Positions 1-51,055 of a stretch of 51,055 nt of DNA are shown here, piece by piece. The notes below the pieces were generated by a model. It saw only the letters and a list, made by a program, of their open reading frames with translations. It made no database searches and had not been told where the DNA came from. Within the stretch, counting starts at the first letter, position 1, and every line of letters starts with the position of its first letter. The stretch comes from Desulfurococcaceae archaeon (GTDB lineage Archaea > Thermoproteota > Thermoprotei_A > Sulfolobales > Desulfurococcaceae): the NCBI GenBank assembly GCA_020833245.1, contig JAJHQQ010000002.1:1-51055 (forward strand), given 5' to 3'. Made by a program: the position numbers and the translations under genes.

Positions 1-657
1 CTATACACCAGCCACTGGTCCGACCTATTCTATGTCGTGGAGTTGCTGTCGAGCTACATGGATCCCGTCGAGTACTACAGGCCCTACTCGTCTCTAACTG
101 GTCTAGTAGCCGTGAAGCTCGTCTTCAACTGCACGGGCTACACCCTGTACGAGCTACACCCACTACCAATGAGCGAGAGAGACAACGAGGGGTTGACGAA
201 GCTCAATATAACTCTCTGCATGCCCCACTACTACCTCATACCGCCAATTGAGCTAAGGCTTGCCTCCAATAAGACCTTCGAGGAGACGGTGGTGGCGATC
301 CACAACCCATGCACCAACGCGAGCGAGGAGGCCGTGGTTCCCTTGAACATTCTCACTTATGCACCAACAGCGAGGCTGAACATATTTACACGCGCGGAGA
401 GCGTGTATAATCTAACAATATGGGGCCACGCTAACGACTCGGTAGACTACTCTCTCGAAAGCCAGGTAGTGGATGAGAAATGTAGCTATGACCCGGGGCT
501 GAATAAAACCGTCTGCAATGTGACTATATACAGTAAACATATTATTAATGTAAACTACACGCTCGTAATAGTGGTTGATAACGAGACAATACTCGAAGAC
601 TATAAGGGCACAATTGATCAGAGCCATGATCACTATGAATCGATCTATAAACACTAA
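1..657 (+). CDS. C-terminal part of a sequon-rich extracellular/surface protein (5' truncated by window edge)
   Basis: Frame is open from base 1 (LYTSHWSDLFYVV...) into the 37..657 ORF; about ten N-X-S/T sequons plus several cysteines. Confidence 0.5.
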   Translation, partial: LYTSHWSDLFYVVELLSSYMDPVEYYRPYSSLTGLVAVKLVFNCTGYTLYELHPLPMSERDNEGLTKLNITLCMPHYYLIPPIELRLASNKTFEETVVAIHNPCTNASEEAVVPLNILTYAPTARLNIFTRAESVYNLTIWGHANDSVDYSLESQVVDEKCSYDPGLNKTVCNVTIYSKHIINVNYTLVIVVDNETILEDYKGTIDQSHDHYESIYKH

Positions 658-738
658 TCATAGTATAGAATCACGAATACAACATTAAGAAACCCAGGTA
701 AAAGTTCACATTTAGAATACAATCTAAAGAATTGAAAG

Positions 739-1278
739 CTAATGCTCTCTAGTTCTCTTAATGAGTTTTCCTCTGGGTGATGGAGTTATTTCTAGTTTAG
801 CGTTGGGGAATTTTAAGTAGAGTTCTCTGCCCATGAAGAGCCTGTCTAGGAATACTGCTAGTGCTGCTATCTCTGAGTGCGGCTGATGCCCTATAGCTAC
901 ATTGTAATCTGCTATCTCGTAGAAGAAGCCTGGAACCTTCTTTGCACCGACAACTATGAGTAGGTCTCTACTAGTACTCCTAATTTCCTCTATGATGTCG
1001 TCTACGTGTAGCCCATACATAGTTAAGTGGACTATAACACCATTATTCCTCTTCCAGGAAACACAATACTCCTCTGAGTTAACCCCCATTTCAACGTGGA
1101 GATCCCCACCCCACAACTCTAGGACTTTAACAATGCTCTTGTAGACACTCTCGTCTACTACGTCTCCCAGAATAAAACCACTAGCACCAAAAGCCCTCGC
1201 TACTAACGCGACATGAGTAGTTACCCGCTTATCTCTCTCAGGCCTGTGACCATATCTTAAAACGTATATTTTCCTCAT
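739..1278 (-). CDS. trm56: tRNA (cytidine-56) 2'-O-methyltransferase, aTrm56-like SPOUT enzyme
   Basis: Motifs RYGHRPERDKRVTTHV, FGASG, VGAKKVPGFFYEIADYNVAIGHQPHSEIAALAVFLDRL. Confidence 0.85.
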   Translation of the reverse strand: MRKIYVLRYGHRPERDKRVTTHVALVARAFGASGFILGDVVDESVYKSIVKVLELWGGDLHVEMGVNSEEYCVSWKRNNGVIVHLTMYGLHVDDIIEEIRSTSRDLLIVVGAKKVPGFFYEIADYNVAIGHQPHSEIAALAVFLDRLFMGRELYLKFPNAKLEITPSPRGKLIKRTREH

Positions 1279-2341
1279 TGAGAAACCCCTTTTTACTCAG
1301 TTCAAGACGCACTCTCTCTAATAGTACATTAATGTTTATACCCTTCGTGCAGGATACTGGTATGACGGCGTCACTACTACCAATATACTTTACAACCTCT
1401 TCTAGCACCGGGGTACTAGGCGACACCTTGTCAATTTTATTAAGAGCATATATAACTGGCTTTCCGTGAGCACCTATTTTCCTCAGTATTTCACTCCCAG
1501 TTGCTATCTCATATAAGACGCTGTAAATAGGCTTTGAAGCGTCGACGACGTTTATAATGAGATCGGCCTCAGCGACCTCCTCGAGCGTGGCGTAAAAGGC
1601 CTCAATAATCTCTGGTGGAACATCTCTTATAAAGCCAACAGTATCCACCAGAATAAAGCTCACATCTCTGTAGTTGACTCTGTAAGCTTTAGGCGTTAGT
1701 GTAGTGAATGGCTCGGGGCCTACTGGGAGAGATAAATTAGTTATAGCGTTAAACAAGCTCGTCTTACCTGCACAAGTATACCCTACAATAATGACGTGTG
1801 GTAAACCCAGATCTCTCCTAGCTCTCCTCTGCACGTCTCTAATTAAGCGCAAATTCTCGGCTTCTCTCCTCAGACGAGCCTCTTTTTTCTTCAACATTAA
1901 GTAGTACTTCTCATACCCATACCTACCAGCACCCAGAAAGCCGTGAAGCTCACCTAGCTTAGCGTACCTAATGGCTTCTTTAACTAGTGGCAGAGTGTAC
2001 TTGAGCTTTGCGAGCTCTATTTGCAACAGTGCTTCTCTAGAACCAGCGTGAGCGGCGAAAACCTCTAGTATTAGTAAGACTCTGTCAACGACATCTCTCC
2101 TAATCTCCCTAGCGAGGTTTACTAGCTGAGAGGGCTTTAATCTATCCATTACTATTAACTTGTCAAACTCGAGTTTCTTTAACTCCTCGATTCTCCTACT
2201 AGACAAGTAGGCTTTGCGTGGTTGACTCTTCACTACACTGTAGCCAACTATGTCTCTATCACTATAGAGCGTTTTAACTAGAGCTAACTCCTCGTCAATA
2301 AACCTACTGTACTTCTTAGGTATGACAACATATACTCTCAA
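1238..2341 (-). CDS. hflX: GTPase HflX
   Basis: HflX N-terminal domain plus GYTCAGKTSLFNAIT, DTVGFIRDVP, NKID motifs. Confidence 0.9.
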   Translation of the reverse strand: MRVYVVIPKKYSRFIDEELALVKTLYSDRDIVGYSVVKSQPRKAYLSSRRIEELKKLEFDKLIVMDRLKPSQLVNLAREIRRDVVDRVLLILEVFAAHAGSREALLQIELAKLKYTLPLVKEAIRYAKLGELHGFLGAGRYGYEKYYLMLKKKEARLRREAENLRLIRDVQRRARRDLGLPHVIIVGYTCAGKTSLFNAITNLSLPVGPEPFTTLTPKAYRVNYRDVSFILVDTVGFIRDVPPEIIEAFYATLEEVAEADLIINVVDASKPIYSVLYEIATGSEILRKIGAHGKPVIYALNKIDKVSPSTPVLEEVVKYIGSSDAVIPVSCTKGININVLLERVRLELSKKGFLNEENIRFKIWSQA

Positions 2342-2880
2342 CGCGACCCCTTACTACTCCTCCTACTCAGCTTTCCCGTGTCGAGTAAATCCCCTATTGT
2401 TAAATCCTCGCTAACACTGGGTGAAGAGTACTCTGAGGAGTCCACAACGGGCTCTACTAGCTTAACTCTAAGTACTCTCTCTAGCCTCCTAGCCAACTCC
2501 AAAGTAGGCTTCAACTTGCCGCTCTCAATTCGCCTAATAGTATTCACACTCTCACCCACTTTACTAGCTAGTACCTCCTGGCTCCAGCCTAGCCTCTCAC
2601 GAGCAGTCCTGACTAGTTGATGATAGTTCTCTACTACCTCATAACTCTCAGCACGCTTTAAACTCTGCGAGGTTGATCTATACTCTCCACTAGCTGCAAT
2701 GGGGCGTTTAGATTTAAGTGCACTCGTTGAGGTAATCGCGCTCTCATTGCGTATAGTCGTTTTCTTCGATAGTTTAGAGTAGCAGTCTAGACATATTATT
2801 AAGGGAGAGCCATCGAGAACTACTCTCTTAGCGCTCTTAGCGTCTACTTCTCTACCACACATTTCACAGTAATATGACAC
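2338..2880 (-). CDS. Multiprotein bridging factor 1-like (zinc ribbon + HTH_XRE)
   Basis: N-terminal CEMCG...CLDC zinc ribbon, C-terminal cro/XRE HTH (RERLGWSQEVLASKVGESVNTIRRIESGK). Confidence 0.88.
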   Translation of the reverse strand: MSYYCEMCGREVDAKSAKRVVLDGSPLIICLDCYSKLSKKTTIRNESAITSTSALKSKRPIAASGEYRSTSQSLKRAESYEVVENYHQLVRTARERLGWSQEVLASKVGESVNTIRRIESGKLKPTLELARRLERVLRVKLVEPVVDSSEYSSPSVSEDLTIGDLLDTGKLSRRSSKGSR

Positions 2881-2935
2881 TCAACCCCCCTTCTTAAAAC
2901 ATACTTATTAGACCATTATATTCACGGGCTTAATT

Positions 2936-4156
2936 ATGAGTAACGACTACGGAGACCCGGAGATCAGTAGTGGCGGGAAAGAAATTGGCGTGCTCATAGA
3001 GAGCGAAGAGGACTACACAAAGTACTTAGAGTTAAGAGTCAAGCAACTAGAAGAAGAGCGCAAGAAGCTACTGCGTAAAATAGATTACTACAGGAGTGAA
3101 ATCGAAAAGCTACTAGCACCACCCCTCATAGAGGCCTATGTTGAGGACTTAATCCCGGATGGTAGAGTAGTAGTAAAGAGCACTAGTGGACCAAATCTCG
3201 TTGTCACCGTCGTTAACGGCGTGGACACCTCGCGCCTAAGACCTGGGTGTAGAGTAGCCTTAAACCAGCGTGGTTCAGCTATAGTCGATATTCTACCAGA
3301 CCGCGCAGATCCTTTAGTACAGTTAATGGAGGTTATAGAAAAGCCCAATGTCAGGTACAGCGATATAGGGGGGCTTGACGAGCAGATCCGTGAGCTGAGA
3401 GAAGTCATCGAGTTACCTCTGAGAAACCCCGAGATCTTCGCTGAGCTGGGTATAGAGCCCCCCAAGGGAGTACTACTGTACGGCCCACCAGGCTGCGGCA
3501 AGACACTACTAGCTAAAGCAGTAGCCGCTGAGAGTAATGCCACCTTTATCGCTCTAGTAGGGAGTGAGCTAGTTCAAAAGTACATTGGGGAAGGAGCTAG
3601 ACTAGTTAGAGAGCTCTTTAATTACGCTAGGCGAAAAGCCCCCGCGATTATTTTCATAGACGAATTGGACTCTATAGCCTCTAGGAGACTAGAAATAGGG
3701 ACAAGTGGCGAGAGAGAAGTCCAGAGGACATTTATGCAGCTACTAGCAGAGATAGATGGCTTCAAGCCACTAGACAGAGTCAAGGTGATTGGCGCGACAA
3801 ATAGAATTGATATTTTAGACCCAGCTATTCTGAGGCCCGGTAGACTAGACAGAATAATAGAGGTTCCCCTGCCCAGTGGAAAGGGCAGAGCGGAGATATT
3901 TCGCGTGCATTTAAGAAGTGTAAAGATTAAGGAGCCTGTGAGTTACGACTTACTCGCCGAGTTAACAGAGGGCTTTACCGGGGCCGAGATTAGATTAGCA
4001 GTAATAGAGGCGGGGTACTACGCAATTAGGTGTGGAAGAAATTACGTTGTCTTCGAGGATCTCTTAAAGGGCATAGAGAAAGTCAAAAATAAAAAGACAC
4101 TAAGAAATTCAGACTATGAACTACGTGGTGGCGAAGTAAAGCTCGTATACAAGTAG
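2936..4156 (+). CDS. pan: Proteasome-activating nucleotidase (AAA+ ATPase)
   Basis: Coiled coil, OB region, GPPGCGKT Walker [10 protein letters not shown] Walker B; ends LVYK, close to an HbYX-type tail. Confidence 0.93.
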
Positions 4157-4166
4157 GTGTAAACTA

Positions 4167-4649
4167 TTGATAATAAGAAAGCCAACAGAAGACGAGCTAC
4201 TAGAGCTAAGGGGTATTGCAGAGCTACAGTTTAAAATACCGGGTTCCCTGCTAATTCCCGACGACGTGCAAGTAGTTGTTAGTCCTAATACTAACCGTGT
4301 ACGCCTAATCCTAGAGTCTGGGTCTAAATACCTCGCACTGAGAGCCCGTGACTACAGATTTAATCTCTACATTCCAGCAGGAGTAGTCTTAAATAACTAC
4401 CTTCCTCATCCACGCATGAGAGTGTACGTTAAAGACGAGTACGCGGATTTTATAGCTAAGGGTAAGACGCTCTTCTGTAAGCATGTGTTAATGGCGGATC
4501 CCGAGATAGGGCCTTACGACGAAGTGCTCGTTGTAGACTCCACAGGTAAGCTGTTAGCGGTTGGAAGAGCACTAGTCGCGGGGAGAGAAATAGTGTACTA
4601 TAAGCGCGGAGAGGCCGTAAGAGTACGTGAGGGTGTGAGTAGTGGTTAA
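4167..4649 (+). CDS. PUA-domain protein (arcTGT C-terminal-like PUA)
   Basis: C-terminal half has PUA pattern (GKTLFCKHVLMADPEIGPYDEVLVVDSTGKLLAVGRALVAGREI). Confidence 0.75.
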   Translation: MIIRKPTEDELLELRGIAELQFKIPGSLLIPDDVQVVVSPNTNRVRLILESGSKYLALRARDYRFNLYIPAGVVLNNYLPHPRMRVYVKDEYADFIAKGKTLFCKHVLMADPEIGPYDEVLVVDSTGKLLAVGRALVAGREIVYYKRGEAVRVREGVSSG

Positions 4650-5388
4650 GAGAATCAGGTTTATACCTCTAGTTGAGTCCTTTAAGCTCGACGAGTACAA
4701 GGACTCGTATTTTATCACAGGTTATCACGGATTCGGGCTAGTGGGTTATATTACAACGCGCTACTTAGCTAGAGAGCTGGGTTTGAAGAAAGTTGGTTTT
4801 ATCAAGACAAAGTACATGCCAGACTTTACAATGTACACAAGGGACCACGACTTGATCTATCCGTTCGAGATCTACGCTGACAAGGTAGGGAGCAATAAGG
4901 TCGTTGTCGTAGTTAACAATGCCATTCCAAGCGACGTAGAGAAGACCGCGTACACTGATTTCATAGCCCGCTTCGCTAAGAGGCTGAGGGCTAGAGAGGT
5001 TATACTAGTAGGAGGTTTGGATCAGGAGTACAGGACTCATCCAGATGAGAAGTACCGGTGGGTTCCAATAAACAACCCTCTAACTAAACTCGAAGCTAAT
5101 ATTCTCGAAGACAGGTACATTATGGGGCTACTAGCTCTCACAATGCTGTTCACAAAAGCCTACGGTTTAAGAGGGCTGGTTATACTCCCCTTCACTGAGC
5201 CGTTTAAACCCGATCCACGCGCTAGCGCCATAGCGGTAGATGTTATCGCGAGTATTCTCGGAGTTAAAGTAAAAACAGATAAGCTCATGGAGGAGGCAGC
5301 TCTACTCGAAGCTATTGAGGCTGAAAAAGAGAGATTTAGAAGAACTATTGATGAATTAGAGAAGAGGCCTCGTTCAACTTACATGTAG
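4642..5388 (+). CDS. PAC2 family protein (proteasome assembly chaperone-like)
   Basis: GYHGFGLVGYITTRYLARELG, ILVGGL, C-terminal helix; operon position behind PAN. Confidence 0.85.
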   Translation: MVKRIRFIPLVESFKLDEYKDSYFITGYHGFGLVGYITTRYLARELGLKKVGFIKTKYMPDFTMYTRDHDLIYPFEIYADKVGSNKVVVVVNNAIPSDVEKTAYTDFIARFAKRLRAREVILVGGLDQEYRTHPDEKYRWVPINNPLTKLEANILEDRYIMGLLALTMLFTKAYGLRGLVILPFTEPFKPDPRASAIAVDVIASILGVKVKTDKLMEEAALLEAIEAEKERFRRTIDELEKRPRSTYM

Positions 5389-6904
5389 CAGCCTCAATAT
5401 TTGCGGTTTTTATTGCCTCTGAGATCTTCTCAGCTATTCTTCCTCTAAGCCAGGCAGCGGCTAATACTATGACTTTTGAGGGCCTGCCTTCTATAAGTGG
5501 CTTTAAGTGGTTTCTCAGAGCTTTAAAACTAATAGTATTCTTTAAGATACGGGACTCGTGCTGGTAAAATGGATATGTTGAAGTGAGCTCGGGCGGTATT
5601 AAGCCGAGAACAGGGTGCAAGAAGACTATTTTAACATGCTTACACTCCTTGCAGGTCTCGGAGAGAACTCTATACTCGCTCTGAGTAGTATAGGGCTTCT
5701 TATAGGCTGGTAGTATAATAACTAGCTTGCCCCTAATTTGCTTGGAGAGAAGGCTTCCCGCGCCCTCAGCGTTAATGAGGACTTTGGGATTATACTGTGA
5801 AAACTCGCTTACAACTAGTAGGGCTTTGCCGCCTGGGTTTACTCGCGGCGACAATTTCTCTAGGAACCTGAGGTACTTTAGTAAAACAGAAAAAGCCTCT
5901 CTTAGACTTGGATGCGCGTGAGCTCTCCACTCTAACATCTCCCAGAGCCTGTTCTCTTTAATAGCCTGTTTAACACGCTTAATCTCCTCGTATAGCACGT
6001 AGAGATTGTGTAGTGCTAAGAGCTCTTCTCTCTTATAGCGCGGTGCTTCTAGTAGGTCGCGTGGTGTGTACTTTGAGCAAACTGGACAAGAGCATGGGAA
6101 GTACTCGAGCTCACGTATATTCCTAGTACCGTCCTCAACGAGATATCTCCCATCTCTCGCGTACAGCACGTAGCTTGCGGAGTCAAACATGTCTGCACCC
6201 ACCGCCACGAGGAAGGGTATTATCATCGGGTGTCCCACACCAAATACGTGAAGAGGTCTGTCTAGTGGCGTGTTTACCCTCACCGTGGCAACTATCTCTA
6301 CTAGTTCAGCGTACTTGTACTTCTCTAGCATTACTGTAGGTGAACCCGCAGCGTATATGTGATAGGGTAGTCTCGTAGCTAGTTTCGACGATCTCCGCAA
6401 CAGGTCTATATAGGGGGCTCCTTGAACAGGGTACACCCACAGTTGCTCACTATCCTCTATGAGGGGCAGGGACTCTAGTCCGCGCTTATATGTCTCTAAA
6501 ACAGCTTTTTCCGCGTCTTCACGGCTCATTTTACTACCAGTTGGTATGTCTAGTATAACCGCGATGTCTGAGCCTATGGCCTTCTCGTACTCGACAACAG
6601 TCTTGTTATCAACGTCTATATCACCATACACAAGGATCTGGTAGCCGCCGGAATCAGTCATAATGACATTATCCCAGTTGAGCTCACTGTGTATATTCTT
6701 AACTACACCGTGGTTTCTCTTGTAGAATAAGTAGGCGTTTGTAATTATGCCGTTAAACCCCACTTTACTAATAACTCCGAGTTCCGGTACCTGTCTCGCG
6801 GGATCTACTACGGGGAGGACTATTGGAGTCTCTAAAACCCCGTGGCGAGTAAAAAGCCTCCCTATTCTACCCGCCAAGTCTCTTCTCTTGACTTCAAAAA
6901 ACAC
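5345..6904 (-). CDS. tgtA: Archaeosine tRNA-guanine(15) transglycosylase
   Basis: RLFTRHGVLETPIVLPVVDP, MTDSGGYQILVYGD, FGVGHPMIIPFLVAVGADMFDSASYVLYARDGRY, CSCPVC zinc site. Confidence 0.92.
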   Translation of the reverse strand: MFFEVKRRDLAGRIGRLFTRHGVLETPIVLPVVDPARQVPELGVISKVGFNGIITNAYLFYKRNHGVVKNIHSELNWDNVIMTDSGGYQILVYGDIDVDNKTVVEYEKAIGSDIAVILDIPTGSKMSREDAEKAVLETYKRGLESLPLIEDSEQLWVYPVQGAPYIDLLRRSSKLATRLPYHIYAAGSPTVMLEKYKYAELVEIVATVRVNTPLDRPLHVFGVGHPMIIPFLVAVGADMFDSASYVLYARDGRYLVEDGTRNIRELEYFPCSCPVCSKYTPRDLLEAPRYKREELLALHNLYVLYEEIKRVKQAIKENRLWEMLEWRAHAHPSLREAFSVLLKYLRFLEKLSPRVNPGGKALLVVSEFSQYNPKVLINAEGAGSLLSKQIRGKLVIILPAYKKPYTTQSEYRVLSETCKECKHVKIVFLHPVLGLIPPELTSTYPFYQHESRILKNTISFKALRNHLKPLIEGRPSKVIVLAAAWLRGRIAEKISEAIKTANIEAATCKLNEASSLIHQ

Positions 6905-6910
6905 TTCTCA

Positions 6911-7360
6911 TTAACCTTGCATACCCTTCTTTTTTAACTCAATGTACTTCTTGTAAACACCATATAGTGTTTCAGCCATGGCGCCTGATCCCATAACACC
7001 CTCCTCGCTGACTCTATATCTACCTAGCACTTCCACTGACCTGGCCTCTGGGATGACCTTCACTGCGTGTTCTTGCAGCTTAAGCTCTCTCAGCAAGAAC
7101 TCTTTAAACTCCTCGGGGTCGAACAGCGGCTCTTCTACAGCTATTATCTCAGAGATCCTCTCACCCTTTACAATTATCTTAGAGTACTTTAAACCACTCT
7201 CGTCTGTGACGCTTTTTAGCAGTATATTTAGAGAAGGGTGATCAAACCCTACTAGCACACCCTCGTACTGCTTGCCGTTTACTAGAACTACTCTTATTCT
7301 CCTATCTAGTAGCGTTACGAGCTCGTTTATTAGTCTCCTTGAAGCATCAACTGTGGACAT
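6911..7360 (-). CDS. Sm/Lsm-like archaeal protein with C-terminal extension (SmAP3-type)
   Basis: Sm1 pattern (DRRIRVVLVNGKQYEGVLVGFDHPSLNILLKSV) and ~80 aa C-terminal domain. Confidence 0.8.
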   Translation of the reverse strand: MSTVDASRRLINELVTLLDRRIRVVLVNGKQYEGVLVGFDHPSLNILLKSVTDESGLKYSKIIVKGERISEIIAVEEPLFDPEEFKEFLLRELKLQEHAVKVIPEARSVEVLGRYRVSEEGVMGSGAMAETLYGVYKKYIELKKKGMQG

Positions 7361-7445
7361 TTAGTCCACCTGTGGTTTCTATTTGATATACAAGTAATTT
7401 TATTTAAAAGCAAATAACTTAACTCTATGTTACTAGGGGATTCCA

Positions 7446-7796
7446 TTGGAAATAGAGTGCAGTATTAAGGAGATTACTCCGCTTCGCGTTCCGAGAATTT
7501 ACAGAGTGAGAGGTGTGTGTAGAGAGGGAGTAGATGAGGTTGAAGTAGAGTTCCACGAAGATGTCGTGAAGAGGCCGTCTCCGGGAGCAGAACTAGTTCT
7601 AAGTATAACTAGTGACAAGGAGACGTGTTTAAACTACTATTTCTGCGCTCACGGCTACGTCCTCTCAAACACGCCGATCGGAGAAATTAACCGAGTAATA
7701 GTATCACTTCACGGTCTACTCGTTGTTTTAAAGAGTAAAAAACCACTAGACTACAAGAGCATGGATCACGTCTACGTGGGGGCGAACATTAAGTAA
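7446..7796 (+). CDS. rpoG: RNA polymerase subunit Rpo8/RpoG (Rpb8 homolog)
   Basis: Small OB-like protein matching remembered crenarchaeal RpoG (YFCAHGYVLSNTPI...); TTG start. Confidence 0.75.
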   Translation: MEIECSIKEITPLRVPRIYRVRGVCREGVDEVEVEFHEDVVKRPSPGAELVLSITSDKETCLNYYFCAHGYVLSNTPIGEINRVIVSLHGLLVVLKSKKPLDYKSMDHVYVGANIK

Positions 7797-7952
7797 CCAC
7801 ATCTCAACGGGATCTCTACGAAAGCACTCGCTTTAAGCTAACAGAAAAAGTCAACCTGGGAATTCTTTCACCCTCCTCTCTAAAGTCCAATTTAAAGCTT
7901 TCCCGCGGAGTCGTTTTAAGTACACTCACTTACTCGTTAGGGGGGTGTTAAC

Positions 7953-8279
7953 TTGGCTGAGCGCGAAGTCGTGTTGAGACTTTACCGTGTCTTGAATAGT
8001 AGAGATGTAGACGTTGAGAGCGAGCTGAGAGAGCTCAGTGAGGTTATAAAGACTAGGTCTCAACTTAGTAGGAACGTCGAGTACATTACAATCTCGAAGA
8101 TTAGCAGGGGGGATGTTAAAGGGCTTATAGTTATTAGGGGTAAAGACGAGAGTGTTAGAGAGGAGTCTCAGCTACTTGTTACTCTCGTGAAGTCTACGTT
8201 TAAGACAATAGACGTAGAGACCTATTCCTCTAGGAGTGTCTTCACGACTATCACAGGGGCCATTAAGAATTTTTTCTGA
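7953..8279 (+). CDS. Conserved hypothetical protein upstream of HerA-like ATPase
   Basis: 108-aa ORF with TTG start, mixed alpha/beta composition; directly abuts the next ORF. Confidence 0.6.
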   Translation: MAEREVVLRLYRVLNSRDVDVESELRELSEVIKTRSQLSRNVEYITISKISRGDVKGLIVIRGKDESVREESQLLVTLVKSTFKTIDVETYSSRSVFTTITGAIKNFF

Positions 8280-8383
8280 GAAGACTCCCCGCTGGTTACA
8301 TTATTCCACCAGTACAGGAAACGCGTGTTAAATACCCAGAGCAGCAAGTACCACTAGAGGAGCGAGATAGCAATGAACCATAC

Positions 8384-9364
8384 GTGGTTGTTGGGAGAGT
8401 ACTAAACCACATTCCAGAATACCCGGCTAAGCTGTATAAAAGCGCCCTCTTCAGGCACATCTTGATCACCGGCACCACGGGATCGGGTAAGTCTTACACG
8501 GCTTCGAGAATAGCCGAGCGCGTGTGTAGAGATCTAAGAGTACCAGTTCTCGTCGTGGACTGGCATGGAGAGTACAGCAAAGTGCTCTCTGAATACACTC
8601 TCATAGAGCCGCGTGAACTACCCCTACAGCTTCTCACAGGAGAGCCAGGGGAATTAAGCGTTATGAGTAGTATATTTGAGTTAACACCACCTCAAGAGTA
8701 CATTTTAGAGAAGGTAATTGGGCAGAAGGGTCCCTCTAAGATCAAGTCTGTAGAGAGCTTACTAGACCTTGTCGAGGCTCTTCCCGAGGAATCTTCTTGG
8801 TTTAGAGAGTCTAAGTTGTCACTACATAGAAAGCTTAGTCTAATATCTAGAGGCGGGTACAGTGATCTCTTCAAAGTATACAATGCCCAGGATGAGGCAC
8901 TAAGTGGAATAGTGGAGGGTCGGCGCGAACCCCTCGTCGTGGACGTTAGCGTAATAAGTGATCTCTCGGTTAAAAGGCTCTATGCTTCTCTACTAGTTAA
9001 GCGCTTAGTTGATTATTCTACTAGGAGGCTAAAACCCCTACTAGTAGTTCTTGAGGAGGCTCAAAACTACCTCTCAAGGCAGGCCCCTGTTAAGCCTATA
9101 TGTGAAATGCTGAGAGAAATCCGCAAGTTTCAAGTGGGGCTAGTGATCTTGGCGCAGTCGATATCTCAACTAGTAGAGGATGCCCTAGCTAATACTAATA
9201 CTAAGATAATACACTCTGTTAAATCCAAACAAGACTTAGATGCAGTTGAAAAAACCATATACATGGATTACTCTTTTATTACGCTAGTACCGTATCTAGA
9301 CGTAGGTGAAGCCGTGTACACTACTATTAGTTTAAAAAAGCCCATATTAATTAAAGTCGAGTAG
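8384..9364 (+). CDS. HerA/DUF87-type ATPase (5' end probably upstream of 8384)
   Basis: GTTGSGKSYTASRIAERV Walker A, PLLVVLEEAQNYL Walker B, QSISQLVEDALANTNTKI; frame open upstream to about 8267. Confidence 0.85.
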   Translation: MVVGRVLNHIPEYPAKLYKSALFRHILITGTTGSGKSYTASRIAERVCRDLRVPVLVVDWHGEYSKVLSEYTLIEPRELPLQLLTGEPGELSVMSSIFELTPPQEYILEKVIGQKGPSKIKSVESLLDLVEALPEESSWFRESKLSLHRKLSLISRGGYSDLFKVYNAQDEALSGIVEGRREPLVVDVSVISDLSVKRLYASLLVKRLVDYSTRRLKPLLVVLEEAQNYLSRQAPVKPICEMLREIRKFQVGLVILAQSISQLVEDALANTNTKIIHSVKSKQDLDAVEKTIYMDYSFITLVPYLDVGEAVYTTISLKKPILIKVE

Positions 9365-9369
9365 TAATT

Positions 9370-11010
9370 CTACTCTTCTTCTTTCTTCTCCTCAGGCTTC
9401 TTGCCGACCTCCTCTTTCTTCTCTAGTTTACTAGCCGCTATTATGTCGTCTATTCTTAAGATTATTGTAGCTGCCTCGGTTCCACCTTTAATAGCCGTTG
9501 CAACAACAGACATTGGCTCTAACACGCCTAGCTTAAACATGTCTACGAGTTGCCCATTACTTAAGTCAACACTAATCCAGGCATTGCCCTCCGTTTCGTG
9601 AGAGCTCCTCAGCTTCATGAGCATTTCGACAGTGTCTAAGCCGGCGTTTTCTACTAGTGCTACTACGAGTCCTTCAAGAGCCCTCGCGAAGGCCTCAATG
9701 GCTAACTGCTCCTTACCGCCGACTTTAACAGCAAACTTCCTTAAGTGCTTTGCGAGCTCGATCTCTATTGCTCCACCACCCACTACTACTTTACCGTCGC
9801 GAATAGCGTCCGCGACCGCTGAGAGAGCGTCTCTTAAACTACGCTCGGCCTCGTCTACAAGTCTCTCTAATCCACCTCTTAGTAGTATACCCACTGCTTT
9901 CGGGTTTTTACACCCCTCAATAAAGACCATTTTGTCCTCTCCGACTTTTCTCTCTTCTACTAGGGCTGCGTAGCCTAGGTCTTCGGGCTTTAAGTCCTCT
10001 ATGTTACTGACTATTCTTCCGCCCGTAGCCCTCTCCAGCTTCTCGAGATCACTCCTCTTAACTCTCCTCACAGCCAAAATACCCTTCTTAGCGAGAAAGT
10101 GCTGAGCAACCTCATCAATACCCTTCTGCGTTATAACGACATTAGTGCCTACCTCTGTGATCTTGTCGACGAGCTTAGACAGAATCTCCTCTTCCTGCTG
10201 TAGAAAAGCCTTTAACTGTGTGGGGTTGCTTATTCTGATCTCAGCGTCTATTTCGGGCTTCTCTATTTCTAGAGGCGCGTCTAGAAGAGCTATTTTAGCG
10301 TTTTCAACTCTCTTAGGCATACCTGGGTGAACTACTTCCTTATCTAGTATTATGCCGTGTACTAGCTGAGTATCCATTAGCGAGCCTCCGTACTTCTTAA
10401 TGATCTGGACGTTGTCGATGTCTATGTAAACCTTGTCACCCCTCTGCTCTGCTATGTGCTTAACGGCTTTTACAGCTAACTCGGCAAGGTACTCTCTAGC
10501 GTCGTGTACCGCTTTACTAGTTAGGGCTGTTCTAGCTACTTTCTTAAGCGTTTCTTCATCGTTAATGTCTATTGGTATTGCTATCTCCTCAATTAGTCTC
10601 AGAGCCTCCTCCATTGCTTTCCTGTAGCCTGATATTATTGTTGTTGGGTGAATGTTCTTGTTGAGGAGCTCCTCCGCGTACTTTAATAGCTCGCCAGCAA
10701 ATATAACTGCCCTCTTTGTTCCATCACCCACTTCGCTATCCTGGCTCTTAGCTACGTGAACAAGCATTTTTGCAGCCGGGTGCTGGATTTCAGCCTTGTC
10801 TAATATTGTAGCGCCGTCATTCGTGATCGTGACGTCGCCGAGAGTGTCTACCAGCATTTTATCCATTCCTTTAGGACCATAAGTAGTCTTAACCATCTCT
10901 GCAACGGCTCTCGCTGCTAGTATATTTACTCTAACAGCATCTCTACCAGCTGTGCGCTGAGTTCCCTCTTTTAATATTAAAACAGGGATTCCAGTAGGCT
11001 CTGCAGCCAC
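9370..11010 (-). CDS. thsA: Thermosome subunit (group II chaperonin)
   Basis: [48 protein letters not shown]-terminal [16 protein letters not shown]. Confidence 0.96.
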
Positions 11011-11194
11011 TTAAACCACCTACTCTACAGCCACGTACATTAATTTAGAAGACTTCTATATAAATATTATTTCAATAAACAAGTAAAGATCTCAAGTAGA
11101 GACCATCGCTGTTGGCCAACGCGCAGAAATAGTAGCTCTTCGAGACCACTCAGCGAGGCGAAAGAAAAATTAGGTTGTTTAACAAAAATAACAA

Positions 11195-11785
11195 GTGAAT
11201 GGTGGTTTAAAATTGTCTAAAACAACGCGAAGTCGTGATGACACCGCTAAAATAACTGATCCAAGTGAAGACGACTTGTTTAAAATAGCTAAATCCATAA
11301 TTGCGGAGATATACGGCAAGAACTCAAATGACCTCTTAACATACCTCATGAAGAACGAGTACGTAGTCGAAGAAACTCTCTCGCAGGACACGAGTATAAA
11401 ATCTAACGAGGGGCGCAAAATTCTACAGTACTTAAGCGACGAGGCCATTGTATTTCCCGACAAGGTGAAAGTCGGTGAAAGCACACTCCACCTTTGGAGA
11501 CTTAATAAGCCCGCACTAGTAGCGTTTATAGTTAAAAAACTGAAGAGAGCTAAGGAGAAGCTGGATTTGCGATTAAAGTTTGAATCCAATAACACTATTT
11601 ACAAGTGCCCCACGTGCAAAAAGATCTATACTCTCGAAGACGCTTACGTAAACGACTTTTACTGCCCACACGACGGTTCATTGCTCACCGAGGAGGTAGA
11701 TAGAGATAAGCGCTTTAAGGTGATCGCCGAGAGTATTGAGAAGCTAGATTACTTAATAAAGAAGATCGAGAGATCACGGTACTAA
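11195..11785 (+). CDS. tfe: Transcription initiation factor E alpha subunit
   Basis: Winged helix plus zinc ribbon (YKCPTCKKIYTLEDAYVNDFYCPHDGSLL); true start may be TTG near 11213. Confidence 0.9.
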   Translation: MNGGLKLSKTTRSRDDTAKITDPSEDDLFKIAKSIIAEIYGKNSNDLLTYLMKNEYVVEETLSQDTSIKSNEGRKILQYLSDEAIVFPDKVKVGESTLHLWRLNKPALVAFIVKKLKRAKEKLDLRLKFESNNTIYKCPTCKKIYTLEDAYVNDFYCPHDGSLLTEEVDRDKRFKVIAESIEKLDYLIKKIERSRY

Positions 11786-11786
11786 T

Positions 11787-12761
11787 ATGTCAAAATACGC
11801 GTTCATAGACTTGTTTTCGGGTGCTGGGGGTTTTTCGCTAGGCTTCTACTTAACGGGGAAATTTCAGCCTGTACTAGCTGTTGATAACTTCAAACCAGCT
11901 ACTGAGACCTACAAGGTGAATTTCCCAGAGACACTTGTACTAGTAGAAGACGTGAGAAACCTCCGCGAAAGCGATCTCTTCAAGATCGCAGGGCCCGGTG
12001 AAGTAGATCTGATTATTGGCAGCCCACCGTGTGAGCCATTTACAGGAGCTAATCCGAGTAGAGAGAGGAGTCCACTAGACAGGCTCTACGTTGACCCCCA
12101 GGGACAACTAGTACTACACTTTATTAGAATAGTCGGGTACTACAAACCGCGAGTTTTCATCATGGAGAACGTGCCCGCTATATTAGAAGGCGGTCTCAGA
12201 GAGGCGTTAATGTATGAGTTTAGAAGACTTGGTTATAAACAAGTGTACTTCAACTTGCTCAGTGCTGAGGACTACGGAACTCCGAGTAGGCGTAGAAGAG
12301 TTTTCATTTCAAATATTCCAATAAAGCCCCCTAGAGTCGAAAAAACCGTAACTGTTGGTGAGGCACTAAGCGATCTACCTCCGCCAACAGCTGTTATCCC
12401 TAATCACGACCCCCCACCAGAACTTCCCTATAGGAAGCTACGTAGAGCAGTCCGCAAGAAGTGGGGTGAGGCTTTAGTCTACTTTCACGGCTCAAAGAAG
12501 CCCATACCGAATCTCATTAAACTAGATCCTAATGATCTCGCACCCACAGTTATGGGTTCTTCAAGATTTATTCACCCGTTTGAAAACAGGCTTTTAACTG
12601 TACGTGAACAAGCTAGGCTAATGGGGTTTCCAGATACCTTTACTTTTACTGGAGGTAGAGACTCACAGTACAATATGATTGGTGAAGCAGTCCCCGTGCC
12701 ATTGGCAACGGCAATTGCACTCTACACACAGAGAGTACTGGATTCGGGTGATGTGTATTGA
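11787..12761 (+). CDS. C5-cytosine-specific DNA methyltransferase
   Basis: Motif I FIDLFSGAGGFSLGF, motif IV GSPPCEPFTGANP, motif VI ENV, motif VIII SRRRRVF, C-terminal GEAVPVPLATAIA. Confidence 0.95.
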   Translation: MSKYAFIDLFSGAGGFSLGFYLTGKFQPVLAVDNFKPATETYKVNFPETLVLVEDVRNLRESDLFKIAGPGEVDLIIGSPPCEPFTGANPSRERSPLDRLYVDPQGQLVLHFIRIVGYYKPRVFIMENVPAILEGGLREALMYEFRRLGYKQVYFNLLSAEDYGTPSRRRRVFISNIPIKPPRVEKTVTVGEALSDLPPPTAVIPNHDPPPELPYRKLRRAVRKKWGEALVYFHGSKKPIPNLIKLDPNDLAPTVMGSSRFIHPFENRLLTVREQARLMGFPDTFTFTGGRDSQYNMIGEAVPVPLATAIALYTQRVLDSGDVY

Positions 12762-13216
12762 GTGAAGTATACGTAGCGCTCTACGCTCCAAGTAGTGTTC
12801 AAAAGCTACTAGAGTTTGTGAAGACTGTGTACGCCTCTCCACTACTCGTACCTGTTATAATAAAGCCCTATGGAGCGGCCGCCCAGGTGGGTGTCCCAGA
12901 GGCGTATAAACTGTCTTATAGGCTTGGTAAACCCCTAATACTACTCCCCGAGATAAAAGACCTCGTAGACGTCTTAACGTGTAAACAAGTATACTATCTT
13001 GAAGAGAGCGGTGCACTAGTAAGCCTACCCTCTATTATCAAGGAGAGTGAGAAGAAAGCTATTATAATCTCGTCTGGTGAGCAAGAGCCTTCCCCGAGAG
13101 AACTAAGTGTAGTCAGCACTGTGTGGCCTAGTGAAATACCACGAGGTATATCCCCTGTGGCCGTAGCCGGGATACTAGTCTACGAGATCTCTAGGAGTAA
13201 GCAGGGTCAAAGTTAA
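12758..13216 (+). CDS. Conserved hypothetical protein
   Basis: 152-aa ORF overlapping the methyltransferase stop by 4 nt (operon-like). Confidence 0.6.
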   Translation: MSEVYVALYAPSSVQKLLEFVKTVYASPLLVPVIIKPYGAAAQVGVPEAYKLSYRLGKPLILLPEIKDLVDVLTCKQVYYLEESGALVSLPSIIKESEKKAIIISSGEQEPSPRELSVVSTVWPSEIPRGISPVAVAGILVYEISRSKQGQS

Positions 13217-13250
13217 AATCGCTTAACATGAAGAAAAACAAGGTGAGAGT

Positions 13251-14258
13251 GTGAGCTTTAAACTAAGAACCTCAATGATCCCGTCTACCTCCGAGATCAC
13301 GAGGGACAAGTACGACGTTATTGTCGTGGGAGGGGGTCCAGCTGGCTTAACAGCAACACTCTACTGTGCTAGGCTGGGACTAGACACTGTAGTTATCACG
13401 AAGACTATTGGGGGCCTAGTCGCGGAGGCCCCTGTAGTAGACGACTATCTAGGTCTCCCCGATGTAAAGGGGGCTGATCTCGCCGATAGGTTTTTCAAGC
13501 ATGTTAAAAAGTACGGTGTCCCAGTGATCCTAGACGAGGTAGTAGATGTTTTTAAGCGTAGTCCCGAGGACTACTACTGGTGTGTTAAACTCAAAAATAC
13601 TAATCGAGTTCTCTGCGCCTACGCCGTTGTCTTAGCTATGGGTAGTGAGAAGCGTAAACTTGGTGTACCAGGCGAGGATAGACTCCTAGGTAAAGGTGTT
13701 TCTTACTGCGCTATATGTGACGGCCCACTGTACAGGGGTAAAGATGTAGCTGTAATAGGTGGTGGTAACTCGGCGTTCACAGCGGCGTTATTTCTTGCAA
13801 ATATAGCTAACAAGGTCTACTTGATTCACAGGAGGAGCACCTTTAGAGCCTTCAAAGTATACGTTGACGCCGCACTCACCAACAGGAGAATAGAGATCAT
13901 AGTAGACTCTACCGTGAAGGAAATTGTGGGCGAAAACGCTGTGGAGGGTATAAGAGTAGTTAACTTAAAGACCGGTGAAGAGCGATATATAAAAGTAGAC
14001 GGGGTTTTCGTGGAGATTGGGCTAAAACCCCCAACAGAGTTCTTTAAGAAACTCAATTTAGAAGTTGACGAAGAGGGGCGAGCAGTAGTAAACATCGACA
14101 GGTCAACTTCTCTCAAAGGCATATACGTCGTAGGCGACGCTGCAGGCGGCCCATACAAATACAAGTTAGAGCAGATCATAACAGCAGCCGCGGATGGAGC
14201 TATCGCGGCTGACGCGATAAGCAAGTATATTGCGCTGATTAAATCAGGGGTCAAGTAA
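13251..14258 (+). CDS. trxB: Thioredoxin reductase
   Basis: GGGPAGLTATLYCARLGL, SYCAICDGPLYRGKDVAVIGGGNSA (CxxC), YVVGDAAGGPYK. Confidence 0.93.
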   Translation: MSFKLRTSMIPSTSEITRDKYDVIVVGGGPAGLTATLYCARLGLDTVVITKTIGGLVAEAPVVDDYLGLPDVKGADLADRFFKHVKKYGVPVILDEVVDVFKRSPEDYYWCVKLKNTNRVLCAYAVVLAMGSEKRKLGVPGEDRLLGKGVSYCAICDGPLYRGKDVAVIGGGNSAFTAALFLANIANKVYLIHRRSTFRAFKVYVDAALTNRRIEIIVDSTVKEIVGENAVEGIRVVNLKTGEERYIKVDGVFVEIGLKPPTEFFKKLNLEVDEEGRAVVNIDRSTSLKGIYVVGDAAGGPYKYKLEQIITAAADGAIAADAISKYIALIKSGVK

Positions 14259-14327
14259 AACAGCGAGTAGAGTAGTAGAAGTGAAAGAATTTAAACCCAT
14301 CTAAGTAAGGCTACTATAGTGGAACAA

Positions 14328-14401
<74 letters not shown>

Positions 14402-14412
14402 CCTCTAAATAC

Positions 14413-15681
14413 TCACGTTCCGTGTTTCCACGACTGTAGGTACTCCTGTTGTTGTGGAGTTAGAGAGTCTATTTCAACATTTATTGCTTTTAGTTTAAGT
14501 CTCGCAACCATTTCGTCTAGCTCAATGGGTAATCTCAGTACTTTAACAGGTAGTTTACCTCTATTTTCAACAACGTACTTTACTGCTAGGAACTGGTTAG
14601 CAAAGCTCATATCCATGACCTCGCTCGGGTGCCCCTCAGCGGATGCCAAGTTAACTAATCTGCCCTCAGCTAGTAAATACAGGCATCTTCCATCCCTCAA
14701 TTTGTACTCGACTACGCTCGGTAAGATCTGCTTCTTCTCAACTGCGAGTTCCTCGAGGTCTGGTATCCAGATCTCAACGTTGAAGTGCCCCGCGTTAGCT
14801 AGAATAGCCCCGTTTTTCATTTTCTCAAAGTGCTCTCTTCTAATAACGGCTATATTACCCGTCGCCGTGATAAAGACGTCGCCGACTTCACTAGCTTTAC
14901 TCATAGGCATGACGTCAAAGCCGTCGTAGAGGGCTTCAAGAGCCCTAATAGGATTCACCTCTGTCACTATAACGCGCCTAGCTCCCATGCCGCGCGCTCT
15001 CATAGCTATTCCCCTGCCAACCCAGCCGTAGCCCGCCACTACTACTACTTTTCCGGCGAGGAGAATGTTTGTGGCCCTGAGAATACCGTCAATAGTACTC
15101 TGCCCTGTACCATATCTGTTGTCGAATAGGAACTTCGTGTACGAGTCATTTACAGCTATCACCGGGTACTTTAAAGCGCCTTTCGACTCTAGTGCTCTAA
15201 GCCTGTTCACTCCCGTTGTAGTCTCCTCTGTACCTCCATAGATCCCCTCAGCTAAGTCAGCGTACTCGTCGTGTATTAGTGCGTGTAGGTCTGCTCCGTC
15301 ATCTATAACCACGTGGGGTTTGCTCTCGGCAACTCTTCTAATACACCAGTAGTATTCCTCGCGTGTTTGCCCCCTCCAGGCATATACGTGAATACCTCGT
15401 TTAACAAGAGCCGCTGCCACGTCGTCCTGTGTTGACAGAGGATTACTCGCCGCGAGGAATACCTCGGCGCCGGCGCTTTTAAGTGCAGATACCAGAACCG
15501 CTGTCTCTTTAGTAACGTGTAAAACTGCTCCGACTCTAATACCCGAGAGGGGCTTCGACTCCGAGTACATATCTCTGAGAAGAAGTAAAACAGGCATACA
15601 GTTCTCGGCCCACTTGATCTTCAACTCTCCCTGATCAGCCAACGAGAGATCCCTAACTTTAAAGTCCAATGCCCCCACCAT
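14413..15681 (-). CDS. ahcY: Adenosylhomocysteinase
   Basis: [71 protein letters not shown]. Confidence 0.96.
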
Positions 15682-15855
15682 AGTATCCTACTCGAAAGTA
15701 GACAATACACCTGTGAATAGTATAAAAAGCTAGTGGTAATTAACTGTGACTCAACAATCTCCACTCCAAGGAGCTACTCTCACTCCGAGAGGAGTTTAGC
15801 TTTATATAGGTCTTATAAGCTTTGAGGAGACATTGAGTTGAGGGGTGCTTTAGGT

Positions 15856-16092
15856 ATGGGAAAAGTTAGAACTAAGCTGGTTAAGAGAGTGGCGAGAAAT
15901 CTGCTTGAAAAGTACCCTGATCTATTTACGAGGGACTTTCAACACAACAAACTAGTAGTCTCGAAACTCGTAGCCGTTACTTCTAAAAAGCTGAGAAACC
16001 AGATCGCTGGCTACATAACACACTTAGTGTCGATTACACAGAAGGCGAGAAAGCCCACTACGGAAGAAGCAGTAGAGGAGGTTAAGAGCTAA
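15856..16092 (+). CDS. rps17e: 30S ribosomal protein S17e (internal ATG preferred over 15838)
   Basis: MGKVRTKLVKRVARNLLEKYPDLFTRDFQHNK is the canonical S17e N-terminus. Confidence 0.93.
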   Translation: MGKVRTKLVKRVARNLLEKYPDLFTRDFQHNKLVVSKLVAVTSKKLRNQIAGYITHLVSITQKARKPTTEEAVEEVKS

Positions 16093-16094
16093 AA

Positions 16095-16583
16095 TTGTTT
16101 GAGTGGTTTTTCAAGGAAGAATACTTAGAATTAGGCATTAAGTGGCGTGATGAGCCGATCAAAGTAAAGGCGTGTGTATTCCTGTGTGAAAAGCTAAGCG
16201 GGGAGTTAAAAAACGAGTTACTCGCTCGAGGAATTAATGGTTCATCCCCACTCGCAATTATACCTGTAACTAGCGTCACTAGTCCTCACCAAGTAGTTCA
16301 AGGAGTAGTACACTACGTAATTCACGGTGCGAGGCAACACAGAATTAGAAATAAGGGGTTACTACTGTCCGCTCTAATTCTCGGCACCGCTCAAATAGAC
16401 GACCTCGTTGAAATTCTCGAAAAGCACTTTAAGTCAAGTCAGCACTACTACCTGGTAGGAGTAGATAGTAAGCCAGTTAACCTAGATAAGTGCATTACTC
16501 TCAAACGAGAAATTCTCCTAGAGAAACCGGCAACAATGAGCTCAATGGTAAAAAACGTCCTGTTAGTTATTTCTCTAACCTAG
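16095..16583 (+). CDS. KEOPS subunit Cgi121-like protein
   Basis: Size and pattern HQVVQGVVHYVIHGARQHRIRNKGLLLSALILGTAQIDDLVEILEK typical of Cgi121. Confidence 0.65.
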   Translation: MFEWFFKEEYLELGIKWRDEPIKVKACVFLCEKLSGELKNELLARGINGSSPLAIIPVTSVTSPHQVVQGVVHYVIHGARQHRIRNKGLLLSALILGTAQIDDLVEILEKHFKSSQHYYLVGVDSKPVNLDKCITLKREILLEKPATMSSMVKNVLLVISLT

Positions 16584-16589
16584 GACTCC

Positions 16590-16715
16590 TCACCACTCTT
16601 CTTCCCACTCTTCCTCCTCCCACTCCTCTTCCTCCCACTCTTCTTCCCACTCCTCCTCAAGTAGCCATTTCATATCTAAGTCCCCTACTCTAACTAATCC
16701 TCCAAAGGAATGCAT
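16590..16715 (-). CDS. Small ORF, 41 aa, Glu/Trp-repeat tail: MHSFGGLVRVGDLDMKWLLEEEWEEEWEEEEWEEEEWEEEW*
   Basis: Read directly on the minus strand; absent from ORF track (<60 aa); A/T-rich TATA-like stretch just upstream; lies between two features and is not overlapped by a credible gene. Confidence 0.7.
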   Translation of the reverse strand: MHSFGGLVRVGDLDMKWLLEEEWEEEWEEEEWEEEEWEEEW

Positions 16716-16775
16716 TTATAAATAAAAATATATTAAGTAACGCTGATCCCGCTACCCGGACACCAATTAAAACAG

Positions 16776-16875
16776 AGCCGCCGGCGGGATTTGAACCCGC
16801 GACCACCGGCTTTCTCGACCCGGTTTCTCTAGGCCCATACGAGGCCGGCGCTCTACCAGGCTGAGCTACGGCGGC
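16776..16875 (-). tRNA. tRNA-Thr (CGT) with ~26-nt intron after position 37
   Basis: Spliced form GCCGCCG...CCGGC CTCGTAA GCCGG...CGGCGGC folds as a cloverleaf; intron about 16812-16837. Confidence 0.88.
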
Positions 16876-16891
16876 TTCGACGTCTATATAT

Positions 16892-17626
16892 CTAGTATGG
16901 CTTTTTATGAGTTTCTTCGAACGCCTTTATAGCGTTAATTGCCATTTCTCTAATAACGCTGTAGGGTTCTTTCGCCTTAACTATAGCCGATGCTACTAGG
17001 ATGCCCACTGTTCCTAACTTTATAGCTACGTATACGTCTTCGCCAGTACTAATCCCAGCCCCCGTGAGGACTTTAACACGTTGATTTACTCTAGTTATGA
17101 GTGAGACGCTTCTCGTTATAACCTCCGGCTTAGCCTTACTCACACTAATACCTGTACCTATGAGCTCAGGGGGCTCAACAGCTATCATGTCTGGCTCTAA
17201 GACAGCCACAGAGGCTCCTATTTCAGGCTCATCAGCACAGACCAGTACTTCGAGTCCTAGTGTACGAGCCTTTCTGATTAAGTAGAAGATCTCGCTTAGT
17301 TTAAGCTTGTGCTCGCTGTGATTTAAAATAACCCCGTTAACTCCGAGATCTTTGAGGCCTTCTAGGGGAATATAGCCCGTTACAGCGCCGGGCTCAAAGG
17401 GATCAGCGTGCTGAGCAAAAACCTTGACCTCTCTACCCTCAACTTCTCGAAGAACTCTGTAGAGCTCAGTGAACGGGGGTGCTAAAATGACCTCGATGTC
17501 CCTGAGCTCTTCTTTAACCTTAATGGCAGCCCGGGTAATACTCAGAGCGTAGGCGCCAAAGCTGTGAGGATAATATGCTTTAAAGTTAATAGCTAATATG
17601 GGTTTAAGAGCCTCCAGAAAAAACAC
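16892..17626 (-). CDS. tpiA: Triosephosphate isomerase (archaeal type)
   Basis: LAINFKAY, FAQHADPFEPGAVTGYIPLEGLKDLGVNGVILNHSEHKL, VEPPELIGTG, LTGAGISTGEDV. Confidence 0.95.
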   Translation of the reverse strand: MFFLEALKPILAINFKAYYPHSFGAYALSITRAAIKVKEELRDIEVILAPPFTELYRVLREVEGREVKVFAQHADPFEPGAVTGYIPLEGLKDLGVNGVILNHSEHKLKLSEIFYLIRKARTLGLEVLVCADEPEIGASVAVLEPDMIAVEPPELIGTGISVSKAKPEVITRSVSLITRVNQRVKVLTGAGISTGEDVYVAIKLGTVGILVASAIVKAKEPYSVIREMAINAIKAFEETHKKPY

Positions 17627-17667
17627 CTCGACTCATATTTTTACTTTCAGATTACGTAGCCTCCACT

Positions 17668-18780
17668 CTACTTTCGAGCTTCTTGCTTCACGAATCTCTC
17701 CTTTAGCCTCTCTAACACGTCGGGTAGCGTCGTGTACTCCATTTCCTCTGGTCCAAGTCTGTGCGGCATGAAGGGGCCGTGTCTTCTAATGTAATCAGCT
17801 ATGATCTGAGCTTGCCTTCTCGCCTCATCAAACGCCACGTCGTCAAACAGGTCTACGGGACCTATGAGTTTTCCTCGACTAATATTCCAACCGAGAGCTA
17901 TTAGTCTGGGCGGTCCGTCGAATCTAGTGACTTTAGCGTATCTCATTGGAACAGGCATTAGTGGGCCGTAGTGACTACCCCTCATCCAGCCAGCTACTAA
18001 GTGTGGAAAGGCAAAAGCCTCGAGAACTTCACCTACTGCTGGTAGACCGTGCTGAGCTCTCACTATGGCGACCGGGTCGTCTTTACCAACATATCTACCG
18101 GCAATTAAGCTTAGTCTCTCAACGCTCACTACGGCTGCTAGTAAGTTATCGCTCTTCCTGTACACTCTCCTGACAATATACCTCCCAGTTGTCCCGATGA
18201 GCGCGAGTATGTCGTACATTTCCTCCGGAGCCTTCAATAGGACACTCGACGACTCTACTACATCGTAGACCTCGAATACGAATCCACTGTGCATTTTCGG
18301 GTCGATTACGAGGCCCGCTGTGTTAAATGGATCTGCGAAGACCCTGAATAGCGGTAAATTAAACGCGCCAGGCTCTGTTTTATCAGCGTGAAATGTTATC
18401 ACAGGCTCTGATGTCCTCTCCTCCATTTCGAGCTCTGCAACGCCCGGTCCTAGTCCTCTCACATTACCGGAAAAAGCCTCGGAGAGTAGGTCTTGTCCAG
18501 CAGCGTAGAGCTTAAGTTCACGTGCTACTTTAGCCGCTGCCTGAAATGCCTCCCAGGCTAATCCGTGTATATCGGGGTGATCTGGGCCCTTAGTGTGAGT
18601 CATTATTAGCTGTAAGTCGTCACCAACATGAGTCACGTAGAAGTCTATTATAATCCCCTTCTGCTTAGCCTCGGCGAGAATTTTAGTAGCCGCCGCGAGC
18701 TGATCTGGGTGTACAACGTGGTGCCCCGCTATACTACCCACATCTGCCTTTATAACTGAGAGCGTTACCCTCTCAGCCAT
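17668..18780 (-). CDS. fbp: Fructose-1,6-bisphosphate aldolase/phosphatase (archaeal bifunctional)
   Basis: TLSVIKADVGSIAGHHVVHPD, GPDHPDIHGLAWEAF, FADPFNTAGLVIDPKMHSGFVFEV. Confidence 0.95.
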   Translation of the reverse strand: MAERVTLSVIKADVGSIAGHHVVHPDQLAAATKILAEAKQKGIIIDFYVTHVGDDLQLIMTHTKGPDHPDIHGLAWEAFQAAAKVARELKLYAAGQDLLSEAFSGNVRGLGPGVAELEMEERTSEPVITFHADKTEPGAFNLPLFRVFADPFNTAGLVIDPKMHSGFVFEVYDVVESSSVLLKAPEEMYDILALIGTTGRYIVRRVYRKSDNLLAAVVSVERLSLIAGRYVGKDDPVAIVRAQHGLPAVGEVLEAFAFPHLVAGWMRGSHYGPLMPVPMRYAKVTRFDGPPRLIALGWNISRGKLIGPVDLFDDVAFDEARRQAQIIADYIRRHGPFMPHRLGPEEMEYTTLPDVLERLKERFVKQEARK

Positions 18781-18877
18781 AGTCTCCCCACTTTTAAATA
18801 ATTGATTAAGGGTTTATAAAGTATTTTTAGTAAGCCTACTACGAAACCTTCACACAGATATTTAAAAGAGGTCTCTC

Positions 18878-20686
18878 CTAGTCTACAGTGTAGTAAAGTC
18901 CCCTTTGCCTCTGTTCTCTGTCTAAAACAGACCCCGGTTTATTAATACGCGGCCTACCAGACTCAGGGTCTCTGCGAACAGTCACGTCGAGACTTTTAAG
19001 TAGCAGGTTAAACCCCTCTCGTGGATCAAGCGGCTGAGACGCTCTTCCCTCAACTGCGGGCTCTCCCCAGAAAACCATTATCTTATCGCCGACAAAAGCC
19101 TGTAGCATTAAATCGTGCTCGACAACTATAGCTGTTTTACGCCTTTCCTCGACAATTCTCCTAATAACTCTAGCTACCGTGATTCTCTCCTCGACATCTA
19201 AGTATGCTGATGGCTCATCTAAAATGTATACATCTGCCTCTTGAGCAAGTGTTACTGCTACAGCTACTTTCTGCAGTTCACCCCCACTGAGATCACTTAT
19301 TTTCCTATCCAGCATTCTATTAATTCTCATTCTCTTCACTAGCTCGACATAGAGCCACGAAGAGGGGTCTACAGCGAGTTGAGAGGCCTTCTTTAAATTA
19401 CCTAGAACAGTCTCTTCGCTCATTATAGCTGGTGAGACCTCTTGAGGTTTAATCGCGACTTTCTCGGGTTTAATTAAAACATCTCCAGACGAGGGATTTA
19501 GCTCACCGCTGAGTAGTTTAATAAAAGTGGTTTTGCCAATACCATTAGGGCCGAGGATCCCTATAACTTCACCGCTATAAGCTCTACCAGCTGGGACTAT
19601 TAGCCGGAATTTCGAGGATGGATAAGTGTACCCCATGTTACTCCACTCTAGAACAGGGTATTCTTGCTTGGCAGTACTCTCCTCTCTAGTAGAGATCTTG
19701 AATTTCACCTCCTCTTCACGAATAAGCATATTTTCAGCCGGTAAGTAACCCTTAAGATAGTAGTTTATGCCAGCTCTTGTAGAGTAGGGCTTCGAGGACA
19801 CTCCGTATACGCCGGGTTCACCGTACATTACTACAACGTAATCTGATATGTAGTCCAGGATCATTAGATCGTGTTCAACAACAACCACGTAATTTTCAGC
19901 AGGTTTAGCAAACTCTGTAATAACCCTGGCTACTCTGAGCCTCTCTCGTATATCAAGATAGCTACAGGGCTCATCAAAGAAGTATGCATTAGTGTTCTTC
20001 GATAACACAGCAGCTACTAGGAGCTTCTGTAGCTCGCCACCGCTTAGTTCACTAATGGACCTATCTAGGATTCTCTCCATGCCCAGCGCCTTTACGAGAT
20101 CACTGTAAACCCCCCTCTCGTCTGCTCTCCTAAGCAGGTCTCTTACTGTTCCCTTTAAGACTCTGCGCGCAGGCTCAATGTACTGTGGCTTCACGGCTGC
20201 TTTAATCTCGTTACTCGCCAGCTTAGAGAGGTATGTTTGAAGCTCTGTTCCCCTAAATGTCCTTATAACCTCGTCCCACTCAGGAGGGTTATTGTACCTC
20301 CCGAGATTAGGCTTGATTTGACCAGATAGTATCTTGATACTGGTAGATTTCCCGGATCCGTTTCGGCCTATAACCCCCAGCACACTGCCTATTTTAGGTG
20401 TTATTAAATTGTAGAGTTTAAACGTGTTTTCCCCGTATCTATGTACTAGGACTTTCTCTAGCTCGTCTGGCAAGTTGACTATTGATATTGCATTAAATGG
20501 GCACTTCTTAACGCAAATTCCACACCCTACACAGACATCTTCAAATATAACTGCTCTACTCCTGTCCTCAGCGAGGTCTACAGCTTTCTTCTTCTTACTC
20601 TTGTTAATTGGGCAGAGCCTTATGCACTCCAAGTTGCACTTACTTGGCTTACAGTAATCCCTGTCTACAACAGCTATTCTAACCAT
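18878..20686 (-). CDS. ABCE1/Rli1 ribosome recycling ATPase
   Basis: N-terminal Fe-S motifs (CRLCPINK..., CVGCGICVKKCPFNAI), two ABC domains with LSGGELQK. Confidence 0.97.
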   Translation of the reverse strand: MVRIAVVDRDYCKPSKCNLECIRLCPINKSKKKKAVDLAEDRSRAVIFEDVCVGCGICVKKCPFNAISIVNLPDELEKVLVHRYGENTFKLYNLITPKIGSVLGVIGRNGSGKSTSIKILSGQIKPNLGRYNNPPEWDEVIRTFRGTELQTYLSKLASNEIKAAVKPQYIEPARRVLKGTVRDLLRRADERGVYSDLVKALGMERILDRSISELSGGELQKLLVAAVLSKNTNAYFFDEPCSYLDIRERLRVARVITEFAKPAENYVVVVEHDLMILDYISDYVVVMYGEPGVYGVSSKPYSTRAGINYYLKGYLPAENMLIREEEVKFKISTREESTAKQEYPVLEWSNMGYTYPSSKFRLIVPAGRAYSGEVIGILGPNGIGKTTFIKLLSGELNPSSGDVLIKPEKVAIKPQEVSPAIMSEETVLGNLKKASQLAVDPSSWLYVELVKRMRINRMLDRKISDLSGGELQKVAVAVTLAQEADVYILDEPSAYLDVEERITVARVIRRIVEERRKTAIVVEHDLMLQAFVGDKIMVFWGEPAVEGRASQPLDPREGFNLLLKSLDVTVRRDPESGRPRINKPGSVLDREQRQRGLYYTVD

Positions 20687-20833
20687 GAACGCTTCCCAAA
20701 TACCAGCTACTAGTGCACACTAATAAGGTCTTCACTACAAAACTACTTAATAGGACAGAGTCGAGTATAAAGAGTAGTGAATGATGTTTGGCGACGGCAC
20801 TGAGTAGTGACGAGTATCTTCTCTCATCTGACT

Positions 20834-21115
20834 TTAATCAGACTCCGACTCTTCCCCCTCACTACGCTCAAACTCCTCGAGGAAAACCTCGTAGTACTCA
20901 CGCAGCATTTCACGCTCTTCTGGAGTAAGCCCAGACTCTCTAGCCTCGCTCGCAACAGCTGTTAAAACACGCTTAGAGGGCTCTACTTGGTGTCTAATAT
21001 TGTACTTTTTAGACTCATCACCCTTTACCTCGTAGCCACACTTACTACACTTCAAGTAAATACTACCATCCTTCCTCGTGGGCACCATTACTGAGCCGCA
21101 TCTCGGGCAGAACAC
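20834..21115 (-). CDS. TFS/RPB9-like protein with N-terminal zinc ribbon only
   Basis: MFCPRCGSVMVPTRKDGSIYLKCSKCGYE zinc ribbon; acidic tail; no C-terminal zinc ribbon. Confidence 0.75.
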   Translation of the reverse strand: MFCPRCGSVMVPTRKDGSIYLKCSKCGYEVKGDESKKYNIRHQVEPSKRVLTAVASEARESGLTPEEREMLREYYEVFLEEFERSEGEESESD

Positions 21116-21210
21116 GGCTTCGCAGACACCCCCTACAAACTACTAACATCACAATACAACATTTACGCTAAGGAGACTTATAAACACACCGAGATTTGGC
21201 CCCTGAGCAG

Positions 21211-21337
21211 CGCCCGATCTCGGCTTAGGGCGGCTGCGAGGCCTCGCGGACCTCACGGCCGCCCTAACGTGGCCGGCTTAACTTCCGGGTTCGAAATGAG
21301 ACCGGGTGTTGCCCGGCCACTATGGCCGAGTCGGGCG
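21211..21337 (-). rRNA. rrf: 5S ribosomal RNA
   Basis: Reverse complement reads GCCCGACTCGGCCATAGTGGCCGGGCAACACCCGGTCTCATTTCGAACCCGGAAGTTAAGCCGGCCACG... Confidence 0.95.
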
Positions 21338-21366
21338 CCACTATTTTACTAGTGAATAAGGGGTTT

Positions 21367-21627
21367 TTAAGTACTTGTCTCTACGCTGAAAATAGCCTTG
21401 ATTTTCATTAATCCCCCGCAGTTGGGGCACTTGCCTTTAACTAGCCCTATGAAGTCTCCTGGTTCAAAGTCTTGTTCAACTCTGTAATTGCAGTTTAAGC
21501 ACATTAGTAGCTCTCTAGTTACGTACTTTGTGCTCTCCTCTCTCTTCTTCTTCAAGTAGTAGTCGTATATGAAGTAGAGTATAACTAGGAGGAAGAGGGC
21601 GGCTGCAATTGCCTCTAGACTACTCAA
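21367..21627 (-). CDS. Small membrane-anchored zinc-ribbon protein
   Basis: N-terminal TM segment, then CLNC...CPNCGG. Confidence 0.65.
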   Translation of the reverse strand: MSSLEAIAAALFLLVILYFIYDYYLKKKREESTKYVTRELLMCLNCNYRVEQDFEPGDFIGLVKGKCPNCGGLMKIKAIFSVETST

Positions 21628-21649
21628 CTCTCTTCACCACACTACAGGG

Positions 21650-22744
21650 CTACCCTGGAATCCCCATAGTGTTTCCTATACCAGCTACTATGAGCGTAGA
21701 GCCCTCTGGAACGTTCTCTTTAATTATTCTCTCAATATTCTCAACCACGACACCTACAGAGTCGTAGATCTTCTTCCTCATCGTAGTTAGCGCCTCTCTA
21801 ATATCCATTTTCACTACTAAGGCCCTCAGGGGAATATTGTACTTAGCCGCCACTCTCTCTATAGCTATCTTCTCGGGTCCAGGATCCCCTATAGCCGCAC
21901 CCACCCCTTCAGTTACTAGACCCGACTCCTCGCCCTCAAGCTTTAACGCCGCATCTACAGTTAAGATCATGTCTACGCGGCCGCCCAGCTCTTCTACAAT
22001 TCTACTAATAACAGCACCTGGATGCCCAACGTTGCTTCCAGGGCCCTCCGCCTTCACAATTATTAGTCTCCTATTCTCGTATACGGCCTCTAACACGCTT
22101 GTGTCGTCAACGACTCTTCTCGAAGTAATGTTGCACTTCTCGGATAGTGTGTAGGCTACAAGCGGCCCTACTCCATCACCAATCGGCTTTCCGTACATAA
22201 ATGAGTCGAGAGCTTCGTGATAAGTCTTGACTACTCTGAGAATCTGTGGCATTAAGTACATTAACTGCATTAACAATATGTAGTTCTCCTCCTTCTCGCT
22301 CTGAATAGCGTAGTGTCTTAAAACGCGGTATATGAGGCCAATAGCTGCAACAATCGAGAGAGAGGACTCGGCTAGACTGCGCTCATGCTTTCCGAGACTA
22401 GGAAGGTATCTCCCAACTACTTGCTTAAAAGTGCTCTCCGTTACTCTGAGCAAGTGATCCATTCGCTTAATGATATCCGTGGGCTCTATGCTGACTGGCT
22501 CAATAATGAAAAAATCCAGTAGTCTAGAGACCAGTTCCTCAGGCGTCGACAACCCCATATTTCGCAGCATATTCTTTACTCTGTTCTTGTCTTCCTCAAG
22601 TACGCTCTTAATAACGTTTAGCTTAGACTTTATTACTAAAATCCACAGTTTAATTTGAATTCGCTGATAAAGCCCAGTAAACATTAGTAGTAGTAAAATC
22701 AGCCATACGATTTGTATTAAAAGCGAGGCATCAGCACTAAACAC
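21650..22744 (-). CDS. DUF1512 family protein
   Basis: N-terminal TM; GPGSNVGHPGAVI..., VAGIGNTMGIPG C-terminus matching remembered DUF1512 pattern. Confidence 0.8.
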   Translation of the reverse strand: MFSADASLLIQIVWLILLLLMFTGLYQRIQIKLWILVIKSKLNVIKSVLEEDKNRVKNMLRNMGLSTPEELVSRLLDFFIIEPVSIEPTDIIKRMDHLLRVTESTFKQVVGRYLPSLGKHERSLAESSLSIVAAIGLIYRVLRHYAIQSEKEENYILLMQLMYLMPQILRVVKTYHEALDSFMYGKPIGDGVGPLVAYTLSEKCNITSRRVVDDTSVLEAVYENRRLIIVKAEGPGSNVGHPGAVISRIVEELGGRVDMILTVDAALKLEGEESGLVTEGVGAAIGDPGPEKIAIERVAAKYNIPLRALVVKMDIREALTTMRKKIYDSVGVVVENIERIIKENVPEGSTLIVAGIGNTMGIPG

Positions 22745-22786
22745 TCAACTCACCACACACCACGAGGGAGAGTTAGTAGAGGGGAG

Positions 22787-22889
<103 letters not shown>

Positions 22890-22941
22890 ACCACTATTCT
22901 CATTGTCTACTCCTAGGGGTTTAAAAATAGACATAGCGCCT

Positions 22942-24042
22942 CTACCTGGTAATTCTAGCGGAAATTAACTCCTCGAGTAACTTAGTTGTCTCTTTACTAG
23001 AAAACAACTTTGCTCTAATACCCTCCAGCATCTTCACGAGGGCTTCAGCAGTAGCGTTCTTTAAGTCAAGTGGGTGTAATTCACCCTTAGAGTACATGTT
23101 TTCTAGCTCCTCAATGCTGTGCAAGTCTACGGGGCCACCGTACTGACTAGGCCTCTCAACGTGCAGTACAAACCCAGGTTGCTGGAAGAGAATATACTTG
23201 TTTATCTCAATTACGGGATTAAACTCTAGTACTCGAGGAGGACAGTACGCTGATAAGACCTTACTTCTAACTACCTCTGGGGAGTCGTGTACAAATATAG
23301 CTGTCTCTGGCTTGCTCTTACTCATCTTAAACTCGGAGACAACTTCGTCTACTTCTACACTGCCGTCACTAATTTGTATTATCTTCCTCTGGGAGCCCCT
23401 AATACTAGACACTATAGGAGTGTGAAGAGCCACGGGCTTCTTTAAGTTAAGCTTCTCAGCTAAGTCTCTCGCTAACATGTGGGCTCTCCTCTGATCTAAC
23501 CCGCCGAGCGCAATGTCCAAGTCTAAGTAAAATATGTCTGCAACTTGCATTAGTGGGTAAATAAGCTTAGAGAAGTCGGACTCCGCTTCGCTGACCGCTC
23601 TACCCATTATAGTCAACGCGCGTTTAACTCTCGCAAGGCTAGTGCTCTTAGCGAGCCTTACTAGTAGAGCCCAGTACTCCTTCGAGCTCACGAGCTCCTC
23701 CGCGTCAACGTATTTAACCCTGGTCTCGGGAACACCCACAGCCTCTAATACCCTCCTAGTGTACCTAGCAGCTTTTCTAATAAGGTCGAGGTCTCCTCCA
23801 AGCTTGTCATTAATATACGCGTGCCACGTCGCTTCGAGAATATAGAGCTCCACGCCGACATCTACTAGATCTCTCACTTTAAACATCCAGACAAGCCAGC
23901 CAATGTGAACTAAGCCACTCGGCTCAAAGCCAATATAACCCCTCGGCTTCTCCTTCTCCACTAGTAACTTTACGAGGTCATCTCTAGTCACCACTTCCAC
24001 AGTGTTACGCGTAATAGCCTCTACTTTCTTCTCCAGATCCAT
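22942..24042 (-). CDS. tyrS: Tyrosyl-tRNA synthetase
   Basis: GFEPSGLVHIGWLV, LIYPLMQVADIFYLDLDIALGGLDQRRAHMLAR, KMSKSKP. Confidence 0.95.
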   Translation of the reverse strand: MDLEKKVEAITRNTVEVVTRDDLVKLLVEKEKPRGYIGFEPSGLVHIGWLVWMFKVRDLVDVGVELYILEATWHAYINDKLGGDLDLIRKAARYTRRVLEAVGVPETRVKYVDAEELVSSKEYWALLVRLAKSTSLARVKRALTIMGRAVSEAESDFSKLIYPLMQVADIFYLDLDIALGGLDQRRAHMLARDLAEKLNLKKPVALHTPIVSSIRGSQRKIIQISDGSVEVDEVVSEFKMSKSKPETAIFVHDSPEVVRSKVLSAYCPPRVLEFNPVIEINKYILFQQPGFVLHVERPSQYGGPVDLHSIEELENMYSKGELHPLDLKNATAEALVKMLEGIRAKLFSSKETTKLLEELISARITR

Positions 24043-24263
24043 AATATGAGTATCCCTATGAACACCTAGAAAATTCTTCTAGGAAACTAATAACTAATAT
24101 ACCTTGCTGTTCCTAAATGCTCATTTCAATGGTTTATTTCTGCTCATTGCACCTAGCGGCTTCTAGTTGCAGACACGTACTGAGGAGTTTATAAGCTTTA
24201 GGGAGGACGCAGAGATCAATAAAAACACCATAAACAGCCATGAAAACTAAATCGGCTTCCTCA

Positions 24264-24950
24264 CTATGGGTAAGTGAACACTTCTCCGGGCTTTAACACT
24301 ACAACTCTGGTCTTCACTTTCTCCTCGACCAGCTTCTTAAACAGTACTGGGTCTGCCTGAATAACGGGAAACGTGTTGTAGTGCATGGGTATAACTATTT
24401 TAGGCTTAATGAGCTCCACGGCTTTTACAGCCTCGCGTACGCTCATTGTGAAGTGACCGCCTATAGGGAGCATTACGATCTCTGGAGAGTAGATCTCTCC
24501 GATTAACTCCATTTCGCAGAATAGGCCCGTGTCCCCTGCGTGGTAAAAGCTCATATCAAGCCCCTTCACGTAGAATCCCACAGGAACGCCTCGACTACTA
24601 CTGTGAGTAGCCGGTGTGAGGACTACTTCTAAATCTGGAATTCTCAGGAGACCTCCTATGTTTCCTCCAATACTCTTCACCCCCTCTTGAGACGCGTACT
24701 CCGCAATCTCGTAGACACTTACTACTGTCGCCCCGGTCATTTTAGCTAGTTTTACCGCGTCGCCTATGTGGTCGCCGTGGTCGTGTGTGACTAGAATGTA
24801 ATCGACTTTTCTCCCCTCATAATCTCTTAGTTTAACCGGGCTGAGAGGGTTCTCAACCCAGGGGTCTACGAGTAGTGTTTTAACAGATCTGTCTAGGCCT
24901 GTGATAGTTACCTCGAAGAAGCTGTGTCCTAAATATTTAATTACACCCAC
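24264..24950 (-). CDS. Metal-dependent hydrolase, UPF0173-type beta-lactamase fold
   Basis: LGHSFFEV, VTHDHGDHIGDAV, YHAGDTGLF, PMHYNTFPVIQADP. Confidence 0.92.
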   Translation of the reverse strand: MGVIKYLGHSFFEVTITGLDRSVKTLLVDPWVENPLSPVKLRDYEGRKVDYILVTHDHGDHIGDAVKLAKMTGATVVSVYEIAEYASQEGVKSIGGNIGGLLRIPDLEVVLTPATHSSSRGVPVGFYVKGLDMSFYHAGDTGLFCEMELIGEIYSPEIVMLPIGGHFTMSVREAVKAVELIKPKIVIPMHYNTFPVIQADPVLFKKLVEEKVKTRVVVLKPGEVFTYP

Positions 24951-25010
24951 TATTCTTCACCACTTACATGGATAGTTGAGTGGGGTTATTTAGTCGTACC
25001 CGGTGATCAC

Positions 25011-25919
25011 TTGAGGAGCGGCCTAGATGAGGAGGCCGTGAAGAAGCTTATACAGGCAGGAAGAGTAGCCAAGAGAGCTGTTGACTTAGCCGTTAAGTTA
25101 GTAAAACACGGTGTGAGCGTTAACTACGTGGCCACTAGTATTGAAAACTACATTAGAGAACAGGGAGCAGAGCCCGCCTTTCCCGTTAATATAGGTGTAA
25201 ACAACGTAGCTGCCCACTACACTCCAGTATACAACGACGACTCAACTATACCTGAGCAGGGTGTTGTGAAGATAGATATAGGTGTACACGTAGACGGCTA
25301 TATAGCAGACACTGCGGTAACTATAGCTCTGAGCCCTGTTTTCGAGGGCCTTGTAGAGGCCTCTCGCAGAGCCCTAGAGAAAGCACTCGAAATTGTACGG
25401 CCAGGTATAAGAGCACTAGAAATAGGCAAAGTCGTCGAGTCCACAATAAGAAGCTACGGATTTAACCCTATTAGAAACCTCAGTGGTCACGGGATAGAGA
25501 GGTATACTATTCACTCCGGAATAGTAATACCAAATTACGGAGATATCCTCGCAAGGCACAGGCTCCTTGAGGGCGTTTACGCTATTGAGCCATTCGCAAC
25601 TAACGGCTCCGGGTTTGTAAAGGAGTTAGACATTGCCACGATTTACTCACTGAGACATGCCAAGACTACACTCAGAGGCGGTGCGATGTCCTTTTACGAG
25701 AGAGTGTACAGAGAGAGACTAACACTCCCCTTTACTCTGAGGTGGTATGCTAGTAGCGTTGATGAGTATAATGGTCTCTTAAAGATTGTTGAAGAGCTCG
25801 CCGGGAGGAAAGTACTCGTAAAATACCCTGTTCTAGTCGAGAAAACTGGTGGTTACGTATCACAGCACGAGCACACTGTAGTAATTACGGAGAGAGACGT
25901 TATAGTTACCACAATTTAG
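25011..25919 (+). CDS. map: Methionine aminopeptidase type II
   Basis: PAFPVNIGVNNVAAHYTP, KIDIGVHVDGYIADTA, LSGHGIERYTIHSG, YAIEPFAT. Confidence 0.95.
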   Translation: MRSGLDEEAVKKLIQAGRVAKRAVDLAVKLVKHGVSVNYVATSIENYIREQGAEPAFPVNIGVNNVAAHYTPVYNDDSTIPEQGVVKIDIGVHVDGYIADTAVTIALSPVFEGLVEASRRALEKALEIVRPGIRALEIGKVVESTIRSYGFNPIRNLSGHGIERYTIHSGIVIPNYGDILARHRLLEGVYAIEPFATNGSGFVKELDIATIYSLRHAKTTLRGGAMSFYERVYRERLTLPFTLRWYASSVDEYNGLLKIVEELAGRKVLVKYPVLVEKTGGYVSQHEHTVVITERDVIVTTI

Positions 25920-25985
25920 GAGAGTTAGAGTCCTTTGAGAAGAGCGTGTGATAAAAACTCAAAGTAGCCTACTCGTTGTTTACTC

Positions 25986-26252
25986 CTACTTCACTCTCTC
26001 CTCCACAACGATCATCGTGACAGTTGTCCTTATGTCTGGCAACCTCCTGATCTTGTTTGTAACGATATCTCTTATTTTCTCTAACGCGTCCGCTTCAACT
26101 TTCACAACGATATCGTACGTCCCGTAGACAATGTAGGCCTCTTTCACTTCAGGTATTTTCAACAGCTCATCCATAACTCGCGTCTCAGCGCCGATCTCTG
26201 TTTGAACTAGGATAATTGCTGAGGCTTTCCCCTTAGCCATATTTCCCCCCAC
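25986..26252 (-). CDS. Lrp/AsnC ligand-binding-domain-only (RAM) protein
   Basis: ILVQTEIGAETRVMDELLKIPEVKEAYIVYGTYDIVVKVEA; no HTH. Confidence 0.88.
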   Translation of the reverse strand: MGGNMAKGKASAIILVQTEIGAETRVMDELLKIPEVKEAYIVYGTYDIVVKVEADALEKIRDIVTNKIRRLPDIRTTVTMIVVEERVK

Positions 26253-26269
26253 TACTTTATTTCACCCCA

Positions 26270-26851
26270 TTGGGTATAAATAAATTAGTACACGGTGCCA
26301 TCTTGAAGTTAAAGATCTACGCTGTAATATACCGCGAGGACGATCCCGCTAAAAACACAGCTATTAAAATGGTTAAGGCCGGACTCGCCGAGTTAGTGAG
26401 GGGGCCCTTATTTAAGTTAAAACTACTTGTCTTAAACCCGTACAGCAAGGACTACCTCGGCCCGTGGCATCGCGATGTGGCGGTTAAATACGGGCTACTA
26501 GTTGTCGATGCCAGCTGGCGTAGACTAGACCCATCTAAATTTACGAGTATTAGTGGTGTCCACGTTAAGCTCCCCCCACTCTTACCCGGAAACCCCGTTA
26601 ACTACGGTAAGCCCTGTATGCTTTCGAGCGTAGAGGCTGTAGCAGCATCAGTCTACATACTTGGATTTAGAGGCGAGTACGAGTTACTCTTAGGCTTATA
26701 TAAGTGGATGAGTACATTTCACGAGCTAAATAGAGAACTACTAGACGCGTACTCCTCTGCGACTTCTCCAGGCGAGCTCGTTAAAGTAATAATAGACTTC
26801 TGGGAGACAGAGGACCCATGTTACTACAGTATCGAGCGGGGCTGGGGGTAA
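26270..26851 (+). CDS. tsr3: Tsr3 (DUF367) rRNA aminocarboxypropyltransferase
   Basis: DPAKNTAIKMVKAGLAEL, LVVDASWRRLDPSKF, NYGKPCMLSSVEAVAASVYILG. Confidence 0.9.
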   Translation: MGINKLVHGAILKLKIYAVIYREDDPAKNTAIKMVKAGLAELVRGPLFKLKLLVLNPYSKDYLGPWHRDVAVKYGLLVVDASWRRLDPSKFTSISGVHVKLPPLLPGNPVNYGKPCMLSSVEAVAASVYILGFRGEYELLLGLYKWMSTFHELNRELLDAYSSATSPGELVKVIIDFWETEDPCYYSIERGWG

Positions 26852-27155
26852 CCCGTGTTCTGTTTGCCCACATTTGTCTAAGCGGCCCACACCGATCACG
26901 CGGCACCTCATCTCGGACCCGGGCCTTGCACCGCACGGGACGGCCGTTTCAACGCCTCCACTACGGTCCTCTGCGGTTTAATCCCCCGTTGCCGGGGAGT
27001 GGCCCGCGTCATAGCCATCTCGTAGTGGCCGTACCGTTTCTGTGCCGTTGCCACGGGGGCTACCCGTACCCCTTACGGGGTCGTGCCGCCGCGGGGTGCA
27101 CGGTGTTTCCTCACCCCCTCACTACTCAGGAGCGTGAGTGGACCCCAGCCCCGCC
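26836..27155 (-). ncRNA. rnpB: RNase P RNA
   Basis: Terminal P1 helix GCGGGGCTGGGG/CCCCAGCCCCGC; conserved GAGGAAA, ACAGAAA and 3'-terminal AACAGAACACGGGTTA. Confidence 0.9.
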
Positions 27156-27696
27156 AATACTATTATATTCTCGAATTAGCCCTTTAATAGTCCTCTAGCA
27201 CTTTCTGCAAGAGCCGAGTTGAAGCCGAGGGGTGGAACAAGAGGTTTAATTTAATTAGTTATCAACGAGATCTGTTCTTGAAGAGAGACCCCACTACTTC
27301 CACTGAAGAAACATAGATAGATTGCTGAGAGGACCATTTTCTCGTAAAGTATACTGATATAGCTGATCTTAGTATAGTTGAAATTTGATCGTAGAGATAC
27401 ATTTCATTATACAAACTCATTATACAAACAAATAATGTACACGCACTAATATGCTTAAGAGCTATTTAGTTTCCACTTGAATTATAGGGGTCTCTCTCCC
27501 GCGTTAATTCTCCACTTGAAGCTGACCCGTCAAACCATTGGTTACTGCTGAGTGCTCCAAGCTGTGTCACGTAGTGTGGAGTGGAAGCTAACGGGTGGAA
27601 CTGCTAGTTTCAATATAAATGTTTAATTGTAAAATTAAATAGATGTGTCTTTATTAGTTAACTACGATTTTGTAGCATACCGGGATATGCTGGTAA

Positions 27697-27969
27697 TTGG
27701 TGAATTCTGTGAGTGAGCGTGAAATCGTAGTCGGCAAGAAGAGCATTAGTAACTACTTAATTGATATTGCAGTTGTCTTCCAGGAAGGCGTTTCAGCAAT
27801 TGTAATTAAGGGGTATGGACGCTACATATCTAAAGCAGTAGACCTCTATAACGCCCTCACTGATAAAATGAGAGACGCAGTTAAACTAGATAGTGTTGCT
27901 ATTGGGAGCGAGCCCGTAGCTGGGAGATTGAAGAGCTATATAGCTATAAAAGTCACTAGGAAGCTCTAA
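27697..27969 (+). CDS. Alba-family chromatin protein (second paralog)
   Basis: VGKKSISNYLIDIAVVFQEGVSAIVIKGYGRYISKAVDLYNAL. Confidence 0.92.
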   Translation: MVNSVSEREIVVGKKSISNYLIDIAVVFQEGVSAIVIKGYGRYISKAVDLYNALTDKMRDAVKLDSVAIGSEPVAGRLKSYIAIKVTRKL

Positions 27970-30900
27970 TGGTATAAGTGCGCTTTTCTCTACGAGGTCA
28001 ACTATAGTAGCGACTACTGCGTCGTAGACTTCAAGTTCACCTCTAATTATAGCGTCAATACTCCTCTCCATTCTCCTCGTGAGTTCAACTGACATGTAAC
28101 TCGAGTAGTTCTCAGCTAGGTACTTATAGACCATGATACCCCGCTTAGTGGGGACGGCTTTATGCCTACTCTTAGAGAGCACAACGTAACCATGTCTCTT
28201 CAAGTTACTAATCACCTTAGAGTAAGTACTAGGCCTGCCAATACCGTGAGTCTTCATGAGCGAGACGAGGTCTCCCTCAGTGTATAGTGGAACTCTACTC
28301 GAGTTAAACACTCTAGTAGAGTTAACGGGGAGCGTTGTCTTCTCGACCCCTCGGAGTTCACAGTGTAGTCTCGGCTTATCTACGAGGTCAAAGCCGTGCT
28401 CGGCTACGTCAACTAGGACTTCTAACTCGCCTAGCTCAACACTGTTCACGTAAACTCTGTACTTGGACTTTAAGGCCCTGTAGGGCTTCATTTGACTAGC
28501 AATAAACCTCTTAAACACGAGGTCGTATAGAGAGAGGTGTCTCGGAGTCAATGGTATAACTAGCTGAATAAGCCCCTCCTCGGCAGCTCTCAATAACTGC
28601 TCAGCGTCGTAGGGGTTTACAGGCCTAATTGCTTCGTGGCTTCCAGGCTCACTCCAGCGTCTAGGTGTAAAGTAGGATTCAAGCCCCTTCTCCCTTAGGT
28701 AAGTTCTAGCCACAGTTATCCCCGTGTTACTAACGTAACTGCAGTCTGTTCTGTGATACGTGATTAAGCCAGCCTCGTAGAGCTCCTGGGCTAATTTCAT
28801 TGTGACCTCCGCTTGTAGTCCAAGTCTACTAGAGGCGTCTACGAGGAGGTCTTCTGTAGTGTACGGTGGTCTCGGAGACACTTCGACTAGGTAATCACTA
28901 GTCTTAACGAGCTCAATACTACTAGCACTACGTAGCTTCTCAACGAGCTCGGGGCTATTCACACAAGTACACACAGTTAACTTGACGGGGTCACTAGATG
29001 ACACGCACACTTTCTTACACTTATTAGCGAGGTACTCGTAGTAGCGTTTTACAATAAAGTCTAGTAGTGGCCCCTGAACTCTGCCAATACCGAGATTCCT
29101 ACTATTAAAAGCCTTCTGGAGCCTCTCACTGAGACTAAAGCCGACAAGCCTATCTAGGACCCTCCTATAGACCTCGGCCTCGACGAGCTTGAGGTTAATA
29201 CTCCTCTTTCTGCTTAGAGTTGCGAGGAGCTCACTTCTAGTAATCTCGTGGAGCTCAATACGCCATATATTCTGGTTAAATGGACTAATTGCGGAGTAGA
29301 CATCGTAAGCTATCTTCTCCCCCTCGATATCCGGGTCTGTGGCGATGTACACCTCATCTACTTCGAGGCTTAGGTTTCTGAGTAACTGTACTACTAGCTT
29401 ACTGTCAGTGTAGACACCACTACCGCACTTAGGGCAGTAGTCGCTGTCTGTGAACTGCGCTCCACAGATCTTGCAGCGCTTAATAGTAGTGTAAACTGGC
29501 TTCACATAGTCCTTGCCGACTTCGACTCCGAAAATCCCCACGTTACTTCTAGTTGTAAGCTCGTAGATGTGACCCCTAGTAGACACAACGTTAAACTCCA
29601 CTACTTCGTCGCCGACCCGGGCTGGAATAGTGTAGAGTGATATTCCAGCAATCCTCCTAACTACTGGCTTACCGAAAAACCTAGCAATAGTTCTAGCCTT
29701 AGTTGGAGACTCAACTACGATTAGAGTAGACTTGTACTTCAATTTCCCAGAGTCGCAAGCGAGGCTTCTAGTACTATCTAGTAATTTCCTCTCGTAGTCG
29801 AGGTCTACTTCACTAATGTGTCTCAGCCCGAGATCCCTGTCGAGAGCTTTAAACTTCAAGTCTAACCCCTTAGCGAAGTTCTCCTGCTCTCTGAGCTCAA
29901 CGAGCAGGGAGAAGCCGTGAGTCATCTTGTCTCCTAGGAGCCTACTAGTCCTGCCAGTAGCCTGAATGTAGGTCATTAAGTCTGGTATTACAGCCAGGTA
30001 CTTGTCCCCCGCTTTAATGAGAGTAATAGTCCCAACAGCAACCGTCTTCTCGCGGTCAATAAGAGCCTTTACCAGCGGGACAGCGGCCTCGTAGAGCTCT
30101 TTAATCGCAATGTAGAGCTCACGCGTCTTAGTCTTCTCCTGAATAGTGCTCTCAGGGATCTTGCCTAGTAAGCAGTACTTGACTAGCTTTCTCTCAAGCG
30201 GGCTCATAAGTAGCACTTGTCTCCGCGCTCTCGCGGCGCGTTCTAATAGCTCGCGACTCTGAGTTAAATTGGCGACTTCGTAGACTACTCTAACTAGTAG
30301 AGCCGGATTAGCCAGGAAGTTTTCAAGTGGAATAGAGAAGACAGGCGTGCCTAGGAACACGACGTACCTTATATTTCTAGGGGAGTCAATACCCCTAACA
30401 CTACTACTATAGTAAGAGGAGTACCCGATGAGGAAGTCGAGTTCTCCAGACACGAGCATTTGAACAGCTCTAGGCGAGGCATCTGAGGCTCTAAACCCCT
30501 GTTTAGACAAGTAGTCTAGTAGCCTCCTAGAGACCTCTAAGAAGACCTCCCTTGCGGGGTTTCTCGGCGAGATGTAGAGTATGCCTCCCCTACCCAACTT
30601 ACTAACAATTTCAACAACTACTCTCACAGCGTCGTCTACGCTGTCGACTAGAGTGTAGGCGTCTAGCACGTCTCTACCGTAAATTGTTATTCCACTAATG
30701 TCCACTTTTAACAAGTCTCTTAGAATTCTCCCAGCAAGCCCCCTAGTGTAGCAAGTAGCAGAAGCCACTACAAGTTGCCCGGGGCTCCTCGCTCTAAGCG
30801 AGGACTCGAGTTTAGAGTCTACTTCGACGAGTTCTTTAACAAGCGAAGTCACATCTCTACCAGTGACCTTGTCTACTAGTATTCTCCTCGAGAGCTCAAC

Positions 30901-31539
30901 TCTCCTCTTAGAGAGCTCGATGTCCTCTCTAGTATAGCCGAGAGTGTCTAAAAGCACGTAGACGCTTCTCTCACTCTTAACGAGGCTGTCAGCGTCATCA
31001 ACAATAACCACGCTGAATCTGTGAGAGCACGCTTCACGTAGTCTCCTCAGGAAGGCACTAGTTACAACTAGAATATCGAAGTCACCACTACTAATAGAGC
31101 TCAGCACAGCCCCTCTCTTCTTACCCCTGAGTGTGGAGCTGTAGTAGAGTACTCTCACACTACTCCCGCTCAGCTTACTCATCTCAGAGAGCTTCTCAGA
31201 CACTTGGTCTCCAAGAGACCTTGTTGGGACAACGTAGAGTACTTTCTTCCCCCGCGCCGCGCTGAATAAGGCGTATACTAAGAGTAGAGTTGTCTTACCA
31301 ATACCCGTGGGCGCGACTAGAACAGTGTTCTCGCCTCTGAGAAGCCTCTTAATCCACGCTCTCTGAGCACCCCACGGCTCAAGCCCCCCTGTAGCCCTCT
31401 TAAAGAACAAGTAGAGCTCTCTCTCAGATTCGAGTAGCAGATCGCTCAGTATTTGAATAGTCTCGTCTAGTGAACCCTCCGGCCCTAGTGCACTGTTACT
31501 GCTCAGCGCAGAATCGTATACTATTAGTAGCCTCCCCAT
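27886..31539 (-). CDS. rgy: Reverse gyrase
   Basis: APTGIGKTTLLL helicase module plus topoisomerase IA module (VVESPTKARTIARFFG, YIATDPDIEGEKIAYDV, GLITYHRTDC); zinc finger CKICG...CPKCG. Confidence 0.96.
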   Translation of the reverse strand: MGRLLIVYDSALSSNSALGPEGSLDETIQILSDLLLESERELYLFFKRATGGLEPWGAQRAWIKRLLRGENTVLVAPTGIGKTTLLLVYALFSAARGKKVLYVVPTRSLGDQVSEKLSEMSKLSGSSVRVLYYSSTLRGKKRGAVLSSISSGDFDILVVTSAFLRRLREACSHRFSVVIVDDADSLVKSERSVYVLLDTLGYTREDIELSKRRVELSRRILVDKVTGRDVTSLVKELVEVDSKLESSLRARSPGQLVVASATCYTRGLAGRILRDLLKVDISGITIYGRDVLDAYTLVDSVDDAVRVVVEIVSKLGRGGILYISPRNPAREVFLEVSRRLLDYLSKQGFRASDASPRAVQMLVSGELDFLIGYSSYYSSSVRGIDSPRNIRYVVFLGTPVFSIPLENFLANPALLVRVVYEVANLTQSRELLERAARARRQVLLMSPLERKLVKYCLLGKIPESTIQEKTKTRELYIAIKELYEAAVPLVKALIDREKTVAVGTITLIKAGDKYLAVIPDLMTYIQATGRTSRLLGDKMTHGFSLLVELREQENFAKGLDLKFKALDRDLGLRHISEVDLDYERKLLDSTRSLACDSGKLKYKSTLIVVESPTKARTIARFFGKPVVRRIAGISLYTIPARVGDEVVEFNVVSTRGHIYELTTRSNVGIFGVEVGKDYVKPVYTTIKRCKICGAQFTDSDYCPKCGSGVYTDSKLVVQLLRNLSLEVDEVYIATDPDIEGEKIAYDVYSAISPFNQNIWRIELHEITRSELLATLSRKRSINLKLVEAEVYRRVLDRLVGFSLSERLQKAFNSRNLGIGRVQGPLLDFIVKRYYEYLANKCKKVCVSSSDPVKLTVCTCVNSPELVEKLRSASSIELVKTSDYLVEVSPRPPYTTEDLLVDASSRLGLQAEVTMKLAQELYEAGLITYHRTDCSYVSNTGITVARTYLREKGLESYFTPRRWSEPGSHEAIRPVNPYDAEQLLRAAEEGLIQLVIPLTPRHLSLYDLVFKRFIASQMKPYRALKSKYRVYVNSVELGELEVLVDVAEHGFDLVDKPRLHCELRGVEKTTLPVNSTRVFNSSRVPLYTEGDLVSLMKTHGIGRPSTYSKVISNLKRHGYVVLSKSRHKAVPTKRGIMVYKYLAENYSSYMSVELTRRMERSIDAIIRGELEVYDAVVATIVDLVEKSALIPLELPSDFYSYIALQSPSYGLAPNSNTI

Positions 31540-31679
31540 AACTATCCATTCAGCGTATGCCTAGCGCGTGGTGCTTTTAAAGTAGGGGGGAGCGTATTAC
31601 ATCCGAGAAAAAGCTTTTTAAAGCCTTGCTGTATCTGAGAGAATAGAACTAGACTCGGAGAAGAAGAGAGGTGAAGGAG

Positions 31680-31970
31680 ATGTCCCAGCTACAGACAGCA
31701 AACACAGTACTCGTGGGAAAGAAGCCAGTAATGAACTACGTAATAGCCGTACTAACTCTAGTACACCAGGGAGTAAAAGAAGTCTACATTAAAGCGAGAG
31801 GGAGAGCTATAAGTAAAGCAGTGGACACAGTAGAGATCATAAAGAACAGGTTCCTACCTGGAAAAGTAGACGTCGAAGACATAAAGATCGGCAGTCAAAC
31901 AGTAACTAATCCACAGGGGAGAGAGGCTAGAGTAAGCATTATAGAGATAAGACTAAAAATCAAGGAGTAA
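31680..31970 (+). CDS. alba: Alba chromatin protein (start at ATG 31680 preferred over 31671)
   Basis: [43 protein letters not shown]. Confidence 0.96.
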
Positions 31971-32043
31971 ACAGAGAGGAGCGTGTTCTACCACCTCAGA
32001 GTAGATAGAAAAATTTTTATGTAAACTCCCCGCAGACCATGCA

Positions 32044-32739
32044 ATGCCCCGCATTCACCCCGGAACACTCATTATTGAGCTCGAGCCTCTCTCTACGAGT
32101 ACACTTACTAGCCTACTTAGTGACCTAGTCAAACAGGGAGTGCTCGAAGTACTCGTAGCCACAGCTCCCTCAGTAGTAGATGTTTCAATAGGGGGTAACA
32201 CGTACTCTGTAGCAATAGCGCCCTTTACAGTACTAGTTACACCTACACGAGAGATCAGCCTCCTCAGTGGGGTGAGAGTCTACGTGGCCAGTAGAGACGC
32301 CTGGGTTGACGCCGTAAAGCTCAGCACTAGTGTTCTACTAGGAGTACTAACCGCTCTGAGTAGAGGTGACACTAGTGCTCTACTAGACTACGGTATTGTA
32401 GTTGAGAGTGGAGAGTACTGCGAAGACGTGTTATTCGCGTTTCCGCTCACAGTGAAGAGCACTGATTACTCGTCTCTGAGAAAGCACAGTGTAGCTAGAG
32501 CTTACGGGCTCTACAGAGAAGTACTGAGTGAGCAAAAAGTACTCCTAGCAGTCTGCGTATCAGACTCCACTATGTCGCCCTACGCTTGGATCGAGAAGCG
32601 AGGTGGCAGAGTAATACTCGTGTTGAAGAATCCTAGAGGTCCAAGCGCGGAGAGAGTGTCACTTAGAATTATACTAGACTACGTAGTCACAAACTACTCG
32701 AAGACGGAGAGCATAAGGCTACAAGAACTGCTGAGTTGA
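32044..32739 (+). CDS. Hypothetical protein
   Basis: 231-aa ORF with TATA-like AAAAATTTTTATG upstream; no family recognised. Confidence 0.6.
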   Translation: MPRIHPGTLIIELEPLSTSTLTSLLSDLVKQGVLEVLVATAPSVVDVSIGGNTYSVAIAPFTVLVTPTREISLLSGVRVYVASRDAWVDAVKLSTSVLLGVLTALSRGDTSALLDYGIVVESGEYCEDVLFAFPLTVKSTDYSSLRKHSVARAYGLYREVLSEQKVLLAVCVSDSTMSPYAWIEKRGGRVILVLKNPRGPSAERVSLRIILDYVVTNYSKTESIRLQELLS

Positions 32740-32803
32740 GGGAGTCTTGTTGTTTAAATACTGTACTGTCTGGATTTGCTGACTGGGTCTCTGCGCGCTG
32801 TGA

Positions 32804-32841
32804 GTGTTAGACAGAAAAGCCCAGGTCTTGGTGTCTAACAC
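32804..32841. repeat. Hairpin A: GTGTTAGACA / TGTCTAACAC
   Basis: Perfect 10-bp inverted repeat; arms shared with hairpin B. Confidence 0.85.
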
Positions 32842-33292
32842 CTTGACTACACCTGAGCCCCCGCACGCGCTCAGATCACTACTCGGAGACCTAGTTGTGA
32901 ACACAGAGGAACTGAGTAGACTCGAAGAGGCTACTAGTAAACTACTAAGAGACTACGCTACTCTAATTGAAATCTTAAAGCACGCCGGCTTACAAAGTCT
33001 CCTGGGGGTTTACGATAAGATTAAGAATTGTAGTGAGCACTACAGCTGGGTTTTAAACAAAGCAGGCAAGAAGTACTATTACTACTACTTGAAGTGTAAA
33101 GGTCAAAAGCCAGCGACAATTTACATTGGGAAGTCGCCAGAGGGGTACAACGCCATTAAGCGTGCGGCGAGAGCAGCTATTGAGTTAAAACAAGTACTAG
33201 ATAAACTGCGAGGAGACCTGAGAGAACTAGAATTCGCCACGAGGACATTTAAAGAGAGCGTAGAAGTACTCGGATTAACGAGAAAACTCTAA
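32804..33292 (+). CDS. Hypothetical protein (start uncertain; listed GTG lies inside hairpin A)
   Basis: 162-aa ORF with aromatic-rich KKYYYYYLKCKGQKPATIYIGKSPEG segment and C-terminal helices. Confidence 0.6.
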   Translation: MLDRKAQVLVSNTLTTPEPPHALRSLLGDLVVNTEELSRLEEATSKLLRDYATLIEILKHAGLQSLLGVYDKIKNCSEHYSWVLNKAGKKYYYYYLKCKGQKPATIYIGKSPEGYNAIKRAARAAIELKQVLDKLRGDLRELEFATRTFKESVEVLGLTRKL

Positions 33293-33337
33293 GTTGCAAA
33301 ACACCTCGCAGTGGTCTCATGGCTCTCAGCGCTACGT

Positions 33338-33377
33338 GGTGTTAGACAGAAAAAGTCGAGGTTTTCTGTCTAACACC
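33338..33377. repeat. Hairpin B: GGTGTTAGACAGAAAA / TTTTCTGTCTAACACC
   Basis: Perfect 16-bp inverted repeat with 8-nt loop; 15-nt left arm GTGTTAGACAGAAAA identical to hairpin A. Confidence 0.9.
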
Positions 33378-33445
33378 TCATAGCAATAAGCCCCGGGCAC
33401 TCGTGTCCGCCTAGTGTTAGTATCCCTAAAGCCCATTGAATTCGG

Positions 33446-35119
33446 CTACTGTTCGTCTGGGCTCGTAGTAGTGTCTAGTAGTCTGCGGCGCTTCCTAGAC
33501 TGGTATTCTTCGGGTGTTTTCTCGACTACTATTTCGTAGAGTTTAGCGTGGCCTCCGCGTGTTTTTGGTCTTAGGAGTCTGCCTAGGCGCTGTATGAACT
33601 GTCTTCTAGAGCCTGTCCCGGAGACTATTATGCCCACGTTGGCGTCGGGTATGTCTATGCCCTCGTCACCCACAGTTGTGACTACGAGGATTCCCCGCTG
33701 TGCTTGCTTAAACTGCTCTAGTACTCTCTTCCTCTCGCTCTCGGGCATTTCGCCTATTAGTAGTAGCCCCCTCGTTTTCTCCGCTATTTCTCTCGCCTGG
33801 TCAACGTACTGAGTAAACACTATGACCTTGTTTCCCAGCTCGTACTCTCTCAGCGCCAGCTCCACGGCCTTTCTGATCTTGGACTTCGAGTACGCTACGA
33901 GTTTTCGTAGCTCACTGTGAACTCTGAGAGCCTCTATGGAATCTGGTACTCCTCTCCGCGCCTCTTCGAGCACCTCTGTGAAGGGCTTGTTCTTAGCGTA
34001 CTTGTAGTACAAGTCGCGGAGTCTCCTGTACTCTGCGAGCTCGTCTCCGTCTAGTTTAACTCTAATAGTGAATACCTGGTATGGTGCCAAGTACCCCTTT
34101 TCTACTAGTTCACCTGGAGACTTGTAGTAGACTATGCCCCCCATTAGGGGAAAGAGCTCTTCGTGCCTCCCGTCTTCTCTCTCAGGTGTAGCGGATAATC
34201 CCATTCTGTACTTGGCTATGCTGTGTAGAGCTATGTACTTGAACTTATCGGCTGGTAAGTGGTGTACTTCGTCAATTACAATCATGTCGAAGTATGGTGA
34301 TATCTGGTTAATGTACCGGTACCCGCTCTGGTACGTTGTAATAGTTATTGGCGAGAGCCTCTTCTCCTCGCTGTAGAATAAGCCGACCATGCCGGGCGGC
34401 GTAGTAGTGTACTTTAAGATGAAGTCGCGCCACTGGTGTGCCTGCTCTCTAGTGTAGACGACTATGAGAGTTCTCACAGCTACGTGTGTAATAGCCTTCA
34501 ACGCCACAATGCTCTTACCAGCACCAGTTGGTAGAGCTATAATGCCTCTACCACCACTACTAGTCCACGCTTTAAACGCCTCCTCCTGGTAGTCTCTGAG
34601 AGTGATACTCCTCAACTCAGGCTTCACAGTTAGCGGCTTGTGCGCGAGTAGTCCGCGTGGATCTCTGACTTGAAGCCCGAGCCCCCCTAGCTTAGCGACT
34701 AGCTCGCGAGCGTAGTATGGTAAAATCCCCAGTGTAGCGGTGCCCTTCAGCTGATCCACGTTGCGGGTAACCCTCGCGCCTGGGGGTATTAGAGTGAGAG
34801 CGCTCTTTACGAGGCTGCTCGCGACCAGCGGGTACTCTACTCTGACAACCCCCCTAGTAGCGTCCCAGTCCATGCTGACGTAGTACTCGCTAAGAGACTT
34901 CTCGACCTCGCTCCACGAGCCCTCAACTTCAAGCTCTAATTCCTCGACTAGTTGCTTAATTTCACTCAGCGTGTAACCGTTTTGCAGGGCTTTCTTCGCG
35001 TTTAACACGAATACTCTAAATCCCTCCTCTACGCCAGCGTAGTCTGCTATTTTCAGTAGCTCAGTAAAGTCCTCCTCTTCGAGCCAGCGCCTGGTTCTAA
35101 GCCTGATCATCTCCACCAC
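33446..35119 (-). CDS. XPB/Ssl2-like DNA helicase (SF2)
   Basis: LRDYQEEAFKAW, ALPTGAGKSIVALKA, IDEVHHLPADKF, GLSATPERED, VSGTGSRRQFIQRLGRLLRP. Confidence 0.9.
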   Translation of the reverse strand: MVEMIRLRTRRWLEEEDFTELLKIADYAGVEEGFRVFVLNAKKALQNGYTLSEIKQLVEELELEVEGSWSEVEKSLSEYYVSMDWDATRGVVRVEYPLVASSLVKSALTLIPPGARVTRNVDQLKGTATLGILPYYARELVAKLGGLGLQVRDPRGLLAHKPLTVKPELRSITLRDYQEEAFKAWTSSGGRGIIALPTGAGKSIVALKAITHVAVRTLIVVYTREQAHQWRDFILKYTTTPPGMVGLFYSEEKRLSPITITTYQSGYRYINQISPYFDMIVIDEVHHLPADKFKYIALHSIAKYRMGLSATPEREDGRHEELFPLMGGIVYYKSPGELVEKGYLAPYQVFTIRVKLDGDELAEYRRLRDLYYKYAKNKPFTEVLEEARRGVPDSIEALRVHSELRKLVAYSKSKIRKAVELALREYELGNKVIVFTQYVDQAREIAEKTRGLLLIGEMPESERKRVLEQFKQAQRGILVVTTVGDEGIDIPDANVGIIVSGTGSRRQFIQRLGRLLRPKTRGGHAKLYEIVVEKTPEEYQSRKRRRLLDTTTSPDEQ

Positions 35120-35531
35120 TTACATATGCGAGGACTTCGCTTGAGGGGTAGCGGTAAGTACTCCAGGCTACGCCGCTATCACTGCATATAGCGTAGTAGA
35201 CGCCTAGTGACCGCGACTTATCCATGTAGAAGCTCACTCGTCCTCCCTCTTTCACAATGTAATTAGCGTGTTTAAAAAGCAGCGTGGTTTTCCAGTCTAT
35301 GAGCCTGTTCTCGTCTAGCTGAATATGCACGCCCACGACGTCAACTAGTATGTCACCTTGATGCGTAGGGGTCAGCGAGAGGACTAAGCAGAGTTCTAGG
35401 TCTTCGCACTCACCACAGAGCTCTAGTAGATCCCAGCCCAGAGCTACTCCCGTGTCTAGAGCTGAGAGCACCAGTGGTGTCTTTAAGTTAAACTTCTCGG
35501 CTCTACTGCTCAGAGTGTACGAGGATTTCAC
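35097..35531 (-). CDS. Hypothetical protein overlapping helicase start
   Basis: 144-aa ORF, 23-nt overlap with the XPB-like gene. Confidence 0.6.
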   Translation of the reverse strand: MKSSYTLSSRAEKFNLKTPLVLSALDTGVALGWDLLELCGECEDLELCLVLSLTPTHQGDILVDVVGVHIQLDENRLIDWKTTLLFKHANYIVKEGGRVSFYMDKSRSLGVYYAICSDSGVAWSTYRYPSSEVLAYVSGGDDQA

Positions 35532-35669
35532 GTGTATCGCCGCGTGGGTTTTTCATCAAGTTTTCTATCAGTACTTAAAACCCCGCTCATCTGTGTACTG
35601 AGTATTCTCCTCACCTCTTTTAATTATTACCTTTTTAAACACTTAATTTAATCTAGAGTGTGACTAGTA

Positions 35670-36494
35670 GTGAGGTCTAGGGTTATGAGGGTTAAGTCTA
35701 GGTATAGGCAACTAGTTGTCAGGAAGCCACTTGAACACGAGGTTTCAGTATTCGCGGAGAAAATAGTGAGGGGTTACGGTGGAACTAAGGCGGATAGGTT
35801 AAAGCTTAGATTACTAGCTAGAGATGTGTTGAGGCTACTGAAGCCAGTAATGTCGTATAGAGACCTGTATAGCATAACTGGTCTACCAGAGTCTGTTCTG
35901 TGTAGGTATGTTAAAGGCTCAATACTCCCTAGTTTTGAGCAGGCTGTTAGAATATTAGCTAAAATAGCGCTCTCAGTAGACTTGAACTACCTGCTAAAAG
36001 ACCTAGTTGAGCAGGAAAAGAGCCCAGTTATAGACTTACTGCGAGTGCTTAAAGACCCCTACATCGCGAGGCTCTTAGCTACTATTGTAATGCTCGAGCT
36101 AGTTGGCAAAGAAATAACTAAAATAGTAGCTACAGCCGAGGCAGTACTACCCATAGTCTCCCTTATCTCAGTTGAGTTCAACGCGCCCGTAGTGCTAGTT
36201 AAGAGGAGGAGCTATCCCGGCGTCCAGTACTACAGCACGACTATCATGAAGAGCCCCAAGGACATAGAATCTCTATTTGTCGACAGAGACCTCATTAGTA
36301 AAAAAGACAGGCTACTAGTCGTAGCAGACGTGGTGTACACGGGTAGGACGCTTGAAGCCGTCTTACAGATCCTCGAGAAGTCCAAGGCGGAGGTAGTAGA
36401 CGTAATAGCAGTACTGGGGCTTGGTAGGCACTGGGAAGAGAGGCTAAAACCCTACAATGTTAAAGTACTCTCAGTAGTCCCCTTTGAGCTCTAG
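35670..36494 (+). CDS. HTH + phosphoribosyltransferase-domain regulator (PyrE-like/GfcR-like)
   Basis: N-terminal HTH (SITGLPESVLCRYVKGSILPSFEQAVRIL), C-terminal PRPP motif LLVVADVVYTGRTLEAVLQIL. Confidence 0.82.
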   Translation: MRSRVMRVKSRYRQLVVRKPLEHEVSVFAEKIVRGYGGTKADRLKLRLLARDVLRLLKPVMSYRDLYSITGLPESVLCRYVKGSILPSFEQAVRILAKIALSVDLNYLLKDLVEQEKSPVIDLLRVLKDPYIARLLATIVMLELVGKEITKIVATAEAVLPIVSLISVEFNAPVVLVKRRSYPGVQYYSTTIMKSPKDIESLFVDRDLISKKDRLLVVADVVYTGRTLEAVLQILEKSKAEVVDVIAVLGLGRHWEERLKPYNVKVLSVVPFEL

Positions 36495-36980
36495 TTGAAA
36501 TACAACTCCCCTATAAAAGGCGTTATCCTAGTTACTCTTAGTGTAGAGGTTACTAGAGAGGTGTCTAGAACGCTGTCTATTGAGGAGACAGTTAAAGTAG
36601 ACTCTAAGGGCAGGGTTACTATTCCAGCATCTATCAGAGAGCTGTTCAACATCAGAGAGGGCATGTACCTCTTAATGGTCGCCGACAAGAACACTCGAGA
36701 AATTAAACTAGTTCCTCTACCAGTAGCGGCTAAGCTCATGAGGATTAAAGTACTAGTGGAGGACCGAGTAGGAGTACTCGCAGAGCTAACGAACTTCTTA
36801 GCGGGCCTCAACGTAGATATCGTGTCAACTAAGTGCGTTGTATTAAAGCGCGAGGAGCTTGGCGAGTGCGAGATGATAGTTGATACTAGTAGGAGCAATG
36901 TTACTAGTACAGAGGCCCTGGCGAGTAGGCTTAAAACACTCGAGCCTGTCAGAGAAATTGAAATATCAGTCTTAGCGTAG
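36495..36980 (+). CDS. SpoVT/AbrB-type DNA-binding domain fused to ACT domain
   Basis: VKVDSKGRVTIPASIRELFNIREGMYLLMV followed by KVLVEDRVGVLAELTNFLAGLNVDIVSTKCV. Confidence 0.82.
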   Translation: MKYNSPIKGVILVTLSVEVTREVSRTLSIEETVKVDSKGRVTIPASIRELFNIREGMYLLMVADKNTREIKLVPLPVAAKLMRIKVLVEDRVGVLAELTNFLAGLNVDIVSTKCVVLKREELGECEMIVDTSRSNVTSTEALASRLKTLEPVREIEISVLA

Positions 36981-37766
36981 GTGTCCGCGTCTTTGAGTAG
37001 AGTATTGTATACTGGTTGCTGTGGTTTCCCGTGCGCGAGGAGAAAATACTACGAGTACTTTAAAGTAGTAGAGCTTCAAAACACCTTCTACGAATTACCG
37101 TCTACCGAGTGGGCTTTAAATTTGAGGTCCGAAGCGCCAGGAGACTTCGTGTTCACGGTTAAAGCCTGGCAGGTGATAACTCACCCCAGTACGTCGCCTA
37201 CTTGGAGCAGGATGAAGAGGCGTGTAGAGGGTAGCTTGGAGAACTACGGATACTTAAAGCCCACGCGTGAAAACTTAAACGCGCTGGAGAAGACGCTGGG
37301 AGTAGCGCGGGCTCTTAAATCAGAGTTCATAGTTCTCCAAACACCTGGAAGTATGCCTTATAGTGGTGAGAGCGTAAAGTGGGTTAGTGAGTTCTTTGAG
37401 AGTGCTAGGAGCCTACTACGCGGTGGCGAGGTCTTAGGCTGGGAGCCGAGAGGTGACTGGCTTAGAGCCCCGGAGCTGGGGAGTATACTAGAGAGGTACG
37501 GGGTTGTACACGTAGTAGACATATTTAGAAATAGGCCGCTCTACAAGCACCAGGGTATTCTATACGTGAGGCTTCACGGAATAGGCCCTGGAGAGGTGAA
37601 TTACAGCTACGTATACACTGAGAAAGACCTAGTAGAGCTAAAAGCGAGGATTTTACAAGAGGATTTTCAAGTAGCATTCGTGTTATTTAACAACGTAAAA
37701 ATGCTGAATAATGCTCTTGAATTCAAAAAGCTACTAGAAACAGAGAAGGGGCTCACAGTCTTCTAG
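36981..37766 (+). CDS. DUF72 family protein
   Basis: YTGCCGFP, YYEYFKVVELQNTFYELPS, FTVKAWQVITHP, YVRLHG. Confidence 0.87.
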   Translation: MSASLSRVLYTGCCGFPCARRKYYEYFKVVELQNTFYELPSTEWALNLRSEAPGDFVFTVKAWQVITHPSTSPTWSRMKRRVEGSLENYGYLKPTRENLNALEKTLGVARALKSEFIVLQTPGSMPYSGESVKWVSEFFESARSLLRGGEVLGWEPRGDWLRAPELGSILERYGVVHVVDIFRNRPLYKHQGILYVRLHGIGPGEVNYSYVYTEKDLVELKARILQEDFQVAFVLFNNVKMLNNALEFKKLLETEKGLTVF

Positions 37767-37807
37767 GGTAATGCTCGCTCTAAACTCAACTAGCACTAGG
37801 AGGACTC

Positions 37808-38881
37808 TTAGGAGTGCTTTTTACTCATAGTTCTAGGTATTGTCTCGTTGTAGGGGGGTTTAATTACACCTAGCTCTGTTATAATTGCTGATACTAAGTC
37901 AGGGTCTGTTACGTCAAATGCGTAGTTGTACACGTCTACAGTCTCTACTGTTATTGGCTGACCCATAATGTACTTGACTTCACCGGGGTCTCTCTCCTCT
38001 ATTACAACCTGGTCTATTGTGTGCTCTAAGTCAATAGTGCTTGTTGGAGCGGCAACGTAAAATGGCACTTCGTGTCTGCTGGCAGCTAGGGCTATCATGT
38101 AGGTCCCGATTTTATTTACAACGTAGCCGTCTCTCGTCACTCTGTCTGCGCCGACTACGACTAGATCAATTTTCTCCTTCCTCATAAGCAAGCCCACGGC
38201 GTTATCGGTTACGAGTGTTACTGGTATTCCCTCTTTAACCAGCTCGTAAACCGTTAACCTAGCGCCTTGGAGCAGAGGCCTGGTCTCTGTGGCTATCACT
38301 CTGATCCTCTTCCCCCTATACCACGCTACTCTAATCACACCTAGAGCCGTACCATAAGCTGACGTGGCTAGCGCTCCGGCGTTGCAGTGTGTTAGAATGG
38401 TAGCGTTGTCTGGGACGAGCTCGGCTCCATACTCGCCTATTTTTAAGTTGGCTTCTACATCCTCTCTGTACACTTCTAGTGCTGTCTCTACGAGTTTTCT
38501 AGCTATAGTGTACGTGTCACTTGTCTTGTTTACTGCTTCTCTCAGTGTTCTCTGCATTTTAGTGAGCGCGTAGAACAAGTTGTAGGCTGTGGGCCTTGTT
38601 TTCAGTAATGTGTGTATAGCACTGTTAACTAGGCTAGTGAACTCCTCAACCCCCCTACCGGCTACTTTCAGCGCATAGGCTCCAATAGTTAGAGCCGCAG
38701 CGACTCCTATAGCTGGGGCTCCTCTAATCTCCATGTCTTTAATGGCGACCGCTACTCTAACAGGGTCGCTTGAGCAGGTAACTTCCTCTTCACAAGGGAG
38801 TTTCTTAGTGTTAATCCAGCATATTTCCCCCGTACTCTCATTGAACCAGACTGCTTTAACAACTACTGGGTAAGGGTACAT
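37808..38881 (-). CDS. mtnA: S-methyl-5-thioribose-1-phosphate isomerase / eIF2B-alpha-like
   Basis: DMEIRGAPAIGVAAALTIG, THCNAGALATSAYGTALGVIR, TRPLLQGARLTVYEL, VVGADRVTRDG..NKIGTY. Confidence 0.93.
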   Translation of the reverse strand: MYPYPVVVKAVWFNESTGEICWINTKKLPCEEEVTCSSDPVRVAVAIKDMEIRGAPAIGVAAALTIGAYALKVAGRGVEEFTSLVNSAIHTLLKTRPTAYNLFYALTKMQRTLREAVNKTSDTYTIARKLVETALEVYREDVEANLKIGEYGAELVPDNATILTHCNAGALATSAYGTALGVIRVAWYRGKRIRVIATETRPLLQGARLTVYELVKEGIPVTLVTDNAVGLLMRKEKIDLVVVGADRVTRDGYVVNKIGTYMIALAASRHEVPFYVAAPTSTIDLEHTIDQVVIEERDPGEVKYIMGQPITVETVDVYNYAFDVTDPDLVSAIITELGVIKPPYNETIPRTMSKKHS

Positions 38882-38975
38882 GTTGCATTACACCAATTGC
38901 TACTATGTAGTCTAGTTATGCCCTCTAAGATTATAAAACACTCGAGAACTCTGTGGTCGAGGAGCTTTCTCCCAG

Positions 38976-39230
38976 CTACGTAGAGGACTCTTCTAACTTT
39001 TTGCTAATGTTGAAAATAGTTATAGTTACCAGCCTATTGTCTTTTAAGCCGAGAACTATATCGCTGTCTTCAACTAGTAGTTCTTCATCGGGCTGTTCTT
39101 CTACTCGCCCTATTAGTATGCGAAGCGTGTCTGTCTGGCGATCATAGTCGAGAGTAATAGTTGTTGGTAATTCGACTACGCACTTTCTAGTAGAATCCAT
39201 GCCTAATCTCCTATAGCGGGGAGAGGACAA
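38976..39230 (-). CDS. DUF2283-like small protein
   Basis: ITLDYDRQTDTLRILIG...DSDIVLGLKDNRLVTITIFNISK. Confidence 0.55.
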   Translation of the reverse strand: MSSPRYRRLGMDSTRKCVVELPTTITLDYDRQTDTLRILIGRVEEQPDEELLVEDSDIVLGLKDNRLVTITIFNISKKLEESST

Positions 39231-39525
39231 CGTCTTGGAAGTCTAGTGGTAGTGGCTTATTCTTAGACTTGTACTCGTCGAATCTCGCCTCTAGAAATGA
39301 CCTGAAAACAGGGCAAGTTTCAAACTTACCCTCTCTCTCGCACTTAATACCCATGCCAATAAAGCACATTTTAGTTCTCTTATCGAAGTAGGGGCAGAGC
39401 TTGTGGTACTGCTTAGCACTCTTAAGTATTCTGTTAACCCACCTCTGCTTCTCATCGGTTTTCTTCTCGGACTTCTCCATGAGCGCCTCCATTAGGTCTT
39501 TCTCAGAGATCTTAGTTGACATCAT
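39211..39525 (-). CDS. Hypothetical small Cys-containing protein
   Basis: CPYFDKRTKMCFIGMGIKCEREGKFETCPVF, four Cys in a metal-site-like arrangement. Confidence 0.6.
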   Translation of the reverse strand: MMSTKISEKDLMEALMEKSEKKTDEKQRWVNRILKSAKQYHKLCPYFDKRTKMCFIGMGIKCEREGKFETCPVFRSFLEARFDEYKSKNKPLPLDFQDVVLSPL

Positions 39526-39612
39526 CTCACCTCCTTCTTAATAATCAGTAATTATACCTTAAAATAATCCAGAGGAGCAGTTTTAACGAGAAAGCCTGCT
39601 GGAGGGGGTGCC

Positions 39613-40767
39613 TTGAATTTAAAGCTGAGTAGTGAGGTCACGCGTGATCTGAGGTTAGTTTATGGTAGCTTACTAGAGCAAGTTATTAAGCGCCTCTATA
39701 CGCCGCCGAGGAGGATTTACGCTAGAGTAAATACTCTCAGGGCTTCACGTAGAGAAGTACTAGAGCTTCTAAGTAGAGAAGGCGTTGTGGCTCACCCGGA
39801 TGAGCGCGTTGACGAGGCTATTTACTTCGAGGTAGAGGGGCCTTTTAGAGTAGAGTGCTCAGCGACCGGCAGGATTATTGTTGACTCGAGAACAGCTGCG
39901 TCTCTAATGCTCGGGGCAAACCTGTATCGTCCAGGGGTTTTGTGGTCAACTCGCTTCGATAAGGGTGAGAAACTGCTCGTCACTACTAGGGAGGGCGCTG
40001 TGGTAGCCTGTATTGAAGCCGCTGTGTCTTACAGTGAAATGGTAAGAGCGAGGAGGGGTCTTGTGGGAGTTAATGTGTCTTCGCCTTACAGGGCTCCTAA
40101 AATATCAGAGACATCTGCCTATCTAAGGGGTTTAATTTACCCGCAGAGCCTTCCGAGTATTATTACTACGCGTGTATTAAACCCTGGTAGAGGGGAGTTA
40201 ATTGTAGACATGAACGCCTCTCCAGGGGGTAAAACAAGCCACATCGTCCAGTTAACGCACGGAAAGTCTCTCGTGCTAGCCTTCGACAGGAGTGTAAGTA
40301 AGATAACAGTTCTTCAAAACACGCTCCGTAGGCTTCAACTAGATGTAAGTGTTCTCGCAATTCCCTGCGACTCAAGGTACTTGCACTTAGACATGAACTT
40401 GCGGGGAAAGGCTGACAGGGTCATAATAGATCCACCGTGTAGTAACCTGGGTGTGAGGCCGCTCGAGGAGTCAAGAGAGTGGAGAGACATTGTCAACTTG
40501 TCTGAATACCAGAGGCAGTTCATTAAGTCTGCGAGGGAGCTCTTAAAGCCCGGTGGTGTACTAGTCTACTCGACTTGCACAGTGACTTTTAAGGAAAACG
40601 AGGAGAACATTGTTTACGCCGTTGAGGAGCTGGGCTTCACGGCGCGTGAGCCGGAGGTAGAAGTCCCCTACGCTGAGAAGGTCTCTTATAGAGGTGTAGT
40701 CGCCTACAGGTTCTCGCCAATTCTACATGACATGCCAGGCTACTTCATAGCGCTCCTCGAGAAGTAG
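39613..40767 (+). CDS. RNA m5C methyltransferase, NOL1/NOP2/Sun family with PUA domain
   Basis: NASPGGKTSHIVQL, RVIIDPPCSNLG, VYSTCTVTFKENE. Confidence 0.92.
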   Translation: MNLKLSSEVTRDLRLVYGSLLEQVIKRLYTPPRRIYARVNTLRASRREVLELLSREGVVAHPDERVDEAIYFEVEGPFRVECSATGRIIVDSRTAASLMLGANLYRPGVLWSTRFDKGEKLLVTTREGAVVACIEAAVSYSEMVRARRGLVGVNVSSPYRAPKISETSAYLRGLIYPQSLPSIITTRVLNPGRGELIVDMNASPGGKTSHIVQLTHGKSLVLAFDRSVSKITVLQNTLRRLQLDVSVLAIPCDSRYLHLDMNLRGKADRVIIDPPCSNLGVRPLEESREWRDIVNLSEYQRQFIKSARELLKPGGVLVYSTCTVTFKENEENIVYAVEELGFTAREPEVEVPYAEKVSYRGVVAYRFSPILHDMPGYFIALLEK

Positions 40768-41308
40768 GGAGTTCACTGCTCTTTTTTCGAGTTAGTAGGA
40801 CGCCGCAGAGTGGACAGATCTCTTCTCCCGGATTACTGGGAGTGTAGTAGCAGAGAGGGCAGTACACAGTGTACCGTATGAACCTTGCTATCCCCCTCGT
40901 TCTCAGCGGCTTAAAAGAGATCTTTAACCCGTAAAGAGTATTCTGAATATCGTAGTCGTCTGTTATGACTATCACGTCGCGGTATTTTTCCTTCAGCATT
41001 AGAGCCAGGGCGATTACGTGTATATCAGTCGTGGAGAGCCTGTTAATTAAGCCGGTGTTTCTCACCGCTCTCAGAGCACTCTCCAAGTAGTCCTTGTCGG
41101 GGTCAATAACCCTGATTACTTCGAGGTCGATTGCCTCAATAAGGGCTTGTTTGTTGTCAGGGTCTTTTACCTCATTAACAGCTAGGCTCACCGTGAAGAC
41201 ATCGAGCCTTGTTCTCGGAAGTAACCTATAGTACTTAGCTAGTAAAGCGCCCGTGTCTAGCACTACGGCTATTTTTCCACTAGATGCGAGCTCGCTGTGC
41301 AAGTACAA
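40745..41308 (-). CDS. Nob1-like endonuclease (PIN + zinc ribbon)
   Basis: VVLDTGALL, STTDIHVIALAL, VITDDYDIQNTL, CPLCYYTPSNPGEEICPLCG. Confidence 0.85.
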   Translation of the reverse strand: MYLHSELASSGKIAVVLDTGALLAKYYRLLPRTRLDVFTVSLAVNEVKDPDNKQALIEAIDLEVIRVIDPDKDYLESALRAVRNTGLINRLSTTDIHVIALALMLKEKYRDVIVITDDYDIQNTLYGLKISFKPLRTRGIARFIRYTVYCPLCYYTPSNPGEEICPLCGVLLTRKKSSELPTSRGAL

Positions 41309-42119
41309 TTCTCACCAGGTCTCTAAACGGAGAAAACCTAACTACTTTGACATATTTACTCCCAGGCGTTATCTCAATACTCGAGTTTTTCTCCAGGTTC
41401 CCCGCGTAGTCGCCGTCAATGTAGACAATGCTCGAATTTAACACTGTTATGTTAACTACGCTAAGCTCACTGATAACTAGTGGGGGTAGGCCTATTTGAA
41501 GCGGGTTTAGTGGTGTTATTGTTACTGACTCTAAAAGGGGGCTTATAAGGGGTCCTCTGGCAGATAGGCTGTACCCGGATGAGCCTACAGGAGTGCTGAT
41601 TATTAGTCCATCTCCCTCCAGCGTGAAAGCAGTACTTAAATGCGGTGTCTTAACGCTAACATTGTACTTAGAGACTTTTCCAAGATTACTACTCACAATA
41701 GTGACCTCATTCACGAACAAGTCGCGCTTTGTACCCGTGTGAATAGTGAGCACTGGGTAGAGTTCAATGTAGTAGTCGCCACGTAGAAACTCCCTGATTA
41801 ACTCGCTTAGTGGTCTCTCCGGGGACTCGTATAGGGCATTTCTCCTACCACAGGGGTACGGGAAGACGAGTGTATTAGTGTAGAGTAGTGAGAGTCTAGC
41901 TGCTCTTAGAAAAGTCCCATCACCACCAATACTAAATACCACGTCTACGGGTTCTTTTAGAACGCGTGTTTCCCCCTCTAAACTAGTGACGTCGTCAACA
42001 GTGTACACCTCGAACTCTATACCCTGATTTTTCAGAGTATTAGCTAGCTCTCCTAGAACACTAATGCACTGTTGCGTTGGCTTGTATATTACTAGGGCCC
42101 TCTGTATCAAATTGCTCAC
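41280..42119 (-). CDS. nadK: NAD kinase
   Basis: VFSIGGDGTFLRAARL, EGDGLIISTPVGSSGYSLSARGP. Confidence 0.92.
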   Translation of the reverse strand: MSNLIQRALVIYKPTQQCISVLGELANTLKNQGIEFEVYTVDDVTSLEGETRVLKEPVDVVFSIGGDGTFLRAARLSLLYTNTLVFPYPCGRRNALYESPERPLSELIREFLRGDYYIELYPVLTIHTGTKRDLFVNEVTIVSSNLGKVSKYNVSVKTPHLSTAFTLEGDGLIISTPVGSSGYSLSARGPLISPLLESVTITPLNPLQIGLPPLVISELSVVNITVLNSSIVYIDGDYAGNLEKNSSIEITPGSKYVKVVRFSPFRDLVRIVLAQRARI

Positions 42120-42191
42120 GCACTCAATTATTATTAAGAGACCTCTGATATACTTTTAATTAAGCAGTATGTGGTGTTATGAGGAAGACTC

Positions 42192-43181
42192 GTGCGTGAT
42201 AGAGTAGTGCCACTGTGTCTAAGTGTTGACAAGTCTAAGGCTAATAGTGTTTTAAGAGCTCTCAGAAGCTCAAAGCTGTTAAACGACGAGTACAAGATCA
42301 CGAGGACAGGCGACACTGTCTTAATACCTATTAAAGAAACAGGTGGAGAGACGCTGGCGAGGCTCCTAGAAGAGTTTTCGATCGTAGACTGTAATCCTCC
42401 GAGGAGGAGAGTCCTCGTAAACACTAAAATGCCGTCTATGGAACACCTGGGAGAAGTGGTTATTGTCAGAAGAAACGTCTTAGACTACATTACTCCTAGA
42501 GACCTGGTTGACAGGATTAAAGCAGTATATCCTAGGGTGAGAGCAGTGTGGATTAAAGAAGAGACATGCGACTCTTTTAGGAAGCCACTACTGAGACTAC
42601 TATGGGGTGAGGAGATAAGAGAAGTCGTGGTTAAAGAATACGGGCTACTCTTTAAAGTTAAGCTTGGAGAAGTGTACTTTAACTCGAGGCTCGCAGAGGA
42701 GCACCGTAAAGTCGCCTCTATGATTAAGCACGGTGAAGTAGTACTAGATGCTTTTAGTGGAGTAGGGGGTTTTGCTATTCACGCAGTGGCTTTGAGGCAA
42801 GTTCTAGTATTTGCGAATGACTTAAACCCAGTTGCGTACGAGTTACTAGTTGAGAACTTGTACTTGAATAGGAGAAGACTGAGAGGCGTGGTAGTCCCCT
42901 TGAACATGGATACTCGTGATCTAGTGGGCGTGCTCAGAGAGGGCAGTGTGGACAGAATAATAGCGGATCTACCACATCAGAGCCTAGAGTACGCTGATGT
43001 GTACGAGAAGCTTCTTAGGCCTAGAGGAGTACTACACATCTATGTTCTCTCAAAGCTAAGTGAGAATATTGAGGAACTAGTACTTGAGAAGTTTAGTAGT
43101 TGGAGCTTAGAATGCTGTACTAGTGTTCTAGAATACTCCCCCGGCGCCTCTATATATAGATGTGACCTCGTCAAGGTCTAG
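42192..43181 (+). CDS. trm5: tRNA (guanine-37-N1) methyltransferase Trm5
   Basis: VYFNSRLAEEHRKVA, VLDAFSGVGGFAIHAV, NDLNPVAYELLVENLYLN, DRIIADLPHQSLEY. Confidence 0.93.
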   Translation: MRDRVVPLCLSVDKSKANSVLRALRSSKLLNDEYKITRTGDTVLIPIKETGGETLARLLEEFSIVDCNPPRRRVLVNTKMPSMEHLGEVVIVRRNVLDYITPRDLVDRIKAVYPRVRAVWIKEETCDSFRKPLLRLLWGEEIREVVVKEYGLLFKVKLGEVYFNSRLAEEHRKVASMIKHGEVVLDAFSGVGGFAIHAVALRQVLVFANDLNPVAYELLVENLYLNRRRLRGVVVPLNMDTRDLVGVLREGSVDRIIADLPHQSLEYADVYEKLLRPRGVLHIYVLSKLSENIEELVLEKFSSWSLECCTSVLEYSPGASIYRCDLVKV

Positions 43182-43598
43182 GCAGTACAGTTTAGCCTCG
43201 AGAACGGTGTCGGGGTCTTTTAGCTTCTCAACTAGGTCTCTCCTCAAGTCTCCCGCGGCCTTACTTGCTCTTATAGCAACCGTGGCCGGGTCTATGTATG
43301 TGCTCTTTCTCAGAATGATCTTAGTGCTGCTCGTGAGCACTAGTTTAGAGCTCCCGTGAGCTAGCACAGTGTCTTGTAGGCCTGAGGCTTCTAGTACGAT
43401 TACGATGATCGCCTCATCTCTGCGGGCACACTTCTTAAACTCCTCGCTGAAGTCTAGTGGCGACTTGTCAGACGCGACTCCTATAACGCAGTCGCCGCGT
43501 GGAGTTAGTTCACGCTCCCTAGTGATCTCAATGGTCGTTCTGTGGAGAGCACTGATATTTGAGTGTCCACGCGCTCTAACCACCTCTAAGCACACCAA
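43128..43598 (-). CDS. DUF371 family protein
   Basis: VRARGHSNISALHRTTIEITRERELTPRGDCVIGVASDKS. Confidence 0.88.
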   Translation of the reverse strand: MVCLEVVRARGHSNISALHRTTIEITRERELTPRGDCVIGVASDKSPLDFSEEFKKCARRDEAIIVIVLEASGLQDTVLAHGSSKLVLTSSTKIILRKSTYIDPATVAIRASKAAGDLRRDLVEKLKDPDTVLEAKLYCLDLDEVTSIYRGAGGVF

Positions 43599-43684
43599 GC
43601 TACTCTAGCACCTCTACAACTAGTCTCGTAGAGTCTTAAATCACCCTGTAGTGATATTTCAACTCAGCGTTTAAGGGGTTCTGA

Positions 43685-44365
43685 GTGAAAGATCTCGAGG
43701 TTCAGAGAAGGAGACTAGTAGAGGCCTTAGTGAGCGCGGGTTACTTAAAGAACCCTAGAGTTATAAGGGCCCTCCTCGCGGTTCCCAGGGAGCTCTTTGT
43801 ACCAGAAGAGCTGAGAGAGTACGCCTACGTGGATTCTCCCCTCCCCATAGGCTACAGGCAGACGATAAGTGCTGTTCACATGGTCGCCATTATGACAGAA
43901 GAGTTGAATCCTGAACCAGGCGACACCGTTCTCGAAGTGGGCACTGGATCAGGCTACCAGGCGGCAGTACTAGCTGAGATCGTCGCTAAACAGGACCCCG
44001 AGCGCAGAGGGCACGTATACACGATTGAGAGAATACCAGAATTAGCTGAGTTTGCAAAGGGAAATCTCGCGAGAGCAGGCTACTCGGAGTACGTAACCGT
44101 GATCGTGGGTGATGGCACGCTCGGGTATCCGGAGAAAGCTCCATTTAATAGAATTATTGTTACGGCAGCCGCCCCCACAGTACCCCCACCACTAATTGAT
44201 CAGCTTGCTGATGAAGGCGCACTCGTAATACCAGTTGGAGACCCCTATATTCAGAGACTACTAGTTGTCGAGAAGAGAGGGGGAAAGCTGTACAAAAAGT
44301 GGGGTATTGAGTGTGTTTTTGTTCCGCTAATTGGAGAGTACGGGTGGAAGAGCACTACTTTTTAG
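43685..44365 (+). CDS. pcm: Protein-L-isoaspartate O-methyltransferase
   Basis: FVPEELREYAYVDSPLPIGYRQTISAVHMVAIMTEEL, VLEVGTGSGYQAAVLAEI. Confidence 0.95.
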   Translation: MKDLEVQRRRLVEALVSAGYLKNPRVIRALLAVPRELFVPEELREYAYVDSPLPIGYRQTISAVHMVAIMTEELNPEPGDTVLEVGTGSGYQAAVLAEIVAKQDPERRGHVYTIERIPELAEFAKGNLARAGYSEYVTVIVGDGTLGYPEKAPFNRIIVTAAAPTVPPPLIDQLADEGALVIPVGDPYIQRLLVVEKRGGKLYKKWGIECVFVPLIGEYGWKSTTF

Positions 44366-45413
44366 AAAACCACTTTGAGAGACCTGTTTGCTCTCCCTTA
44401 ATGTGCTCTCTGTAGGCTTTTACTAGTCTGTCGAGAGCGCCTCTAACTCTCTCCTCGCTGAAATCGTGATCTTTAACGAGGATCTCAGTAATTAGCTTCT
44501 CATCCGGCGATCTCCACTCGATCTTGTAGTTCTTCGTGACGGGTGGATTTAAGAAGTAGTTTTTAATGCTCACTATGTCCACGGGTACAGGGGTCTTTAA
44601 AAGCCCTTTAGGTACTTTCTCAATGCTACCATAAGTTTTAATTAACTGGTATGCTCTCTTTGGGCCAATGTTCTCGAAACCATCTGGATTATAGTCTGTT
44701 CCAATGAGAATCCCTATGTCCACAAGGACCTCGTGCGTAATACCCAGGGCTTTAAGTAGCTTGTCGAGCTCTATGATCTCCGGCGGTATCTCAACGTACT
44801 CTTCTCTCCTCGGTAGCTTCCTCTTGCCGCTAATAGTGAGATTTCTAATTAGTCTTGGAGACCCGAAGAGCAAGCTGTCATAATCTTGCGAGGCAGTAGC
44901 GTACGCGTCTCCTACTTTAGCTAAGTAGGCGGCTTGCGCCTCGCCCTCAGCTGGCGCGTTTACATGTGGTATTCCCATTGCTTCGAGTAGTCTCTTAGCT
45001 TCTTGAACCATGTCTAGTGTGAGCTTTGAGGCTATTACAGCGAACTTTCTAGCAGACTCGAGGTCGCCTGTTCTCACAGCTTCTTCGTACTTTTTCTGCG
45101 CGTCTTCTTTGATAGCCTTTCTCCTCTCGATTTCTTTAGCTTTAATCTCTGGTGGTGTACCGTCAAATACGTAAACGGGCTTAATGCCGTTTTCAACTAG
45201 GTTTATTGTCCTGTAGAAGAGACCGCTTAAGTGGCTTGTAACTCTGCCTTGACTATCCATGAGGGGGGTTCCATCTGGCTGTCGAATAGCCGATAGAAAC
45301 TGGTAGAGTGCGTTGTACGCGTCAATTGCTATGACTCTACCTCTCAGTAAGCGTAAATCCCCTACTTTACTCTTAATACTTTCAGGTATGAGGTCTTTGA
45401 GGTCAACTCCCAC
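44355..45413 (-). CDS. fen: Flap endonuclease 1
   Basis: MGVDLKDLIPE, IAIDAYNALYQFLSAIRQPDGTPLMDSQGRVTSHLSGLFYRTINL, APAEGEAQAAYLAK. Confidence 0.96.
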   Translation of the reverse strand: MGVDLKDLIPESIKSKVGDLRLLRGRVIAIDAYNALYQFLSAIRQPDGTPLMDSQGRVTSHLSGLFYRTINLVENGIKPVYVFDGTPPEIKAKEIERRKAIKEDAQKKYEEAVRTGDLESARKFAVIASKLTLDMVQEAKRLLEAMGIPHVNAPAEGEAQAAYLAKVGDAYATASQDYDSLLFGSPRLIRNLTISGKRKLPRREEYVEIPPEIIELDKLLKALGITHEVLVDIGILIGTDYNPDGFENIGPKRAYQLIKTYGSIEKVPKGLLKTPVPVDIVSIKNYFLNPPVTKNYKIEWRSPDEKLITEILVKDHDFSEERVRGALDRLVKAYREHIKGEQTGLSKWFSKK

Positions 45414-45568
45414 TAAACTCCCCTAGTAATCATTTACGAGTAGCTCTATATATCTTAGAAATCAGTGTGTACAAAGCGCTGTTTTAAGGTATTTACAGCT
45501 ATTAGATCTGCGCAGTGTTTAGCGGCCTGTGCTGTGAGAAATACTACGTTTTAGGTGAAGATACTTAC

Positions 45569-45817
45569 TCATGTCTTAACGGGTTTTATGAGGAACTCCT
45601 TGCCTATTGATTCCACGTGGATTAAGCCCTGGAGTTCAAGTTTCATTAGTGTGTGGTAGAGCTCAGATTTAGTAGTATCTAGTCCGTACTCTTTTCTTAT
45701 TATTTCTTCTAGTTTACTCTCACTTAGCCCCTCGGACCGCGAGAAGACTACTTCTAAGATTATTCTGTGTAGTGGCATGTATTTCCAAGTACTGTTCCTG
45801 TTCTTCACGGAGATCAC
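45569..45817 (-). CDS. Small winged-helix-like protein
   Basis: 82-aa ORF with wHTH-like pattern (GLSESKLEEIIRKEYGLDTTKSELYHTLMKLELQGLIHVE), abutting cdc48. Confidence 0.6.
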   Translation of the reverse strand: MISVKNRNSTWKYMPLHRIILEVVFSRSEGLSESKLEEIIRKEYGLDTTKSELYHTLMKLELQGLIHVESIGKEFLIKPVKT

Positions 45818-48004
45818 CTAGGTTATAGTTGGGGGCTTTACAGTACTTCGAGGTAGCTGCTGCGTTATTCTAGAGCTCCACTCCTCGTAGAATCTTATAA
45901 TGTTTTCATTTAAACTAGGTTTAACTACTTTTAGTGCCTCTGAGAAGTGCCTATCTTCAATATACTTTACGTTGAGGCCCTCCCGAAGGGCGATCATTAC
46001 GGCCTCCCTAACTAGGGCTTCAAGGTCTGCTCCACTATACCTCTCAGTTACTTTAGCTAATTCTGAGAGGTTAACGCTTAGTGATAGCGGTAGACTCGCG
46101 GTGAGAATTCTCAGTATTTCTAGTCTCGTGGAGTAGTCTGGTGGTGGAATGTACACTAACTTGTCAAATCTTCCAGGTCTGAGTAGAGCGGGGTCTAATA
46201 GGTCGGGTCTATTAGTAGCGGCTAGCACTACTACTCCCTTATAGTCGTGTATGCCATCCATCTCTGTTATTAATTGAGCAACGATCTTCTCTGTAACGCC
46301 GCTATCAGAAGCATAGCCTCTAATTGATGTTATAGCGTCTACTTCATCAATAAATATTACTGATGGAGAGTGTAGTTTAGCTTTCCTGAATATCTCCCTT
46401 ATAGCCCTCTCGGATTCTCCAACCCACTTGCTGAGTATCTCGGGGCCTCTTATAGCAATGAAGTTCGCGCCGCTCTCAGCGGCTATTGCTTTAGCTAGTA
46501 GTGTCTTGCCGCAGCCTGGCGGGCCGTACAGTAGTACTCCTCGGGGTGGTTTAATGTTGAACTTCTCGTAGAAGTCTGGGTGTTTCAGCGGGTATTCCAC
46601 GTTTTCGCGAAGTACTTGTTTAGCCTCCTCTAATCCCCCTATATCGTTAAATCTAACCTCGGGTATTTCAATGTAGACCTCTCTTAGCCCGCTGGGCACA
46701 ATGCTCTTGTAGGCTACTAGGAAGTCTTCGAATTTAACCTGTATGGTCGATAGGACTCTCTCCTCGTCGCCACTACTCTGCTCGATCGCGCGCTTTACAC
46801 TCCTCATTACGGCCTCTTTGACTATAGCCGCTAAATCTGCCCCCGTAAAGCCGTGAGTGATCTCCGCGAGCTTCTCGAGGTCTACATCTGGAGCTAGAAG
46901 CCCCAGCTCTCTTAGTCTTCTCGTGTGTATTAGGAGTATTTCGTACCTACCCCTCTTATCGGGCATGGGTATTTCAATTTCGTAGTCAAATCTCCCTGGT
47001 CTCCGTAGTGCTGGGTCAATGGCGTTTGGTCTATTAGTCGCGGCTACTACGATCACACCTTCTCTGCTCTCGAGGCCGTCCATTAGTGCGAGGAGCTGTG
47101 CAACTACTCTCTTCTCAACGTCGCCTGTTACCTCGTCGCGTTTTGGTGCTATAGCGTCTATTTCGTCTATGAAGATTATGGCTGGACGCTTTTTAGTCTT
47201 CTTTCTGGCTAGCCTGAATATCTCTCTCAGCCTCTGCTCTGATTCACCGTAGAACTTGCTCATGATCTCTGGTCCATTAATAGCTATGAAGTACGCGTTT
47301 AACTCATTAGCGAGAGCTTTGGCGATGAGTGTCTTACCGCAACCGGGAGGCCCGTATAGTAGTATGCCCTTAGGTGGGTCTATTCCGAGCTTAGAGAAGA
47401 TCTTCTTGTACTTGTACGGGACTTCTATGACTTCTCGTATTTTCTCAATAATGGGTGACAAACCCCCTACTTCATCGAAGGTAACGTGTGGAACCTCGAG
47501 TATTGGCTCATCAAAGACCTGTACTTCTGTTTCCTCTGTAACAATTGCGGCTATACGTGGCTTTATACTTATAACTCTAAATGGTAGGCTAACACCCTCC
47601 ATTAGTATTCTCACCTCCATGCCCTCGCAGAGGGGGTATGAGATGAGGTCCTGTTTGATCTTTTTAGCTATGCTAGTGTCTACGGGTGCATAGTAGTTCA
47701 CTGGTGCTAGCTTTACTACTTGAGCATATCTTCGCTCAATTCTCTCGACGTAGACAACGTCGCCGATATTAATCTTTAAATTCCTAATTGAAAGCTCATC
47801 TAGCCCTATAACTCCCTTTCCCTTATAACTCGCATCGCCCTCTTTAGCTAAAACGGCAATTAAGCCGCTTCCTTCAACTACGAGTAAATCCCCGTTCTTA
47901 ATACCAAATCTCTTCATTACATCCGGGTCTAGTACGGCTTCACCACTCCACAGTGTACTAGAATTTAACACTTCAACCCTAAGAGCTATTCTACTTCTCT
48001 GCAT
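45818..48004 (-). CDS. cdc48: Cdc48/VCP-like AAA+ ATPase
   Basis: N domain and two AAA modules (two GPPGCGKT Walker A motifs, [20 protein letters not shown]). Confidence 0.96.
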
Positions 48005-48041
48005 CTACTTCACCGTTAATTAGCGAAGCGAGTATTAGAGG

Positions 48042-48115
48042 TGGGCCCGCGGGGATTTGAACCCCGGACCTCCGCCTCGTCAGGGCGGCATCCTACCAGG
48101 CTAGACGACGGGCCC
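48042..48115 (-). tRNA. tRNA-Val (GAC)
   Basis: GGGCCCGTCGTCTAGCCTGG..., loop CTGACGA, no intron. Confidence 0.92.
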
Positions 48116-48187
48116 TACTACAGTGGAGTTTATTTTCAGACTTTAAAAACTTGATGAAGAGTAGAGGTAAGAGTGTTGTTCTCGTAG

Positions 48188-48318
48188 TGGGCCCGGGGGG
48201 ATTTGAACCCCCGACCTACGGGTCACTCCCAGTTCCAGACCTCTTTCATCCCTACTGGTCAACTGACCCGTAGATGTGGTCTGGAGCCCGCCGCTCTGCC
48301 TGGCTGAGCTACGGGCCC
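48188..48318 (-). tRNA. tRNA-Trp (CCA) with ~57-nt intron
   Basis: Spliced GGGCCCG...GCGGG CTCCAGA CCCGT...CGGGCCCA; intron about 48224-48280. Confidence 0.9.
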
Positions 48319-48426
48319 ACTACTGGTCACGCCGTGTCTAGAGTTATATTGTTTTAGAAAAAGTATTAAATACTTTCTTGGAATTCACTTGTAATGGCTG
48401 TTTAAATTGTAGAGCCTGGTGCAATT

Positions 48427-48927
48427 GTGTTGAGATACCCGCTCGACAGGATCTGTATTAAGAGCGGTGTCTTTTGCTCTCACTGCCAGCAGAAAATAGA
48501 GAGCGAAGTAGTTGAGAGAGGAGAACTGGAGGTTTTAAAAGCTCTAGTCAACCTCGAAGATAAGCTGAAATTCCTGAGGAGAGGCGAGTACGTCAAGTCT
48601 ATATTAGTGGGTGATGACGTCTACCTCTTCGTGAAAAACGGCTTTGATTCCACAGAGCTCAGTACGCTTGAACAAGAGCTCTCGCGGGAGCTAGGGCGGA
48701 GAGTGAGAGTTGTTGAGTACACGCATGATTTGAGAAGTCTTGTTGAGCAAATACTGTACCCCGCAACTATTATAGGCATTAACAGAGTGTGGCTACCAGA
48801 CGGCACAGAGATACTGAGTGTCAGAGTCTCACGTAGAGATAAAAGACACCTCGCTTCACTCAAAGAACAAGTGGAGCTCTTAATTGAAAAGATAAGTGGT
48901 GTAAAAACCAGGTTATCTTTTGACTAG
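48427..48927 (+). CDS. NusA-like KH-domain RNA-binding protein
   Basis: CSHCQ motif near N-terminus and LRRGEYVKSILVGDDVYLFVKNG / VEQILYPATIIGINRVWLPDGTE pattern. Confidence 0.6.
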   Translation: MLRYPLDRICIKSGVFCSHCQQKIESEVVERGELEVLKALVNLEDKLKFLRRGEYVKSILVGDDVYLFVKNGFDSTELSTLEQELSRELGRRVRVVEYTHDLRSLVEQILYPATIIGINRVWLPDGTEILSVRVSRRDKRHLASLKEQVELLIEKISGVKTRLSFD

Positions 48928-50012
48928 TCCACCACGAGATTTTCCTTAAATATCTCCCTGAGAACTATAGTAGCGTACATTCCACGCTCTAGCTGGAACT
49001 CGTACTGTAGTGTTCCACTCGAGAACTTTACACTGCTGTTTATGGGTTTAAAGAGACCTCTCCTATAGTAACACGGCGTTGACTTTAATTCAGACAGCTC
49101 TAGGCACTCGGTTTCTAGTATTTTACTGTAGAATTCAGCGGCGCGGTCTAGGCAGCCCACTAAAGGGTAGTCTCGGTCTAAGCTACTCCAACCAGATCTC
49201 TCAATAACGCTGTTGAGTAGTAGATTGAAGAGGTAGCTTGAGTAGGCTCCTCGCAGTAGGTTAAAGTACCTAGCGTAATGCGAGTCGCGTGTACTCGTCG
49301 CGAATAGTTTAAGATAGAGGCTCTCGTACCGTAAACCATGGTAGTTTTTGACAAGCCTCTTAAACGTTACGGCTCGATCCTCGTACAAGTAGATCTTTGA
49401 GAGGAGCTCATTAGCAAAGATGTCTTCTCTACGAAGTAACGTGTACTTCCCGAGAAGGTGAGAGTTACATCTGCGAACTCCAAATCTCTGGTAGCCGTAA
49501 TAAGATGGTAGACCATGAGTCACTATTAACCTCACAATGTCTTTAAACACGCTCACCTGCCTCTCGTCGATGTCTCTCACGATAATCGTGAACCTGTTTC
49601 CGACATGGTGGCTGAGAGAGGGCTTTACTCGTACAAACCCCTTGAATTCGGCTCTCAAGTTCTCTGTTTCAAATGGGAGTTTTGAGAAGTCTAGAATAGC
49701 TTTACGGATGAAGACGTAGAGCACACTGCGAGCACTCTTATCTTTGAGTCCAAAGAAGTAGAGGTTTTCAGCTGGAATGCCCAGATTCTCTGCGAGCATT
49801 TCTATGGCTTTAAGTGTCTCTAAATTCTCCTTTACTAGTCTCACAACGGCGTACTCTCCTCTCTCAGTACTATACCCCATTTTCTCCAAGTCCACTATCT
49901 CCTCAACGTGGAATGTCTCAGGTGTAAGAGTGTAAACTCTATTGACCTTGTAATCAGTGAGAGTGTACTTGATTCCAGCCGCGTAGTCCAGTGGATGAGG
50001 ATATGTAAGCAA
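48924..50012 (-). CDS. truD: tRNA pseudouridine-13 synthase TruD
   Basis: ENLYFFGLKDKSARS, HHVGNRFTIIVRDI, GLPSYYGYQRFGVRR. Confidence 0.93.
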   Translation of the reverse strand: MLTYPHPLDYAAGIKYTLTDYKVNRVYTLTPETFHVEEIVDLEKMGYSTERGEYAVVRLVKENLETLKAIEMLAENLGIPAENLYFFGLKDKSARSVLYVFIRKAILDFSKLPFETENLRAEFKGFVRVKPSLSHHVGNRFTIIVRDIDERQVSVFKDIVRLIVTHGLPSYYGYQRFGVRRCNSHLLGKYTLLRREDIFANELLSKIYLYEDRAVTFKRLVKNYHGLRYESLYLKLFATSTRDSHYARYFNLLRGAYSSYLFNLLLNSVIERSGWSSLDRDYPLVGCLDRAAEFYSKILETECLELSELKSTPCYYRRGLFKPINSSVKFSSGTLQYEFQLERGMYATIVLREIFKENLVVD

Positions 50013-50023
50013 GACTTAGACCT

Positions 50024-50371
50024 TCACAGAGTCTTTAAGTGACCAGTGATCTTGTCAACTTCGTCATCCGGAGCCGGCCCTATAGCTACAGCTGTTAGAG
50101 TACCCGAAGGAAGCTCTGTGAGGCCAGCGTCTTGAACAAGACTAGCGGGTAAGTGGCGCTCTCTAGCTTTATTGTAGAGCTCTATGAGCTCTCTTTCACC
50201 CGTGGCTTTTAAGACAACTTTTTTCTGCCCACTACCCCACCACTCTCTAAACCACTCATAGTGGCTATTGTATGCTTCAAACGCTGCAATAACGGAGGCG
50301 TGAGCTACCTGCACAGCGAGCTTACCTTTACTCATCCCGAGATCTCCCCTCACAATAATAACTTGCTTCAT
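50024..50371 (-). CDS. pth2: Peptidyl-tRNA hydrolase Pth2
   Basis: KQVIIVRGDLGMSKGKLAVQVAHASVIAAFEA, DAGLTELPSGTLTAVAIGPAPDDEVDKITGHLKTL. Confidence 0.96.
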   Translation of the reverse strand: MKQVIIVRGDLGMSKGKLAVQVAHASVIAAFEAYNSHYEWFREWWGSGQKKVVLKATGERELIELYNKARERHLPASLVQDAGLTELPSGTLTAVAIGPAPDDEVDKITGHLKTL

Positions 50372-50566
50372 AGTACACCACTTAAATGAATTGCGCGAAC
50401 CTACCGGGATCTAGTAGTGTAGAGGTGTTATTGAAGATTAAAATACCTGGTTTTGCCCAAGTAAGTAAACAGGAGCCGATGAAGAGAGAACCCGGGTTAT
50501 ATTCTAGCAGAACTATGTGAGTGTTGAAAAGGCCCGCATCAAGAGGTTCCGCAAATCGAGTACACT

Positions 50567-50851
50567 CTACTCTGGTGCCCTAGTCACGTACTCTACTTCT
50601 ACTTGGCTCACTCCCCGCACGCTGGCTAAGAGCCTCTCTAGGGGCTCAGTACCTCCCTCGGTGTTTTCAGGCATAGTTACAAGTACTCTGAGTATATTGA
50701 TACTAAAAGCCACGGGTTCTAGCTCCCACATTTCGAGGTTAAAGCCCGGTGGCAGAGTCTTCTTAATGTCTTCTACAAGTCCACTTAAATCCGTGGATAC
50801 ATCCTCAGGGTATATTTTGAGCACTACAGCTACTCTTCCCATGGTTCTCAC
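50567..50851 (-). CDS. Translation elongation factor aEF-1 beta
   Basis: GRVAVVLKIYPEDV, EPVAFSINILRVLVTMPE, LASVRGVSQVEVEYVTR. Confidence 0.92.
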   Translation of the reverse strand: MRTMGRVAVVLKIYPEDVSTDLSGLVEDIKKTLPPGFNLEMWELEPVAFSINILRVLVTMPENTEGGTEPLERLLASVRGVSQVEVEYVTRAPE

Positions 50852-50861
50852 CTAGGGGCCT

Positions 50862-51055
50862 ATAAATCCGCATGCGGGGCACTCGTACTTAACTCCTAGT
50901 TTCCTGCACTTCTTACACCTACGGATTATTACTTTACCGCAGTTAGGGCATGGGAACTCTACACCGTATTCTCCCGGGGTAAAAGGCCTCTTACAGCTAC
51001 TACATAGAGGTGGAGAGGCCGGCTCTTCTAGTTTAATTACTTCCCTCGTTGAAGC
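50862..51055 (-). CDS. Zinc-ribbon RNA-binding protein (5' truncated by window end)
   Basis: Minus-strand reading ...PPLCSSCKRPFTPGEYGVEFPCPNCGKVIIRRCKKCRKLGVKYECPACGFIGP*; adjacent to aEF-1 beta. Confidence 0.82.

Follow-up and report, generated by a model that had tools for sequence, protein, structure and literature searches.

The window analysed here, a stretch of 51,055 nucleotides from a Desulfurococcaceae archaeon, is contig C6 of an assembly of 862,650 bases in 78 contigs that is 78% complete. At the locus under study, the forward-strand genes for ribosomal protein S17e and a Cgi121-like protein are followed by a series of reverse-strand genes, in the order EW, tRNA, triosephosphate isomerase (TPI), an FBP aldolase/phosphatase-type protein, and ABCE1, the iron-sulfur protein that recycles ribosomes (Table 1). 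EW is our name for a microprotein that consists almost wholly of glutamate and tryptophan, with W as its C-terminal residue. The gene between TPI and ABCE1 was named by sequence recognition, and is presumably of the FBP aldolase/phosphatase type. The name 'Cgi121-like' is based on synteny and weak similarity, since the window protein has no match in Pfam and the profile of its family none in the PDB; matches to PF08617 are present in some order-level relatives and absent from the window's family, and a search of the genome-contig collection with the protein as query found no related loci. The tRNA was detected by Rfam; ARAGORN overlooked it in a run over the whole window and, on the locus, gave it as Ser. 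From its own sequence, with a CGT anticodon and a short variable arm, it reads better as tRNA-Thr(CGT), which is also the only tRNA called by ARAGORN in the congener locus L010; tRNA-Thr is the name that the preliminary description had used.

Table 1. Features of the EW locus in the window.
Feature	Position	Strand	Remarks
Ribosomal protein S17e gene	15838..16092	+	PF00833, E=2.9e-21
Cgi121-like (KEOPS subunit-like) gene	16095..16583	+	convergent with the EW gene
EW microprotein CDS	16590..16673	-	27 aa, MKWLLEEEWEEEWEEEEWEEEEWEEEW, stop TGA; start, stop, frame and repeat kept in 8/8 genomes of the genus
In-frame extension upstream of the EW CDS	16674..16715	-	overlaps the TATA box; protein sequence not kept in relatives
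Shine-Dalgarno-like GGGGA	16681..16685	-	7 nt before the ATG; GGGGA just upstream of the start in 8/8 congeners
TATA-like box TTTATAAA	16715..16722	-	TTTATAAA/G at similar distance in most congeners
Intron-containing tRNA, read as tRNA-Thr(CGT)	16776..16875	-	Rfam RF00005, 62 bits
Triosephosphate isomerase (TPI) gene	16892..17626	-	PF00121, E=1.5e-41
FBP aldolase/phosphatase-type gene (presumed)	17668..18780	-	ORF between TPI and ABCE1; neighbour kept in many loci
ABCE1 (Rli1), ribosome-recycling Fe-S ABC ATPase	18878..20686	-	twin ferredoxin motif, two ABC cassettes; same strand as EW and 2.2 kb upstream of it

The EW reading frame

An open reading frame of 41 codons lies at 16590-16715 on the reverse strand, with exactly the sequence and coordinates of the preliminary description, which had read it from the first ATG and offered an internal ATG as the alternative. 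It is the alternative that holds: a TATA box overlaps the first ATG, so the product is the 27-residue peptide of Table 1, with translation almost certainly starting at the internal ATG at 16673. The gene is found at the same place in all eight genomes of the genus, and all congener starts have the form [M/V/L]-K-x-x-L-EEEW (with ATG, GTG, or TTG as the start codon), after a conserved GGGGA Shine-Dalgarno sequence; the segment from 16674 to 16715 thus more likely represents 5' UTR and promoter than an N-terminus. EW has a promoter and a ribosome-binding site to itself and is a gene in its own right.

The repeat was compared by codon position over its 22 codons in six congeners of equal length, leaving out a spacing variant (G002) and a near-duplicate (G006). 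None of the 44 first and second positions varies, as against 16 of the 22 third positions, and the 125 differences counted between pairs are synonymous without exception; selection thus acts on the protein and not on the DNA tract, since a polypurine tract kept as DNA would vary at all three positions. In the congeners whose EW repeat is invariant in protein, the Cgi121-like protein is 32-51% identical to the window's copy. The open reading frame is therefore, very securely, a genuine coding gene under strong protein-level selection. The preliminary description had proposed an unlisted microprotein gene rather than a microsatellite, which is borne out by variation at third codon positions only, and it had staked this proposal on the conservation of start, stop, and frame in close relatives, where all three were found conserved. 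That the tract makes no protein, being either polypurine DNA of low complexity or an element at the 3' end of the Cgi121 transcript, has next to no probability left: TRF does report a tandem array of 12-30 bp, but the repeat has no variable first or second codon position, its length changes preserve the frame, and three different stop codons are used, usually right after the final Trp codon. With substitutions so strongly biased by codon position (0, 0, and 16 variable at positions 1, 2, and 3), the non-coding tract was rejected.

A family of acidic-aromatic microproteins

In 40 genomes of the window's family, the pattern W-E3..5-W-E3..5-W matches at one site per genome, beside the Cgi121-like gene, and the reversed control matches nowhere; its occurrence at this locus is far beyond chance. 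The pattern W-E3..6-W-E3 matches in 107 of 214 genomes of the order and in 120 of 398 genomes sampled over the phylum, where the reversed control gave almost none. The stricter EEEWWEEEE, scanned over 84,980 species of bacteria and archaea with one genome per species, returned 76 stretches, all of them archaeal, from Thermoproteota and one record titled Njordarchaeota whose gene order is the same. Across Thermoproteota, some 180 distinct relatives were gathered. A record titled Candidatus Njordarchaeota (L200) carries S17e, EW, TFS, and ABCE1 in the crenarchaeal order, which could be due to mis-binning or be real. A contig from a viral collection (IMGVR_UViG_3300002966_000068, L246, about 3.8 kb) encodes MEEEEEWEEEDWEEEWEEEEEE, and is possibly a copy in an archaeal virus or a mis-called contig.

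The most conserved feature of the family is the C-terminus, an acidic residue followed by a terminal Trp with its free carboxylate (-EW). Among the 183 distinct acidic-aromatic ORFs in the fetched loci, 148 end in -EEW, with TAA, TAG, and TGA all in use as stop codons; the last residue is Trp in 151 and Phe in eight (W or F in 159 of 183), and Glu in 20. The endings include EEW, EEF, DEW, and DEF, so that the position before the last is occupied by a residue of the set [DES], while position -2 is Glu or Asp in nearly all of the 183 and not one of [LIM]. Internally, the aromatic residues may be W or F, in varying number and at varying distances, mostly 1 to 9 residues from one to the next. The acidic rod with an aromatic stripe that the preliminary description had envisaged is not borne out by this variation: on a helical wheel of 100 degrees, the aromatics of 167 members cluster no more than positions taken at random (with a mean resultant length of 0.37 in either case). 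The homology of the family rests on shared composition, C-terminus, and gene neighborhood, as the alignment of two-letter sequences cannot prove it. The window ORF is taken as a 27-residue member of a phylum-wide archaeal family of probably disordered, acidic-aromatic microproteins.

The ABCE1-linked members have no match in Pfam or NCBIfam, a PDB search with one member returned none, and no paper on such a protein was found in the open-access literature, subscription journals being outside the coverage of the search. The gene, conserved across an archaeal phylum, thus appears to be previously unnoticed, apparently overlooked because it has fewer than 30 codons and a low-complexity look.

Genomic linkage to ABCE1 and possible roles

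ABCE1 was matched in 241 of 250 genomes of the phylum, and clustering of gene neighbors places it in most EW loci. To avoid selection on EW, ABCE1 was also located first across the phylum and the kilobase upstream of it was then taken for 80 genomes; a microORF of the EW type is found there on the same strand in 35 of the 80 loci and on the opposite strand in none. EW occurs near ABCE1 in 23 family-level lineages, while the other neighbors have been reshuffled, and it does so in several arrangements: directly before ABCE1 and separated from it by about 40-130 nt (e.g. families f3, f11, f14, f20, f28), before TFS-ABCE1 (f16, f40, f42, f43, f48, f58), divergent from TFS-ABCE1 and thus on the other strand (much of f1, the family of the window), and downstream of ABCE1 (L150, L154, and, at 2.2 kb and on the same strand, the window). 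No EW gene is found in the kilobase upstream of ABCE1 in several ABCE1-bearing lineages (e.g. f15, f22, f35), and in some lineages EW proteins occur away from ABCE1 (f23, f33, g73). In genus g73 of family f11 (L130, L131, L132), three species have the gene in three different neighborhoods, as though it had moved more than once. The EW-like proteins of family f23 (L223-L229) mostly combine a basic N-terminus (MSRRKTPPK...) with an internal EDWGE motif like the C-terminus of LysW; three genomes of this family were searched for PF01883 and gave no match. Families f5 and f6 (L069-L074) encode longer E/W/F-rich ORFs beside NfeD-like and RNase Z-like or MiaB-like and methyltransferase-like genes instead of ABCE1, which are taken as paralogues or relocated members.

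The association of EW with ABCE1 is secure by gene linkage. Like the conservation of the terminal -EW-COOH, it is absent from the preliminary description because other genomes are needed to see it. Since sequence and company are kept while position and strand change, a protein partner is to be expected rather than a leader acting in cis, and the varied arrangements around ABCE1 suggest that EW acts in trans; we consider such a link to ABCE1 fairly likely. Conservation across the phylum and the frequent place beside ABCE1 together suggest that EW is probably an unrecognised helper of this protein.

By analogy with yeast, we infer that EW may be a docking peptide and use its terminal Trp as Lto1 does. 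The C-terminal Trp of Lto1 binds the CIA targeting complex and is needed specifically for Fe-S insertion into Rli1/ABCE1 in yeast (PMC4523923); the CIA signal reads [LIM]-[DES]-[WF]-COOH (PMC10623007), and in a preprint of 2026 the terminal aromatic residue is modeled in a cavity of Cia2 with arginines holding its carboxylate, the proposed site being one where hydrophobic and acidic residues are read in alternation (PMC13082141). In the mechanism judged most likely, EW would be an adaptor delivering apo-ABCE1 to the machinery for Fe-S insertion (a DUF59 carrier of the Cia2/MIP18 type): with its indoles kept exposed and multivalent by the Glu run, it would bind a pocket on the carrier or on ABCE1 through the terminal Trp and the free carboxylate of that residue, and would do for archaeal ABCE1 what Lto1 does for yeast Rli1. 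The adaptor is a well-motivated hypothesis and not a result; the statement as a whole, that a phylum-wide EW family acts in trans on ABCE1 as a docking peptide and most likely as its Fe-S adaptor, is put forward tentatively, as a possibility that falls short of even. The EW terminus fits the CIA signal at the terminal position and at -1, but not at -2, where it has Glu instead of [LIM]. Several observations count against an adaptor: 20 of the 183 members end in Glu, the ABCE1-bearing lineages f15, f22, and f35 are among those without an ABCE1-linked EW, and EW repeats contain many internal Trp residues, whereas an internal copy of the CIA motif is non-functional and the motif is absent from the archaeal homologues (PMC10623007).

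The distribution of the presumptive carrier is compatible with an adaptor but does not discriminate, as Cia2-type PF01883 proteins are found in 32 of 35 genomes with EW upstream of ABCE1 and are also common in those without (36 of 44). A PF01883 protein is present in 19 of 19 near-complete f1 genomes; no match was found in the window's own assembly, which is 78% complete. It also counts against an adaptor that two near-complete genomes with EW (G230, G355) have no PF01883 match and that Cia1 is not known from archaea. A search of three genomes for a general [DE][DE]W C-terminal client tag, with 25 matches examined, gave no sign of one, EW being the only short acidic-Trp protein among them; the other matches are nearly all frame noise, and one is the end of a metallo-hydrolase-like ORF of 202 codons. 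Where EW is absent, ABCE1 does not carry the motif at its own C-terminus. The more specific proposal, that archaea have a dedicated Fe-S maturation adaptor for ABCE1, reduced to a peptide of two letters, and that a Cia2-like carrier recognises its terminal Trp-carboxylate, is rather doubtful; if true, targeting by a C-terminal tryptophan predates eukaryotes or arose independently in archaea for the same client.

The genomic link to ABCE1 also fits a trans-acting regulator of ribosome recycling: EW would imitate the acidic, hydrophobic tail at the C-terminus of the ribosomal stalk protein aP1, or bind ABCE1 or the 30S subunit at a basic face, and so tune the access of ABCE1 to the ribosome. Ribosomal stalk C-termini are acidic with terminal hydrophobic residues and bind translation factors, and the clustering of EW with the genes for S17e, TFS, and Cgi121 suggests a context of translation and transcription; the stalk tail consensus is, however, unlike the E/W repeats and the binding is putative. 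We regard such a regulator as rather unlikely. Somewhat less probable still is a role unconnected with ABCE1, as a nucleic-acid mimic or as the partner of some basic protein, for which the neighborhood would be inherited synteny: an acidic, low-complexity peptide with 17 Glu in 27 residues would suit this role, as would the members encoded away from ABCE1, but not a linkage that has lasted in 23 family-level lineages through the reshuffling of other neighbors. A leader peptide acting in cis, whose acidic run would destabilise the translating ribosome, sense recycling capacity, and set ABCE1 expression, is improbable. Acidic nascent chains cause ribosome destabilisation (PMC9718836), and in many families the ORF does lie by position in the ABCE1 5' leader, directly upstream with the short gap noted above; this is not so in f1, including the window, where EW, found on the opposite strand or at a distance of 2.2 kb, has a TATA box and a Shine-Dalgarno sequence to itself and still keeps its sequence, nor in L150 and L154, where it is downstream. 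In several families, moreover, TFS lies between the two genes, and a leader would have no need of a conserved terminal Trp.

EW is a phylum-wide archaeal gene adjoining that of one of the most conserved translation proteins. It offers a directly testable candidate for the way in which archaeal ABCE1 is regulated or comes by its iron-sulfur clusters, and a natural example of an acidic-aromatic peptide whose sequence is constrained almost absolutely.

Comparison with known systems

EW resembles four known systems in part. Leader peptides of the MgtL type, which cause intrinsic ribosome destabilisation, are likewise very short acidic ORFs, in many cases directly before a gene that may be regulated, but EW is kept when it is not upstream of ABCE1, and has a strongly conserved terminal Trp and its own promoter and Shine-Dalgarno sequence. 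The C-terminal tail of the ribosomal stalk (aP1/P1-P2) is also an acidic and hydrophobic peptide in a translation context; the two have no common sequence consensus, and EW is a separate gene and tryptophan-based. The amino-group carrier proteins LysW and ArgW are, like EW, small and acidic, with a C-terminal tail rich in E/D-W, but ABCE1-linked EW is without their zinc ribbon (the window protein has no cysteine), and where their C-terminal Glu carries the substrate, EW ends in Trp (151 of 183). In family f33 (L243, L244), a LysW-like zinc ribbon is fused to an EW-type tail, away from ABCE1 (NCBIfam LysW_Arch, E=2e-9, below the cut-off). From the system of Lto1 (ORAOV1), in the Yae1-Lto1 adaptor, and the CIA targeting (TCR) tripeptide, EW differs in having no deca-GX3 domain (there is no glycine in the window protein), no Yae1, Glu for Leu, Ile, or Met at -2, and many internal Trp residues, archaea not being known to use the signal; with this system it shares a dedication to ABCE1, in the case of EW by gene linkage only, and an acidic residue followed by Trp at a free C-terminus.
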